Assembly: GCA_000697055.1 (NCBI GenBank)
Contig: JNDT01001870.1
Coordinates: 1-64,000, forward strand
Reading direction: 5' to 3'
DNA: 64,000 nt
Source: Saksenaea vasiformis B4078
Lineage: Eukaryota > Mucoromycota > Mucoromycetes > Mucorales > Saksenaeaceae
Shown one piece after another: positions 1-64,000 of this stretch. The notes under the pieces are model-generated. The model saw only the letters and a list, made by a program, of their open reading frames with translations, was not told the origin of the DNA and searched no databases. The first letter of the stretch is position 1. Each line of letters starts with the position of its first letter. The translations under genes and the position numbers were made by a program.

Positions 1-1286
1 TCCTACAATAAACAATGAAATTGTTTTTGCATAAGGTTTATAGCAAGAAACCATTCCAAAATCGGTAAAAGCGATATCGTCTCTCAAAACAAGATAATGG
101 ACGGAGGCATAGATATCTGTAAAATTTTTGAATTCTAAACCGATTACTATCATTCGATCGTTCGATTGGAAACGTCATCCTTGAAAAAGAACACAACAGA
201 GAAAATCGTTGGTAGATGTAAATGTTTGTAAACCTTAAGTACTCTGTGTAATCAGGTGTTTCTTCACGCTATGCATACGGCGATTGCCCTATTTAGACTA
301 ATACACAGTATGCTGGTGTCTGTTTTCGGTAACCTTGTCAACACAGATGGTTGAAAACAGACGGGAAGAATTAATGGGAAACTGTTCTGAATCGTATGTG
401 ACATTATGTCATGAAGATTTCCATTCAAAGCGTACTAGAGGCCGCAGCATAAGCCCTGCTTCGGCTGTGCTATGGGTAGGAGATGTGACCTATTTTGCAA
501 AGTCATTGCACTAAGTAAATTTGAAAGTAGTAGATTCCAACTGTTTCCGAGCTTTTATGCTTTAACTTTCTTTAGCTGTTTAAGTCTGTGATCAAGGTAT
601 ACCTTCCAAATAGTGTTTCTTCTTGCTGCAGTCCTTAATACCTAGTAAAGGCTACATTAGCAGGAGAAATCTGCACGAATTGGATTCATTATTGTATTGA
701 GAAAAATTGAGCAACATTATGATCAGCTGTTGCAGAATCAGAAATATTAGCGATTTCTGCATGACTTGATTTTCCTTGCAGCATGAGATCATTTCGGAAA
801 AAAAGAAATTTATTCGATCCTGCACGATGATCAACTCTACATATCAGAAACAACAACCTCTAAATTACGGAGGATAAACGCTTTATCCTAGCAAATATGT
901 AAGCGTTTACTTTCTTGTAAACTTCTAGCAACTATCCATTATCTTTATGCGATCCTCTGGAAATGTACCTTCTTTTTTCATCCTGGATCTCTTGTACTTT
1001 TAACAAAGCAAAAATATTAGTATAAATAAGTATAGATAGAAGTGACCTGTGTCTTTGTGTAACTTCATCATGTCCTGGTCCAAAACAAAGTTTTCTTCTG
1101 GCTTACTCGATGTACCTAGCGGGTTGGGAGGGATAATCCAAAATTTATATAAGAACGTGACTCAATCGCGAAAAGCACAGTAAAGCACTCATTCTTCTTC
1201 TATTTCTCTTACTATACAAGTAAACCAGTGGACAAAGTCCTTCTCCAAATTGTCAGAGGGATTTCTTCCTCTGTTTTTTCGCTGAA
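1..1286. other. Intergenic, no gene recognised
   Basis: I see no convincing coding segment here: open frames are short and show no family motif. The right end contains the promoter region of the Fanzor relic. The left edge may be the flank of a gene outside the window. Confidence 0.5.
1144..1153 (+). promoter_or_regulatory. TATA box upstream of the Fanzor relic
   Basis: The string TTTATATAAG lies about 135 bp upstream of the first ATG (1287) and is followed by a pyrimidine-rich stretch, as in a fungal core promoter. This suggests the relic once had, or still has, its own promoter. Confidence 0.4.
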
Positions 1287-4200
1287 ATGCCTCCAAAAAA
1301 GTTGCAAAAAGGGTAAGCTTGTAATACCAAGCGTATAACATTTGATAATCGTTAATGTACTTAATAGCAAAGGGAAGGCTGTTGCTACCAAGAAATCTCC
1401 AACTCCAGTAGACTCCTTAAAGTCGGAACAGTATCATTTCACAGTCTTCTAATACGCTCGCTTTTTTGTCTAGTGGGTCTGATGATGATTCACAACTACA
1501 ATTAGCCGTCCAGCTTAGCCGTCAGAGCCACATGCTATCATCCACCGTTGCTGGCCCTTCCTCTGCTGCTGGCCCTTCCTCTGCTGCTGGCCCTTCCTCT
1601 GCTGCTGGCCCTTCCTCTGCTGCTGCTCCTTCATCATCCGCTAGCGATCATGATTACTCAGGGATGTCTAACTTGCAAATAATCTTACACAAGAAACGCA
1701 AGAAGAAGGAAAAACTTGACGAACTTGAACGTAAAAGGTAGGAACTCGAACAGCAGATACAGCAAGGTAAAGCGCAAACTACCATAATTTATTAGACCGA
1801 TTTATTTATTTCGTATTAGCACTCTGCAAATGCTGTGGAAGGGCAGGCCATCGCGATGCACGAAGTAGGAGTTGCCCACTTAATAAAAGATTCGATCTAA
1901 TGCGCAGGAAGGTAACTACGCCATACGTGAGTTCGAAGATAAGTTATTTATTTTGGATCCTATAGACAATACTGTTGCTGGTAGCTCTCTTTCCACCCGT
2001 AAACGAAAGTTATCACAAGTCGAAAAAAATATTTCGAAACAAGCGAAACAAAGAGAGAAGCGTCGGAAAACAGCAGCAATCCATAACGTAGCATCAAATC
2101 GATGCAGCAGCTGCCTGGAGAAGGGAATTTATCAACAGCAAGTACCACATGGTTCACGAAGAAGACGGCACTGTCCTGATCACACCAAAACATTAAATGA
2201 ACGACTCAAACGTTTACTGGGAGAAAAGCATCGGCGCTTTGTTCGGAAGATCGGATTAGACACGATATTGCGTTTGACAGGACATCAAAAAGACCAATTT
2301 ATGCAGCATATCAGTAATCTTGTCGATTTCCAGCGCGAGGTGGCGATCGAATCACAGTGCTTTGCAATGTATTACGTTCTACAGTTACTCGACAACAACC
2401 AAGAGATGCCAGCGATAGTGTTTTCTCAAGACTTTTTCTATGCATGTATGCAGCTTGTCTTGGGAAGGAGATATCACCAACAGCAACCGGAAATTACCTA
2501 GAGAAGACATGACAGAATCTTTCGCCGCATTCATTCGACAATTTCCTCATTCTCTTGTAACGAGACATTACCCATATTCCCATGCATTGACGTCGTTAGC
2601 CGTACAGTCAGCTACTATTTTCACGAACTCCGTTACCGAAACGTTCGAATCTCGCGCAATCAAATACTTTCATTTTAGGCTGAGAGACCTTGTAGAGGTA
2701 TGTAGATATATTGTCATTACCGTTATGATTGACTCATACTCGTATGTAGGATATAACAAAGAAAGACGCCACTGCACTGGCTGGATATATCTACGACTAC
2801 TGTGCGGGTGTTACGGTCCCCGAGTGGCCGGAGGCTGTTCAGCATTCTGAAGACCTGCAGATTGCAGTAGAAGAAATAATTATCAGCTTCGACTCTGTGC
2901 CCCGACCAATCAATCTGGAAAATATATCTGCGCAGCCAGGAATATACCTTCGTAGTCTATATGACATGCTACAAAAATTAGAGGCGTATAACACGCAGCA
3001 AACGGAGCTTGCAGAAGAGATCCAGACGGTTGCAACTCGAAGCTGGGCATTTGCTTTGATTCGGTCCATTGAAGAATTCTATGTACTTGGTCGTCGATAC
3101 CGATCACGATTAGTGACAAAATTGTGGAAGCTGTCAATTCATCTCAACCGACTCATCTCAACGCTGAGCGTTTATCATTCGAATCTCTTGAATACATACA
3201 GCATACTATTGATACCACTCGAGCTCAGATCAGCAATTCAATCCAATACCATCGTCAGATTGAGCAGTCCGGTTCGAGCAACATCGCTCGTGAGAACTGT
3301 TTTTGCCCTGAATCATTTACATTTGTCCAACAACAGAAGGTTTTCTCTTTGGTGCCACAGTACAGTTTCAAACGCCAATATGCCAGTATCGATATCCAAA
3401 CCCTTCGACAATTGCTTCGTCAAAGTGGCGTTCAGTTACTACATAGTGGGGCTCGCCAACAGACACAAGAGCAACATAAGCAAGGTACACGACAATTCGC
3501 AGCAGTCTTTGACTTCAACAAAATTTGATGCAGAAGGTAGTTAATATCTGGACCAAGATCATTTACTAATAAGCTCTTTAGTCTCTTAGAGGACCTTGAT
3601 TTGGATGAACCTCGAGAACTGTTCACAAACCTCGTAAGAACAGACGGTTATGCAATCGACTTTATATTTGCTCGCAGAACAACAGAGGAACAAGACTTAC
3701 CAGATCTGGACGCCACAGACTTTGATGAATGGGAGCTTAATAACGTATTCGACTTATGGGGAGCTGACCCGGGGATGACGGAGATTTATGTAGCTAGTAA
3801 TGGTCATAGTACAGAACCTCATGAAATTCGAAGATGTCCACAGCAGAGTTTTATGTCATGGCTGGGTACAAGAAGACGAATGCGAATATCCTGCGAATGA
3901 AGCGCGAAAACGATATACTTGCAGTAGAACAGGAGATCACAACGCGAAAGACAGCAAATCCAGAGACAATGGCAACGTACCTCGAATCACTATTGCCAAA
4001 TCTGGAGCAGCTATTTGATTTCTATGATGAAAGACTTGCAAGTCTCCGATTCTTGAACTATATTGGCAAGCAGCGGGCTGAGGCTGAACTTATCAACATA
4101 CTGCTTGATGGTGGCAAAGAATATAATCTACGCGGTCTGAAACAGAAACGGAAGACCTGGAGGAAGAAGAAGCAGCAAAAGTATGTGCCTTTCAAATTGT

Positions 4201-4775
4201 AATATGAGCTTGACTAACTTTTTTTTTTATTTTCATGTATAGGACACGGGCAAGGGAGAAGAAGTATGGCAGTTACACTTATTGGCAGCGCTGTTAGTTC
4301 TCTTTGGTTGGTAGGCGTTCACGATCACAGAAACAGAAATGGCGAAAGGCACCACTACGGCCAATGCCAGACAGGATCCCTTTGTTGCATTCGGGAATGC
4401 CACATTCCAAACGAACATGCGCGGCAAGATCTCTGGACTGGCTGACCGCTGTCGAGTTCTCCCGAAAAAGGCAGAAAATGCCGGTTTACTTGTTATGGTC
4501 AATGTGGACGAGTACAACACGTCAAAGGTAATATTGACCAACACATGGAGACACTCCATATTAACGAGGATACTTAGGTGTGCTCCAGATGTCAGCAGAA
4601 GAACATGGAGAGCTTACGACTGAACGAAGAAGCGTACGGAACGCTGCATAGCGTGCTCGGTTGCCAAACCTGTGGCACATTATGGCAACGCGATGTCAAC
4701 GCCAGCAGAAACATACACAAGCTTGCAACATGCTCGTCACTTGGTCAAGGCCGACCACTGGTGTTTCAACGCTGA
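1287..4775 (+). pseudogene. Decayed Fanzor (eukaryotic TnpB-like RNA-guided nuclease)
   Basis: Fanzors are the eukaryotic homologues of transposon TnpB, RNA-guided DNA nucleases with a RuvC domain. Diagnostic blocks are all present in order: a block ending SFKRQYASIDIQTLRQLL (about 3360-3420), TDGYAIDF (about 3640), RuvC-I GADPGMTE (Asp codon 3766-3768), RMSTAEF-like block (about 3838), GNATFQTNMRGK (about 4392), RuvC-II VDEYNTSK (Glu codon 4510-4512), a zinc ribbon CSRC..CQTCG, and RuvC-III RDVNASRNI (Asp codon 4692-4694). The N-terminus is a poly-AGPSSA stretch, a basic coiled coil and a CCHC-type knuckle (CKCCGRAGH...CP, about 1824-1880). Plausible introns are 1313-1367, 1431-1473, about 1774-1819, 2698-2749, 3536-3581, about 4181-4242 and 4528-4577. 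The frame is broken: in-frame stops at 1739, 3526 and 4312, and one-base shifts near 1887, 2490, 3100 and 3838. The 3838 shift cannot be explained by splicing. The family call is firm; loss of function is inferred. Confidence 0.9.
1550..1621 (+). repeat. Four 18-bp tandem repeats in the Fanzor N-terminus
   Basis: Four identical copies of an 18-bp unit (GCTGGCCCTTCCTCTGCT) encode repeated Ala-Gly-Pro-Ser-Ser-Ala. The perfect identity of the units means a recent expansion by slippage inside an otherwise decayed gene. Confidence 0.95.
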
Positions 4776-4891
4776 TCATATCTCGCTGTAACAAAAACAG
4801 TAGATGCTTACAGGTAAGCCTTTTTTTTTTTTCATCGAGTATTTTATTGACAATTTTTTTGTCAGGTGACTGTAGATGACAGCAACAATGA

Positions 4892-5197
4892 CATGAATAT
4901 GAACGTGAATATGAGTGTTTCAGTAACGGTGAAGAAACATTTCCTGGTCCTGCACAGAACGAAGGAACAGCGGCTAATGACGAGAATCAAACAATATTTA
5001 CTATACATCCCAAAGAAGTACTCACTCCGAGTGAGAAAGTTTGTTATCGATCTTTGGTGCCTTGTAAAGAATATACCATGTATTATGAGAGCCCTACGAT
5101 AAAATCCTTAAAATCATCAGTAACTGGAGCAACTATGATAAATTCGGTAAGAGAAGGTGGATGGTCGTGTCTCTCAGAACCTCCGAACGTTGAATGA
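4892..5197 (+). other. Open segment downstream of the Fanzor relic
   Basis: After a possible intron at about 4803-4865 (GTAAGCC to TTGTCAG) a frame stays open for about 100 codons to a TGA at 5195. It includes peptides such as IFTIHPKEVLTPSEK. It has no ATG of its own near the start and could be a lost 3' exon of the element, or chance. I do not recognise a family. Confidence 0.25.
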
Positions 5198-6050
5198 ATG
5201 ATGCGCGTTCGTGCGTCACACGTACAAGGATGAGGAGTAAAAAGTACCAGCAGCATCCATGCAGTACCTTCTACTTACGGACCAGCTTCCGATCTTAGTA
5301 GGGCATAAAGGAACAAGAATGCAACTTCTGTCTCAGGCTGATCAAGAAGAGACACGATCGGACGACGTCATGAGAGATATTGTGAATGGAAATGCATGCT
5401 AGTCCATAAAACATCTATTTCGAATTAGTTAGACATGGTTATCATTTCTCGTAGGCGGGTCTACTCCAGGTCCAATTTGCGCCAAGGAAAGATTGGACTT
5501 GTGTTATTACTTCATCAACTTTTGTCAGAGGATCAAATAACTTACGTGAACTTGGACCTTCCAATGGACATAAAATCTATTCAAGCAGCATAAAAAAATT
5601 CCTGGTTAGTAAATGGAATAGTGCTTGGATGTCATCTTACTTACCCCCGAGGGGTATTGCCACAATTTTAAGGCATCCGGCCATCGAACCTGACTCGGTG
5701 GGGGCGGCTATAATGGACAATGACTTGCGTGGAGCGGCCACGTCTGGATGTGGTGACTGCAGAGGACTTGAAGCGATGCAACATCTGGCGAACTATTCCG
5801 GAAAATGAGTGATGCTGAGTGCGTGACAACATTTACTTACTTGAGTGAAGGGCGCAAAGCACCAACACAGCCAAGACAGTTTGGGACAGAGGTAATGCAG
5901 TCTAATCGCTGAACAAAAAGACATGAATAATTTTGTATGTATAAATATTGACATCCTTACCGGGGATGTTAAGGATAAACAGATCCAAAGGGAAAAAAGA
6001 AGGAATTCATGCGTTCCTTTAAATACAGATCCTTCCGGATGAAACCTGTT

Positions 6051-6195
6051 CTTATCTTGAGATATTTTTACTGCTTTCCGAAAGGATACTGAAAATCCAT
6101 CATTGAAGTACCTCGATGAGACATTTTCCTTATCTCGAGATACCTTTCCTCTTTCCGACGGGGTACTGGGAACTCATCACTGAACTACCTTAATG
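6051..6195. repeat. Imperfect direct duplication, about 70-78 bp unit
   Basis: Two adjacent units begin CTTATCT(T/C)GAGATA at 6051 and 6129. They share CTTTCCGA, a GATACTG or GGTACTG block, an (A/C)TCATCA block and an A(A/C)TACCT ending. Divergence between copies is substantial, so the duplication is old. Confidence 0.6.
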
Positions 6196-9100
6196 CAAAA
6201 GTCAGGTTGTCCAGGTGCAAAGTATACCTTGGATTACAGTAAAATGAACTCTTTTCACTGCGCAAAACATCGTCACTTCCAACGCGAAATTATTACACAT
6301 GAACGTCGGAGGATATCTAAATGACCCAAATGCTTGTTCAAAATCTAGTAATCTATTGCGCAAATGTGTTTTAACGAAATTGGGAAGCTTCGCTTTCACT
6401 ATTGAATTGAACACGTAGATTTAACCGTAATGGTAGCAAATACAGTTAGTTTCTCTGTACAAAGGTAGTGGATACAAGATGAATACAACCGAATTCCAGA
6501 CTTTTTTTTAGTTGAATTGGGCGTGAGTGCGTGAGGGACACAGATATGATCACGCACTACATGCTATCCCACATTCTTGAAAACAACATGAATAAGCGTA
6601 TAACTGCATGTTCTACACCGAGACATCGAATATTCTATGTGAATACTACATGCAGAGGCAATATGTAGGTCTTTAGACAACCTGTCATCCCGGGGGCATG
6701 ATGTCTATTTTGAAAAAAGCGACTGCCATGTCATCATTGTGCGTTTCTAAAGAGGCAGCCTGATTCTTGACTGGTTTACTGCATCCACGGAAAAAAAAAG
6801 TGTAGCTTCTGTCGGCAGGTTATACATATTTCGGTAACTATACTCTCTTCTGGGTCGATAACGTACTAGACACAAAATCACAGGAAGTGCAACGCAGTTT
6901 CTTACCTGATGACCTTAGCATATACGCTTTCCGGACGAGGGCGTTTTGCAGGACCCTAAGAGTACCTTAGATGATATAGGAACATAACAAAGTGTGTTAT
7001 CTCGATCATCCTAGTGGTATCATATACAGCCGCCTGTGAGCGAAAGTCACTAGCATGTGTACTTGAATCTGATCAGACAATGCTTACAGCTCCCGAAGGA
7101 CTTGCAGCTCTTTTTTTTTTTTATAAACACCCACAATGTGATGCTGTGAGTGTGCAACAACCGTCAACAGATAGCAGATTCAGAAGCTCAGTATCAAAAC
7201 TTATTACGGTGGGGTCACTTACGATATATAGCAAATAAGCCCAACCAGAATACGGGATGGCGAAGACCAAATATGAATTTGAGTAGCCATCACTACGGAA
7301 TTTCCATTGTTGGAAGGTTATCAGTTCAACTTATCTTAGGTAAAGGTACTTCCTCTTGTTTCTCGGTAAGGACAAATAAAGGCGATAATCTTATCAAGAG
7401 CGTATTACACAACAAGCATTGACATGCAACGGGCAATAATAATAAACCATTCGGCATAAAAGAAGAAGCTGTCACTGCAAGTAAGGCATCCCGTCATCCA
7501 CAACTCGATGCGTCGATGATGCGGCCCACATGTAAAGAGGATCCTGAAGAATAAGTTAGCCAATGACATTATCGGTAATAAAGGAAATGTTGTCAAGGTG
7601 GATGTAGTTTAAAGATTAAATGAAGAGGATAAGAGTTTGCTGTGAATGGCAAGCGGACAGGAAACCTCTCTTTAGACAAGGGCATTTAGGAATGAGAACA
7701 TGTCCTGCCTAAGACAGAGAACTCTTCAAGCCCAAATTATGACGAGCGCCTTAGTGACTAATAGAATCTCAGACATCAAGGACACCTTATGTAAACCGGA
7801 GCAGATATGGAGCGTCCTTTCTAAAACAGCGAATTCAGTATGCCATTCTGGTAGAGAAATTGTGGAGATGCATAAGCCATCAGACACTTACATGTAATCC
7901 GAAACCACTGTCGATGGGAAAAGGGTACCAGTTCGTCTATTGCACGTCTACGATCATACATGGATCATCGTCCACAACCGATCCAATATTCAATCTGAGG
8001 GTAATAAGCGAGCCATAAGTTGTAGATGATGTGTCACATTATAGTAATGACATGGTGAAGGCATGTAAATCATTATTACTTGTAATCCTAGTAGTAAAGA
8101 GAAGACTTCTAATGTTCATTATGATTAATGCCATGAAGTTGTTGAAACCAGCTACATGGATGATTATACATTTACGCCAGCGATTTTTGAGATCATCTGA
8201 CTAACACATGTGAAAATAAGTCCCGAGGAGGCAACAACGACGCCATGTATGGTTTGTCTGCGCATAAAGCATCATCCGCAAAAGATGAAGGATATGGGAC
8301 TAGAGAATTGTATAGCGTTAACGTGTTCATATATACTTGATTATACGGAAGTGCAATGCCGTAGATAGCTTCATATGTAAATGTACCTTTTATCTCCTTT
8401 AATATACTGCACAACCGTGCCTCCATTATTTCGCTGCGATATTTGATTCTGATCATTATCTTGTATTTGTATTCACAGAAATGTTTGATGAGGTATGTAG
8501 CTGTGAGAACGTTGTAATGCTGTCGTTTTGAAGTAGCTGCTTATAGTTCCACCAGGAAAGCCGAAGGTTAGCGATAGGAGTTGCGATCCAGACTGATACA
8601 GATCCTGGCACACTTTTAGGCCCTGATAAAGGAAATACGTAATTGGTTGCCAATGTAATATTTTGCGAAAGGTGGCGCTATTGCGAGATAAGGTGCATTG
8701 TAAGGCTCGCTAGAAGTGACTGACGCACTTGCTTGTTGTCCATATTTTTGCTCTGAAATAGGATACGTGCATGATATTTGCTATCCCTGAGAAGGCATTT
8801 TTACACATTGTAATCCAACATTGGCCCAGATAGCTACCTTTTTACCTGTGCACAGCATTGAGAGTTTGCAAAAGTCTTATCAAGCAGACCGTACAACAGG
8901 TACAGGAACACAGGTCCCCGGAACTAATTCTGCAGAAACAATACAAGTTCACTTTTTTTATTCTTCTTCACCAATAATAGCATATTTAATAGACGCACTT
9001 ACTTCAATCATGCGTTTGCGAAAGTAAAAAGGGAAGATAGGATTGTCAGCAATCTACACACAAACGGTGTATTGAATGGAGAGGCAATTATAGGGGTAAT

Positions 9101-9707
9101 AAAGATATTCCTGCAATTTACGTGAATTCAACCGTTTACCAGTAAATTGATTCATGTGAACCTGTATATTCTGCAAAGTTGCATTATGGAGAGCACGATA
9201 CTTAGCCGTGAAATCGGCTACGCAAAATTTCAATAAAATGCGCCATATTATGCGTTACGATCGGACACAAGTCGATTTAGTGTCTTCCTCTTTTGGGATT
9301 TAGATCAATTCATGCTGTGTATCCGCTTGAACTTCGGTATTTCTGTATTTGACTGCGCCGCTTGGCGGAAAATGAAGCTAAGCAGGTTTAATACGTACGG
9401 CTTCCCAAGGTTTAAAAAAAGAAATAATGTGCAAGGCGGTCCATAGTTGCGCGAAAAAGGATGAAATTTACTGTCTTATATTGGCAGTTTTCTTAAATAA
9501 CAAAGAATAAAACATACGTAAAAAGTAGACGGGTGGGTTAAATTCTGTTTTATGTCGCTTGCACTTTACCGTGTCTCCGTGAAATCATGCTTTACTTTAC
9601 GAGAGAGGTTTTATCATATGTAAGGTGACAGCACCTATCGGCATTGCGCTGCATCTCATGGTGACATTAATAGCTTCATGCTCTACTACAAGCACCTAGT
9701 GGGAAGG

Positions 9708-9716
9708 TATATAAAC
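9708..9716 (+). promoter_or_regulatory. TATA box of the secreted orphan gene
   Basis: TATATAAAC lies about 50 bp upstream of the ATG at 9766, the expected distance for a TATA-driven fungal promoter with a short 5' leader. Confidence 0.6.
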
Positions 9717-9765
9717 GCAAGATTCACAAGCGAGCATTCACGACTTCTCTATACTATCAGAAATA

Positions 9766-10576
9766 ATGAGACGTCTACTCTTTATCCCTCTTTTCTTATG
9801 CTTTGTTGTCTTCACTGGAGTCAAGTCCTCCCCGGTTATTTTCAAGAGACAAGACTCTACACCTCTCGCGGATACGTGGTATGCTGTAGCGATTTCCGAA
9901 GGAGAATACAACATGGCGAAGGGTGGCTTCGCGGAGTCGAACGTAACATTGAGCTGTGATACACTCATGCTTTCCAATGTTACGAATACATCTGCAGTTG
10001 TCGAGGAAGACATTGTTATACAGAGCACTGTTTCGCAGGATTCTTCCAGTATGGTTGGGCAAGGAGTGTTTGAAGTAGTAGGTGAAAGTGATGAGAACGG
10101 AGTTTTCCAGGTGCTAACCACCATTGGTAAGCAAGCACATATTACTCGTTTTCTCTATTGCTTATCCCTTTTTAGAATCGTTTACCATCAACCTCACTGA
10201 ATGGGCGCAGTTATTCCCTCAGTACGACTGGGGAAACGTCTCAGGAACGCTAGATATGCTGCCTGGCACGGTGGAGATCAGGATGATTCTAAACGTTAAG
10301 CTTATTTCTTTGCAAAACAACGATAACTACGATGCAGCCATCCTGTGGCTTAACGGGACGGAAGCAAATAGTTATCACCAGATGAACTTACCAGAATATG
10401 TTACGCGCATTCATCCTAGGCTAGCCCAACAAACTTATAATTTCGTCTACGCCACTGTGTACTCTGTAAATCCTACTGTAGATGATAACACCTTCCAAGT
10501 CTATCAGGAAACTTTTAGTGAATACGTTCCTGATGCTAGTCTTGTGCGGCTAAACAATACCTGTGCTCAGCAGTAG
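9766..10576 (+). CDS. Secreted orphan glycoprotein
   Basis: I do not recognise the family. The model is two exons, 9766-10126 and 10176-10576, joined by a 49-nt intron; the join is in frame and gives about 253 residues. The first 21 residues form a clear signal peptide (Met-Arg-Arg, then a Leu/Phe/Val-rich core) with likely cleavage near VKSS-P. A dibasic KR site follows (FKRQD), so Kex2-type trimming is possible. The mature part has about seven Asn-X-Ser/Thr sequons, few cysteines and no membrane segment. The gene stands alone between long empty stretches, with its own TATA box. A cell-wall or extracellular role is a guess from the signal peptide only. Confidence 0.75.
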
Positions 10577-12963
10577 TAATACGTATCTCTCTTGTATTTG
10601 AAAAAGCACGTGCTAGTGAAATAAACTCACACAGGTGTCGTTACCAAAGCACGAAGCCGGCTTTGCGGGGTATTTTTTAGTGGTGATCGGCATAAACATT
10701 GCAATCACTCTATATTGTTACTTGATGGTGCTACAGCGCTGTACTTTAGTGAAGATAGATGCATTCAGTTGTTAGAGGAATGAGATACATCGACTCCTCG
10801 TCGATCGGCCTAACGCTGCGGCTTCATGCTCTAATCATTCATTATATTTAATGTAGATGTATACCTCTACATTTGTGTTAGCTATTTTTCACCATATGAG
10901 CTAGTCATATTCATTTCTGATGTGTATGAACGTAAACAAATGAACATTTTGCTGATCCAGCCTTTGTTACAGCTGATAGGACGTCATACTCCAGGCGGCA
11001 CTGTCTGCTTCCTCATACTTTTCATCTAATGCATAGCCGCTCCAAAACCAAGGCATCATGCCTGCTACAGTCAAGTCCCCGCTTAAGTTATACCGTAATT
11101 CCTCCAATTTTTGATGGCTATAACGAGGATATAGCAGAAGTGGGGTTTTAGGTGGTTCTGTATTTTCTGAATCAAACAAGAATACTATAACTATAACGAG
11201 GCTATACCTAAAGTTGGGACGACTTAGACGGTGTTTGACTGTAAATAACGTTTTGTCACTGGCAGTCTTTATTTGTACCTTTGTATCCCTAGGATAATGC
11301 ATAGCACTGCATACATGTAGGTATCCCTAATATGTCGGCTTTTTCCTTCCATATGACGAGAGGGCAGTTCAGAGGGAACTACACAATGCTTCTTTCGTTG
11401 TATCATTTACAATGCATTATGTGAGCTCGGTAAGCGAGGATGTCTGATAATTGAATAGCAGTGCTCTGTTGTCCCTTTATTTTTCAGACGGTGTCCAGCT
11501 ATGGAACCAAATTTCAGCGGAAATGTGTCATAGTCAACGGAATACTCTATACAGCCTTTTAACCTGAAAAACATTGCTAGTGGGCAGGTACTTGAGCAGA
11601 CGTAATCTTTCGTAACCGTAGGTAGGCGCTGGTTACTCTACTTATTTCGAAAATGGAGACATACACCTATGTACATACCAAAATCTAAGGAATTCAGTTA
11701 AGCTTGTATGTTGTAGATCGGAACTGTTGTCAGAGAGAGGTCTCCTTAAAAATAGAGTCGAAGAGAAGAAACGATCAGTCTTCTCATGAAGCGATCCATA
11801 TCTGATACGAATACAACATGGGAGAATACGATATCCAAATATTAGCATCAAGCTCATGTAAGATGGACTACTGTTCACTCAATTTCCCATAATCCCAAGC
11901 CAACACCAGATATTACTATAGGAGAGCTGACCGTTACCGCCTACGCGTGAGACTATCAACACTGCAGTTTCAGGTCAAATAATGCAGCTTGCTGACTTCT
12001 GCAGACGTTTCTTCTCCAAACCCCGCAGCTCCTGGTCTGTTCTAGCTTGAGCTTCCTGCTTCCCCATAGTCATATTGGATAGCGACTTCTAAATTTGCTG
12101 TATGCCCTTCTTGCATCCTTAATCTGAGCGCGAACTGTGTGGAGTGTGGCAGTGTTGTACCAAGGAAATCAAACAGAAAGTGTTTCCTTGAAAGGTCGAA
12201 AAAAAAGCGCGCTCAAGGAGCAAAGAGAACTTACATTTAGAGCGAGGAGACGGAAATCGTCTTGCATCCAAGACGCGTTGAAACCGCATAACAATGGAAC
12301 ACTAACGTCTAAAGCGGCAGACTTTATCTCCCGTGCAGTGCTTTGTTAGTAACAGAGATCAATAGATAGGACCTAGTCCCGGCTAAAGTGATAGAGTAGA
12401 CGGTATAAGTCCTTGCCACCATGAGAACACGGAATCTATAGTGTTAAACAAAGACAATTGACTCATTTTGGCCTGACCCAAAGAATTCAGGCGGCGCAAC
12501 ATTCACGAGTGTGTTTCCGCACTCCCTTTTGAGGTTGGGCTTCCATCTCTTTGTTCTCCATCTCTATTCTTCGTCATTATTTCCCGAAATCAAACGAATA
12601 CAAGGTGATTTGTCACCTAGACATAGAGTCATCTCTTTAAACTGTGTTTACCATTGGGACACTGCTGATCCGGTAGTTTTGGCCTTGCATTTTGGCGGCA
12701 AAAGTGAAGAGCTACCTTAAGCCTTTTTCTACTTCTTTTTCTTTTTATTTTACTTTTATATACACCAAAAACGTTTTGACAAATCTATCTCCAGAAAGAA
12801 AAAGAAACTGTGTGGCTGACACCATCTTTTTCCTCATTCTCTCTTTCTTACCACTCCTCTGCGATTGGGTCAGCCTGCGTTTGTGAGTTATCGACTGTTT
12901 GGCATCCGACATCCGTTGTGCTCTTTTTATCAAGGAGACTTATCGTGAACAGTATCATTATCC
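10577..12963. other. Intergenic, no gene recognised
   Basis: Only short open frames in unrelated frames are present. The last 400 bp are pyrimidine-rich and probably hold the promoter and leader of the gene starting at 12964. Confidence 0.5.
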
Positions 12964-14447
12964 ATGGCCTCTATTGCTGATGTATCTGATTCGAAAGAAG
13001 AACTGTCCGTAAAACCTCCATCCTTGGTGCGCAAGTCACACAAGGAGCGAAAGCTATCTCCTGTTGTTGGCAGCCGTTCGATCAGTCCCGCAGCCTATGT
13101 ATTTGTGCCCACCTGGATGCGAAACGCATCTGAAAAATCTGGTCCCTTCTCAAGTGCACGATCCGCTGATCTAGCATTTTCATCATTTGCTGCGGAAGGG
13201 TCACAGAAGATCGCATCTCCAAGTTACTATGATACATTCGTATCCTTTCCTGAGGAAGCACGCGGCCAGATTGCTGATGTAGACGTGCCAAACCTAAGGT
13301 GCTTATCAACCTATGCAGGTAATGGCTCTCTGATTTCCTTTTTTCGTCACGCAGTATCTAAAAATGATACTTTATGTACACAGTGAGTAAATGCACCGAA
13401 CCATCGCTTCGTCCATCAAACTCTTCCCCTTACCCAGATAGACCTACTGCGGCCCGCGATACAATCCGACATCACAATAACCCTGACCGACCAGTCACTT
13501 CCAAAACGCGACGTTCACAGACAAATGAGCCAGTGGAGCGCGACCGAAGTTGCACAGACCCTTCTTGTGATACATTTGAAAAAGAATTTCCGATCCTCCT
13601 CCACTCGCTACCTGATGAACCGAGGAAAAGCGGGACATCTGCGTGGAGTGATGTTAATATTATACGGAAGAAAGTATTGACTCCACCAATCCTTGGCGAA
13701 GAGGATTCCGCAAAAGCTTCACCACTGTCCTCCTATAATCTTGAGATCGAAAGACTGAAAGCACTGGTACCAAAACGGCAATCAGGAACAAAGAAATCGA
13801 AGAAAAAGACGATTGCTTCACCTATTGTAAGTCCAACATCTTCACAATCCAACTCGAATAAAACTACACGAGGTCAGCTACCTAGGAACAATAGTCGCAC
13901 AGAACCGCAAATCAAAGCGACTGGATCTTGTGCCAGTACCAAACCTCTTTCGAGTAAGGAAGTTGTCAAATTTACTATCCAATACAGACGGCCTCAAGAG
14001 AAATCAGAGCCAGTTAACAGTGCTCGTCAAGAAAGGACGTTATCTAATACCGGTCATACTATGGAGAAAAGGGTGGTCGATCAACCTCAGACGATGATAG
14101 CGAGTAAGGACGGAACAGAAAGCCATGCTCCGGTTGTCACAGACGAAGAGAAAAATCGGTTTCTCAATTTTGTTCAGATGTGGACGGGTTGTGCGCTATA
14201 TCAGAACGATCGATATGGTACGCAATCTAGACCTAGGAAACAGAATGATGATGATGGCAAGTTTTTACTGCCTGTTGGAGGTCACCGTGAATATCGATGG
14301 TCAAAGGATGACGCTCAAATATGGTATGGAGAGTATTCGTATTTTGGATATTCGCAACAACCTTATAGAGGTATGGACATCAAGCAGGATAGTCTTCTTG
14401 CTCATAATGGTCGGACCTTTTGCCAAAATCAAGTTCTCTCTTCTTAA
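12964..14447 (+). CDS. Disordered Ser/Lys-rich protein, function unknown
   Basis: Two exons, 12964-13318 and 13384-14447, joined by a 65-nt intron, give about 472 residues. The start ATG is in a strong context (CCATGG). The protein is dominated by Ser, Pro, Lys, Thr and Arg with no globular domain that I recognise. Short order-prone islands are FEKEFPILL (around residue 180) and IERLKALVPKRQ (around 240), and the C-terminal 90 residues are richer in Trp/Tyr (WSKDDAQIWYGEYSYFGYS). This pattern suits a nuclear or RNA-associated scaffold, but no function can be assigned. It is convergent with the coiled-coil gene to its right, with about 520 bp between the two stop codons. Confidence 0.7.
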
Positions 14448-14968
14448 CCGCTTTCCTTGACATCATTGTTTGGTTTACGACATCTGCTTATAGGAAAAGA
14501 AAATTATCATAGGAAAACCCATTTGTTTTTTCTTGTTTATCTTTGCTGCCTTTTTACTGTCATTGAATGAATTTTACGCTGATCTATATACATTAAGCGC
14601 ATGTGAACAGAGAGATCCTCTGAGAGCTGTTGAAGTAGCAACTACATGAAGCGACAATGGCGATATCTCGGTTTAACCTTTTGTTCAAGTTAAATATTCC
14701 AGATTTGGCCGATATCCGACCGCACGTCTTTTACTCAACAAATGATTAATCTCTTTAGGCTTCCCCGAGAGTACGCTTTTTTGTTGGCATATCTGATAAA
14801 CGCCAGTCAGCTTCCATCTAATATACTATTTGTTATGATTGGACAATTCCTTATCAATGGCCTAGCCGACGAAGAGCACGAATTCTTTGCTCATCAACAC
14901 ACAGTCTTTGTTCACATTCCTAAATGGATCACCACTGTATGCAGGAAATAACTGTTTACTTTATTGAT
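14448..14968. other. Convergent intergenic region
   Basis: This separates the stop codons of two convergent genes. It is AT-rich and presumably holds both 3' ends. I see no further gene. Confidence 0.6.
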
Positions 14969-16310
14969 TTAGTTGTGGATAATATATGCACGCTCTAGCT
15001 GTTCAGGTGGATCCGATGATGTGTCCACTGCCTCTCTATTTTCAAGCTCTGCTGCTATAGCTTCGATTGCACTTTTCGAAAAGGCAATAATGAGTCATTT
15101 TGAACATATAAGATTAAGGAAAATACTTACCTTGCCTTGCAAGTGGTTGGATAACGACGTGCAGTGTCATAAACTAATGGATCACTGAAAATTCCGATGC
15201 GTAAAAATTGCTCCATCGTTGCTTTTAAGACGCACACTTGTTCTTGTGAATGTTTCAACTGTGACTTCAACAAGTCAACTGTCTGCTGATGACTTTCAGC
15301 TTCTCCATTACTTGCTGTTGTCATCCTTCTATCAAAGACCTCAGTAAGAGTAATGAATCTACCCTTTTCCTCTTACTTTAGTTTCTCCTCTGCTTCTTTC
15401 AACTTGTCTTCCACACACATCAGGTTTTCCTCGCATTTCCTCCTACTTAACTAACAACATGTGTTATAACGTCTGTAAAAAAATTCCACTGAACTTCTGA
15501 CATACCGATTCTGCCTCATATTGCTCTTTCAGTTTCTGATTCTCTGTGGTTAAGGTATCGACAGTCTGGCTAAGAAAGTCGATGTCCTTGTTGCATGCTA
15601 TACGTGCAACAGAGTGTCTGGTTCAGAAAACAACGGACTGAGCGTAACGCGAGTAAAAACTTGCCTTCTTTTTGTCGTTGTAGCACTTGGACTGTCGCTC
15701 GTTCTTTCTCGAGAAGTGCATTCAGACCGTCGTTTTGACTAGAATCAGATGACAAGTCAGTATCGTCCTGATCAGTGGTTCTGCTCTCGTTGGAAGAATC
15801 GCCCTCATAGGATGATGTGCTATTTCGGGAGGCCGACGATATTCTTTCTTCGCTTGTTCTAGCTGTCTGGACTTTATGGGAAGCACTGACTCGCCCTCCC
15901 TTTTTGTTCGCAGGTTTCTCACCAAATGTGGTAGCGCCGAGTTTAGGTGAAATATCAGAGAGTGGCCTTCGCGAGGGCTTTTCTTTCAATGAGGCGTGAG
16001 AAGCAGCTGAGCGCAAGACACGGCTACGTTGATTGCCTACTGTGGTATCACTGGGAGTTTTATGTGTAGCTGTGTTCTTCGCCTTCCGTGTAGAATCGTC
16101 TGGACAGTTTGATCCATTGGGTCTGATCCACTCTTTCTGATTGGGGTCATTACCCGGTGGTACCGGCGAAGTTGCTTGTTGAGATGATCGAGATGAATGA
16201 TCTTTGGGAGACACAGCTGTATGTGATATCGTTCTTTGTCGTAATTTGGGTTTTGATGCGATGCTATGCAGGTTTTGAAGACTTGCTGCTGAAGGCAAGG
16301 ATTTTCCCAT
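14969..16310 (-). CDS. Coiled-coil protein with disordered N-terminus, unknown
   Basis: Five exons read right to left: 16310-15665, 15597-15506, 15442-15377, 15339-15131 and 15071-14969, about 371 residues. The first 200 residues are basic and Ser-rich; the rest is coiled coil (KDIDFLSQTVDTL, ENQKLKEQ, DLLKSQLKHSQEQV). The first intron starts with GC rather than GT (GGCAAGT), a rare GC-AG intron. The third exon is puzzling. The frame set by its splice sites is not coil-like, while the +1 frame is a perfect heptad pattern (VEDKLKEAEEKLK), so that junction may be wrong or alternatively spliced. A 71-nt leader intron (16352-16422, branch point TACTAAAC) probably precedes the ATG. A centromere or spindle-pole role is conceivable but not shown. 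Confidence 0.65.
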
Positions 16311-17727
16311 ACCAGTCGTTGTGTTAATAGAAGTTGGAGCGGTTGCATTAGCTGCAAGATAGCATATTGTTTAGTATCGATTGCTGGAGCAGTTCCAATT
16401 TTTCTTTTTTTACAAAAGGTACGTTGACGTCGATGCGGAAGCAATACGCTGCATGAAGATGATCAACAACGGTTATCACTTCACTTGTAGGTTGCTACCT
16501 TAATCTTTTTGTTTTTGGTTTTGACTCATCCATAGAATAGATAGAAGCTAATAAAATGGTTAAAGAAGTCATTTTATTGGGACCTGATGAACCTTACAGG
16601 CCGGACTAGGCGGTTTCTGGGGATGGGCAGGAGCGGGAGATTGCTTTCCCAAGGCGATTTTTTTTAGATGCCAAAATTTCGCGGTCGCTTCCTTTGATGT
16701 CATGAGGTGGATCGCAGAGGAAAGGAAAAAGGGGCAAAACACATATTTATAATTGCAAGATAAAGAGCGCACATTTCATTACTTCTTAGCAATTCGGCAG
16801 AGACACACTCCCTAAAGGTTAAAAACAGGAATCCCCTAGTCCATAGGAGGTTACATAAAGCAAAGTGCATTACTGTCAATTGAACCTTTTTTTATCAACG
16901 TCTCTTTAAACGACCTATCGTACTTTGCCTGCATATTTCTTTGTTATTGTTTATTCAGTATGTCATACAGCCATGTATTTTAATCTCTGTACGTGTTAAA
17001 AAAAAGCAGATCTTCTTTTTTCTTGAAGGGGCATATATTGAAAGGGACGTATGTAATAGATCAAGTTAAATACTACAGAAAAAGAAGTTTGAAGATCGTC
17101 CACCAGGGAAAATCTGTCCTTTTTCTTTTCTGCTCGTATGCTTAGGTTCTGGGAATGTTAGCTGGTACTTCCTCCAGGGTTTTGGATCGGAAAGGCCGAT
17201 CTGTACTATTACAATGATGTTATTTAGTGGTTATCAACTAATGAGCATTTCTTGTCTTCTCTATGAAATGTTATAAAACGTTCGCGAAAGTCTCGTTCTT
17301 TTGCTTGTCGAAGCTCCTAAGAGAGACATACCTCTTCCTATTCATAAAGTTTTAGATGAAGTCTATATGCTAATTGGGATGTAGCACGTAATTACTACCT
17401 GTCCTCCTTTCAAATTTTTCATCATCCAGGTATGTTAACTTCGCCCCGCCTTGCATTTCTGTAAGGGCTGTGATTTTCCATCTTTCCTTTCTTTGCAGCT
17501 ACGTCCAGAGATCTATAATGTACTTGAGACACGCATTTACACATACCATGCGATACATCAGAACTCATGCTGATAAATTTAGTCAAACAGGCAATTCCGT
17601 CGATAGTTTGAGATTCACATGTCAAGTCTAAAAAAAACTGAAACGATAGGGGAGTCTTTATTTGAGTGGCAAGGGAACTTCCATGTTTTCTTCTTCTTCT
17701 TTGCAATTAGTTTGTGCAGAGACATCA
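16311..17727. other. Promoter and leader region, no further gene recognised
   Basis: The left part holds the presumed 5' leader with a spliced intron (16352-16422) of the coiled-coil gene. The remainder to 17727 is AT-rich with short open frames only, including the 3' flank of the Coa1-like gene. Confidence 0.5.
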
Positions 17728-18332
17728 TTATGCAGTTGCTGGTGTAGATGGAGCACCTGTGTCGGTGAGCTCCTGATCGCCAATATTTACAACTTTCTTA
17801 TCGCTTTTGCGGGTCACAGTAAACTCCACAGTTTTCCATTCTTGTCCTTGGCGAACAGAGCAGAAGTGGACACGGGCACGCTCACCTATTATGTTTCATT
17901 GGTATTGCAATTATCTTTTAGAGAGAAAAAATTCTTACCATTTGAACCAGATACGTCAAAGGATATATCCACTTTACCCTTCAAGTGATTCACTGAACCA
18001 GAAATCCAGGGCCACCTGTCTGCATAATCGACTTTGTCACCAACTAGCTCTTGTACGAGGGGGTCATAACGAACAGTAAACAAGGTTCCGTTGACGACAC
18101 TGCTCGAGGTCCGTTGATAGTTCATCGATGCGGCCAACACCCCAGCCCATAGTACCGAACCAACAATGATGCCACCGACAACTCGTTGTTTACGTGAAGT
18201 AACCGTAGATTTCGGAAGTTCACGTTCAATAACTCGTGGGCCTGTCGTGCCATTGCTGAATTGTCTCGTTGCTACGTTCAATAGTCTTGATTGTGCTGGT
18301 CGAACAGCGGCAAATACGCGCAAATGAAACAT
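17728..18332 (-). CDS. COA1: Coa1/Tim21-like mitochondrial inner-membrane protein
   Basis: Coa1 helps assemble cytochrome c oxidase at the mitochondrial inner membrane; Tim21, a TIM23 component, has a related fold. Two exons, 18332-17939 and 17885-17728, give about 183 residues. The N-terminus is a basic, acid-free presequence (MFHLRVFAAVRPAQSRLL) and is followed near residues 48-65 by one membrane helix (GGIIVGSVLWAGVLAASMNY). After it come features of the Coa1 domain: VRYDPLVQELVGDKVDYADR, a Trp-Pro-Trp, SGSVNHLKGKVDISFDVSG and FCSVRQGQEWKTVEF. I chose the ATG at 18332 because it begins the presequence. Its start codon is only 92 bp from that of the divergent AIM18-like gene. Tim21 is the main alternative. 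Confidence 0.75.
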
Positions 18333-18424
18333 GGTAAGAAAGGAAGACAGAGAGTCACGCCACACAATTTGCCCCGGCTCAAGGTGTGCCTTGCGAGCAG
18401 AAAGAAATTCCAAAACATATAGAA
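18333..18424. promoter_or_regulatory. Shared divergent promoter of two mitochondrial genes
   Basis: Only 92 bp separate the ATG of the Coa1-like gene (minus strand) from the ATG of the AIM18-like gene (plus strand). Both products have mitochondrial presequences, so this short segment must contain the start sites or leaders of both. Confidence 0.6.
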
Positions 18425-19621
18425 ATGCAACGAATGACATGCAGACCTCTCGCACGTCTGGCTAGGACCACAGCTTTTAACACCTATCGCAGCTATTCTG
18501 TGGTAGCTGTAAAGGTACATGTCGTGCTTAGCTTTTTCTTTTGTTTTAATGCCGGTGGCAACAGCATCGCGCACCTGCGTACGGCAAAATAGCTGCTTGT
18601 GCAGGCGCTACGACTTTAGTAGGAACATATCTTCTTTGGAACCAGAAACCAGTTTTCGCTGAAGCAGCCACTACGACTTATGCAGGTACTGTCGAAGGTA
18701 TGTCCTCGTTACCATGATGTCCTCGAATGACGATACTAAAAGAAATAACCACAACGAAGAGCCTGAGACTAAGATAGCATTTCCAATCTATCTGAATATT
18801 GATTCCGAGTGGAGACGGTTGATTGGTCTTGGCGCACGTCAAGTGAGTTTCTTAAATATCAATGTCTATGTTGTCGGACTGTACATGCGCAGTCAAGATG
18901 TGGAAACATTAAGAAAATTAGACGGCTGGAAGGTAATTACAATTATTCTTAAAAGGATGTCTGTCGTTCATCGTTCTGGGATGCCCGATAGAACTTTGAC
19001 AAAGCAGAATTCTTGGGAAAAGAAGAGTTAGCTACAGCATTGCTGGAACAACCGTACGATATTAGTATCCGCGTGGGTAAGTTGAATGCTATAAATCTTG
19101 TTCAAAAATGAAATTGACTTGTTCCTTAGTTCCCAACCGTGCAACGAATACTCAGCATCTGCGAGATGGGTTCACTCGCTCTCTATTGACGCGTATGCGT
19201 GAGCAATCGAAAGATCTCACTGAGGAGCAGGAAACAGAAATTTTGGACGGGATCCGCGATTTCAAGGCTAGATTTGCAAGTGCTAATGTGAAAAAAGATA
19301 CCGAATTCGTATTCACCAAGACAAAAGAAGGCGGATTGAAAATGTCATTTGATGTATGTTTTCCTTCCCTTTTTTTTAAAAATCACATGTAGATGAAAAG
19401 CTAACTGGGTAACAGGGCAAGGATTTAGGCACGGTCCATTGCAAGTGGTTAGCCGTCAATTTCGTGATGGGATATCTGAACCCCAAAGCTCCTGCAAGTG
19501 AACTGGTAATGTCTAACCTTTGTTCCTTTGTATCATCAAAACTCACATAACAACATCGATAACATTTTAGGCAAGGCAGGATATCGCAAAAGGATTTGAA
19601 AAATTGATGGGTGAGGAATAA
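18425..19621 (+). CDS. AIM18: AIM18-like mitochondrial chalcone-isomerase-fold protein
   Basis: This family (Aim18/Aim46) has the chalcone isomerase fold and sits in mitochondria; fungal members lack chalcone isomerase activity and are linked to haem binding. Seven exons (18425-18514, 18565-18697, 18760-18932, 18992-19076, 19130-19353, 19416-19505, 19571-19621) give 281 residues. The N-terminus is a basic presequence (RMTCRPLARLARTTAF), and a hydrophobic segment (KIAACAGATTLVGTYLLW) follows near residue 37. The fold signatures are FLNINVYVVGLYMRSQD, FDKAEFLGKEEL and RVVPNRATNTQHLRDGFTRS; the last is the most diagnostic block of the family. All joins keep frame. The gene is divergent from the Coa1-like gene and convergent with the proteasome gene, whose stop is 36 bp away. 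Confidence 0.85.
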
Positions 19622-19657
19622 AGGAAATACGTTTAGGAGATCACACAGCCGGCCGTT

Positions 19658-20295
19658 TTACAGTTCTATTTCTGTTACGCCTTCCTTGTTTACCAAGCGA
19701 ACCTTAAACGTTGGCATATTGACAATAAATCTGGTCTTGAGTTCCTGAATACATTTACGCATTAAATCCTTTGCCTCCTCAAGCTCCATGTCTGGGTGAT
19801 GCAAGCGATCCATGAGCGATGTGCAGAAATATGCACCATAACCTTGACATCCGTAGGGTAAGCGAGTCATGGCACCAAGGTAATCGACCCAGTAAAGTTC
19901 TGGCGTGTTCGTCTTCACATCGTAGCCGCCAATCAGCATGTTCACAGCGTAAGGATGCTACGAAACATGCGTGTCAGATGCTTCTCCTTCCATGCTGTAT
20001 TTCCCCTTACCCTGCTTCGTAGTGAATCTGCCAACTCACGTCGAGTAAATGTTGCTACTGATTTAGGGCTAAGCTCAATGCCATTTCGGATACTGTAAAG
20101 CTTAATGTTGCGCTGAATATATTCTGCGAAATTCACTGTGTCGCCTGGTTCGCCTGTATAGAGTAAAATTGTGTTGTTGTTGAGCTGACGGGCTTTGTCT
20201 TCGGTGCCTTTCATAACAACAATGCTACGAGCGGAGACAGTGTCTGCCGCAAGCAAAGTGAAGTCTTTTCCAGTGATGCCAAAGAGACACTCCAT
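19658..20295 (-). CDS. PRE1: 20S proteasome subunit beta type-2 (beta 4)
   Basis: Two exons, 20295-20011 and 19957-19658, give 194 residues plus stop, the normal length of the beta-4 subunit (PSMB2, yeast Pre1). The start MECLFGITGKDFTLLAADT is typical of this non-catalytic subunit, which lacks a propeptide and a catalytic Thr1. Further family blocks are LYTGEPGDTVNFAEYIQ, the YAVNMLIGGYD strand and YWVDYLGAMTRLPYGCQGYG. It is a structural component of the proteasome beta ring. The 53-nt intron has a GTAAGG donor and a CGTAG acceptor. It is convergent with the AIM18-like gene with only 36 bp between stops, so the two 3' UTRs probably overlap. Confidence 0.95.
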
Positions 20296-21371
20296 GAAGG
20301 TTCAATATAGAGGAAAAATGTTCGGGTCTTGGACGCGTCCACAGTTACGTATGCTATGCCTCTGGGTTTTAAATAGGATGACGTCTTACGTTTGCCCAGC
20401 TCTCATTTTTGGCGAGAGATTGAAATGCAATCCTTATACCCAGGTTCCATCATTGACTCTGGACTTTGGAAATATCCAGGCTCTGGTAACTTCCGAGTGT
20501 AAAAGCAAATAGTTATTCCATCCTAGAAGAAAGTAGTTAAAATAGGATTAAGTTCAAGAAAATTGATTTGGCAAAAGGTTCGCAGTTTCCTACAGAAGAT
20601 AATTGACACTACAATAACACAGCGATTACTAGTTTTTTCAACGGAAACAATAGCAAAGTCTATCGGATCCAATAAGTGTTTATTGTTGCACATACAGCGC
20701 GAGGTACATAAGCTTGGGAAAAGTTCCAAAAAATTAATCTGAAGGCGCCTATTTATGAAGTTCCAACATTCGTGATATGTATTTTTACGACTATCTGTAT
20801 AAGAAAAGTACGCAATAGATGATCACGAAAAGGAAATAGCTAAACTTGGTGACAATGAGTTGCAATAACTACGTGATGCCTAGGGATTTCGCTACAGACA
20901 CTAAAGCGGTGCACCCCGCAAATACCGCTAATAAGACCAACAAGTCATGGAAGCTACTTAAGAAACTGCTCAGCTTGTATGGCTTCAAAGAGATCTGCTT
21001 CTTCACTGTTGTCCTGATGTTTAGGGATTGTGGTGCACAGTGGGTGTACCGAAAAGTCACCAATCACATCAATGTGACGTAACAATTTCACTTCGCGACG
21101 TGTGCGGCACGAGCCCTGGGGGTGTTGAAGTGCTCGTCTTTACCGTACCATTTTCTCTTTCTCCCTATAAACGTAAGTCAAATTTCTGCTTGGGTGTTAT
21201 ACGGGAAGGGCGAGATAATGAGCAAATACGTCTGGAAACGGATGGATGCATGCGATTTCTTGAATTGGAGATAAAATTTCGAAAATCGGGGAAAAAAGGA
21301 TTAAAAGTGGAGCCACTCATTCTTTGGGCAATCGACACGACCAGAGGATTGATCATGTACGTGTTTCTTAG
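20296..21371. other. Intergenic; promoter region of the NAC alpha gene
   Basis: No gene is visible in this kilobase. A CRE-like TGACGTAA at 21075-21082, about 300 bp upstream of the NAC start, is a possible regulatory site, seen by eye only. The left end carries the promoter of the proteasome gene. Confidence 0.45.
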
Positions 21372-22054
21372 ATGTCTGCCCCCGTTGAAGAGAAGCCTGT
21401 TGAGCAGAAGCCCGTTGCAGTTGAGGAAGTTTCCGAGGAAGTCCCTGAGGAAACCCCTGCTATTGAGAAGCCCGAATCGCGTGGTGAGAAGAAAGCTCGC
21501 AAGGCTATCTTGTCCCTCGGTTTGAAGGCCGTTCCCGGTATCAACCGTGTTACCTTCACTCGTTCCAAGGGCGTAAGTTCGCGTTGAATTTATGTTTGTA
21601 GTCATTGTGGTATGAACCATGATTCTTGTAGGTTCTCTTTTTCATCTCGCAACCCGAAGTTTTCAAGAGCACCAACTCTGATACCTTCATTGTCTTTGGT
21701 GAAATGCAGGCTGAGGATATGAAGGCCAGAGCCCAGGCTCTTGCTGCCCAGCAACTTGCTGCTGAAGCCGCTGCTCAGGCTGAACAGGTTGAGGCCGAGG
21801 CTCCCTCGTCCGCTGCCGCTGCTGCCGCCGTTGAGGAAGAAGAAGAAGAGGGAGAAGTTGACGCTACTGGCGTTGATGAGAAGGATATTGAGTTGGTCGT
21901 TAGCCAAGCCAATGTTACCCGCAACAAGGCCATCAAGGCGTTGAAGAACAACAACAATGATCTTGTTAACGCTATCATGGTAAATATCTGGCTGTGGATA
22001 AGTGTGGGAAGTTATGTATACTGATTATTCGTTTCATAGGAACTTACCATGTAA
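21372..22054 (+). CDS. EGD2: Nascent polypeptide-associated complex subunit alpha
   Basis: NAC alpha binds nascent chains at the ribosome exit with NAC beta and prevents mistargeting. Three exons, 21372-21572, 21632-21979 and 22040-22054, give 187 residues. An acidic N-terminus is followed by the NAC domain ([51 protein letters not shown]), an Ala/Glu-rich linker and a C-terminal UBA domain ([20 protein letters not shown], then [18 protein letters not shown]). The last exon is only 15 nt and encodes ELTM plus stop; it completes the conserved end of the UBA helix and is needed to give the expected C-terminus. Codon use is biased to C-ending codons, as in highly expressed genes, unlike its neighbours. 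Confidence 0.97.
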
Positions 22055-22590
22055 AAGAACCCACCTTTTTTTTTTTGGCACATCTGAATTTCTAATAAAA
22101 AAAAACTCACCTTTTTGTAAAAGAAATGGGATCAGTCATGCATTATGTTTGAGGGTTTGAAGCCAGGATCTTACAAAGGAGGCTATACGTGATTGCTGGT
22201 TAGCTTTGTTCTTCTTGATCTCGCTTCCAACATGAACTCGCAGCGCAGTCAGCGGCTACTATGGATAGATGTCTCCTGTGACGCTATGTCACGTCAAGGA
22301 AACGCGCCATTACCGACTACCGATGCTATTGCTATACGATGCAGCAATTGAAGTATAGCAACCAGGATGCCCAGGACTAGCTCGTATCGTAGCCTAATAT
22401 GCTGAAAGATCTCCCTTTGTTTAAATTCCCTTATCATTCTCCCTTGACGAGTGATTCTATATGTAGAACTAAAGACTCTTGGATCTATTTTGCAGTCAAA
22501 GTTCAAAAATGATTTCTGTTCTTTTATTGCATTGGATTGGAAATGTATATAGAAGGATGCAAATGCAGTGATCCGGCAACTGCTTTTATA
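22055..22590. other. Convergent intergenic region
   Basis: This lies between the stop codons of NAC alpha and the P-type ATPase. It is low-complexity in part (T and A runs at about 22068-22110). No gene is seen. Confidence 0.6.
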
Positions 22591-25500
22591 TTAATTTTTA
22601 ACTTGAAGACGTTCAACTGGGAACTTCTTAGCTAACCAGGTATGGAGAGGACCGAGAACAACCAACCGTTCGTAGGCCAGACCGGCGAAGATATTACCGA
22701 CACACAGACCCCACAATTTCCAGCGGAAATCTTGTGGCATGACGTTGTGGCCGAGAGGAGTATTGTATGTTTCGATGTATACTGGTGGAGGAGTGTAGCC
22801 TTCCTTAGTCAGCACTTCAGCAGTACCACAGTTGAAGCGGAAGAGACAACCGAAGCGGTTGGGATCGGCCAATGTCCAGTAAGACACGATGGCAATATAA
22901 AGCAACCATAAGAAGACAAGAATGTAGTTTCTCCACCAGCTTTGACGGAACTTGTAACCAAAGTTGAAGACGGCGGCATTGTTAATGAACTGGAATAGAC
23001 AAACCAACGCCAGAACCTCAGCTTCATAATTGTCCGCAAGTAACCACCACTTGGAAATATCCACAGCGCTACTGTCAAACTCATTGCAGCGGAACCAACC
23101 TAAAAGCATCATAAGTATTATGTCTTCTTCATGAAAAAAATGTGTACACTACTCACTTTGCTTGAACAACATGACGAACGCACCAATCAAGAAGAGCCAG
23201 TTGATTGCAACCAATCCCATACCAGACGCCAACGTTTGAGGACCAAGAAGACGAGCTGTTGGGCGTTGGCCTTCCAGGCGTTCAGCAGCCTTCGACTGAG
23301 ACACGGCCCAGGTCAAGAGAACGGTAATCAGGACATCGATGGCAATCCACACGTTTTGAGACATGGTCACAGAGAAGTAGAAGGTGAAAATCTTTAACAT
23401 CATCATGACTTGTCCGTACAGAATCAGGTACTTGTAGCCAGTGATAGAAGTGGCCAGTGCTCCTCTACCTTGGCGGATCAATTCAACGCAGGACTTGACG
23501 CTACGGATGCTTGTGCTAAATGGAGACACAATAGAAGCTTCGGCATCGGACATAGCAATACCCACGTGGGCAGCACGAAGAGCACCACAGTCGTTGCCAC
23601 CGTCTCCTGTCATTGCTGTGATACCACGTTCCATGTGTAACTGGATACATTGAACCTTGCCATTTGGCGTCATACGAGCAAAGACACGGATGTCCAATAG
23701 GTATTTGCGAATAAGATCACGATTCACAAGCCAGTCGAAAGCCTTTCCGGTGACAGCAAGTTCAACAGGGATATGGTCTTGGTTAAGCAGATAGTCATCA
23801 ACGTTGAGGTCATGGAAAGTCTCTGGTTCGTCTACGTCGGTCCACACCACGCGATCTGAACTCTTGTCATAGTCGCCCAAAAGTACACGCGAGTTTGAGT
23901 CTGCCATGCCGCACTGACGAGCAATGTAGACACCAGTCAATGCAGTATCACCAGTAATCATGATGGTGCGAGTGTTACCACGCTTGAGTTCGGCGATGTT
24001 TTCAGTGGTATCGGGTTTCAATTGGTTCTTGAAGATAACCAGACCAACAAAGTTGATATTCTCTTCCATCTGATCACGAGTCCACTGGCGGAAACCTTCA
24101 AGACCACCCACTTGGTCCAAATGAATTTCGCGGTGAGCCAGTGCAAGCACATAGCAACCTTGACGAGCCAAGTTGGCTGTAGCTTGATCATAGTCAGCAG
24201 GGAAGGAATCCGGATTAGACAGGTCTTTGATCTTCTCATAAGCACCCTTGACGAAAATATGAACTTTGTTTGTATGGGTATCCAGAACAGCAACGGACAT
24301 GGACATTCTAGCGTGAACAAATTCGAATCGTTTCAGAACATGGACAGGAGCACTGATTGCACCAGGCTTTTCCATAGGAGGAGTCAGTGTATCGACATAA
24401 TGGTCATCGTCATCGTCTGTGTGTTCCTTCAACTGCCACTTGGAAGAGCGGAACATCTCAATATCCACAGGGTTTCCAATAAATTGGCCGTTCAGCGTCG
24501 TTACAGCATGACAAGTAGCGAGACCGATCTGCATCAAGCGCGGCATATCATGCACGTTGTCCATATGAATATCAAAGGCGGGAGCAGTGCCATTGGCTCT
24601 CTGTTCAACCACCTGATCAACGTCCGAGATAGGCTGGGCTCCATAAAATTCAAGACCCTCCTTGGTGAGAGTACCCGTTTTATCGAAACAGAAGAGCTGA
24701 ACCTTGCCGGCCATCAAGATACGTGGGAGATCGACACAATAAATCTTCTTATCTCTCAGTCGTCCTGCAGCGACAGACTGACCGACAACCAATGCAGCTG
24801 GAAGCAAAGGAGAGACAAGCTGACAGATTGCAAACATGGCATAGAACCAAGCACCTATAAAAGAAAAGGTTGAGCTGCTTCCATACTATAAAAATCTTAG
24901 CACTTACTTGTTCCAGAGACATAAAGCCAGATAGCAAGACCAAGACAAACCAGACCACAGCAAAGCAGGATCAGGATAACGATCTTGATTTGTTCATCAA
25001 AGATAAAGGACACACGGGTGGGGAAGAGGATTTTCTTGACCAGCTCACCCTTATCAGTGGCGGTTCCGGTCTGGGTTACAAGGGCGGTAACAGGTCGACC
25101 GTGCTCCGTTGGCTGTGCTTGTGAAATCGTAGTACCGGAGAAGATGGTGGAAATTTTTCCGGCGCCCATGCGTTCGTAGGTGGTATCGTCTTCCCGACGA
25201 AGAGGGAACTTGCGAATAGGAAGGGGTTCACCAGTAAGCGAACTTTCGTCGGCCACAATATTGCCACTCAGGATAACGGCATCACAAGGGGTCGTCTTGC
25301 CTTCAGCCACCTCAAATACATCACCGGGCACAAGATCAGCTGTAGACAAAGTTTTCCATTCACCATCGCGTAGGATCTTAACCGCATCAGTAAATTCGGC
25401 CATTTTCTTGATACGTAGCTCGGATCGAAGACGCACGACGACCTTGACAAAGGCAGACACCAAGATGACAGCCGTATCAGCAATACCAACCTGCCCTGTA

Positions 25501-27260
25501 GGAAATAGTTAGTCATATGCCAACGGTGACACAAATTAGGTCACTTACAGTAGGCGAAGTAGTAGAAGAGCCAAAGTGCGGTAAACTGATAGATATAGAA
25601 GAACGAGGAGAATTCGCGCAATACAGCCATGGCAAAGTTGGGAACATACACCTCGATAAAGTTGGGACCGATGAGTTCTTCACGTCGGGCAGCCTCTTCG
25701 GTTGTCAGACCAGCGGTCAGACCAGCCAAATCGGAAGCAGTTTCGCCCAAGTTGAAATCGTGCGGGGTGAAGAGTTGTGTCTGAGGATTGTATACGTAGC
25801 GGGTGCATTGATAGACAAAGTATTTTGTCCCAGATCGAGTTTTTTGCAATTTGGATGTATTCACGACGACATCCAGACCGAACATACGCTTTGCCGTCTG
25901 CTCAAGCCATCGAACGGTGTCCATCACAATATCATTGTCCTCCAAGAAAATGATCGCTAAAAAGAAAAAAAGAGAAAGAAATGGTAAGGATTATTTGCCA
26001 AACTTCCCTATCCGACGGTTATACCTGGTTCCTTTCGTTCGACTTGTACGTATTGACCTTCCGCATATGTACACTGGATGCGGAAAAAGTTCATCAGCCG
26101 GCTCTTGAAGACGGTAAGGCTGGCAAACCAGAAGAAAAAGATGTACCACATGGCTATAAAAGTGCTAGACTGAACCACGGCGAATCCTCGGAAGAAAATA
26201 TAGCCGTAATAGTAATCCCGGGTAACAGTAATCATGTAAGCCACCATACCGAGGGTTTGGAGTATATATGCAATGAAACAGAATGTGCCCAGGATATCGC
26301 GTTTATAGGCCTTGATGACCATCTTCTCGTCTGGATCAAGGGATGACAAATAAGATGAACCATCATCATCTTGCTGGGGCTGAAGGCAAAAAAAAATATT
26401 AGTTAGTTTAGAAGAATCAGAAAGCCACTTTCTTTCTTTTTTTTTCTTCTTACCGACTGGGACTTCTTCTCTTTCACAGAACCCTTTTCATTGTATTCTT
26501 CAAGTTTCATTTCATGATCTTTGCGGTATTGCAGCTTAATAAACTGTGAAAAAAAAAGAAAGAAAAAAGAGATCAGATTTCGAAAAAAAATCTTCAAAAA
26601 AGGAAGGCTTACTTTCTCACGAGCTTTCTTATAAAGCGACCACAGAACAAGGAATCCCACACAGGAACCGTAGAAGACGTAGAGGGCAATGAACATTGGT
26701 TCAGTGAAAGTTAATTCACCATAGTAAGGAGCTTCACAGGTAGCCCACATCATAGCACCAAGAGAATTATTCCATTTTGGTACGTTGGTCAGACCCAAGG
26801 CAGCGGAACAGGACTCGACACTTTGTTCCACTTTGGTATCCGCATTGAAGTTTTCGATGGTGACAGTAATAGATTTACAGGGGTACATGGGTGAAGTAAG
26901 GCTGGGACGTCCTGGACATCCACAAGCCAAATCGACATTTGCGGGGCAAGAAGAATGACACTTTCCGTCAAGACAATAGACCTGACCAGGAGGACAAGAT
27001 GGTCTTACGGAAGAGGGACATTGAGAAATATCGGGAACGCAAAGGTTAGGACATGGATATGCGTTGTATGTAGGCAAAGAACATTGTGTTCCGTTGGTAT
27101 GAAAGCCATTCACTATTAGTTAGGATTACTATATTAGTTACATGTAATCATAAAATCATATTGTTATTTTACCTTGATTCCATGCAGGTGTGGACCATAC
27201 CGCCAGCGGGAATAGGCCGACCAGACATAGAAGCTGTAATGCAACTCTATGTTGCACCAT
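22591..27260 (-). CDS. P5-type ATPase with Cys-rich luminal N-terminus
   Basis: Eight exons (27260-27173, 27112-26613, 26543-26454, 26379-26025, 25956-25549, 25495-24908, 24854-23157, 23099-22591) give 1411 residues; every join keeps frame. Catalytic signatures are complete: DESSLTGEPLP (actuator), FCFDKTGTLTKEG with phosphorylated Asp near residue 732, MITGDTALT and AMTGDGGNDCGALRAA. The sequence around them (RILMAGKVQLFCFDKTGTLT, KKIYCVDLPRI) matches P5 ATPases, the P5B branch of which exports polyamines from vacuole/lysosome. The membrane-4 motif is SPLLPAAL instead of the usual P5B PPALP. The protein starts with a signal peptide (residues 1 to about 24) and a Cys-rich domain of about 110 residues (CPPGQVYCLDGKCHSSCP, then CGCPG) before the first membrane helix. 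That extension is absent from the standard P5A/P5B layout that I know. The transport substrate is uncertain. Confidence 0.9.
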
Positions 27261-27868
27261 TGTTATGTATATCGATAATTACAGAAGAATAAAAATGAGA
27301 CGAGAGATCAAGAAAGGTTTAGTCGTTACAAGGGAAACAAACAAAGATAGGAAAAAAAAAAGATAAAAAAAAAGTGGTCTCTCTCTTCAGAATGAAAGTA
27401 GAATGAGGGCTTTTAATCTTTCGGGTTGAAACCAAAAAAGTCAGATACAGAAAAACAGAATCTGTCTTTTAATTTGGTACCAGATCACCGCCACTCTGGG
27501 GGAATATTCCCCTGGATATTTGTGTAACAATATAAGATGTATCTTGACGATTCCATAAAAGGGAATCCACTTGATCTTGATGGTCGCTTGATATACATTT
27601 TGAGAAGTAATTATACAAAAGCTTTATTTTCCACCATTTAAAATCATGATGTCAATGGAAAATCAGGACACCATCCTTTCGTACTAACCTCTTATGTCAT
27701 TGTTTAGCGGTTCTTTAAATTATTACGTCATGGTATACCCAAGGGTACTTCGACAATTGCTTGCCATGATTCAAAGTCATATACTACCGGACCAATCAAG
27801 CATACAGGTTTGCAAACCTTTTAGGACACCTGTTTCTGACTTTTCTGCTTCGCCATCCATTTCCCTAG

Positions 27869-28046
27869 AGGGAAGATGTTGCCCTCGGCGGACCTATAAA
27901 ATTGAAGAAAGAGGTCGAGTTACCAGGACCGTGGCTGGGAATTCCGGTCCCGGAGCCCGCTTATTTTCACCGCTCCACTGAGGATAAACAGAAGTGGGAC
28001 ATGTGGTGTCAAAATATAAGGGGTAAGAGGCGTACCATTGGTTAGA
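27869..28046 (+). pseudogene. Possible relic exon, Pro/Trp-rich
   Basis: After an acceptor-like TTTCCCTAG the plus strand stays open for about 58 codons to a TAG near 28044, with a composition typical of real coding sequence (ELPGPWLGIPVPEPAYF, then DKQKWDMWCQNIRGKRR). No start, no partner exon and no family were found, so this is listed only as a coding-looking fragment. Confidence 0.25.
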
Positions 28047-28108
28047 CTAACTCAAACATCAATTATGTTAATGGTTTTTGATCTCACACAAAAAGATATG
28101 AGACCAAC

Positions 28109-28441
28109 TTGTCCAACCACGCATCAATGTTGGAAAAAAAGAGGAACAATCCGAAGAAACCTGGTTTTGAAGTCCCTTCCATACTTCTTTTTGAACTTCA
28201 AATCTGTTGTTGGTTGGACTGTGTGTTACGAGCCATTGGCCCGAAAGAAATTGAGCCCATTCCGGTCAGGTTTTACCGAGACTATTTTGTTACTTGGCAA
28301 CCTTGTTTCGGATTTGAATGCCCCTCATTCTCTCGACACGATCTTGTGGAATTTTCTTGTTTGGTCGAGCATTTGCACCTTAAGAGACAATTATTTGCCC
28401 TAGCAGTTCGCTTGCCGATCGGTTTTGACATGTTTGTGTAG
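28109..28441 (+). pseudogene. Possible relic coding segment
   Basis: A plus-strand open segment of about 110 codons contains PKKPGFEVPSILLFELQ and GPKEIEPIPVRFYRDYF, which read like a folded protein rather than random sequence. The family is unknown. It lies just after the Pro/Trp-rich fragment, on the same strand but with no workable splice join. It may be the remains of the same gene or of a mobile element. Confidence 0.25.
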
Positions 28442-29057
28442 CGGTTACGTGCGTGCGAGGAGCCCCGCAAAAGAGTTGATGTGCACAGTCGGCAAAATCA
28501 GTACGATAGATCTAAATGCGTTAACACGAACAGAGAACTGCGACGCAATTCTAAAACCTTTAAACGAGTTCTGCAACCACAAGAAAATAAAAAATAAGAT
28601 AAAAAAAACCACGGTTCGGTTGCCGAAACGACAACCAATGTAGAAACATAATTGAGTATCGGAGTGCGATTTGCCTTGCAACACTGACAAAAGCCGTTGG
28701 CAGGAACAAGTACGTTCTTCCCGGGTGGCGAATGATTCATCATTCCATTGGCACGAGCAAATTGCATTTGTGAACTGTGAGACTGCATGCACTAATTGTG
28801 CTGCATGGGTGACCGGGATGATCGAGGGTTGCCTGGCGCGATGAACGTCCGTACCGTTCTGTCGCAGTCTTAACTCACGTGGCAACTACTAATAGCTGAG
28901 ATGTTGCACAGTAGACTCTAATTATAATCGTTTTAACTTTGTCAGGTTTTACAAAAAGCAATAAGGACATGCAAAACGCAGCATGGTGTGATTAAATTTG
29001 GTCGTCCACTAGGTTCTGGTATTTTGCATCAAAACTTTTACAAAGGTCCAAACTGTG

Positions 29058-29685
29058 TTACCAATCGTTCCACTCCATACTATTGAAGCGGAGACAGTTG
29101 CAACGAGTCAGTCTTCGATCTCTGGTACTTGAGTACACGCGTGTCATCGAAAATGCTTTACGCAAGTACGCAGAGACGCGAATAAAACGTGCGAGAGTGT
29201 CTGCAATGGACCAAGGTTTGTCCTGTAATTTGAAGTGACGAGGCGGAACATTTTTGGGCACGAGCATGATGGGCTCTTGAGAAACTAGAAAAATGATAGC
29301 TGCAAGTCGACGACTGATGCACTTGGTGGCGCTATCCAAAGTGCCAAAATAAGCGTTTGCAACAGTTGGATTTCCTACTTTAGCCAGGTGTTCTAAGAAC
29401 ACTCTGTGGTTCGTGCACACCATCTGTCGCCTGCTTGAAATGACGCTGCGGACTTTCGTAAGGAGGCAATCGAAAATGTCGCAAATGTCTCACAATAGAC
29501 GAACAGGATTCGCTGCACGCATCCCCGAAAGACAACGTCGCATCTGTTCCACACTTACCAATAAAACACTCAATAACGATTCGATAAGTACAATTGTCAG
29601 TAGATGGTAGACCCATGATATGATTGGTAATAATAGGTGTTCTTTTGAGGTCAAAGCAGTATCCTGGGAAAATTGCTAGGGGCAT
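29058..29685 (-). pseudogene. Broken unknown gene or element fragment
   Basis: Two overlapping minus-strand open segments (29685-29380 and 29423-29058) can be read as one protein of about 210 residues if a one-base shift near 29420 is assumed: RHFRLPPYESPQRHFKQA in the first and VFLEHLAKVGNPTVANAYF in the second. The seam falls exactly where both frames overlap, which suggests a frameshifted gene. No family is recognised. Confidence 0.3.
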
Positions 29686-29840
29686 TCTACTTTTTACTCT
29701 GAGGCATGCTACTTTTGAGATGCTCTGTTATGAGATGTTTTAAACAGGACATTCTACAAAAAAAAAAGTACATCGTTGCAGGGCACTCTGCTATGAAATA
29801 TTCCACTGCAAAACATTCTACTGCAAAACCGTGATGTGCG
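29686..29840. repeat. Degenerate short repeats (CATTCTAC / ACTGCAAAAC)
   Basis: GGCATTCTAC, GGCATGCTAC, GACATTCTAC, GGCACTCTGC and AACATTCTAC recur at irregular spacing, and ACTGCAAAAC occurs twice in tandem near 29807-29836. It looks like an eroded minisatellite. Confidence 0.45.
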
Positions 29841-30130
29841 AGCTGCTTTTGCGTTAGCACTTGGAGAGACAGTTGGGTCCTTACTGGCACGACCCTCAAA
29901 CCCTTTAATCCTAACTAAATTCCATACAGGATCTCATTTAAAAGCAGTTGCTACTGGGCAAGCATAAGAGTGTGCTGTCGCCTTACAAATTGGACGCGCT
30001 CGTATGCACACAACAAAAATCGGGAGAGTATTCTCATTTAGATCTCCGACGTAGGATCCATTTTGGACGTCACGTACCAAGGCAAATACTTTTCGCATCG
30101 CCACGACATTGAATTGGAAACTCTGTAGCA

Positions 30131-33100
30131 ATGGCCAATGTGCAGATCGACGCAAAGCGATTCCATAGAAGAACAAGATTCCTAATTTCTCAATGGAAGG
30201 TACGCTATTGCCTTGTAACAATTCTGCTTTTGGGAATTGTAGCTTTGTTGGGCTCGAGATTTAGTTGGATCCAGCAAAGCGTGGTGGATAGCTCATTATG
30301 CTGATTGTTTGATCTTTACGTAGAGTCCTTCCAACGTGGAACTATTTCACAATGTCGACGCCATTCTTTTACTGATTGGAGATGACAGCGATGAAAACAC
30401 ATACCGTAAATCGGTGACCACCATGGTAAAGCTAAAAAAAAAAGCCGGCCAGGATGCTTGAGCGTGGTCATGCTGATCAGTGTCTTTGAAAACATAGACC
30501 TATCTTTTGGGTTTTCCCTTTCAACAAACATTGATGTTGCTCACTCAAGATAAAGTAACATTTGTATGCAGTGCAAGAAAGGGTGAGTCAGGATATATTG
30601 AACGAGGAGCGCGATTCTCACGATCCAAATGCAGGTGACTATTTGGAGTCGCTCAAGAAAGGTGACAAACAAGTGCCAGTTGATATTATCAGACGCAACA
30701 AGAATTCAGAGGAGAACATACCGTTGTACTTACCCTTGATTGAGGAACTGAATGGCGTAAGCATCGTGTTTTGAGCTTCCATGGAGAAAAGTACATCTCT
30801 GACTTTTTTTTTCAATGCATACCAGAAACGTGTTGGCATGATCACCAAAGACAGTTTTGAAGGGAAAAACGTAGATGAATGGAAAAAGGCACTTAGCTCT
30901 TCCGGAAAGAGCTTCGAATCAGTCGACATTGCTTCTGCCATTTCCGCTTGTCTGGCTGTTAAAGATGAAGAAGAAGTGGTACGTTGATTCTACAGCTGTC
31001 TTTGCATCCTTATGTAATCTGTTTTTCTTTCTGCAGAGAAAAATGGGAATTGCTGCCAAGCTCAGCTCCAACATGATGAAGTATTACTTCATGACTGAAA
31101 TGGAGGGCATTGTGGATGCAGAAAAACCTGTCAAACACGAAACTTTGTCGGAGCAAGCAGAGAATGTCTTGGAAGATCCTAAAATGGCGAAGAGGATTCG
31201 TATGCCTCCCGAGGTGAATGTCGATGAAATAGGTCAGAGATCATCATAACTGACATCCGAGGGAATAGGTCGATAACATTGATGATGTCGAATGGTGCTA
31301 CAGTCCGATTATTCAAAGTGGTGGTAAATACGACTTGCGGCCTTCTGCCATGTCCAATTCGGATAAGTTACATCCTGGTGTTATTGTCTGTTCGATGGGT
31401 GTGCGTTATAAATACTATTGTTCCAACGTCGGAAGAACATTTTTGATCGATCCAAGCAAAACTCAGGAGAGGAATTACGAGTTTCTAGTGGAATTGCAAC
31501 ATCGTGTATTGGAAAATATTCGTGATGGCGCAAAGATTAAGGATGTATATCAGAAAGCTGTGAATCATATTCGAGCGAAACGACCCGATTTGGAAAAGCA
31601 CTTTACAAAAAGCATCGGCTTTGGAATGGGCATTGAATTTCGCGAGGCCAGCTATCTATTGACAGGAAAGAACGTGCGAGAACTGAAGAACGGAATGGTG
31701 TTGAATCTTTCATTGGGCTTTGCTGATCTGGAGAACCCTAAACCTGCCGATGAGCGCAGCAAAATCTATTCTCTACTACTCGTGGATACAGTACGAGTAA
31801 CGGACGATGTGCCCATGGTATTGACAGAGTGCGGCTCAAAGTTGAACGAGGTGTCCTACTTTTTCGACAACGATGCCGACACCACAGCTACGGACCAGGC
31901 AGTGAAGCCTCCAAAGAAGGAAAAGGAATCCAAAACAGCTATTTTGAGAAGCAAATTCAGAAGTGAGGAACAAGATGAAGAATCACGCGAGCAAAAACGG
32001 AAAGAGCATCAAAAGCAGCTGTTTGCGCAGAAGCTTGCCGAAGGTCTCGCCAAATTCTCGGAAGCTGCTGAAAACGGCGATGCTGAAAACAAGGTTGTCT
32101 TCAAAAAGTTTGAAAGTTACCGATCTGACGCGAAATTACCCCGTGAAGTTCGCGAACAAAGAGTAAGATCGATTGTTTCCTGGCCTCATCCAATTGATTA
32201 ATCCGTTACTTTTTATAGATTATTGTGGATAAGCGAAATGAGTCCGTTATTCTTCCCATTTACGGCATGGCTGTTCCCTTCCATATCTCGACTTTGAAAA
32301 ATGCAAGCAAAAGTGATGAAGGCGATTTTGTCATGCTACGTTTGAACTTTTTGACCCCTGGACAGGCTGGTGGTAAAAAGGAAGATATGGTGCGTAATCT
32401 GAATTCGGCTGGATCGATTTTAACATTGTTGGTAGCCATTTGATGACACAAACGCCACCTTTGTGCGAGCACTTACGTTTAGAAGCGCAAACACTCAACG
32501 TATGGCAGAAATATTCCGCAGCATTACGGATTTGAAGAAGGAGGCAGCAAAGAAGGAGGCAGAAAGAAAGGAAATGGCCGACGTGGTTGAACAAGACAAC
32601 TTGATCCAGGTCAAGGGCAGACGACCTCACCGATTACCAGATGTCTATGTGAGACCGCAAGTCGACTCTAAACGTTTACCTGGTGAACTGGAAATCCATA
32701 CCAATGGTCTACGGTATCAATCTATTCGAGCGGATAACTCCTTCAGTAAGCTATTCATGCTAACTGAAACGCAAATTAATGGGTTCTCTGCTGCTATTAG
32801 ATATCCTGTTCAGCAATGTGAAGCATTTGTTCTTCCAGCCATGTGATAATGAATTGCTGGTTCTTATTCACATCCACTTTAAGAACCCTATTTTAATTGG
32901 CAAAAAGAAAACAAAGGTAAAAAAAAAAAAAAAAAACCCCCCGTGCAGCTATATGATATTAATTATACCATCCTTCAGGATATCCAATTCTTCCGTGAAG
33001 CCTCAGATATACAGTTTGATGAAACAGGAAATAAGCGAAGGCGACATATTTATGGCGATGAGGATGAATTGGAGTCGGAACAGGAAGAGCGAAGACGACG

Positions 33101-34084
33101 TGCCAACTTGAACCGCGAATTCAAAACATTTGCAGAGAAAGTGGCAGAAGCAGTACGTATTATTATGTGGCAACGAAATGGATGACTTTTTTAACCACCA
33201 CGTTGTGCAGAGCGATGGTCGTATTGAAGTTGACATCCCCTTCCGAGAACTAGGCTTCCAGGGCGTACCATTCAGAGCGAACGTGTTGCTGCAGCCCACC
33301 ACGGATTGTCTCGTCCATCTATCTGATCCACCTGCATTAGTTATTACGTTAAGCGACATCGAAATTGCACACTTGGAACGTGTCCAGTTTGGTCTGAAGA
33401 ATTTCGACATGGTGTTTGTATTCAAAGACTTCCATCGTCCACCAATCCACATCAACACAATCCCTATGGCTCAATTAGATAACGTCAAGGACTGGCTTGA
33501 GTAAGTTACAACTGAACCGCACATACAACCGATGGACTAACACACTCTCATAGCTCCGTAGAAGTAGCGTTTACAGAGGGACCTGTCAATCTCAACTGGG
33601 GCATGATTATGAAGACAGTTAATGAGGATCCCGCAGAGTTCTACAAGAACGGTGCCTGGAGCTTCCTAGGAGGAGGAAGTGATGTACGTATACAGAAGTT
33701 GAACTCGATTCTGTAGTAACATTTATTTAATAGGAGGAGGGTTCGGACGCCGATACGGATACTGCCAGTGAATTTGAGATCAGTGAGGAAGAACTCGAAG
33801 AAAGTTCCAGTGATGAAAGTGAGTTTGGAGAATCTGACGCCTCCGAAGAAGAAGAGGAGGAGGAAGAGCTATCAGACTCTGGAGAAGGTTTGTAGAGCTA
33901 CAGATGATGCCATTATAATAACGTGAAAATGTAGACTGGGACGAGTTAGAAGAAAAAGCGCGAAGATGTAAGCGCTAGCATATAAATGAGCTTTCAATTA
34001 ACCCTTTTTTACGTAGCTGATGAACGAAAGATGAAGAGAGGTGGTGAAGAAGATTCCGGTAGCAGGAAGAAGATGAAGCGTTAA
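30131..34084 (+). CDS. SPT16: FACT complex subunit SPT16
   Basis: SPT16 pairs with Pob3/SSRP1 in FACT, the histone chaperone that loosens and rebuilds nucleosomes for transcription and replication. I find 16 exons (30131-30199, 30324-30425, 30498-30582, 30635-30756, 30826-30978, 31037-31213, 31269-32162, 32219-32389, 32436-32745, 32801-32916, 32979-33152, 33211-33500, 33554-33683, 33734-33887, 33935-33967, 34017-34084), 1015 residues, close to the usual 1030. Present are the start [19 protein letters not shown], the aminopeptidase-like lobe ([23 protein letters not shown]), a charged linker, the middle domain ([15 protein letters not shown]), a histone-binding block ([17 protein letters not shown]) and the acidic tail ending in [16 protein letters not shown]. 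One intron (32917-32978) begins with a 17-A run followed by six Cs. The first exon has only 23 codons, and the 124-nt intron after it is the longest but one in the gene set. Confidence 0.97.
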
Positions 34085-35978
34085 TCCAGACGTGCCTTGG
34101 CGAGCTGCACGATGTACAAAAAGCTTTCCCATAGGGGATAATGATTATTCAACGAACAACTTATTAAAAAATTGAATCAGCCAGAGGTCCCTTCATAGGA
34201 AGGAGAGCTTCCTATTTGGTTTGCATATGCCGTTCTCTTATGAGTCGGCTATTTTCTGTTCCACTTTCGTTGAGTACAAATGTGCATCCAGAGGGTAAAA
34301 AGAGTCGGGTTATAGAAGAGAAGCGGAAAGTAACAAGATGAACAGATGGCTGCAGATAACGAAAGGATGAGCCATAATGGCGTCACGTTTTTGGGATTGA
34401 AACTCACACGTAGTACAGATCTGGGGCTATCAGATCCGATTTGATATATATTTGTGTATATATACGCAAGTCTGGTCAAAATGACGGATTACCAATACTT
34501 ATCGTGGCTAGGCATCTAATACAATTGGACAACCAGTATTATTACCACAACCAGAATATCCGCTCTTCAGAATGTTCTTCTTCTTCCCGTGATGCAAATC
34601 ATTTTCTTTCTGGGCTGAAGCTAGCTCTCCGAAGAATCACCGCCACGTCGTTCCTTGGCATAAATATGTCCAAGATGCAGACCATATTTATGTGTGGTCG
34701 CTATGACCATCTTTTGCAACTATGCTGTCCAAGTAGCTGGTAGTGTACCGGCAGACGACGTTGAATGTGACCCTTTATCAGTTGAACAAGCGATGCGCAG
34801 CTCATAAATATCCGACTGTTCAAGAAACATCAGAAGCTGTCGTACAAGCACCCTTCTATACAGCAGGATAAAGTTGCACCAATCAAAGTTCTGGTGATAG
34901 ATTTGCTTTCTTTCTTAGCAAATGTCGTCTGTGCCCTTAGAAGGATATGGCGGTGACCAGGACGATCATAAACTGGTTACAGTACAAAACGCACACTTTT
35001 GGGACATATGATCAGGTGAGAAGATCCATCTTTTTGATCGGCTAAAAACGGGAAGCCGACGTTTGACGCTTCCTCACCGTGACGATCCATTGTCATAGCG
35101 ACCGATTGTCTTCGTTACACAGGCCGGTGGCGTAGGTATCATTTGAATTTTGTCGAAGGTGGTGTTTGCCTTTCGGCGTACGCGCACACTCTCTCCATAA
35201 ACGTGCACACACATACAACTCCGTACCCACGTTTACAGCTGGTTATTGATGATCCTTTAAACTTTGTCCCACTGTACTACCTGGTTCCCTTAACTATAGC
35301 TAGTTGCGGGTACTACTAATGTTGAGAGAGTACCATAATTTTATTCTACACGTAAGAAAACAAACATGAGCAAAACACGAATTATTTGCCAAGAATCGAA
35401 TAGCAAAAAGAAAAAGTGCCACAGCGTCTGAGAAGGTGCAACCGTGGGTAGAGCCAGGCATTCACGTTAAACCAAATCAATAAATAAGGTTCTGATCGTC
35501 AAATTGCCCATTTTCGCTTGTATGAAGTCGTCGTTCAGCTTTCTCTCTTTTTCCTTATTTTTCCCTAGAAAAGATAAAAATGGAAGTGAGACAAGTCAGC
35601 AAACGAAATTTTCCTTTTTCCCATGCGTTGTAGAGACGCTGACATTTTTAGGTTAACCATTCAAATACAAGACGTGAATCAAGAACTTTCAGAGGTGGCG
35701 TGTGGTTGGTTACACGGAGAAGCTAAGCCGCGGTTCGTTTGGGTTAACCGCTTATTTGTATGTCCTCCACCAAAAAAGTATTTCTTTGCTTTCTTTTGTA
35801 CTTCCTTACCTTCTTCTTTCCCCCCTGGTTCAATCTATCCATGCATTTTTTGCGGGAAGCATGTTACAGAAGGGTACGAAATGCTGGTGTTTTTTTATGA
35901 GCGTCTAATGAAAATGGGCCATGTTAGCCGCTTGAGCCAAGATTACTTGTCTTTAGTCGAGTATCAACAGCCGTCTGT
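34085..35978. other. Intergenic, no gene recognised
   Basis: Short open frames only; none carries a motif. The last 400 bp are pyrimidine-rich and may include an unrecognised first exon of the surface-protein gene, since that gene's signal peptide is short as modelled. Confidence 0.45.
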
Positions 35979-37687
35979 ATGGCACTCCTCTTTCTTGCTT
36001 ACTGTGGCTATCTCATAAGTCAGGTAAAGAGATTAAACTACCTACATTTGACTAACAATAATAATAAAAAAAGATCTATTTTGACAAGCCTCTGCTTCGA
36101 TTGTCGACAGAAAATGTTCCGCCCAGTTACCCAGCGCCGGACATCGAAATGTGTGTTCAAGCTTCTCCTTTTACTATTGTCCGTTGCGATCTGACTTGGG
36201 CAAATTGGACAGTGACCACGATCCCGGATTGTTACAGCAAGATTCGTTTGGGGACCCATCATTCCTATGATACTCAGTGGTGCGATCTCTTCGAAGCGAA
36301 CGGTACGCTTTCTTTTGGCGTCGAAGCGAGTTACCCGCCCAACACCGACTTGATCAAACGGATCGATATTTATTGGAAGATCAACAATATCACTGCTGTA
36401 GAGAAGGTCTCTTTGTCAGTGCCTGCAATGGCAATGCAGCTGTACTCACCATCATTTGATCGATGGAGTGTAAATTCGAAAAATATGATTCGACAACAGG
36501 TGAGGAGAGCTTAAACAAAATTGGGATGTGCTAAATTCGTTATCCGACAAAGGCCCAACCTTTTCGTGACATGGAACTCGGCAGTTACCGCTCAACGTCT
36601 TTCGTCAATGCAACCACGTCTGTCTTTTTCTCCCCAATGAAGTATCGAGCCATTCGACCGGGAGACGGCGCATCGATCCTTGGCTTTGGTGCCAACTATG
36701 TTGATATTGTGACATTGAGCCCGACACAGCATACGTGGCCGATGCATCCAAACCCAAACATTACTCGAGGCGACTATCACGGCTTATTTTCCGTGCAGGT
36801 AAAGACAGTTAAAAAAGAATACATCACATGCTTACTGAAATATACGCATAAGTTATCTAAAGGAACTATGGAGGTTAAGGTAAGTTTCCTTGCACGTGTT
36901 TCAACCCGTCATTTTCTAAATCTATTCTTAGACGGAGCAACGGATGCATACTGTTCTGCAAGCAGTTGCCATGGCTGGTGGTGCTTATGGTGTATTGACA
37001 ACGCTCTACATCTTGCTGTTTGGCATGACGCGACTGACTCCCTGGGGTTTAGCGCATCGTGTACCCGTCCTAGTGGGCCGAGCCAACCAAAAACTGCACA
37101 AACTGTCGACTAAGCAAGATCATCAAGGACCGCAGACAACTTCTTCGTCCTTCTTAGGTTTCCCTTGGTTCTTCCGCAAAAGAAATCAATCGTCCGCGGA
37201 ACATCAGAGCATGGAACTCAACAACAATGGTAAAGGGATGACTGACAGCAAACACAGCAAAGCGCTAGATGAGGATCAGGGATCTGAGCAGATGTTGTTG
37301 TACCAGCCGCCTTCTTTACCCCTATCACCGATGATCAACAATGCTCAAAGTGATCAGTTTAAACAGGAACATCAAGAACTGCAAAACCGATCAAAGGAAC
37401 TCGAATCGCGCGTAGAAGAATTGGAGATGATATTGCGCGAGTACTTCTTGAATACAGACTACCTTGACAAGGTAAACTTACGACAACGGACTCGACCTAG
37501 CATGGGACGGGAACGCCAGTCCATTACGAGACCTCGACGAGGATTGCCTTTCGATACAGAGGAGGAAGCATTGCCTGAGCGTTCAGAACCAAATGAACTT
37601 GTCGAAGTGGTAACATCAGAAGAACATACCGGTTCATCTGCTACGGTGCATGAGAAGAATAATGTTTCTAAGCATCATGTCGAATAA
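35979..37687 (+). CDS. Single-pass surface glycoprotein, unknown
   Basis: Four exons (35979-36023, 36074-36499, 36553-36798, 36932-37687) give about 490 residues with all joins in frame. Residues 1-15 form a short hydrophobic leader (MALLFLAYCGYLISQ), perhaps the end of a longer signal peptide whose start lies in an upstream exon. The extracellular part (to about 240) has paired Cys (EMCVQ, VRCDLT, DCYSK, QWCDL) and sequons (NWT, NGT, NIT, NAT). One membrane helix follows (AGGAYGVLTTLYILLFGM). The cytoplasmic tail of about 210 residues contains a coiled coil (ELQNRSKELESRVEELEMIL) and an acidic, Ser-rich end. The layout suggests a sensor or cell-wall-contact protein; that is inference. It is convergent with the TFIP11 gene. 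Confidence 0.75.
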
Positions 37688-37844
37688 TATACATCTTATC
37701 TATAGCATTTATTTATTTTATTTCGTTTTGTAAATAGAGAACAACTTAAATAGTTTACAACGTTATTTTTACTGTTTATTGAGAAAAAAAAAACTTTTTT
37801 TTACGGTTGATTAGGAATGCATGAACAAATTCAAAATGGATAAC

Positions 37845-40017
37845 TTATGGTTTCACGACAGGTTCGCCATTGGCTGCCGTGGACATCATATCAAGTGCTT
37901 TTCGGAGATTTTGCGCAACCAACGCATTGGAGCTAAGGTCATAGGAGCCAAACACTTGTTTCCACCATAGGTACCATTCACCAACTTCATCGTAATTGAC
38001 ACGGCTGCGATCGAGCGTTAACCATCGGTAGAGAACATCCAACCACTTGCTGAAGAATTCATTGTCCAAAAGCTGACCCATAATTGTTTCTGAAAACATA
38101 TCTTTCCACGCCAAACACCAGATCAGTGGTTCCAATTGTTGATCGCGCGGGTTTACAATAAATTCGCTTCGGAGCACCTGTGTCAAACGAGGTAAAATGG
38201 TTTTGACAAGGAACCCTTCCATTTGTGCTGGGGTCCAGACATCTTTCCATGGATGAAGGATGTGATAAGCCGATTCGTCTGATGGATGCCATTGCCGCAG
38301 CACAACGGCCAATTTGTGCCGAATATTAGTGAACACGTCTGCTAGTCGCCATGCCTGCAGGACTGGCAGCCAAGGATGCAACCACGTATGGATCATCTCG
38401 GGATCGTTGCGGGGGTCCCAATCAGACACAGCCCGTGTGATTTTTGGTAAAAGAAGTTGATTGATAATATTTTCAAAAATAAATCGAGGAAGAACAGGCG
38501 GTTGCCACGCCTCTAGTAGTTGAATCATGGTGTCTGGATCGCGGATATCCCAATTATTACTAAAATTATTGTAAGCGTCAAATGGATGGGTATCACAGGA
38601 AATCAATCACTTACTTGATGGCACTTCGTACTTTGGCGAGCCAAATCGTATTCATCATCATTTCATAGGGCGTGGCGGTCAATGGTTTGTGGTTCTTTGG
38701 CAAACGTATACGATGTGTTCCGTTTGGCTGATCTACTTGCTTATCGTCGTTGCAACGCAGTAACCTGCGCCATCGCTTGACATCGTTCGCACCCCAGGTC
38801 GGCTCCGCAAGCACGTCCCAGTGCACCATTTTATATTTCATCACAGGAGCCCACACAGCCACTACCAACGCATCAAGGCCTAACGATTCTACTTGTTCCA
38901 GATAATCTGTCTCCAGTTTTTCGAAAGCATCGCCGAACAAAGAGGATATATTGGCATGCTCGTACGCGCCCGTCGCAAGAGCGTCTCTGGAGATCCGTTG
39001 AAGTTGTTGTGCAATCGCATTGGCTTCTTCCAGTTTCTCGGTTTCTACAGCACCGATCGTGCGGCGCTCTTCAATGGTATTCAGTTCATCCGTCAGCGCC
39101 TTCATACGGAACGTGTTTGTTTGTTTCTCTCGAGACAAGTTCTCCAAATCAGCACGCGATAAATCAACAAGAAGACGTAAATTATGTCGCAGCTCAGGCA
39201 ATCTCGTCGTTGTTTCCATCAACGTGGGTGATTCTGTCCGTTCAATCTCGGACAGCTTCACTTCGCGTATAGTAGGACCCCGCATATCAATAACTTTTTG
39301 CTGTGATAGCGGTATCTCCTGTCCGACCGTATCTGCAACGATCTGTTCCGCAGTTTTGTATACTGTTTTTGGTTTGCGTGGTTTACGTGTGTCCCTTTTC
39401 CATGCTTCGCGTTTTGCATGAACAACTGTTTCTTCTTCCGACTCTGAAGCTGACTCGTCCGATGTCTTCCCTCGTTTGTGCATGGCCTTGTCCTGGTCTG
39501 TCCGTTCGTCAAAACCACGGAAACCCATACCCATACGTGCTGGACGCTGTTTTGTCTCGACAGGATTGATGATACCCTCTCCCTCAGCACCTAGACCTTT
39601 GCCTAACGACCAACCCATCTTTTCCAGCATCTTCTGTCCAAATCCTTTGGTGAACTTGTTGAACTTTGCGAAATCAGACGCGGGCGTAACTGGTCGTGAT
39701 GGCGTTGATGAGCCTTCTTTGCTTTTCTTTGCGACCTTTTCTGTAGCCCGATTGGTAGGTTTTGGTGAATCGCTTCCCAGTCTGAAATTGGGACCCATTG
39801 AATTACTCGAAGAACCTAATCCGAGTCCTCCTCTAGGCATAGATTCCTCATCATCGCTGTCTTCTTCGCCAAATCGTCGTTGACGTTTACGTACTCCAGA
39901 AAATCCGCTCAACTCCTCTTGAAGATCGTTCTCGGTAATGTCAAAGTTAATACGTCCTGCTTCCTCCTCATCTGACGAATCACCGCCATCGTTAATATAC
40001 TTTTTGCGTCTGCCCAT
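37845..40017 (-). CDS. TFIP11: G-patch splicing factor TFIP11/Ntr1
   Basis: TFIP11 (yeast Ntr1/Spp382) recruits and activates the DEAH helicase Prp43 to take apart the intron-lariat spliceosome. Two exons, 40017-38615 and 38559-37845, give 705 residues. The acidic N-terminus (INFDITENDLQEELSG) matches the TIP N-terminal domain. A G-patch lies near residues 121-165 (KGFGQKMLEKMGWSLGKGLG, then EGIINPVETKQRPARMGMGF). The C-terminal half is the GCFC domain, rich in Trp-Pro repeats (LLEAWQPPVLP, HTWLHPWLPVL, LHPWKDVW, YLWWKQVFG). The N-terminal exon is long for this region (1403 nt), and the only intron is 55 nt. Confidence 0.95.
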
Positions 40018-41453
40018 GTTGAAAAACCAGATTCGTTGTCGGTAATGGCCTGATCCAGCCCTTCAACTGCGGGATTTTTTACTGGTGACTTTGCCTTACG
40101 TGGAAAATTTATTTTGCGCTGGCGAATGGGACTGGGGTTTGGGCCGACTCGGGGAATCAGAGGAAAGCAGACTCCATGAGCAAGAATGAACATCCTATTC
40201 CTTGCCGCGCACATACTTACGCAGGTGAATGTTTAAGAGCAAGGGAAGTGGATTTTAGTTACTTGTGTAAATGTTCGAAATCTTCAGAACCATGTTAAAA
40301 TGTATACCAGCGTGCATATCCCACAAAGGACAATATGTGTGGACAGAAGTGTACTTGGAAGATGAGATACATGCGTCTACAACCTATCGCGGAGAGGTTT
40401 CCTCTTATTAGCCGAAGTAAAATCCTTCGAGGTGATTACTATAAACTAGTCGATTATTTCATACGTTGGACGGCAGACATGTAGTAAGGTCTACCAGTAT
40501 AGGGGAAGCCTATTGCTTGTGGTATGTAGCCATCCCACTGTTCCTAGAGTTTCCATGATGACTAGTCCCATTGGCAAGTAGCTGTATGTACAGACTCAAT
40601 ACATGCGATCTCCTATGTCGACAGAGTCAATGGAGATGCTCTGCTAATTAGAATGGTATAACCTGACATCGCTTCGATCAACTACCCATACAAAGATGGA
40701 TCAGTGGCAAGGACTTTTCATTACCAATACGCTATGGAGTAGTTTCTATGCGTGTTTGATGATATTCTGGCACCGAAACACAAAACGCTGCAAAGAACAA
40801 CGCGTTGGATTGCACAGTGTATGCTCAGAGTAAAAGAACTATCTGATGCACTCCGACTATGGCGATAAGCGATTGTACCATGGCTATCAATTTGAGCATA
40901 GATGTTCGAAAATTAACTTCTACTGACTGCCCCTCTGTATATTTTTGTAATACGGCATAGCGGTATCAGACGTTTCTAGGGCAGACCTGAGATCCCAGGC
41001 TAGGTTTTCTTGATTCAATACTTTGGACCTCGCGACAAAATCCGTTCACTTTATCGTCTGAGACTTGGCTTTTTGACGGCACGGAAAGTTATGACAAGTT
41101 GCTCAAATGTCAATTAATGGAAGTATTACTCGACTAAAAATGACCGTGGTGTAAGAACATATGCGTCCTTCGACGTACCTGTCCTGTTTCTCAGGAAAAA
41201 AGAACGCAACGCTGGATTCATTTCTCGCACTGCACCTTATGCCGGTACTTCATCTTACTTGACTCATAAACTCCATTAGCGTTAAACCTCTTTCTTCGCT
41301 CAACACGTATTCATACCTTTGAGATCTAAATGCAAGATGGCTGCTTTTTTAATTACACCGTTTGAGAACAAAAAGGTCGAGCACGCGCGCAAGTGACGTT
41401 TATTTTGAAGGCCTGTTGTTGATTTCAGTGACATTTCTCTTGAATGCACAACA
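40018..41453. other. Intergenic, no gene recognised
   Basis: Only short open frames are present. The left part holds the TFIP11 promoter; nothing else is identifiable. Confidence 0.5.
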
Positions 41454-42102
41454 ATGGGTAGAGAAGGACAGGTACGCGCAATGATAGATGGCTATCGGAG
41501 AATGTATAAGAAGTACGATCTCACGGGGCAAGAAAGGAGGCGGATGACGGCGGATGAAGTCAGCGAAGACGAATTGGAGAGAATAATTGATGTGCTTCCA
41601 AATGACGAAGCTGAAGCTATTTGCTACAGTGTCCAATCAATGAGCGGCGATTATGCTGTATATGAAGTCCATGCCGAGCGAGATCTTTTAAAATCGTGCA
41701 CGTGTCTAGACTTTGCGGGCCGTAGACTTCCATGCAAGCACATGTATCTCGTATGCCGTTTCGACGAGAACGTACGCGTAGTAGAAGAAGAAGGTAAATT
41801 CAAACTTTAGATTATGCAAATTAAACAGTCTTTTTTTCCCGATGTATTACAAAGATAGCGATTCTGCAGTTTCATCGCCGCCTATTGCCCCTCATACTGC
41901 GCGGATTACAAAACCTCGAGTCGATTTAATTGCTACTGGCAAGTCTGTTGTTCCAAAATATCGAAAATTCCTAGGCGAGCTTCAAGATGTCGAAGTCACT
42001 CTTTCAAAGGAACAACGCGGAAGACTGAAGTACTTGCTGAAAGAAATGGAAAAAGTCATCCACGACAGATCAGCTCCTTGCAACTGCAAACTGTTTGCTT
42101 GA
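41454..42102 (+). CDS. Small SWIM zinc-finger protein, perhaps MULE-derived
   Basis: Two exons, 41454-41793 and 41855-42102, joined by a 61-nt intron, give about 195 residues. A SWIM zinc finger (CTCLDFAGRRLPCKHMYLV; C-X-C then C-X-H) lies near residues 82-97. SWIM fingers bind DNA or protein and are the usual C-terminal module of Mutator-like (MULE) transposases. The upstream catalytic DDE domain of such an enzyme is absent here: the ORF begins about 80 residues before the finger. The frame is intact with a functional-looking intron, so this is either a domesticated remnant or a small host SWIM protein. A basic segment follows (RITKPRVDLIATGKSVVPKY) and a short coiled coil ends the protein. 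Confidence 0.65.
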
Positions 42103-43352
42103 TAGACTATGCCCGTCAGCAACCCCCCCCCCCCCTCTTTTTTTTTTGTATCATGCTCCATCTTTTGACAATACCATGTCTTACTATCATGTTTATTGAA
42201 CGAATTCTATGCTGTTCCAGAATAAGCTTTACGTCACATGAGGGACCAATTCTACTTCTCGACACAGAAAAAAAATACATTATTTGCAGACGCAAGTGTC
42301 ACTATGTTTTAGTGCTTCTTCGTACGAACTATACTGTGAAGTCCTAAGAAGTGCAATATCAGTCTTCTCGAAAGCGTACTCAGCTGACACCAACGCTCCT
42401 CCCAATCCTGTGATTTCAACCTAGACAATAGAAATGACCTTTCTGTTTTCATAGTTATGTCACGATCATTAGTTACATGTAATCTAGCAATAGTCAGCTT
42501 ATCGCAAGAGAGCCATTTTGGATAAAGCTGCTAAACCGGATAGGCATTCCTGTTGAATGGACAGCATATATTATCAATCTTATCAGCGTTATTTTCATAG
42601 CGTGAACGATGGTTCCTGTCTTTCTGACGTTGGTCCTTGCCAACTCTGTGATGGAATAGGAGATATTGATAAAGAACGAAGGGACTCTGACTACTTGTAT
42701 AGTCTACAATGGATATCATTTACCTGCATCAAAATAGCTTCATGAAAATGGCGAACTGATCTGGCGTCTCTGAAATATATATATATCCAGGTCCAAATAG
42801 CATTCATGATTCGCTTTATAAGAAATTGGCCCGTCACTAAGGTATGAAATAAATCATCTGTTTTTTGAAAGGATTCAAGGGCAACTAACGAGATTTACTG
42901 CCAGTGGACACTACAATTATTCAGCAAAGGGAGAAGATTAGGGTTTTCCATGTTTCCCTTACCCGCCAAACGGACTAAACTGGATTTTCCCGGGGTAGAT
43001 TGATTTCCCGTCGTTTTCCTTTTCAGAAATTGGGACGTAATCGCTTTACCAATTTTGATGCATTTGGTAGGTCTGAGACTGTTTGTTACTTGCTGACAAA
43101 TGAAGACGGCGTGACCTACACCCAAGCAAGCATACGATGGCTACTGGAGGTCCATGTCTTTGTTGTGTCCTGGTGTAAACGTATTCTGACGTGAATGGTC
43201 GCTACAATCGGGGACTTTGTTTGTATATTTCGACAGCATGATAATATTTCGTGTCACTTTCGTGTGACTAACACAGGTAGACTGGCTTTGAATCGTGAAG
43301 GGTATAAATTGCGGTTAAGACTTTCAGTTCGCTGGTTAGTCACAACAGTACT
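42103..43352. other. Intergenic, no gene recognised
   Basis: It starts with a run of about 14 Cs followed by a T-rich tract (about 42122-42147). The rest has short open frames only. The right end is the promoter of the aldo-keto reductase. Confidence 0.5.
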
Positions 43353-44730
43353 ATGGCTTCTGGTCGCGTTTTTAAGCTGTAAGCATTCATTAAACTATCT
43401 CTTCAAGGATTTCTCATGAAATACGCTACAGTAACACGGGTGCTCCCCTTCCTGCTCTTGGTCTCGGAAGTTGGCAATCCAAGCCTAACGAGGTCTACAA
43501 CGCCGTATTGGCCGCTATCAAGGCTGGGTAATCTATCTCATCTGCCAACAGAAGAAGAAGAATCTAATTGTCCTCGGATAGTTATCGCCATATTGACACT
43601 GCTTTTGTTTGTAAGTTAGAAAATGAAATGAATGCATGTGCTTACGACGGAAAATAGATCAAAACGAGAAGGAAATTGGTCAAGCCATCAAAGACAGCGG
43701 CATTCCTCGTGAGGAACTCTTTATTGTCACTAAACTTTGGAATACTTCCCATCGTCCCGAGGATGTGGAACGTGCGTTCGAGCGATCGCTGAAGGATCTG
43801 CAGCTCGACTATCTTGATCTCTATTTGATGCACTGGTAAAATGACACAATGATGCATGGGATAAAGCCCACGTGCTAAGATGACGTTTTAGGCCTGTTGC
43901 TTTCCAACCCTCCGATGAATTGTCGCCCAAGGATGAAAACGGTAACATCCTTTTTGACAAGGTCGACTATACTGAAACTTGGGCGGTAAGACATAAGGAA
44001 AAAAGCAACACATTTGAAACGCCGCTAATCTATCACGTAATGCGGTTTTACAATTAGGCAATGGAGAAGTTGCTTGGACCCAAGTTGAGAGCCATTGGTG
44101 TGAGTAACTTCAACGTACCAAAGCTGGAACGCCTTATCAAGACGGCTAAGGTGATTCCCGCTGTGAATCAGGTAAAGAAGAAGGAGAAGATCTCTTTTGT
44201 ATGGATGCTCAACGTACAATGCTAGGTCGAAATGCATCCTTTCCTGCCTCAAACGGAACTTGTCGAGTACGCCAAGCAGAAGGGAATCCACGGTAAGTCG
44301 ATTAAATCAAGAGAAGGGTGTTGGATTATCTAACCATGCTATCAGTCACTGCCTACTCTCCTCTTGGCAGTACGAACTCTCCTTTCTTGCAAGATCCCAC
44401 AGTGGTAATGTGTCCATGCAACACAATGGAACGAAGTCATTGATCGCTTATCTTTTTTATTTATTTTTCCAATAGGTTGCTATTGCGCAAAAGTATAACA
44501 AATCTCCCGCTCAGATTCTTCTTTCTTGGGGTATCCAGCGGGGTGTCTCTGTCATTCCCAAGTCCGTCACACCATCTCGCATTGTTGACAATTTCCAAGA
44601 TATCATTCTGGATGAAGCTGACTTCCAAGCAGTGAGTAAACTAGCTGAGGATCACGGAAAGCGCCTGGTGGATCCTGCAAACTTCTGGAAGGTCGACATC
44701 TTTTCTTCGGAGGAACTCCGTTACCTTTAA
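43353..44730 (+). CDS. Aldo-keto reductase
   Basis: Aldo-keto reductases reduce carbonyls with NADPH. Nine exons (43353-43378, 43432-43527, 43582-43610, 43658-43835, 43892-43985, 44058-44171, 44226-44292, 44346-44404, 44476-44730) give 305 residues, the family norm. The catalytic tetrad is visible: Asp and Tyr in HIDTAFVYQNE, Lys in [10 protein letters not shown], His in DLYLMHWPVAF. Further signatures are [29 protein letters not shown] and the cofactor block [11 protein letters not shown] (Lys for the 2'-phosphate of NADPH). Closest in feel to glycerol dehydrogenase/xylose reductase types (Gcy1-like), but substrate cannot be set from sequence alone. Exon 3 is only 29 nt. Confidence 0.93.
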
Positions 44731-45571
44731 ATAAATTAGTACCTTTTGTTTTCTTTCTTTCTTTCTTAAATGTTCTGTCATTATCGTATTAGTCGATCGT
44801 TATTTGCTGTCTGTAAATTAACTGTGAATTTTTAGTTTAATAACCATGCAACGTCCGCAAATATGAATGGCTTGAGATGCTGTTAAGCCAGGAATGTGTA
44901 ACTTGGAGGATAAGCAACAACTTAATTTGCACAATCTCTCACAGTAACAGGAGCCGCTGCCGCGGCGACCCGTCAAAAGCTTACTGACCGGATTTGGACC
45001 AAGTGAGCCATGCTTAAACAAGCCGTCAAGTCACGTTTCCAAAGTGATACGTCCCTTAAGATGATGGACTGTTTTGCAAGCTCGTTTTGGCCATGGTCCT
45101 GATATGAACTAAAAAAAAGAAAAAAAAGAAGTGGCGCGTCGTACCCAAGAAATGATATAGAAGGTAATGCTATTTTCGGCATAGCAACTACTGAAAGCTG
45201 AAAGCTACACGTTTGCATGAAACTCCAAGAATAACGTAATAACGACGGGAAAAAAGAGTGAAAAAGGCGAAATGGATCTCTCTCCTTTCCCTACACAGGT
45301 AAGCCGGCAAAAAGTACATATCATCCTTTCATTCTATAATTGACAGTTTCCAATGTAACAGAACAATCACACAGCAGCAAAAAGAAGAAAAGAGGGATCA
45401 ACAAATAGAAATAAAAGCAGGACGACTGAGGAGACAATAGGTGGCCAGAAGTAACGTTTAATTCACATGATGACATAAGGATATCCGTTGGAATGTATCC
45501 ATTCTTTACCTTTTTTTTTTTCCTTTGCCTGGTTTTAATGGATCCTTTTTCGTTTCGCTTTGTGTGACAGG
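44731..45571. other. Intergenic, no gene recognised
   Basis: No coding segment is supported. It holds the 3' end of the reductase and the promoter of the membrane protein that follows. Confidence 0.55.
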
Positions 45572-46414
45572 ATGAGTAGTGACGAAGGAAAAAGAACATG
45601 CTTTCAGGGTTTGTTTTACAGACATGGTCTCATCACTGTATTGACTGGTATTCATGTGGTAAGAAAAGAGAGAGAGAAATCCTTTCTACGTTTGCACTTG
45701 AACGAAAAAAAAAAACAAACAGTGATCTAGGTCAGAGCTTTACTGGAAACATGGAATACGTTTGACACCGGTTGGCCTGGTAATCCACAGCGGTTGAAGT
45801 TTTCTTTTCGTATTGATTTGTTGATTTGTTCTTTAGTCTCCGCATCTCCTTTTGTTATGCCGACTACATATGTATCGTGTATCTTATCTCTTCTTATGTC
45901 TTTGGTTGGACTTGTTGGTTCTTGGAGTGTGTACAAGGTAATACAACGCATACGGTGGATCCATTTGGGTCTGAGTACCATCTTGTGGGTTAGGATTACC
46001 CACAACCGCTTCGTAGCTCTTGGTGGTGTGCCTGTACACTGACGGTGTTTACGTTAATGAGTAACCTGGCCCATTTGTCTGTGATGGGCATTAGCAGGGA
46101 CCGGTTTGTGGCAGGGGGTTTGACATTACCCGGCAGTGCCTGCTCTGGTTGTCTGTTTGGATCTGCATGCTTCCGTATTTGGCAAGCATCGATGGGCTGG
46201 GCAGCACTAGCCACACTGTTTGCCTTTGCCTACAATGTAAGCCACCACCCTACCATGAACACACGAATCAAGTGGTTTTATATAGGTTGGACTAGCTTAT
46301 GTCCTTTACAGATTCAAAACGCAACGCACGGAAGTGAGACCGTGCCTTGGAACAAACAATGGGTCCTACATGCTTTCACTGATGCCGATTCAACCTTCGG
46401 GTCGGGCAATATAG
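45572..46414 (+). CDS. Four-helix membrane protein, unknown
   Basis: Four exons (45572-45658, 45731-45937, 45994-46236, 46286-46414) give 221 residues with all joins in frame. Hydrophobic segments lie near residues 14-30 (FYRHGLITVLTGIHVV), 58-95 (two close helices, including SCILSLLMSLVGLVGS), 103-120 (WWCACTLTVFTLMSNLAHL) and 160-185 (MGWAALATLFAFAYNVGLAYVLY). A WPGNP motif lies between the first two. The overall shape recalls small fungal tetraspan proteins, but no CCG tetraspanin motif is present and I do not recognise the family. It is convergent with the BIO3-BIO1 gene; only 47 bp separate the two stop codons. Confidence 0.7.
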
Positions 46415-46461
46415 GCAGACTGTCTATTTATTATTTACTTTATAAAAAGAAAGGAAGAAAG

Positions 46462-49063
46462 TTACATCTGATTTTGGAGGCATGCTAAAAGGATCTGTTC
46501 GCACTGACGAACACGTTCCGGCGTAGTGATTTGAGATGTCATAAGGTAGATGACATTGCCTAGCGGTCGAGCAAACAACTGGATACCACCCGCTCCTTCG
46601 AATTCACCATAACGCATCCGTTGAATGATGGACTGAGAGATCATGGATCCATAGCCTGGATAACACGTTACACACACACACGCTCTATTTCTTTCCTTTT
46701 TTTTTTGTCTTGTATAGTTTACCTTTGTTTTCGTCCTTGAGTTCTACCGCCAACACTGATCCAAGAGACATGACACTGTCCACCTGTTCCAGACGAGACA
46801 ATCTGTCGATGGTATCGCGACTCCACATGGACCATACAGTGCTGTCTTTCCATTGATCACGGAAAGGAGACCATGATCCATCAGGACGTGCTAGCTGATC
46901 GAGGATGTCAATTGACTTTTTAGCAACAGCACATCCAATAGGGTGTGCCGTGTAAGAATGGCCATGCAACAGACAGCCTGGTTTGTTATTCGAGAAGAAA
47001 GTATCAAAGATGGATTGCTTGGTGACAGTCAATGCCAGTGGTAGCAAACCACCTGTCAACGTCTTTGCATAGGATGTAATGTCAGGTGTCTGTATATGGA
47101 TGTTAGTTTACTTTCTTCGTTCTTCTGCGGAGAGAGACATACCACACCCAAAAATGCTGAGGCGGATTGACGACCTAGTCTGTACCATCCAGAAAAGACT
47201 TCGTCAAAAATGACAGGCAAACCCTGCCATCCTTCTTCCTTCTCTTTGCTTGAATAACCTAGGATCTCGGCAGATTCCCTACGGACGGTGTCAACCAAAA
47301 GACGTTGGAAGAGGGGATCGACAAAAATCATGCCACCAGCACCCATGATAACAGGTTCCATCAACAAAGCGCCAATATGACGTCCTTGAGATCGCAGAGT
47401 GTGGAGTTGTTCGCGGATATAGTTTTCATAAATCGCTGCCAGTTCTGGATCACGGTCGGCGCCGCGCTGATCGACCGTGTAAATGTCGCTTAGTGAAGCG
47501 TAGGGAACCTCACGTCCCTGACTGGATTGGGAAATGATTTCACCAGGCACGCGAATAGAAGCACGGTCCTTGGAGAAATGGACGGTTGGAGGTTTCAACC
47601 AATGACCACGGGGCTTGTACCATTGAACCTGGTCATTGTACACATTGGGAGAGCAAGCATCCATGGCACCGATGGTGTCGCCGTGATAGCTGCCGTCGAT
47701 AGCAAGCACGTCGATCGCCGCATCGTCGGACCAACCATAACGCTTCGATGCGGAGCGTAAAGCCATTTTGAAGGAAACCTCCATGGCTGTGCTACCGTTA
47801 TCCGAGAAGAACACACGCGAGGCCCATGTATCCTTTTCCAGGACCTTTTCAGCCAAGGCGAGCGCTGTCTCGTTCGTCGCTTCGGGGAAGATAACATGGC
47901 CGTAACGACCAGCCGCATGGGCTGCCGCCAGGGTCAGTTCGGGGTTTGCATGGCCTAGGCCCTGGGTCCACCAACTGGCACAGCTGTCAAACATTTCTTT
48001 GGGCTCCAGTTGGCCATCTTTGGGAGAGTTTCTGTAAGTCACAAAGTTATCTTCATGCGCGGAATCGATGACTGTCACGTTCTTGACATTGCCATGTTGT
48101 GTAAACGGCCACCAGAAGGTGTCGCGGGATTTTTGCGCCATTGTCTCGAGACGTGCAAATCTTGCTTCATGCTTCTGGTCCAGCCGCTGAACTACAGGCA
48201 AGAGATATTCATCGAGCTGTTCATAATAAGCTGCCATCGACTTTTCCTCGAGCACAGGATCTTCCAATGCAGCAGGTGGCGTGGGGACAGTTGTCACGTC
48301 GACGTTGTCCAAGCGACGTGCTAACAGGTCATGGTTACGATAATGCTGATTGTCGAAAAGAAGGATTTCAGGAATATCATAGCCTCGTAGCAGCAAGGAT
48401 TCATACGCAGTACGTGTTGTAGAAATCCCACCCAGGTTGCTATCACCAATTAGAATCGTTGGTAGCCGTAGGGGACGATAGAAGTCGACCTGTGATGTGC
48501 CTTCAAGATGACTAAGCGCCTTTTTCTTCTTCCTTTTATACTCTTTGTTTTACCAGACATGACAGGACTATGGATGCCTCCGGCTGTCTCGAGGAAAAGC
48601 GAACCACCCTGCTTCGCATGGCGAACGTATTCTAGAATTTTCTGCTTTGTATTGGCCAGTACTTGATCATCCGCTGGAGGCTGAAGCACCATCTCTTTTT
48701 TAGATCTTTCTCTTTCATTTTCATGCAGTGACTTACATGAAGCGTGGCAATATGGGGGCTGACGGGGTCTGGATAGGTGTAAAGCGTATCCGTCTGCACT
48801 GAAGATGTGTACTTTGCGACGTGTCTAGATAGACAAGGCTTAGGCAAGGAAATAAGCGGGGAAATGGATTACCGTTGGTCGCTGTCGACAGGATAACCTG
48901 TTTGCACGGGCTTCAGATAATAGACGTGTCTATTTTTTTCTTTGGCAGCTAGGGCGGCAGCTCTGCAGAGACCTGTAGCAAAAACAGTCTTGCCGACATT
49001 CGTGTTTGCCGCAAAGAGCTGGTACGCCTGGAATGCACGAGTAGGGTGGAATGGCAAGGACAT
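46462..49063 (-). CDS. BIO3-BIO1: Bifunctional dethiobiotin synthetase / DAPA aminotransferase
   Basis: This fused enzyme catalyses two consecutive steps of biotin synthesis: KAPA to DAPA (PLP aminotransferase) and DAPA to dethiobiotin (ATP, CO2). Six exons (49063-48873, 48824-48737, 48692-48554, 48500-47143, 47089-46723, 46655-46462) give 778 residues. The N-terminal BioD part has the P-loop ANTNVGKTVFA, YYLKPVQTGYP, SPHIA and LETAGGIHSP (usual VEGAGG). The BioA part has WWPFTQH, DSCASWWTQGLGHANP, FFSDNGSTAMEVSFKMALR, GSYHGDTIGAMDA, VIFDEVFSGWYRLGR and the PLP lysine in SYAKTLTGGLLP, then LHGHSYTAHPIGCA. Order BioD-BioA equals the plant BIO3-BIO1 fusion. It is divergent from BIO2, 939 bp away. 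The acceptor of exon 3 could be 12 nt further on. Confidence 0.96.
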
Positions 49064-50002
49064 GACGGTTCCCGAAAGGAACAGCGAGAAAACGACAAGT
49101 TGGTCAATTTATCAGCGGCGCTCTCATTGTTGGGCCTAAAATGGGTTCAGGTACTCCCCAAAAAAGTGCAGATTTTTTTGGGATCCGTCTGGACAAGCAA
49201 TTGGCTCTCGCACCACCAAAAAAAAAAAAGTTTGAAGTTGCCATTTTTATCCAATCAAATTGAGGTTAACATGGAATTCTGCTACATTTCGCTCCTAACG
49301 ACACATCCCGATCCTGTACCTCGCACGCTGTTCCAAGATGCAGTCACCGACAGCTGAATGCGGAAATCAGTATTTGCATAGAGTTTTGTATTGTAACAAT
49401 TGCACAAGCTGTGGCAAAGCATAGAAACACATCAAGACGCATCCACCCGCCAGATAGTTTTCGGGGAGCAACTGTATGCGTCGAGAAGTTGCCCACGATA
49501 ATAATAACATGGTCTATGTTGGCTACTGTAATTGAAATGTTGATGTTCTTTACTGACCGGAGCCCATTGTACACCTCCTAATCCTTTATCTTTGTTTATT
49601 GCTTCTTAATTGCACCCACGGGCCTTATCACATTGGACGCCGTCTCAATACTTTAAGTCCACCAAGAGACCCTGTGCCCCAAAATCTGGAATTCTTATCA
49701 ATTAAGCAGTAGGCAATGGCACTCTAGAACACTTCCTCTAAAGGACCTAATGTACTAAATCACGGTGAAAAGAACAAAGTACTTTGTATCCATCTGTTCT
49801 AATACCAATGATCTACATTATCAAGAGCGGATTTTAACGTGATCGCTTCAAATGAGACTTGGGTGTCAGTCAGTTGGTGAAGACCCGTCATAGAATTTCG
49901 GCAAATGGAATCTTGAAAAGCCGACGATAGCTTGGATAAAACGCGTCTTTTTCTTTAGATCAACCTTTTTCCTCGTTCTTTTCTTCTTTCTTTTGGTACA
50001 CC
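49064..50002. promoter_or_regulatory. Divergent promoter region between the biotin genes
   Basis: The 939 bp between the start codons of BIO3-BIO1 (minus) and BIO2 (plus) contain no gene. Such a divergent arrangement allows co-regulation; I identified no specific operator. Confidence 0.5.
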
Positions 50003-51549
50003 ATGTCTAGCTTGCGTCTGATCCCACAAAGTTTCCGTTTCTATAGCACAGCAACTGCTTCTCGTTCAGCAGCTGTTGCGTCAATGCAAAAAGTGCATTC
50101 AGGTCTATCAGCAGCAGCTCTTCATGCTGAAGGACCTTTGCGGAACGATTGGAGCAGAGAAGAAATCCAGGAGATTTACAATTCCCCTTTTCTAGATCTG
50201 ATGTATCATGGTGTAAGTATACTCTTTGTTTTTTGTGGGGTTCAGGGCCCGTGTTTAAATATTGATCTCCGCACTAGGCTAAAGTACACCGTGAGAACTT
50301 TAATCCTCGCGAGGTGCAACAATGTACGTTACTGTCTATTAAGACAGGTGGTTGCACGGAAGACTGCAAGTACTGTCCTCAATCATCAAGACACCAGACG
50401 GCAGTAAAAGCTCAAAAGCTTCTCGACACAGGTGCTGTTCTGGAGGCCGCACAACGTGCAAAAGAAGCAGGCAGTACAAGGTACTAAAAAAAAAAAAGAA
50501 AAGAGCGTGTTTGTTGGACAGAGGTTGGCTAACGGCTAAAAGGTTTTGTATGGGTGCGGCGTGGAGAGATTTGGCTGGCCGCAAATCCAATTTTAATAAG
50601 ATTTTATCTTATGTCAAGGCCATTCGGTAGGTGGAAAGGTAGTCCAAACATGAACACTGAAGCCTTTTTTTTCTCTTTTGTTTTTCTAGTGGCATGGGGA
50701 TGGAGGTGTGTTGTACTTTGGGTATGTTGAATGAGACGCAAGCCAAGCAATTGAAGGAAGCTGGCTTGACGGCGTACAACCATAATCTGGATACATCCCG
50801 AGAATATTATCCAAAGGTGAGCGGAGATTATTTGCAATTTCTCTTATCAATTCAATTTTGTCATCCAGATCATCTCCACGCGTAGTTACGATGAACGGTT
50901 GCAAACCATTGGTCACGCACAAGATGCTGGTATTTCCGTCTGTTCGGGTGGAATTATTGGACTTGGAGAGGCTGAAGAAGATCGTGTGGGATTGCTTCAT
51001 ACCTTGGCGACGCTGCCCCAGCATCCTGAGAGTGTACCTGTGAATGCTCTTTTAGCTGTGAAGGGCACACCATTGGAAGATCAAGAGGTAAGATAAACTT
51101 TTTTTTAAAGAAAAAAGGCGCTCCTTAGAAGGTTCACATTATTTCATCTTACTTATCTTTATCTACATGATAATTTAGCCTGTTTCTGTGTTTGAGATGG
51201 TGCGAATGATTGCTACCGCTCGTATTGTGATGCCCCGATCGATGGTGCGTTTATCGGCTGGACGTGTACGATTTTCAGTCTCGGAGCAAGCAATGTGTTT
51301 CATGGCCGGAGCCAATTCGATTTTTACAGGAGACAAGTTGCTTACGACACCTAATAATGAGTTTACGGATGATCAAAAGATGTTTGAATTTCTAGGTAAG
51401 ACGACCAAAAAAGAGGGATTGTGAATGAACATGTACACGTGCTTGTAGGTCTTATACCCAAGGCGCCTAACTTTGAACAGGGGTCAAACAATCCTGAACA
51501 ACCTGTCTATCACGATGGTATCAAGATTAAGGCCGAAATCACTCAATAA
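50003..51549 (+). CDS. BIO2: Biotin synthase
   Basis: BIO2 is the radical-SAM enzyme that inserts sulfur into dethiobiotin, in mitochondria in eukaryotes. Seven exons (50003-50212, 50278-50480, 50543-50626, 50690-50816, 50869-51087, 51179-51395, 51449-51549) give 386 residues. A Ser/Arg-rich presequence ([20 protein letters not shown]) fits mitochondrial import. The radical-SAM motif [11 protein letters not shown] supplies the three Cys of the 4Fe-4S cluster. Other signatures are [38 protein letters not shown] and the Arg of RLSAGR that with downstream Cys residues binds the 2Fe-2S cluster. C-terminal [12 protein letters not shown] is also family-typical. All six introns are 52-91 nt and keep frame. 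Confidence 0.97.
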
Positions 51550-52576
51550 AGCTTTACTGAAACCCACGTAATGTTTGACCATCGGTAGAAGTAAAAAGAG
51601 AGGAACAATGTGTGCTCTATGCGTATGCTTTTTCTTCTTTTTTTTAAACCCCCTTGAAGTGATACCCACCTCCTTTTTTTCTTATGGGCAATCATACTTG
51701 TGAAAAAGAAGAATCGCACCGGTTTTAGCCAAGGCTATTTCATTTTCCCGTGTTTTACATCCATGAAGATGGGAACAGTTTTCATCGATTTTTCCTCTTA
51801 ACAAGAAACAATGATTCCTTTATATAACTTTCTATAGAAAGTGTTACGTTGAATGAATAGAGAAGAAGGGGATTTGTCGTTGTTGTTGTTGATCTAGAGA
51901 AAATGTGTACACAAGAGAAAGTTTATCTGTTCGAGGGGGTTGGTGACTTGCTTCTATATTTTGAGATCAAAGAGAAAAAGATCTCTATGACATATAATAT
52001 GTATATATATATACATATCATTTAGATAAGGCAGTAAAGAGGTGTTGTACAAAGGGTGTTTTCTTTTCGGTTTGGGAAGTGAGGTTGAAAACAAATAAAC
52101 ACTTCTTCCCAACTCCGCGGATGGGACCGACTTTGAAACCCAGCGATACGTCTTTTCACTTACCCGAATGGGAAGCAGTTTTTATTTTTTCTCTTTCTTC
52201 TTCTTTTCCTCATCTGTCTTCCTTTCTGTTCGTCATTTCGTTACTAAGATTCATTTTATTTTCTTTACTGTTTTTCTTCTTCTTTCTCTTTATTGTTGAC
52301 ACTTTGAAAAGAGACAGTACGGCATTCGTCTAATCTTCCGGTCCGTTGTTTATTATCTTCTGTTATACTTTTTTTGTGTGATCTTTTAAAGATACCCCTC
52401 CTTTCCTTTTCTTTACGATTGAGATATTCAACAGTCTAACCAAGCTTCTCATTTTGTTGTTTTAAAAGTGTAAGTTGTGGAGGGAAAAGAAAAATAGTGT
52501 ATTTCAATGGACAACACAGTTATTAAATGCATCCATCTGTACGACGCAGACTACGCTTAATTTTCTCCTTGTCGTC
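51550..52576. other. Intergenic, promoter of the CYRI gene
   Basis: AT-rich with a strongly pyrimidine-rich part (about 52170-52310) in which an 84-codon open frame is a composition artefact. TATATATATA occurs near 51997-52010. No gene is supported. Confidence 0.5.
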
Positions 52577-53889
52577 ATGGGTCAACTTTTGTCTGGGTTA
52601 AGTCTCCGTGGCACTGACGCGACAGTACCTGAGCTCGGATTTGACATTGAAAGTACGCAGTAAAACAAAAAAAAAAGAGTTGCAGTTAAGGAGAAGGCGG
52701 GGGAAGGGGAAAATGACCGGATGCACATACGGAGAGATTAATTATTCTTTTTTGGTTAGCTGCCACACCTTCATCGGATGAACTGACTGTGTATAATGAA
52801 TTATCAAAGCTGCTTGTTGAACCTGGCCCTGGCTTATTACAAATGTTAAAACAATATGAACCGTCATCTGATCTTATACGAAACGCCATTGCAACACCTA
52901 CTCCTGAGAATGAAAACAAAGCCTGGGAAGCTGTGTTACCTGCCGTGGACATGTTGCGTGATTTTTATGAGTATGCCTCAGATCTGCGTAAGTTTTCCAT
53001 CAAAAAAGAGAAAGAAATCACTAACTTGGATTGATAGAGGACGGAATTCCGCGGCTACTCAGCACCATTTGTCAAGACAGACATTTTGAAAAACATCAAG
53101 GTTTGATGAAGTTATTGGCAGATGTACTTGATTTTGTGTTTGAGTTTGATTATTTAAAGGTAAACCGAAGAAAAAGCAGATGCTATAGAGATAGCTAAAC
53201 ATCTTACATGTTAAAATAGATGCGAAATTCAACACTTCAGAATGATTTCTCATACTATCGTCGAATGCTTCAACGAGGTCGTTATAGTGGTAATGAGGAA
53301 CAAAGTGCGAATCAAGGCATGTCGGATTTACGTAGCGCCATGATTGAGGATGATCAAGCCAATCGCATGTCATTATTCATCGCTTACCCTACGCCATTAC
53401 TGAACTGCGTTATTGAAACAACCACCAAGTTTGTCACGGAGAATCGACTACAAAACAATGTAGCAGAATGTCTTGTAGCACTTTGGGCGACTTGTTTTCA
53501 AACAGTAAACAGGAAAAGGTAAGTAAGAGGAAAGGACATGATCACCAGAGATTAAATATTCTATTAGATCACAACGACCAGAGGCATTGAGTTATTGTCT
53601 GAAGGTGATGGTAGTTTCAATTATTCTATATGATCATATTGATCAAAGTGGAGCATTCTCTAAAAGTTCCCCCATCAGTGTAAGTCAAGAGATGATGGTC
53701 TGTGCGTTCACTTTGCTCACGACAAAAAAAAATCAGATTAAAAACTCTGTAAAAATAATTCAAACGGTTATTTCTGTTCCGGATGAGTCCAGTACTTCCA
53801 CTTTACTTTCAGCTCTACGATACAACTCCAAACATCTTAACGACGATACGACACCGAAGAACGTCAAGAACATGGTGATGGCCTCTTGA
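52577..53889 (+). CDS. CYRI (FAM49) Rac1-interacting protein
   Basis: CYRI proteins bind active Rac1 and oppose the SCAR/WAVE complex, limiting branched-actin growth. Five exons (52577-52652, 52760-52987, 53038-53159, 53220-53518, 53568-53889) give 348 residues, near the 323 of animal CYRI. It begins MGQLLSGLS, with Gly2 suited to N-myristoylation as in known CYRI. Matching blocks are the VYNELSKLL helix, PRLLSTICQ, LADVLDFVFEFDYLKMRNSTLQNDFSYYRR (in part), MSLFIAYPTPLL, and the C-terminal IKNSVKIIQ and LLSALRYNSKHLNDDTTPKNV. The NDFSYYRR region includes the two Arg positions used by CYRI to contact Rac1, by analogy. The family is known in animals and in some amoebae and early-diverging fungi; absent from yeasts. 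Confidence 0.88.
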
Positions 53890-54347
53890 TCCCGAGATTT
53901 TTTTAAGAGAAAAAAAGAAAGAAAAGAAAGTATATAACCTCCTTGCTTCTTCGCACCCATCGTTTTCCTCCGTCTTATCTCCTTTCTTCTGGTTACACAC
54001 GGTACAACACAGACACATACTCTCACGCACACGCATACGCACACGTACACTGAGAAACACAGACAACAACACACGCCCTCACTCATTCACTCACTCCAGC
54101 ATACATCACACACACTCACTCACACGCAACACTCACACATGCATGCATGCACAATCGCACGCACATACGTGACATGGACGCAGGATTTTTTTTTTTGATT
54201 TTTGATTTTTTTGCGCATACCCTTCTTTGTTTGAAATGAGTAATTATTGTTTTTTCCTCATGTATCTAAAAAAAATGAAATGTGTTGCAAAGAAAGAAAA
54301 AAGGAAATTATCCTCGGTTATTTCAAGTTTTCTTCCTTCTATTTATC
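53890..54347. other. 3' flank with CA-rich low complexity
   Basis: Holds the 3' end of the CYRI gene, a CA/CTCA-rich tract and the promoter of the tetraspanin. No gene is seen. Confidence 0.6.
54000..54175. repeat. Degenerate CA-rich microsatellite
   Basis: Runs of ACACAC, ACTCACTC, CACGCA and CATGCATG alternate over about 175 bp. It is an interrupted microsatellite rather than a perfect array. Confidence 0.85.
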
Positions 54348-55407
54348 ATGGAGATAAAGGAGATAAAAGAGATTCCTGAAGATGAAAAGTCAATAGATCA
54401 TGAACGTAGTCGATTCCGATCTTTTGGGCGTGTAGATATAAGACGAGAACCTCCCACCATTTATGGATGGCCATTGGCACGATGGGTGCTTCTTTTCTCC
54501 AATTTGATGGTATCTATCTGTATCTATGGAAACACTACTAATAAATGAAGTTGCTTGGTTACGGATTCTTTTTTCTCATTGGCACTCTATTAACTTTTGG
54601 ACAAGGTAAATAAAAAAAAGCAAGTTAACTTTTATATGTCGAATTTTAATGGTGGGATGATAGGGTATCCTTACGCTATTGTGATTTTGATCACCAATAA
54701 ACGCATCTTGACAGGTAAGGAGGGGGAAGGTATTGATGTACTAATTCCTCTCTTTTTAGTCTCTTTTTTCGCTTCTCTGTTATGTGTATTGTCAGCTGGT
54801 GTGGGTTTGACAGGTCTTCGACGTCGGAGTCGATATCTATTAGGGCTTTATTCGTTGATGCTATGGCCTTGTTTTGGATTGATTACTACGGTTGGCTATT
54901 TGGCGTTTAAAGGCAACAAGTGGAACTTGAAGACACAACTAGGAATGACATGGCGTTATGAGTTTACCCCAGAACAACGTCTTTTAATACAAGACAACGT
55001 AAGTTTATTCTGATAAAAAAAGGAATAACTAAGAAGTACACAAAAAGCTTCACTGCTGCGGATTTACAAACCCATCCGATCATGCGACTTACTATACACG
55101 TTGTTGGGCCGAATCACTTCTTCCAGGGTGTCAGCACAAGTTTTACCTTTTCCAGATGAATTTTCTTGTCAAAACATATACAGCTGCCTTTGCCATTATT
55201 CCATTTCATATTTTCGTCCTCGTGGCAGCTTTCTTATCGTCTAATCACGTCGATCACCTGTTTGGCACCCGACCAAGACCACCGATAACTTATCTCGGCA
55301 AGTTCCACGATTGGCGTGAATGGGAACAACATCATGGTCCTCCTCCTCAACAACCGGTTACAGCAGCCACAACCAGTCGTAAAACAGCTATACCTCGAAG
55401 ATCCTGA
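54348..55407 (+). CDS. Tetraspanin
   Basis: Tetraspanins organise membrane microdomains; fungal ones (Pls1, Tsp2, Tsp3) act in polarity and cell-surface functions. Five exons (54348-54509, 54551-54605, 54664-54714, 54760-54998, 55048-55407) give 288 residues. Four membrane helices are visible: WVLLFSNLMLLGYGFFFLIG, a short one around YPYAIVILI continuing into FFASLLCVLSAGVGLTG, LMLWPCFGLITTVGYLAF, and AAFAIIPFHIFVLVAAFL. Between the last two is a large loop with the signature CCG (LHCCGFTNPS) and two further Cys (TRCWAESLLPGCQ), the pattern of a four-cysteine tetraspanin loop. The short exons 2 and 3 (55 and 51 nt) match the variable intron layout of fungal members. A basic N-terminus and Pro/His-rich tail face the cytosol. 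Subgroup not assigned. Confidence 0.88.
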
Positions 55408-56159
55408 ATAAAGAAACGCAAAAAAGTTCACAGTCGCATGTTAAAATTGTGCATGTTTCCAGAAGTTCTTTCCCTGATCCACGTTCTCTCACCTTTTGTA
55501 TCTCTCTCTCTACTTGATAAAGATAGTTTGTATTACGAAGTTTGGCGTTGACTTTTTTAACTCTCAGTGACTGTATCCCTTTTGGAAACACAACTTTTTT
55601 TGTATTATCCAATCGTGTTACATGTTCTCACTCTTTCACTCTTTTTTTATTTTATTTTCCTGTTTCTTCTCTTTCCCTCTCTCTTTTTCTTTTTTTGTCA
55701 CTTTCTCCTTGCCGTCTTATTTTATATATTTTACTTGGTTTCTTTGATTATACTACAGTACCCCTTTTCCTTGCCTCTCTTTCACTCTTTTTTCTTTAAC
55801 GCTTTTTTTTTCAAGTATATATAATATACTTCCGTTTGCTGCGTACACTCCTTTACAAAAACAACCGGTAACGTAATGAGAGTCATCCCGGAACCCCTTT
55901 TAAAATGGACATGGCGAGGGGTGCGAGGAAAAATGAAAACCTATTGTTTATCGAAAAAAAAGACTAACCTAAATGCTCTCTTTTCTATTGACCTATTATA
56001 TTTCTGCCCACAATTTTCTCTTACTACCTCGTGTGGACCTGGCAAAAAACAACGTGCTTTTTCTTTCCGCCTGCTTCGTCACACCCTGTCCCTCAAATCT
56101 GCTTACTTTTCCTATATTTATTGTGTCACCAACATAAAAAAAAAGACATACTATCAAAA
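55408..56159. other. Pyrimidine-rich promoter region of the Ras gene
   Basis: Strong C+T bias from about 55500 to 55830, common in promoters and leaders of constitutive fungal genes. Open frames here are composition artefacts. TATATATAATATA near 55817 is a possible TATA region. Confidence 0.5.
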
Positions 56160-57036
56160 ATGATGCTCTATAAGCTTGTCGTCTTAGGTGATGGTGGTGT
56201 TGGAAAAACAGCATTGACTATACAGGTAAAAAGAAAAAGAAATACACAAAAAGAAAACGAGAATATTCATCTTCTTTTGGTTTATCTAGCTCTGTCTTAA
56301 TCATTTTGTTGGTAAGTTGCTATCTTTTGTTTCCATGACAATAAAAAACTAACCAAGAGCAATTATTAGAGGTGTGTAAAGAACTTACATGTACAAAAGA
56401 AAAGAAAAGAAACTAACAACATGGAATACACATAGACGTACGATCCAACTATTGAAGATTCTTACCGTAAACAAGTAGTCATTGATGATCAGCCTTGTGT
56501 TCTCGAAGTACTAGATACAGCTGGTCAAGGTAACTGGAAACGACATTGGCAACGGCGGATAGACTGAAACTTGTCTTCTATAGAGGAATACACTGCCTTG
56601 CGTGATCAGTGGATTAGGTAAAGAGGAACAAAAAAAAAAGAGAGAGAGGAAGAATGTATCGGACTGAATTTTTGACAACAGAGATGGTGAAGGCTTTTTG
56701 TTGGTCTATTCGATAACGTCACGTTCGACTTTTGAACGAGTTGAACGTTTCCGTGACCAGATCTTTCGCGTGAAGGATGTCGACAATGTGCCACTGATGT
56801 TAGTTGGCAACAAATGCGACAAGGTCACCGAACGTGAGGTGACACGCGAAGAAGGCTACGCAATGGCTAAACGTTTGGCATGTGACTTTATTGAGACATC
56901 GGCAAAGACATGTGTCAATGTGGAACGTTCATTTTATCAAGTTGTCAAGATTATTCGTGCTCAACGTGAGGGTTTGCGTTCAGGTACTAAGACCAAGGCA
57001 AAGAAAGAAAGGAAGAACAAGTGTTTCATCCTCTAA
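56160..57036 (+). CDS. Ras-family GTPase
   Basis: A membrane-anchored GTP switch of the Ras/Rap group. Exons are 56160-56225, 56290-56311, 56370-56371 (2 nt), 56436-56529, 56584-56617 and 56682-57036: 573 nt, 190 residues. Motifs: P-loop [13 protein letters not shown] (Asp at the position usually Ala11), effector loop [36 protein letters not shown], and ETSAK. The tail is polybasic ([11 protein letters not shown]) and ends in CFIL, a CAAX box; Leu at the end predicts geranylgeranylation rather than farnesylation. Without the 2-nt microexon the frame breaks between HFV and TYDPT; with it the codon becomes GAG and the expected NHFVETYDP is restored. It resembles fungal Ras2/RasB-type proteins, alternatively Rsr1. 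It sits between the tetraspanin and NCS-1. Confidence 0.93.
56370..56371 (+). other. Predicted 2-nt microexon in the Ras gene
   Basis: The dinucleotide AG is flanked by a complete acceptor (branch ACTAAC 56348-56353, TTATTAG ending 56369) and a donor (GTGTGTAAA from 56372). The next intron has its own branch point (ACTAAC 56412-56417) and acceptor (CATAG ending 56435). Only inclusion of both bases joins G (end of exon 2) to ACG in frame. Confidence 0.75.
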
Positions 57037-58465
57037 GTATAATGTTACTATTATTTATTTGTGTTTACTTCTTTTTATATTTATCTCTCTCTCTGTCTCT
57101 TTTCTTACGTAACTACCTATTTTTTCCCGTCTACCTCTCTCTGTGCCCTCTTCTTTTTTTCCTTTTTTCTTTACCCACTCATTCAACATAACGCATTCTC
57201 ATTTCTCTTTTTTTGGATTTTCCCCATGATGATTGTATAAAACAAAACAAAAAAAGGGAAAAAAAAAGAAAAATGCGAGATGTCTCCTATTGTATATTCT
57301 TTTGATGGAGCAAAAGGAGCAAGTAAGTGGGAGAGAAACAGGAAACTGTCTGGGGTTCAATGTGGATCATCGGATAGCAAGCTTTGACCAAGTGCCCACA
57401 GACCACGCTGTCTCATCCCAAGCCATTGTTCACAATAACTCAGTTTAAATCCACTATCCTCGATCAAATTCTCTTTTCAGATTTGCGCACCTCTTATAGA
57501 TTGTTAGGGGGAAAGACAAGAATAAATGGTTTCCGACACAGTTTTTTTTAAGTGCTTATGACTGATTTTAATAGGAGCCATTGGTACTAACATGAATATT
57601 GCTGAAGAGAGATCATAATCCGCGAAAGTTCGATTTTCGGATACGTTCCCGTCGAAGATTCTCTCATGACATATATATATTTATATACATTTGAAGTCTG
57701 ACAGTTGTGAACAACGTCAGGATGGTTTAACTGGAATAGTAGTATGACTTGCTGACAGGCAAAATGGAAGGGGTTAGTTGTTTTATTGCCTGGAACCTGA
57801 GCTCGAGGTTATATCCTGTCCTTCCTTGTAGATCATTAACGAGATGGACATAAGCGAGTATGGAGTGACTGGTACATGCCATTAGATACACATACATAGT
57901 TATCGCTATGCAAAATAAGGAATTTATGCGAGGTTGTTGCTGTGGACGGTATTCAGCATGGCATTCAAAAATGCAAATTCTGTGGAACGCGATGAAACAA
58001 GGGTTATTATACTACAAAAAGAAGATAATTTTTGGTTTACATTACTAAATACATACGATATGATCTCGGATGTCCCGAAAGGCTTTATCGTCCAAACAAG
58101 GATTACCGTCGCTTTCAAGTCTTTCTGACTGGTTGTGAGTAGACTACTTACAGAATTCGCTTCGGGAATTCTATGGTTTAATGACTTGTGGAAATGACAT
58201 GAAACAGTAACCGCGTATCCTGCACGTGGATACATTTGCATGAATGGAAAGCAATTAATGCAGAAGTAGGTACGTCCGCGGTTTTATGTGTGATTGAATT
58301 CAATACAACAAGTATTCCGAGTTGTACAAATAGGTTTGCAAAATGCAGTATTCTTATCCAATCTAACTCCTGCTTTCTATTCCATCCATTTTCAAACCAC
58401 GCCAGTCCATAAAAAGACTATGGTTCGTTACTTCCTCTTTCTTTTTTTTTTCTTTTCTTCTTACC
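57037..58465. other. Intergenic, no gene recognised
   Basis: The first 200 bp are pyrimidine-rich 3' flank of Ras. An open frame at 57934-58128 (64 codons) has no motif. The right end is the promoter of NCS-1. Confidence 0.5.
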
Positions 58466-59338
58466 ATGGGGAAGGCACACAGTAAACTTAGCACAGAGGA
58501 ACTAAACGACCTTCAAAGATGTACTTACTGTAAGATTTATCAATTAAAAGTTCTTTAGATAATAATAATTCTCATCCTCATTGTTTTTATCAGTTGATAG
58601 GAAAGAGTTACAGCAGTGGTAACGTATTGTCTGTCAAAAAAAGAAACCTAAATGTTGTCAATATAGGTATCGTGGCTTTCTAAAAGATTGTCCATCAGGA
58701 GCATTGGACAAAACTAATTTTCAAAAGATCTACAAGCAATTCTTTCCTTTTGGTGATCCTTCTTTCTTTGCCGACTATGTATTCAATGTATTCGATCAAG
58801 ACAAAAACGGCACCATTGACTTTAAGGAATTTATATGCGCCTTGTCTATAACGAGCCGTGGTAGAGTTGATGAAAAACTTTATTGTAAGAACATTACAAG
58901 TGGAAGGAATTCACGCTGATTGATTGATTGATTTTGCTCTCCTTACTCCCATGTAGGGGCTTTTCAGGTAATTAACAGTTGGATTCTGACAGCTTTGACA
59001 GCCTCTAATAACAACAACATGACTATAGTTGTACGATATTAATAATGATGGATTGATTTCATATAATGAAATGCTATGCGTTGTCGAAGCGATCTACAAA
59101 ATGACAGGCAATATGGTCAAGTTACCACCAAGCGAAGATACTCCCATAAAACGAGTACAAAAGATCTTTGCACTGATGGATCTCGTAAGTTTAAACACGT
59201 TCATTTCTATTCTTTGGCTAATTTACAAATCAAACTCAGGATAATGATGGTCTATTAACGATGGATGAGTTTAAAGAAGGAAGCAAAAAAGATCAAACCA
59301 TTGTTCAGGCTCTCTCACTTTACGATGGCCTCGTGTAA
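58466..59338 (+). CDS. NCS1: Neuronal calcium sensor 1 (frequenin)
   Basis: NCS-1 is a myristoylated EF-hand calcium sensor that regulates phosphatidylinositol 4-kinase and calcium signalling. Six exons (58466-58529, 58594-58618, 58667-58884, 58957-58967, 59029-59184, 59240-59338) give exactly 190 residues, the canonical length. It begins MGKAHSKLS (Gly2 for myristoylation). The first EF-hand is degenerate; the next three show calcium loops: [26 protein letters not shown] and [13 protein letters not shown]. Exon 4 is an 11-nt microexon that with one base of exon 3 encodes WAFQ, conserved between EF-hands 2 and 3. The C-terminus [10 protein letters not shown] is the usual NCS-1 end. Yeast Frq1 is the closest well-studied relative. 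Confidence 0.97.
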
Positions 59339-59447
59339 ATCAGGCGGCAATTAAAAAAGAAACACCGAAACCAAGTTTTCGAGAAAAAAGAAAAACTCTC
59401 CCATTTTTGAATACTTTTTCTTCTGTGTGCGTGTACGTGTATTATTC

Positions 59448-62400
59448 ATGAACGTCACTTTATCGGACGAAGAAGACGACGATTTCTACTATGAAGTAGA
59501 GAAAATTCTTGGACGAAGAAAAGCTGGTCCAAACAAATATGAATACAAGATCAAGTGGAAAAACTACGATGAAAGGTGGTTCGTCCATCGTTCCTAATTA
59601 ACCGTGTCCTCCCGATCAAATCAGCTTACACTCCATTAGAGAGCACTTTTTTTTAACTTGCTTCGTCCAATGCCCCATTTCGTTTCTTGATATAGATATA
59701 ATACATGGGAACCCGAGGAGAATCTCAACTGTCCAGACGTCCTCCGAGCCTATTTGGAATCGATAGGACGCGGTTCTTCACCCAAACCAACAAGTAGTAA
59801 ACAATCGACAACACAATCGCAATCAAGGAAAACTTCCCCGCCATGCTCTATGGTGAGCCCGTCAATGATTACCGTCATCGCCTGACTGTTTTCTTCTTTC
59901 AGGCATTATCGACACAGAAAACCGAAGAAGAAGCGACAAATAAAGAACAGACGGACAGCGTTTCGTCAGGGAATGACAAAGAATCGCCCTCCACATTTCA
60001 GGAACTGTTCGTCATGCCTTCCACCCTAAAATCAAAACCATCGTCGGAAGCGAGTTCCTCCAAATCGTCCACTATGCCAGCATCACAGACGACCTTAAAA
60101 TTATCTACAAACACGTCCAAGCTGCAAATGACACCAAAAACATCATCGACTACTCCTCTTGCCATCTCAAAGATACCTCCAAAGTCTTCCACAAGACCGC
60201 TAGAATCATTAGCAAACATAAAAAGCCCCCCGCCACAAACGAGTATGCACGCGTCAACACAAGCTAAAAAAATTAATCTAGATAAATATATAGGTTCTAC
60301 ATTCGACATCATTGATCTGGCCACAAAGATAGCCGTCAAATCCAAATCAGCTTCACATAAAAGTAGTATTGGAGAAATGAATGGTATGGAGGGGACGCGT
60401 GAATATCATGGCCATGAAGCAGATCAAACAGCGAAACGTGGAGGTCATAGTTCATCGAGTCGTGCTGGATCACGATATGATTGGTCTGCAACGTCACACG
60501 TTGACCCGTTATGGGCGAAACCCAGTGAAACATTGAGACCGGAAACTATGCAGACCAAACCTTCCCTTTTGTTTGGCCAAGCATTATCCAACCCATCATC
60601 GCAGGACGTTTCACAACAACAACAAGAAGCAATGGAACCTCCCAGCACGACATCCATTCACAACCAGTCACCAAGAGGCTCACCTGTTGTCAGCCATGCA
60701 ACCCTTCGATCAACGGAACTGTCAAAGACAACGTCTTCGTTTGCCCCCAAAGTCCCATCTTCTCCTCAGAAACACTCGCCAACGCCTGCTCATGCCTCCC
60801 TCAAACGGCCTCTTGTTTCATCACGTGATCCAAGAAGAAATGTGGTTCCTCGTCGATCGCCTGTGCCGGAACAATCCTTTACCTGGAAAGGGTCCCTTTT
60901 CAAGCAGAAACGAGATCTTGGAGGGATTCAACTCAAATCGGTTCCCGAACGCTTTCCCCACGCCGCGAGCGCAAAGTGAGCTGCAAGGTGTTTCCCCCAT
61001 GCTCTCCAGATATTAATGTGCATCACAGGGAATTTCTGCGACAAGCGGAACGCATCAATAAAGGTCCTCATCTGCATCTTGTCGCCTATCTGCCTATCAA
61101 ACAATTTGAACGCGTATGCCAGCAACGGGAAACAAGTATCTTCGAAATGGAACCACAGATGAATCTGGTCATCTTTAGTAAACTCCGAAGCTTCTTGCAG
61201 GTGAACCAGTTGGTAGGTCTTGGAAAACATTTCACAGCCAAAGAAAAAAAAAGACGTTTTTTCCCAATGAACTTTTTATTTGATTAGGTTGGTATTATTC
61301 AAATGGAAGAGTATATCCTGGATGCACTGGCTATCATACCTCACGCAGAAGCAGCCAATCGATTCCTTAGTTTACCATCCAACCAGCCGCACGCCAATTT
61401 CTTCGCTGTCTACATCAAAGATCTTGCCGCACAAGCAAACGTGCGGAACAAAAACATAGATTATCTTCCCCTTCACAAAGAGATAGATATTGTCTCTCAT
61501 TCTGGATTCTCGTGGCTTTTACTTGCAAGACTGTTACAATTTCCACCCGCAGTAAGTTTGGAATGGGAAAAAAAATTCAAAAGAGCATGTTTTTTAGAAT
61601 GTGTTGTTTAGTTGGTTGAAACGGTTAAACCACACACAACTGTCCAAGTCTTTGGTACTTCACGCCTAGCCTGCATGCTCCAAAATGCAACAGCACAGTT
61701 CCCAAAACCAAAAGACGGAGAAACCCCTCAAATTATGCTGGTAACTAAAATAAACACCAAGGGACGCACGTCACTTTATACTCACTCACTTACTTACTTG
61801 ATTTGCTCTCTCTCTCAGTTTGATCGTTTTGACAGAAGTCTGTTCCAGCATCAACTGAAATCGGCAAAACAGTCAAGTACAACACATATTTGGGAATTTG
61901 GATTGGAAAATCTCGCATGCGATAAAATCTTGCCTGCAGTCGAGGTGTATCCAAAAAATTCAGGCGGTTTCTTGTGCACCAGTGTGGCTAATCTTATTGC
62001 TGACCCTACAATACTGGACCGTCTTACCACAGCAGCACAGGAGGTAAGACAAATCCCGGTAAAGCGATAGAAAGTTCTCTCGCTTACGCCCTAGGCTTTT
62101 AGTTTCACTTGAACCCCCTCGCTGGCCGGTGGCATGTTGTTTTAAGTTACGACGTCATGGATCGGATCAAACAGCATATTGCATGCAAAGATGCTGCGGA
62201 CAGGTATGTGGTCCCCATCTCCCCCTTTCCAACCAAAACAAGAACTTACCAATGTCCATTTAGAGCACGAGATGCGATAGCAACGATTACCGTTCATCTT
62301 AGTAATAACAATTTACATGTGATGCGCGACTGGGCACATCCAGTAAGTCTTCCATGCACTACAAGACGTCAAAATTAAATGAATGCTTACAACTTTCCTT

Positions 62401-62611
62401 TTTTTTTTTACAGATGGATCTGCAGAAAGACGATGATCATGCCACAGTAGAATGGATGGCGAGAGTAGCACGGAGTTATTACAAAACACATCAACATTTC
62501 GTCTTTGTTGATGATATCCATCAAGAACCGTTGACTTCGGCCTTCCCTGTGATTGATATTGTGCATAGCAAACACCTTACTTCCGTATTTACACCCACTA
62601 TATCATCTTAA
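59448..62611 (+). CDS. Chromodomain protein with Chp1-like architecture
   Basis: Ten exons (59448-59575, 59696-59852, 59903-60975, 61029-61212, 61288-61551, 61612-61740, 61819-62043, 62103-62203, 62264-62342, 62414-62611) give 845 residues, all joins in frame. Residues 13-70 are a chromodomain (YYEVEKILGRRK, YKIKWKNYDERYNTWEP, ENL) with an aromatic cage Tyr/Trp/Tyr pattern suited to methylated histone H3. Residues 70-450 are a Ser/Thr/Pro-rich disordered linker. The C-terminal 390 residues are globular: PHLHLVAYLPIKQFERV, ALAIIPHAEAANRFLSLP followed by NFFAVYIKDL, which resembles a SPOC fold, then a block (YPKNSGGFLCTSVANLI, GRWHVVLSYDVMDRI, THQHFVFVDDI) of unknown type. Fission-yeast Chp1 of the RITS complex has chromodomain-RRM-SPOC-PIN; the resemblance is my inference. 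A plain HP1-like role is unlikely: I see no chromoshadow domain. Confidence 0.85.
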
Positions 62612-62874
62612 TCTGTCCACCAAAATAAAATAAAATAAAATAAGAACCTCTCACCCAATGTGCAATCCCTTTTTTTTTAAAAAAAAGAAAAAAGAAACCA
62701 AGGAAAATGATGCCATCTTGACGTAAAGATGGGACTTGGTTCTTTCTTATTTTTTTCTTTGGCAGTCAACGGAAATGTACAATATTTGGATGCAAAGAAA
62801 GCGTGTGTGCAGTTATGTGATTTTTGAAGGGAGAAGGAAAGCATAATGAAACAAACAAACTACCAGCGGTCCAT
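62612..62874. other. Short convergent intergenic region
   Basis: Only 263 bp separate the stops of the chromodomain and E2 genes. It contains an (AAAAT)n run near 62624-62643 and an A/T low-complexity tract. Confidence 0.7.
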
Positions 62875-63677
62875 CTAATTTGTTGACGATGAAGCATACT
62901 AAAAGGAAGGGTCGGTTAAACACTTGTGGTTCCAATGCAAATATGGTTTACCTTGTCAACATATTCTTTGGCCAATTTCATGAATTTTGCACGGTTACCA
63001 TTGTATACTTCGGCAATAGATGCAACCAAGGCATCATCAGGATTTGGCTCTTGAAGTAAAACAGTCAAAGCCTCCAAAACTAAAAGATCACGTTATTCTT
63101 CCAGTTGCTAAAGATGTCATCTTACTTTGTATCACTCTGGTTGCCGGTTTCCACACGTCTGGTTTAAGGAGATCCAAACAAATCGCACCGTCGTCATCAA
63201 TGTTAGGGTGATATATTTTGGTCATAAATTTGATCTAAATCGAAAAGAGCTAAGTCCCCCATTTTTAGTTCGTTTTTTTTGATTAATTAACGTACGGTTG
63301 GTGGTTTGAAAGGATAATCCGCAGAAAACACAATATCTAACTTGAAAGTGCCACCCTTGTACGGGCTACCGTCCTAATACAATCTCCTTTTTTAACAAAG
63401 AAAAAGGTGTGTGGACAGATATGTCACTTACCGGTCCAGCTATTAAACCTACAATTCCCACGTATGAACAACCAAATATAATAAAATAAAATAAAATAAA
63501 AATGCAGCGCTTTACCTTGCCAGCGAAACACGTCGTCTTCTTCTGCGACAACAGCAATACCTGGTGTAGGATTCTGCAAAATGTCGCCTAATTCCTAACA
63601 CCCCAGCGATTCGTTAGCATTTCATCCAAGAAGCGTAGCGTAGCCAACTCAACTCGTTGAATGCGTTTGAGTGCCAT
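62875..63677 (-). CDS. UBC4: Ubiquitin-conjugating enzyme E2, UBC4/5 type
   Basis: E2 enzymes carry ubiquitin on a Cys and pass it to substrates with an E3. Seven exons (63677-63654, 63594-63516, 63448-63432, 63373-63296, 63234-63126, 63079-62952, 62898-62875) give 152 residues, the size of a core E2. It begins [17 protein letters not shown] like Ubc4/5. Other signatures are [35 protein letters not shown] and the active-site Cys in [19 protein letters not shown], then [12 protein letters not shown]. Active-site flank [16 protein letters not shown] differs slightly from Ubc4, so a specialised paralogue is possible. Exon 3 is a 17-nt microexon (encodes LIAGP with split Gly). It is convergent with the chromodomain gene. 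Confidence 0.93.
63476..63501. repeat. (AAAAT)n microsatellite inside a UBC4 intron
   Basis: About five copies of a TAAAA/AAAAT pentamer lie in intron 2 of the E2 gene (between exons at 63432-63448 and 63516-63594). A similar run lies at 62624-62643 after the neighbouring stop. Confidence 0.85.
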
Positions 63678-64000
63678 GAGGAAACAATGTTCTGGTAAGC
63701 GCAGCTCTGTGTGAAGCTCCTCCTACAAAAAGTTAGAACACCGATGACCCCGATGACGTAATTCATAAACCCTACAATCCTTAATCGGGTATATATAGGC
63801 AAAGCCCTACACTTCAGAGTTTCAGCCACCACGCATCCTTCGAACAACTGTGTTTATGTCCAGACACATCGGCTAAAAATCCAGCCGTGTATTTCTGTTT
63901 CTGGAAGCGTTCGTGTCATCGTGTCATTATTCCAATTTAGAAATTGTATGGTAAGTCAGGAATGCTGATTTTGGAAGATAGCATATGCGTCATCCAAATA
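63678..64000. other. Upstream region of UBC4
   Basis: It holds the promoter of the E2 gene; TATATATA near 63790, about 110 bp upstream of the start, may be its TATA box. No other gene is seen up to the window end. Confidence 0.45.

Follow-up and report, generated by a model that had tools for sequence, protein, structure and literature searches.

The window, meaning the whole 64,000-nucleotide stretch of Saksenaea vasiformis B4078 DNA analysed here, carries a decayed, intron-containing Fanzor1 gene at 1287-4775, confirmed as a member of that family by descent and as a dead copy. The gene runs from an ATG at 1287 to a TGA at 4773-4775, and the following features were read within it.

1287-4775, plus strand: intron-containing Fanzor1 pseudogene, its frame broken at least four times (near 2422-2500, 3118, 3850 and 4345-4396)
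3766-3768, plus strand: RuvC D codon GAC, in ADPG within LWGADPG, read from the sequence
4181-4242, plus strand: probable intron GTATGT...TATAG, read from the sequence
4510-4512, plus strand: RuvC E codon GAG, in VDEYNTSK within VNVDEYNTSK, read from the sequence
4528-4577, plus strand: probable intron GTAATA...TTAG, separating TSK from the zinc ribbon, read from the sequence
4578-4772, plus strand: exon with the zinc ribbon (TNB) and the last RuvC D, PF07282 at 28.9 bits

The original prediction of a Fanzor relic at this locus had named three RuvC acidic codons and a zinc ribbon ahead of RuvC-III, and these motifs were found in place. The codons at 3766, 4510 and 4692 read GAC, GAG and GAT, the last of them (4692-4694) lying in LWQRDVNASRNI (QRDVNA), and a C4 zinc ribbon, CSRC...CQTC, lies upstream of this last RuvC D. 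Both ADPG and VDEYNTSK are present in the window copy, and we take the E of VDEYNTSK to be the alternative E of Fanzor1. A DPG signature together with an alternative E marks Fanzor1 in a figure legend from the accessible part of PMC10711439. The Fanzor1 motif order given in the accessible text of PMC3627910, D-X(125,275)-[TS]-[TS]-X-X-C4 zinc finger-X(5,50)-RD, is matched by D at 3766, TSK near 4519, CSRC...CQTC and RD at 4689-4694, with a D-to-TSK spacing of ~230 residues that was estimated with one intron removed and with motifs read across frame breaks. This motif order and the DPG place the window gene with Fanzor1.

Searched alone against Pfam, the zinc-ribbon exon (4578-4772) matched PF07282 (Cas12f1-like TNB) with E=1.3e-6 and 28.9 bits against a cut-off of 26.3, and the other nine window pieces given to this search returned no match to Fanzor/TnpB models. 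The same locus scored 24.5 bits, below the cut-off of 26.3, in the six-frame genome search, where the reading includes intron bases and one stop. NCBIfam TnpB models matched the zinc-ribbon exon weakly (3.1e-5 and weaker, far under their full-length cut-offs) and gave no match to the D-block piece. L089 is a related copy whose exon proteins aligned to window 1962-4766 with E-values down to 2e-74, indicating that the Fanzor resemblance is not due to chance. Frame shifts fell inside four L089 exon blocks when these were aligned to the window copy, and because of these four frame breaks we regard the copy as dead, as had been proposed.

The expectation that E-values would clearly favour Fanzor over other RuvC families held only in part: the exon passed PF07282, but a profile search of solved structures, built from the C-terminal block of related copies, ranked a mimivirus TnpB-like protein best (6.2e-7), followed by TnpBs and Cas12s, all above the solved Fanzor chains (SpuFz1 0.083, GtFz1 0.93 and PpFz1 1.1). 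The 788-residue joined L089 protein matched no solved-structure chain at E<=10, and none of 8000 candidates scored in a search with the joined L089 Fanzor protein reached E<=0.001. When viral contigs were searched with an L089 exon, four stretches fit the pattern and none was confirmed. At the level of sequence, the window family appears to lie at a large distance from the characterised Fanzors. Taken alone, the window copy is an ordinary relic. Its N-terminal Fanzor part also contains an 18-base tandem repeat (1541-1627) that encodes Ala-Gly-Pro-Ser-Ser-Ala units.

The coordinates originally proposed span the gene, and the element that carries it extends from before window position 1 to 4874.

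1-4874, plus strand: Tc1/mariner-type element, family A, with its left part lost at the contig start
4851-4874, minus strand: right terminal inverted repeat (TIR) including the TA at 4873-4874, from copy comparison

Comparison of left and right termini identified Tc1/mariner-type TIRs with TA, TACAGTCACATGACA on the left and TACAGTCACCTGACA on the right. The left end in other copies reads TACAGTCACATGACAAAAAATTG and lies ~1.93 kb further left than the window start, or ~3.4-3.5 kb further left in two longer family A copies that keep the DDE part of the transposase, and 17 of the 18 right ends listed reach a terminus like GTCAGGTGACTGTA. Transposase domains sit outside the window, in other family A copies, with PF01498 in their left part (5.2e-19 and 7.3e-17) and PF13358 above cut-off in five of them (C658, C387, C325, C254 and C274). 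Nine matches of the family A left part cross the DDE deletion point. The idea of an element without a DDE domain, suggested by L039, was rejected, as L045 and L047 show the deletion to be limited to some copies. The window Fanzor1 is cargo of a Tc1/mariner element that encodes a Tc1-type transposase in other copies. This cargo status, the sharp right end, the ghosts and a one-sided insertion-site signature all go beyond the original prediction.

Elsewhere in the window, a second repeat (5469-6352) starts sharply at 5469, ~600 bases to the right of the Fanzor element, and has 75-83% matches starting at 5469-5472 on 15 other contigs. Host genes were recognised at 23149-24885 (HAD-type hydrolase domain, presumably a P-type ATPase), 31269-32201 (M24 peptidase-like domain, which we take to recall Spt16), 37845-40062 (G-patch/GCFC splicing factor) and 47056-48549 (class-III aminotransferase).

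When the 38.7-Mb genome was searched at the DNA level, window 1-4882 had matches on 24 other contigs, among which contig-end pieces may come from one copy. The original prediction had raised the prospect of intact copies elsewhere in the genome; relatives proved to be many, but an intact copy of the window family was not seen, since every one of seven long copies inspected (L010-L014, L089 and L091) is interrupted by one or more frame changes or stops, L014 also being truncated by a contig end. Between family A and a relative, A2, one ~260-codon block gave a dN of 0.36-0.37 with saturated synonymous sites, which indicates that purifying selection acted on the lineage for a long time. Comparison of four A copies gave a ratio of 0.32-0.99, on few changes.

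Fanzor/TnpB-like loci are abundant in this genome, and some, in families other than that of the window, have TNB exons within open frames of several hundred codons (450-770). Genome-wide, 150 places out of 388 candidates were scored for PF07282, with 19 of the 150 below cut-off, and PF13358 gave 157 matches. A second Tc1-Fanzor family (B), with the TIR TACACTACCCC[CT]GAAAAAG, is exemplified by L071 (C428:161500-170500; right end at L071:6426), and its four long copies (C428, C29, C33 and C74) are 97-100% alike, so they moved or duplicated recently. A third Tc1-Fanzor family (C) comprises L003, L005, L006 and L007, with right ends GGAAAAACTGTA or close to it.

Family A also includes ghosts that share a single pair of breakpoints.

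1410-4099, no strand: ghost deletion breakpoints, common to C633, C551, C575, C641, C471, C404 and C583

The window copy retains the 1410-4099 interval that is absent from the seven ghosts. Since breakpoints 1410/4099 are common to all seven, the ghosts go back to a single deletion that removed most of the Fanzor, after which the derivative multiplied; they are the counterpart of the ghost loci reported for Spu-1. Among them, the left terminus was read for four copies, C633, C551, C575 and C641, and the right terminus for five, namely C633, C551, C641, C471 and C404.

Reading the insertion sites of families A and A2 revealed AG immediately before the left TA at 19 of the 20 left ends that could be read, the exception being C282, a Fanzor-carrying copy with AC. 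The counterpart of this motif, CT beyond the right TA, was present at 2 of 22 right ends (Fisher p=1.7e-8), and in another Tc1 family one end out of 25 had AG (Fisher p=1.6e-10 in comparison with the A/A2 left ends). The four ghosts whose left terminus was read have AG there too. The 20 left flanks share no similarity with one another, the base preceding AG varies (T 11, A 6, C 2, G 1), and the background frequency of AG before TA within the window is 481/7523. A search with the pattern TACAGTCACMTGACA, which does not require AG, returned 27 places, and all 10 A-type left ends among them have AG.

These left-end counts cover retrieved matches only; C387, C405, C334, C205 and C121 (L060, L061, L065, L066 and L067) were dropped for unreadable termini, and a left terminus is missing from L040, L044 and L090. 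The control Tc1 family gave 49 matches, of which 29 TIR-like ones were scored and 25, those with no more than a single TIR mismatch, were kept; the 20 matches outside the scored 29 have at least two TIR mismatches, and 10 of these 20 start with AG, which the search pattern itself favours. That the control family lacks Fanzor was judged from the ~1.35 kb span of three paired copies (C504, C586 and C626), which is too short for Fanzor. We rejected the idea that the AG-bearing A2 subfamily is Fanzor-less, as Fanzor exons are present in C391, C282, C104, C358 and C633. Left ends in family B have AG at C63, C145 and C29, and AT at C201 (Fanzor-bearing) and C300. Shorter family B relatives have GT, GG and TG, the size evidence for their lack of Fanzor being C538 only, whose paired ends are 1.36 kb apart and thus too close for Fanzor. 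A/A2 follow the AG rule clearly, whereas family B gives a mixed picture.

The AG before the left TA could reflect a target preference of the transposase that is unrelated to Fanzor. The A/A2 copies with read left ends all share a related transposase, no sister element that shares these ends but lacks Fanzor was found for comparison, and the flank in family B varies by subfamily and could equally track the transposase. Target preferences of Tc1/mariner transposases are generally symmetric around TA, so a motif this strongly confined to the left side counts against such a preference, as does the scarcity of AG at the ends of the other Tc1 family, and we consider this explanation unlikely.

Empty sites bear on whether AG instead belongs to the left end of the element itself. 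When the joined flanks of five copies were searched, unoccupied paralogous sequence was found for two, and one of three empty-site comparisons was clear. In it, the empty site at C602:309 kb contains AG, with an alignment score of 141 for AG plus one TA against 130 without AG; close alternatives scored 140 (AGTATA) and 138 (AG only). TA is present at both ends of the element, and at this site a single TA scored 141 against 140 for TA twice. The other two comparisons, C602:236 kb (140 vs 139) and C353 (71 vs 70, and also 71 with nothing added), cannot discriminate, AG is near-fixed, and Saito et al. describe the CA of Spu-1 as conserved upstream of the inverted repeat (IR) without deciding the matter in the accessible text, all of which would suit a motif carried by the element. 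Against this stand TIR symmetry, which puts each end of the element at TA and leaves AG with no counterpart on the right, the AG in the clear empty site, and the AC of C282. We therefore find it very unlikely that AG belongs to the element and assign it to the target sequence with moderate confidence.

A precedent for such a motif comes from Spizellomyces punctatus, in which two extra conserved bases, CA, precede the left IR of Spu-1 in both Fz and ghost loci, and the measured TAM of SpuFz1 is CATA (PMC10432273, accessible text). SPu-1 has a putative TA duplication in the accessible text of Bao and Jurka (PMC3627910), and the SPu-1 of 2013 and the Spu-1 of 2023 are presumably the same element. 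Because CA plus TA in Spu-1 equals the SpuFz1 TAM, AG plus TA would by analogy be the TAM of family A, giving 5'-AGTA as the predicted TAM of its Fanzor. What is new here is the AG flank signature at the left ends of the family, which gives a TAM prediction for an uncharacterised Fanzor lineage. In the literature accessible to our search, which took in few subscription papers, no earlier one-sided-flank or TAM analysis was found for a Tc1/mariner Fanzor.

The right end of the element contains features that could form the scaffold of a guide RNA.

4785-4801, plus strand: hairpin, candidate guide-RNA stem, covarying and with a nearly invariant loop, from a covariation test
4809-4813, plus strand: TACAG, complementary to CTGTA at 4870-4874, from the fold
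4875-4889, plus strand: predicted guide stretch in the right flank, with a length borrowed from the guides of S. punctatus (14-15 nt) and SfAV (about 15 nt)

The hairpin was chosen after the fold was seen and was counted in 12 of 19 extracted right ends (6 distinct), in which 100% of cells were paired and two of five pairs had changed on both sides. Its covariation score was reached by 4 of 500 shuffles, its changed-pair count by 189 of 500 and its pair-type count by 66 of 500. Minimum-energy folds pair TACAG with CTGTA at the extreme right end, so that the TIR and TA would belong to the RNA scaffold, and upstream complements also match the families' own ends in family B (TACACT) and family C (TACAGTT). 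Folding energies were not below those of shuffles (z -1.01, -0.92, -1.00 and +0.17), no convincing consensus fold emerged for the right end as a whole, and Rfam at gathering thresholds gave no match in the window. We infer that the hairpin and terminal stem 3' of the stop codon are a candidate guide-RNA scaffold.

What is conserved from the stop codon to the right end might instead be a 3'-UTR intron (AG/GTAAG ... TTTTTTGTCAG/G), as A and A2 have sequences resembling splice sites and family B has comparable ones. We find this rather doubtful as a replacement for a scaffold: the covarying hairpin lies upstream of the proposed intron and is not explained by it, the complements are specific to the TIRs of A, B and C (any single one could be chance), and the guide RNA of Spu-1, in the accessible text on that element, sits between the stop codon and the right IR. 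The intron reading concerns the RNA part only, and it can coexist with the scaffold reading.

Taken together, we think it probable that the window holds a dead member of a Tc1/mariner family that combines a Tc1-type transposase with a Fanzor1 needing the predicted TAM AGTA, and in which emptied sites are recut. The observed part of this explanation consists of the Fanzor1 motifs, the TIRs, the transposase elsewhere, the copy number, the ghosts with one deletion and the left-only AG. The transposase of living copies would cut and paste the element into TA. The Fanzor nuclease would need the TAM 5'-AGTA, retained on the left of the emptied site, and would cut that site, after which the element would be copied back from the sister chromatid. 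Correctly oriented insertions beside AGTA, including those of ghosts served in trans, would persist, since emptied-site cutting would let the element be copied back. The one-sided motif would then arise from the nuclease recutting emptied sites.

More broadly, we tentatively raise the possibility that Fanzor cutting via its TAM decides which DDE-transposon insertions persist in a eukaryotic genome, trans-served ghosts included. The role of Fanzor for its transposon is unknown according to the accessible discussion of Saito et al. (PMC10432273). The many separate Fanzor-Tc1 insertions, together with the one-sided motif, the ghosts and the comparison Tc1 families, make the cut-and-copy idea testable from sequence. 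AGTA is a TAM prediction made ahead of any assay for an uncharacterised Fanzor lineage, and family insertion sites and right ends yield testable predictions of both TAM and guide RNA.

Several known systems share parts of this organisation. PUl-1, PUl-4 and PGv-1 are, like family A, Tc/mariner elements with Fanzor1 as cargo; they have TA duplications and occur with or without a transposase gene. Unlike family A, they are Pythium and algal-virus elements, and the accessible text mentions no left-flank motif (PMC3627910). PpFz1 of Parasitella parasitica is likewise a Fanzor1 from a Mucorales fungus, but its TAM is reported as ATN (PMC11423790) and its match to our C-terminal profile (E 1.1) is not significant. 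Fanzor1 of SfAV resembles family A in belonging to a non-IS607 transposon with TIR and TSD predicted in the guide-RNA scaffold, and its guide comprises about 15 nt beyond the TSD; it differs in being virus-borne, in a transposon family left unassigned in the accessible text, and in that its RNA was measured, whereas that of family A is predicted (PMC10711439).

Spu-1 of S. punctatus also has a Fanzor1 (SpuFz1) between TIRs with a putative TA duplication (PMC10432273 and PMC3627910, accessible text). Two conserved bases precede its left IR, CA where family A has AG, and its gene-less ghosts keep the right-end RNA region (PMC10432273, accessible text). Its TAM CATA was measured, whereas AGTA is predicted from sequence for family A. 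Spu-1 is a single-ORF element of ~2.1 kb, for which the accessible sources report no transposase found between the IRs; in family A, by contrast, the Fanzor gene has introns and a Tc1 transposase is recognisable in other copies.
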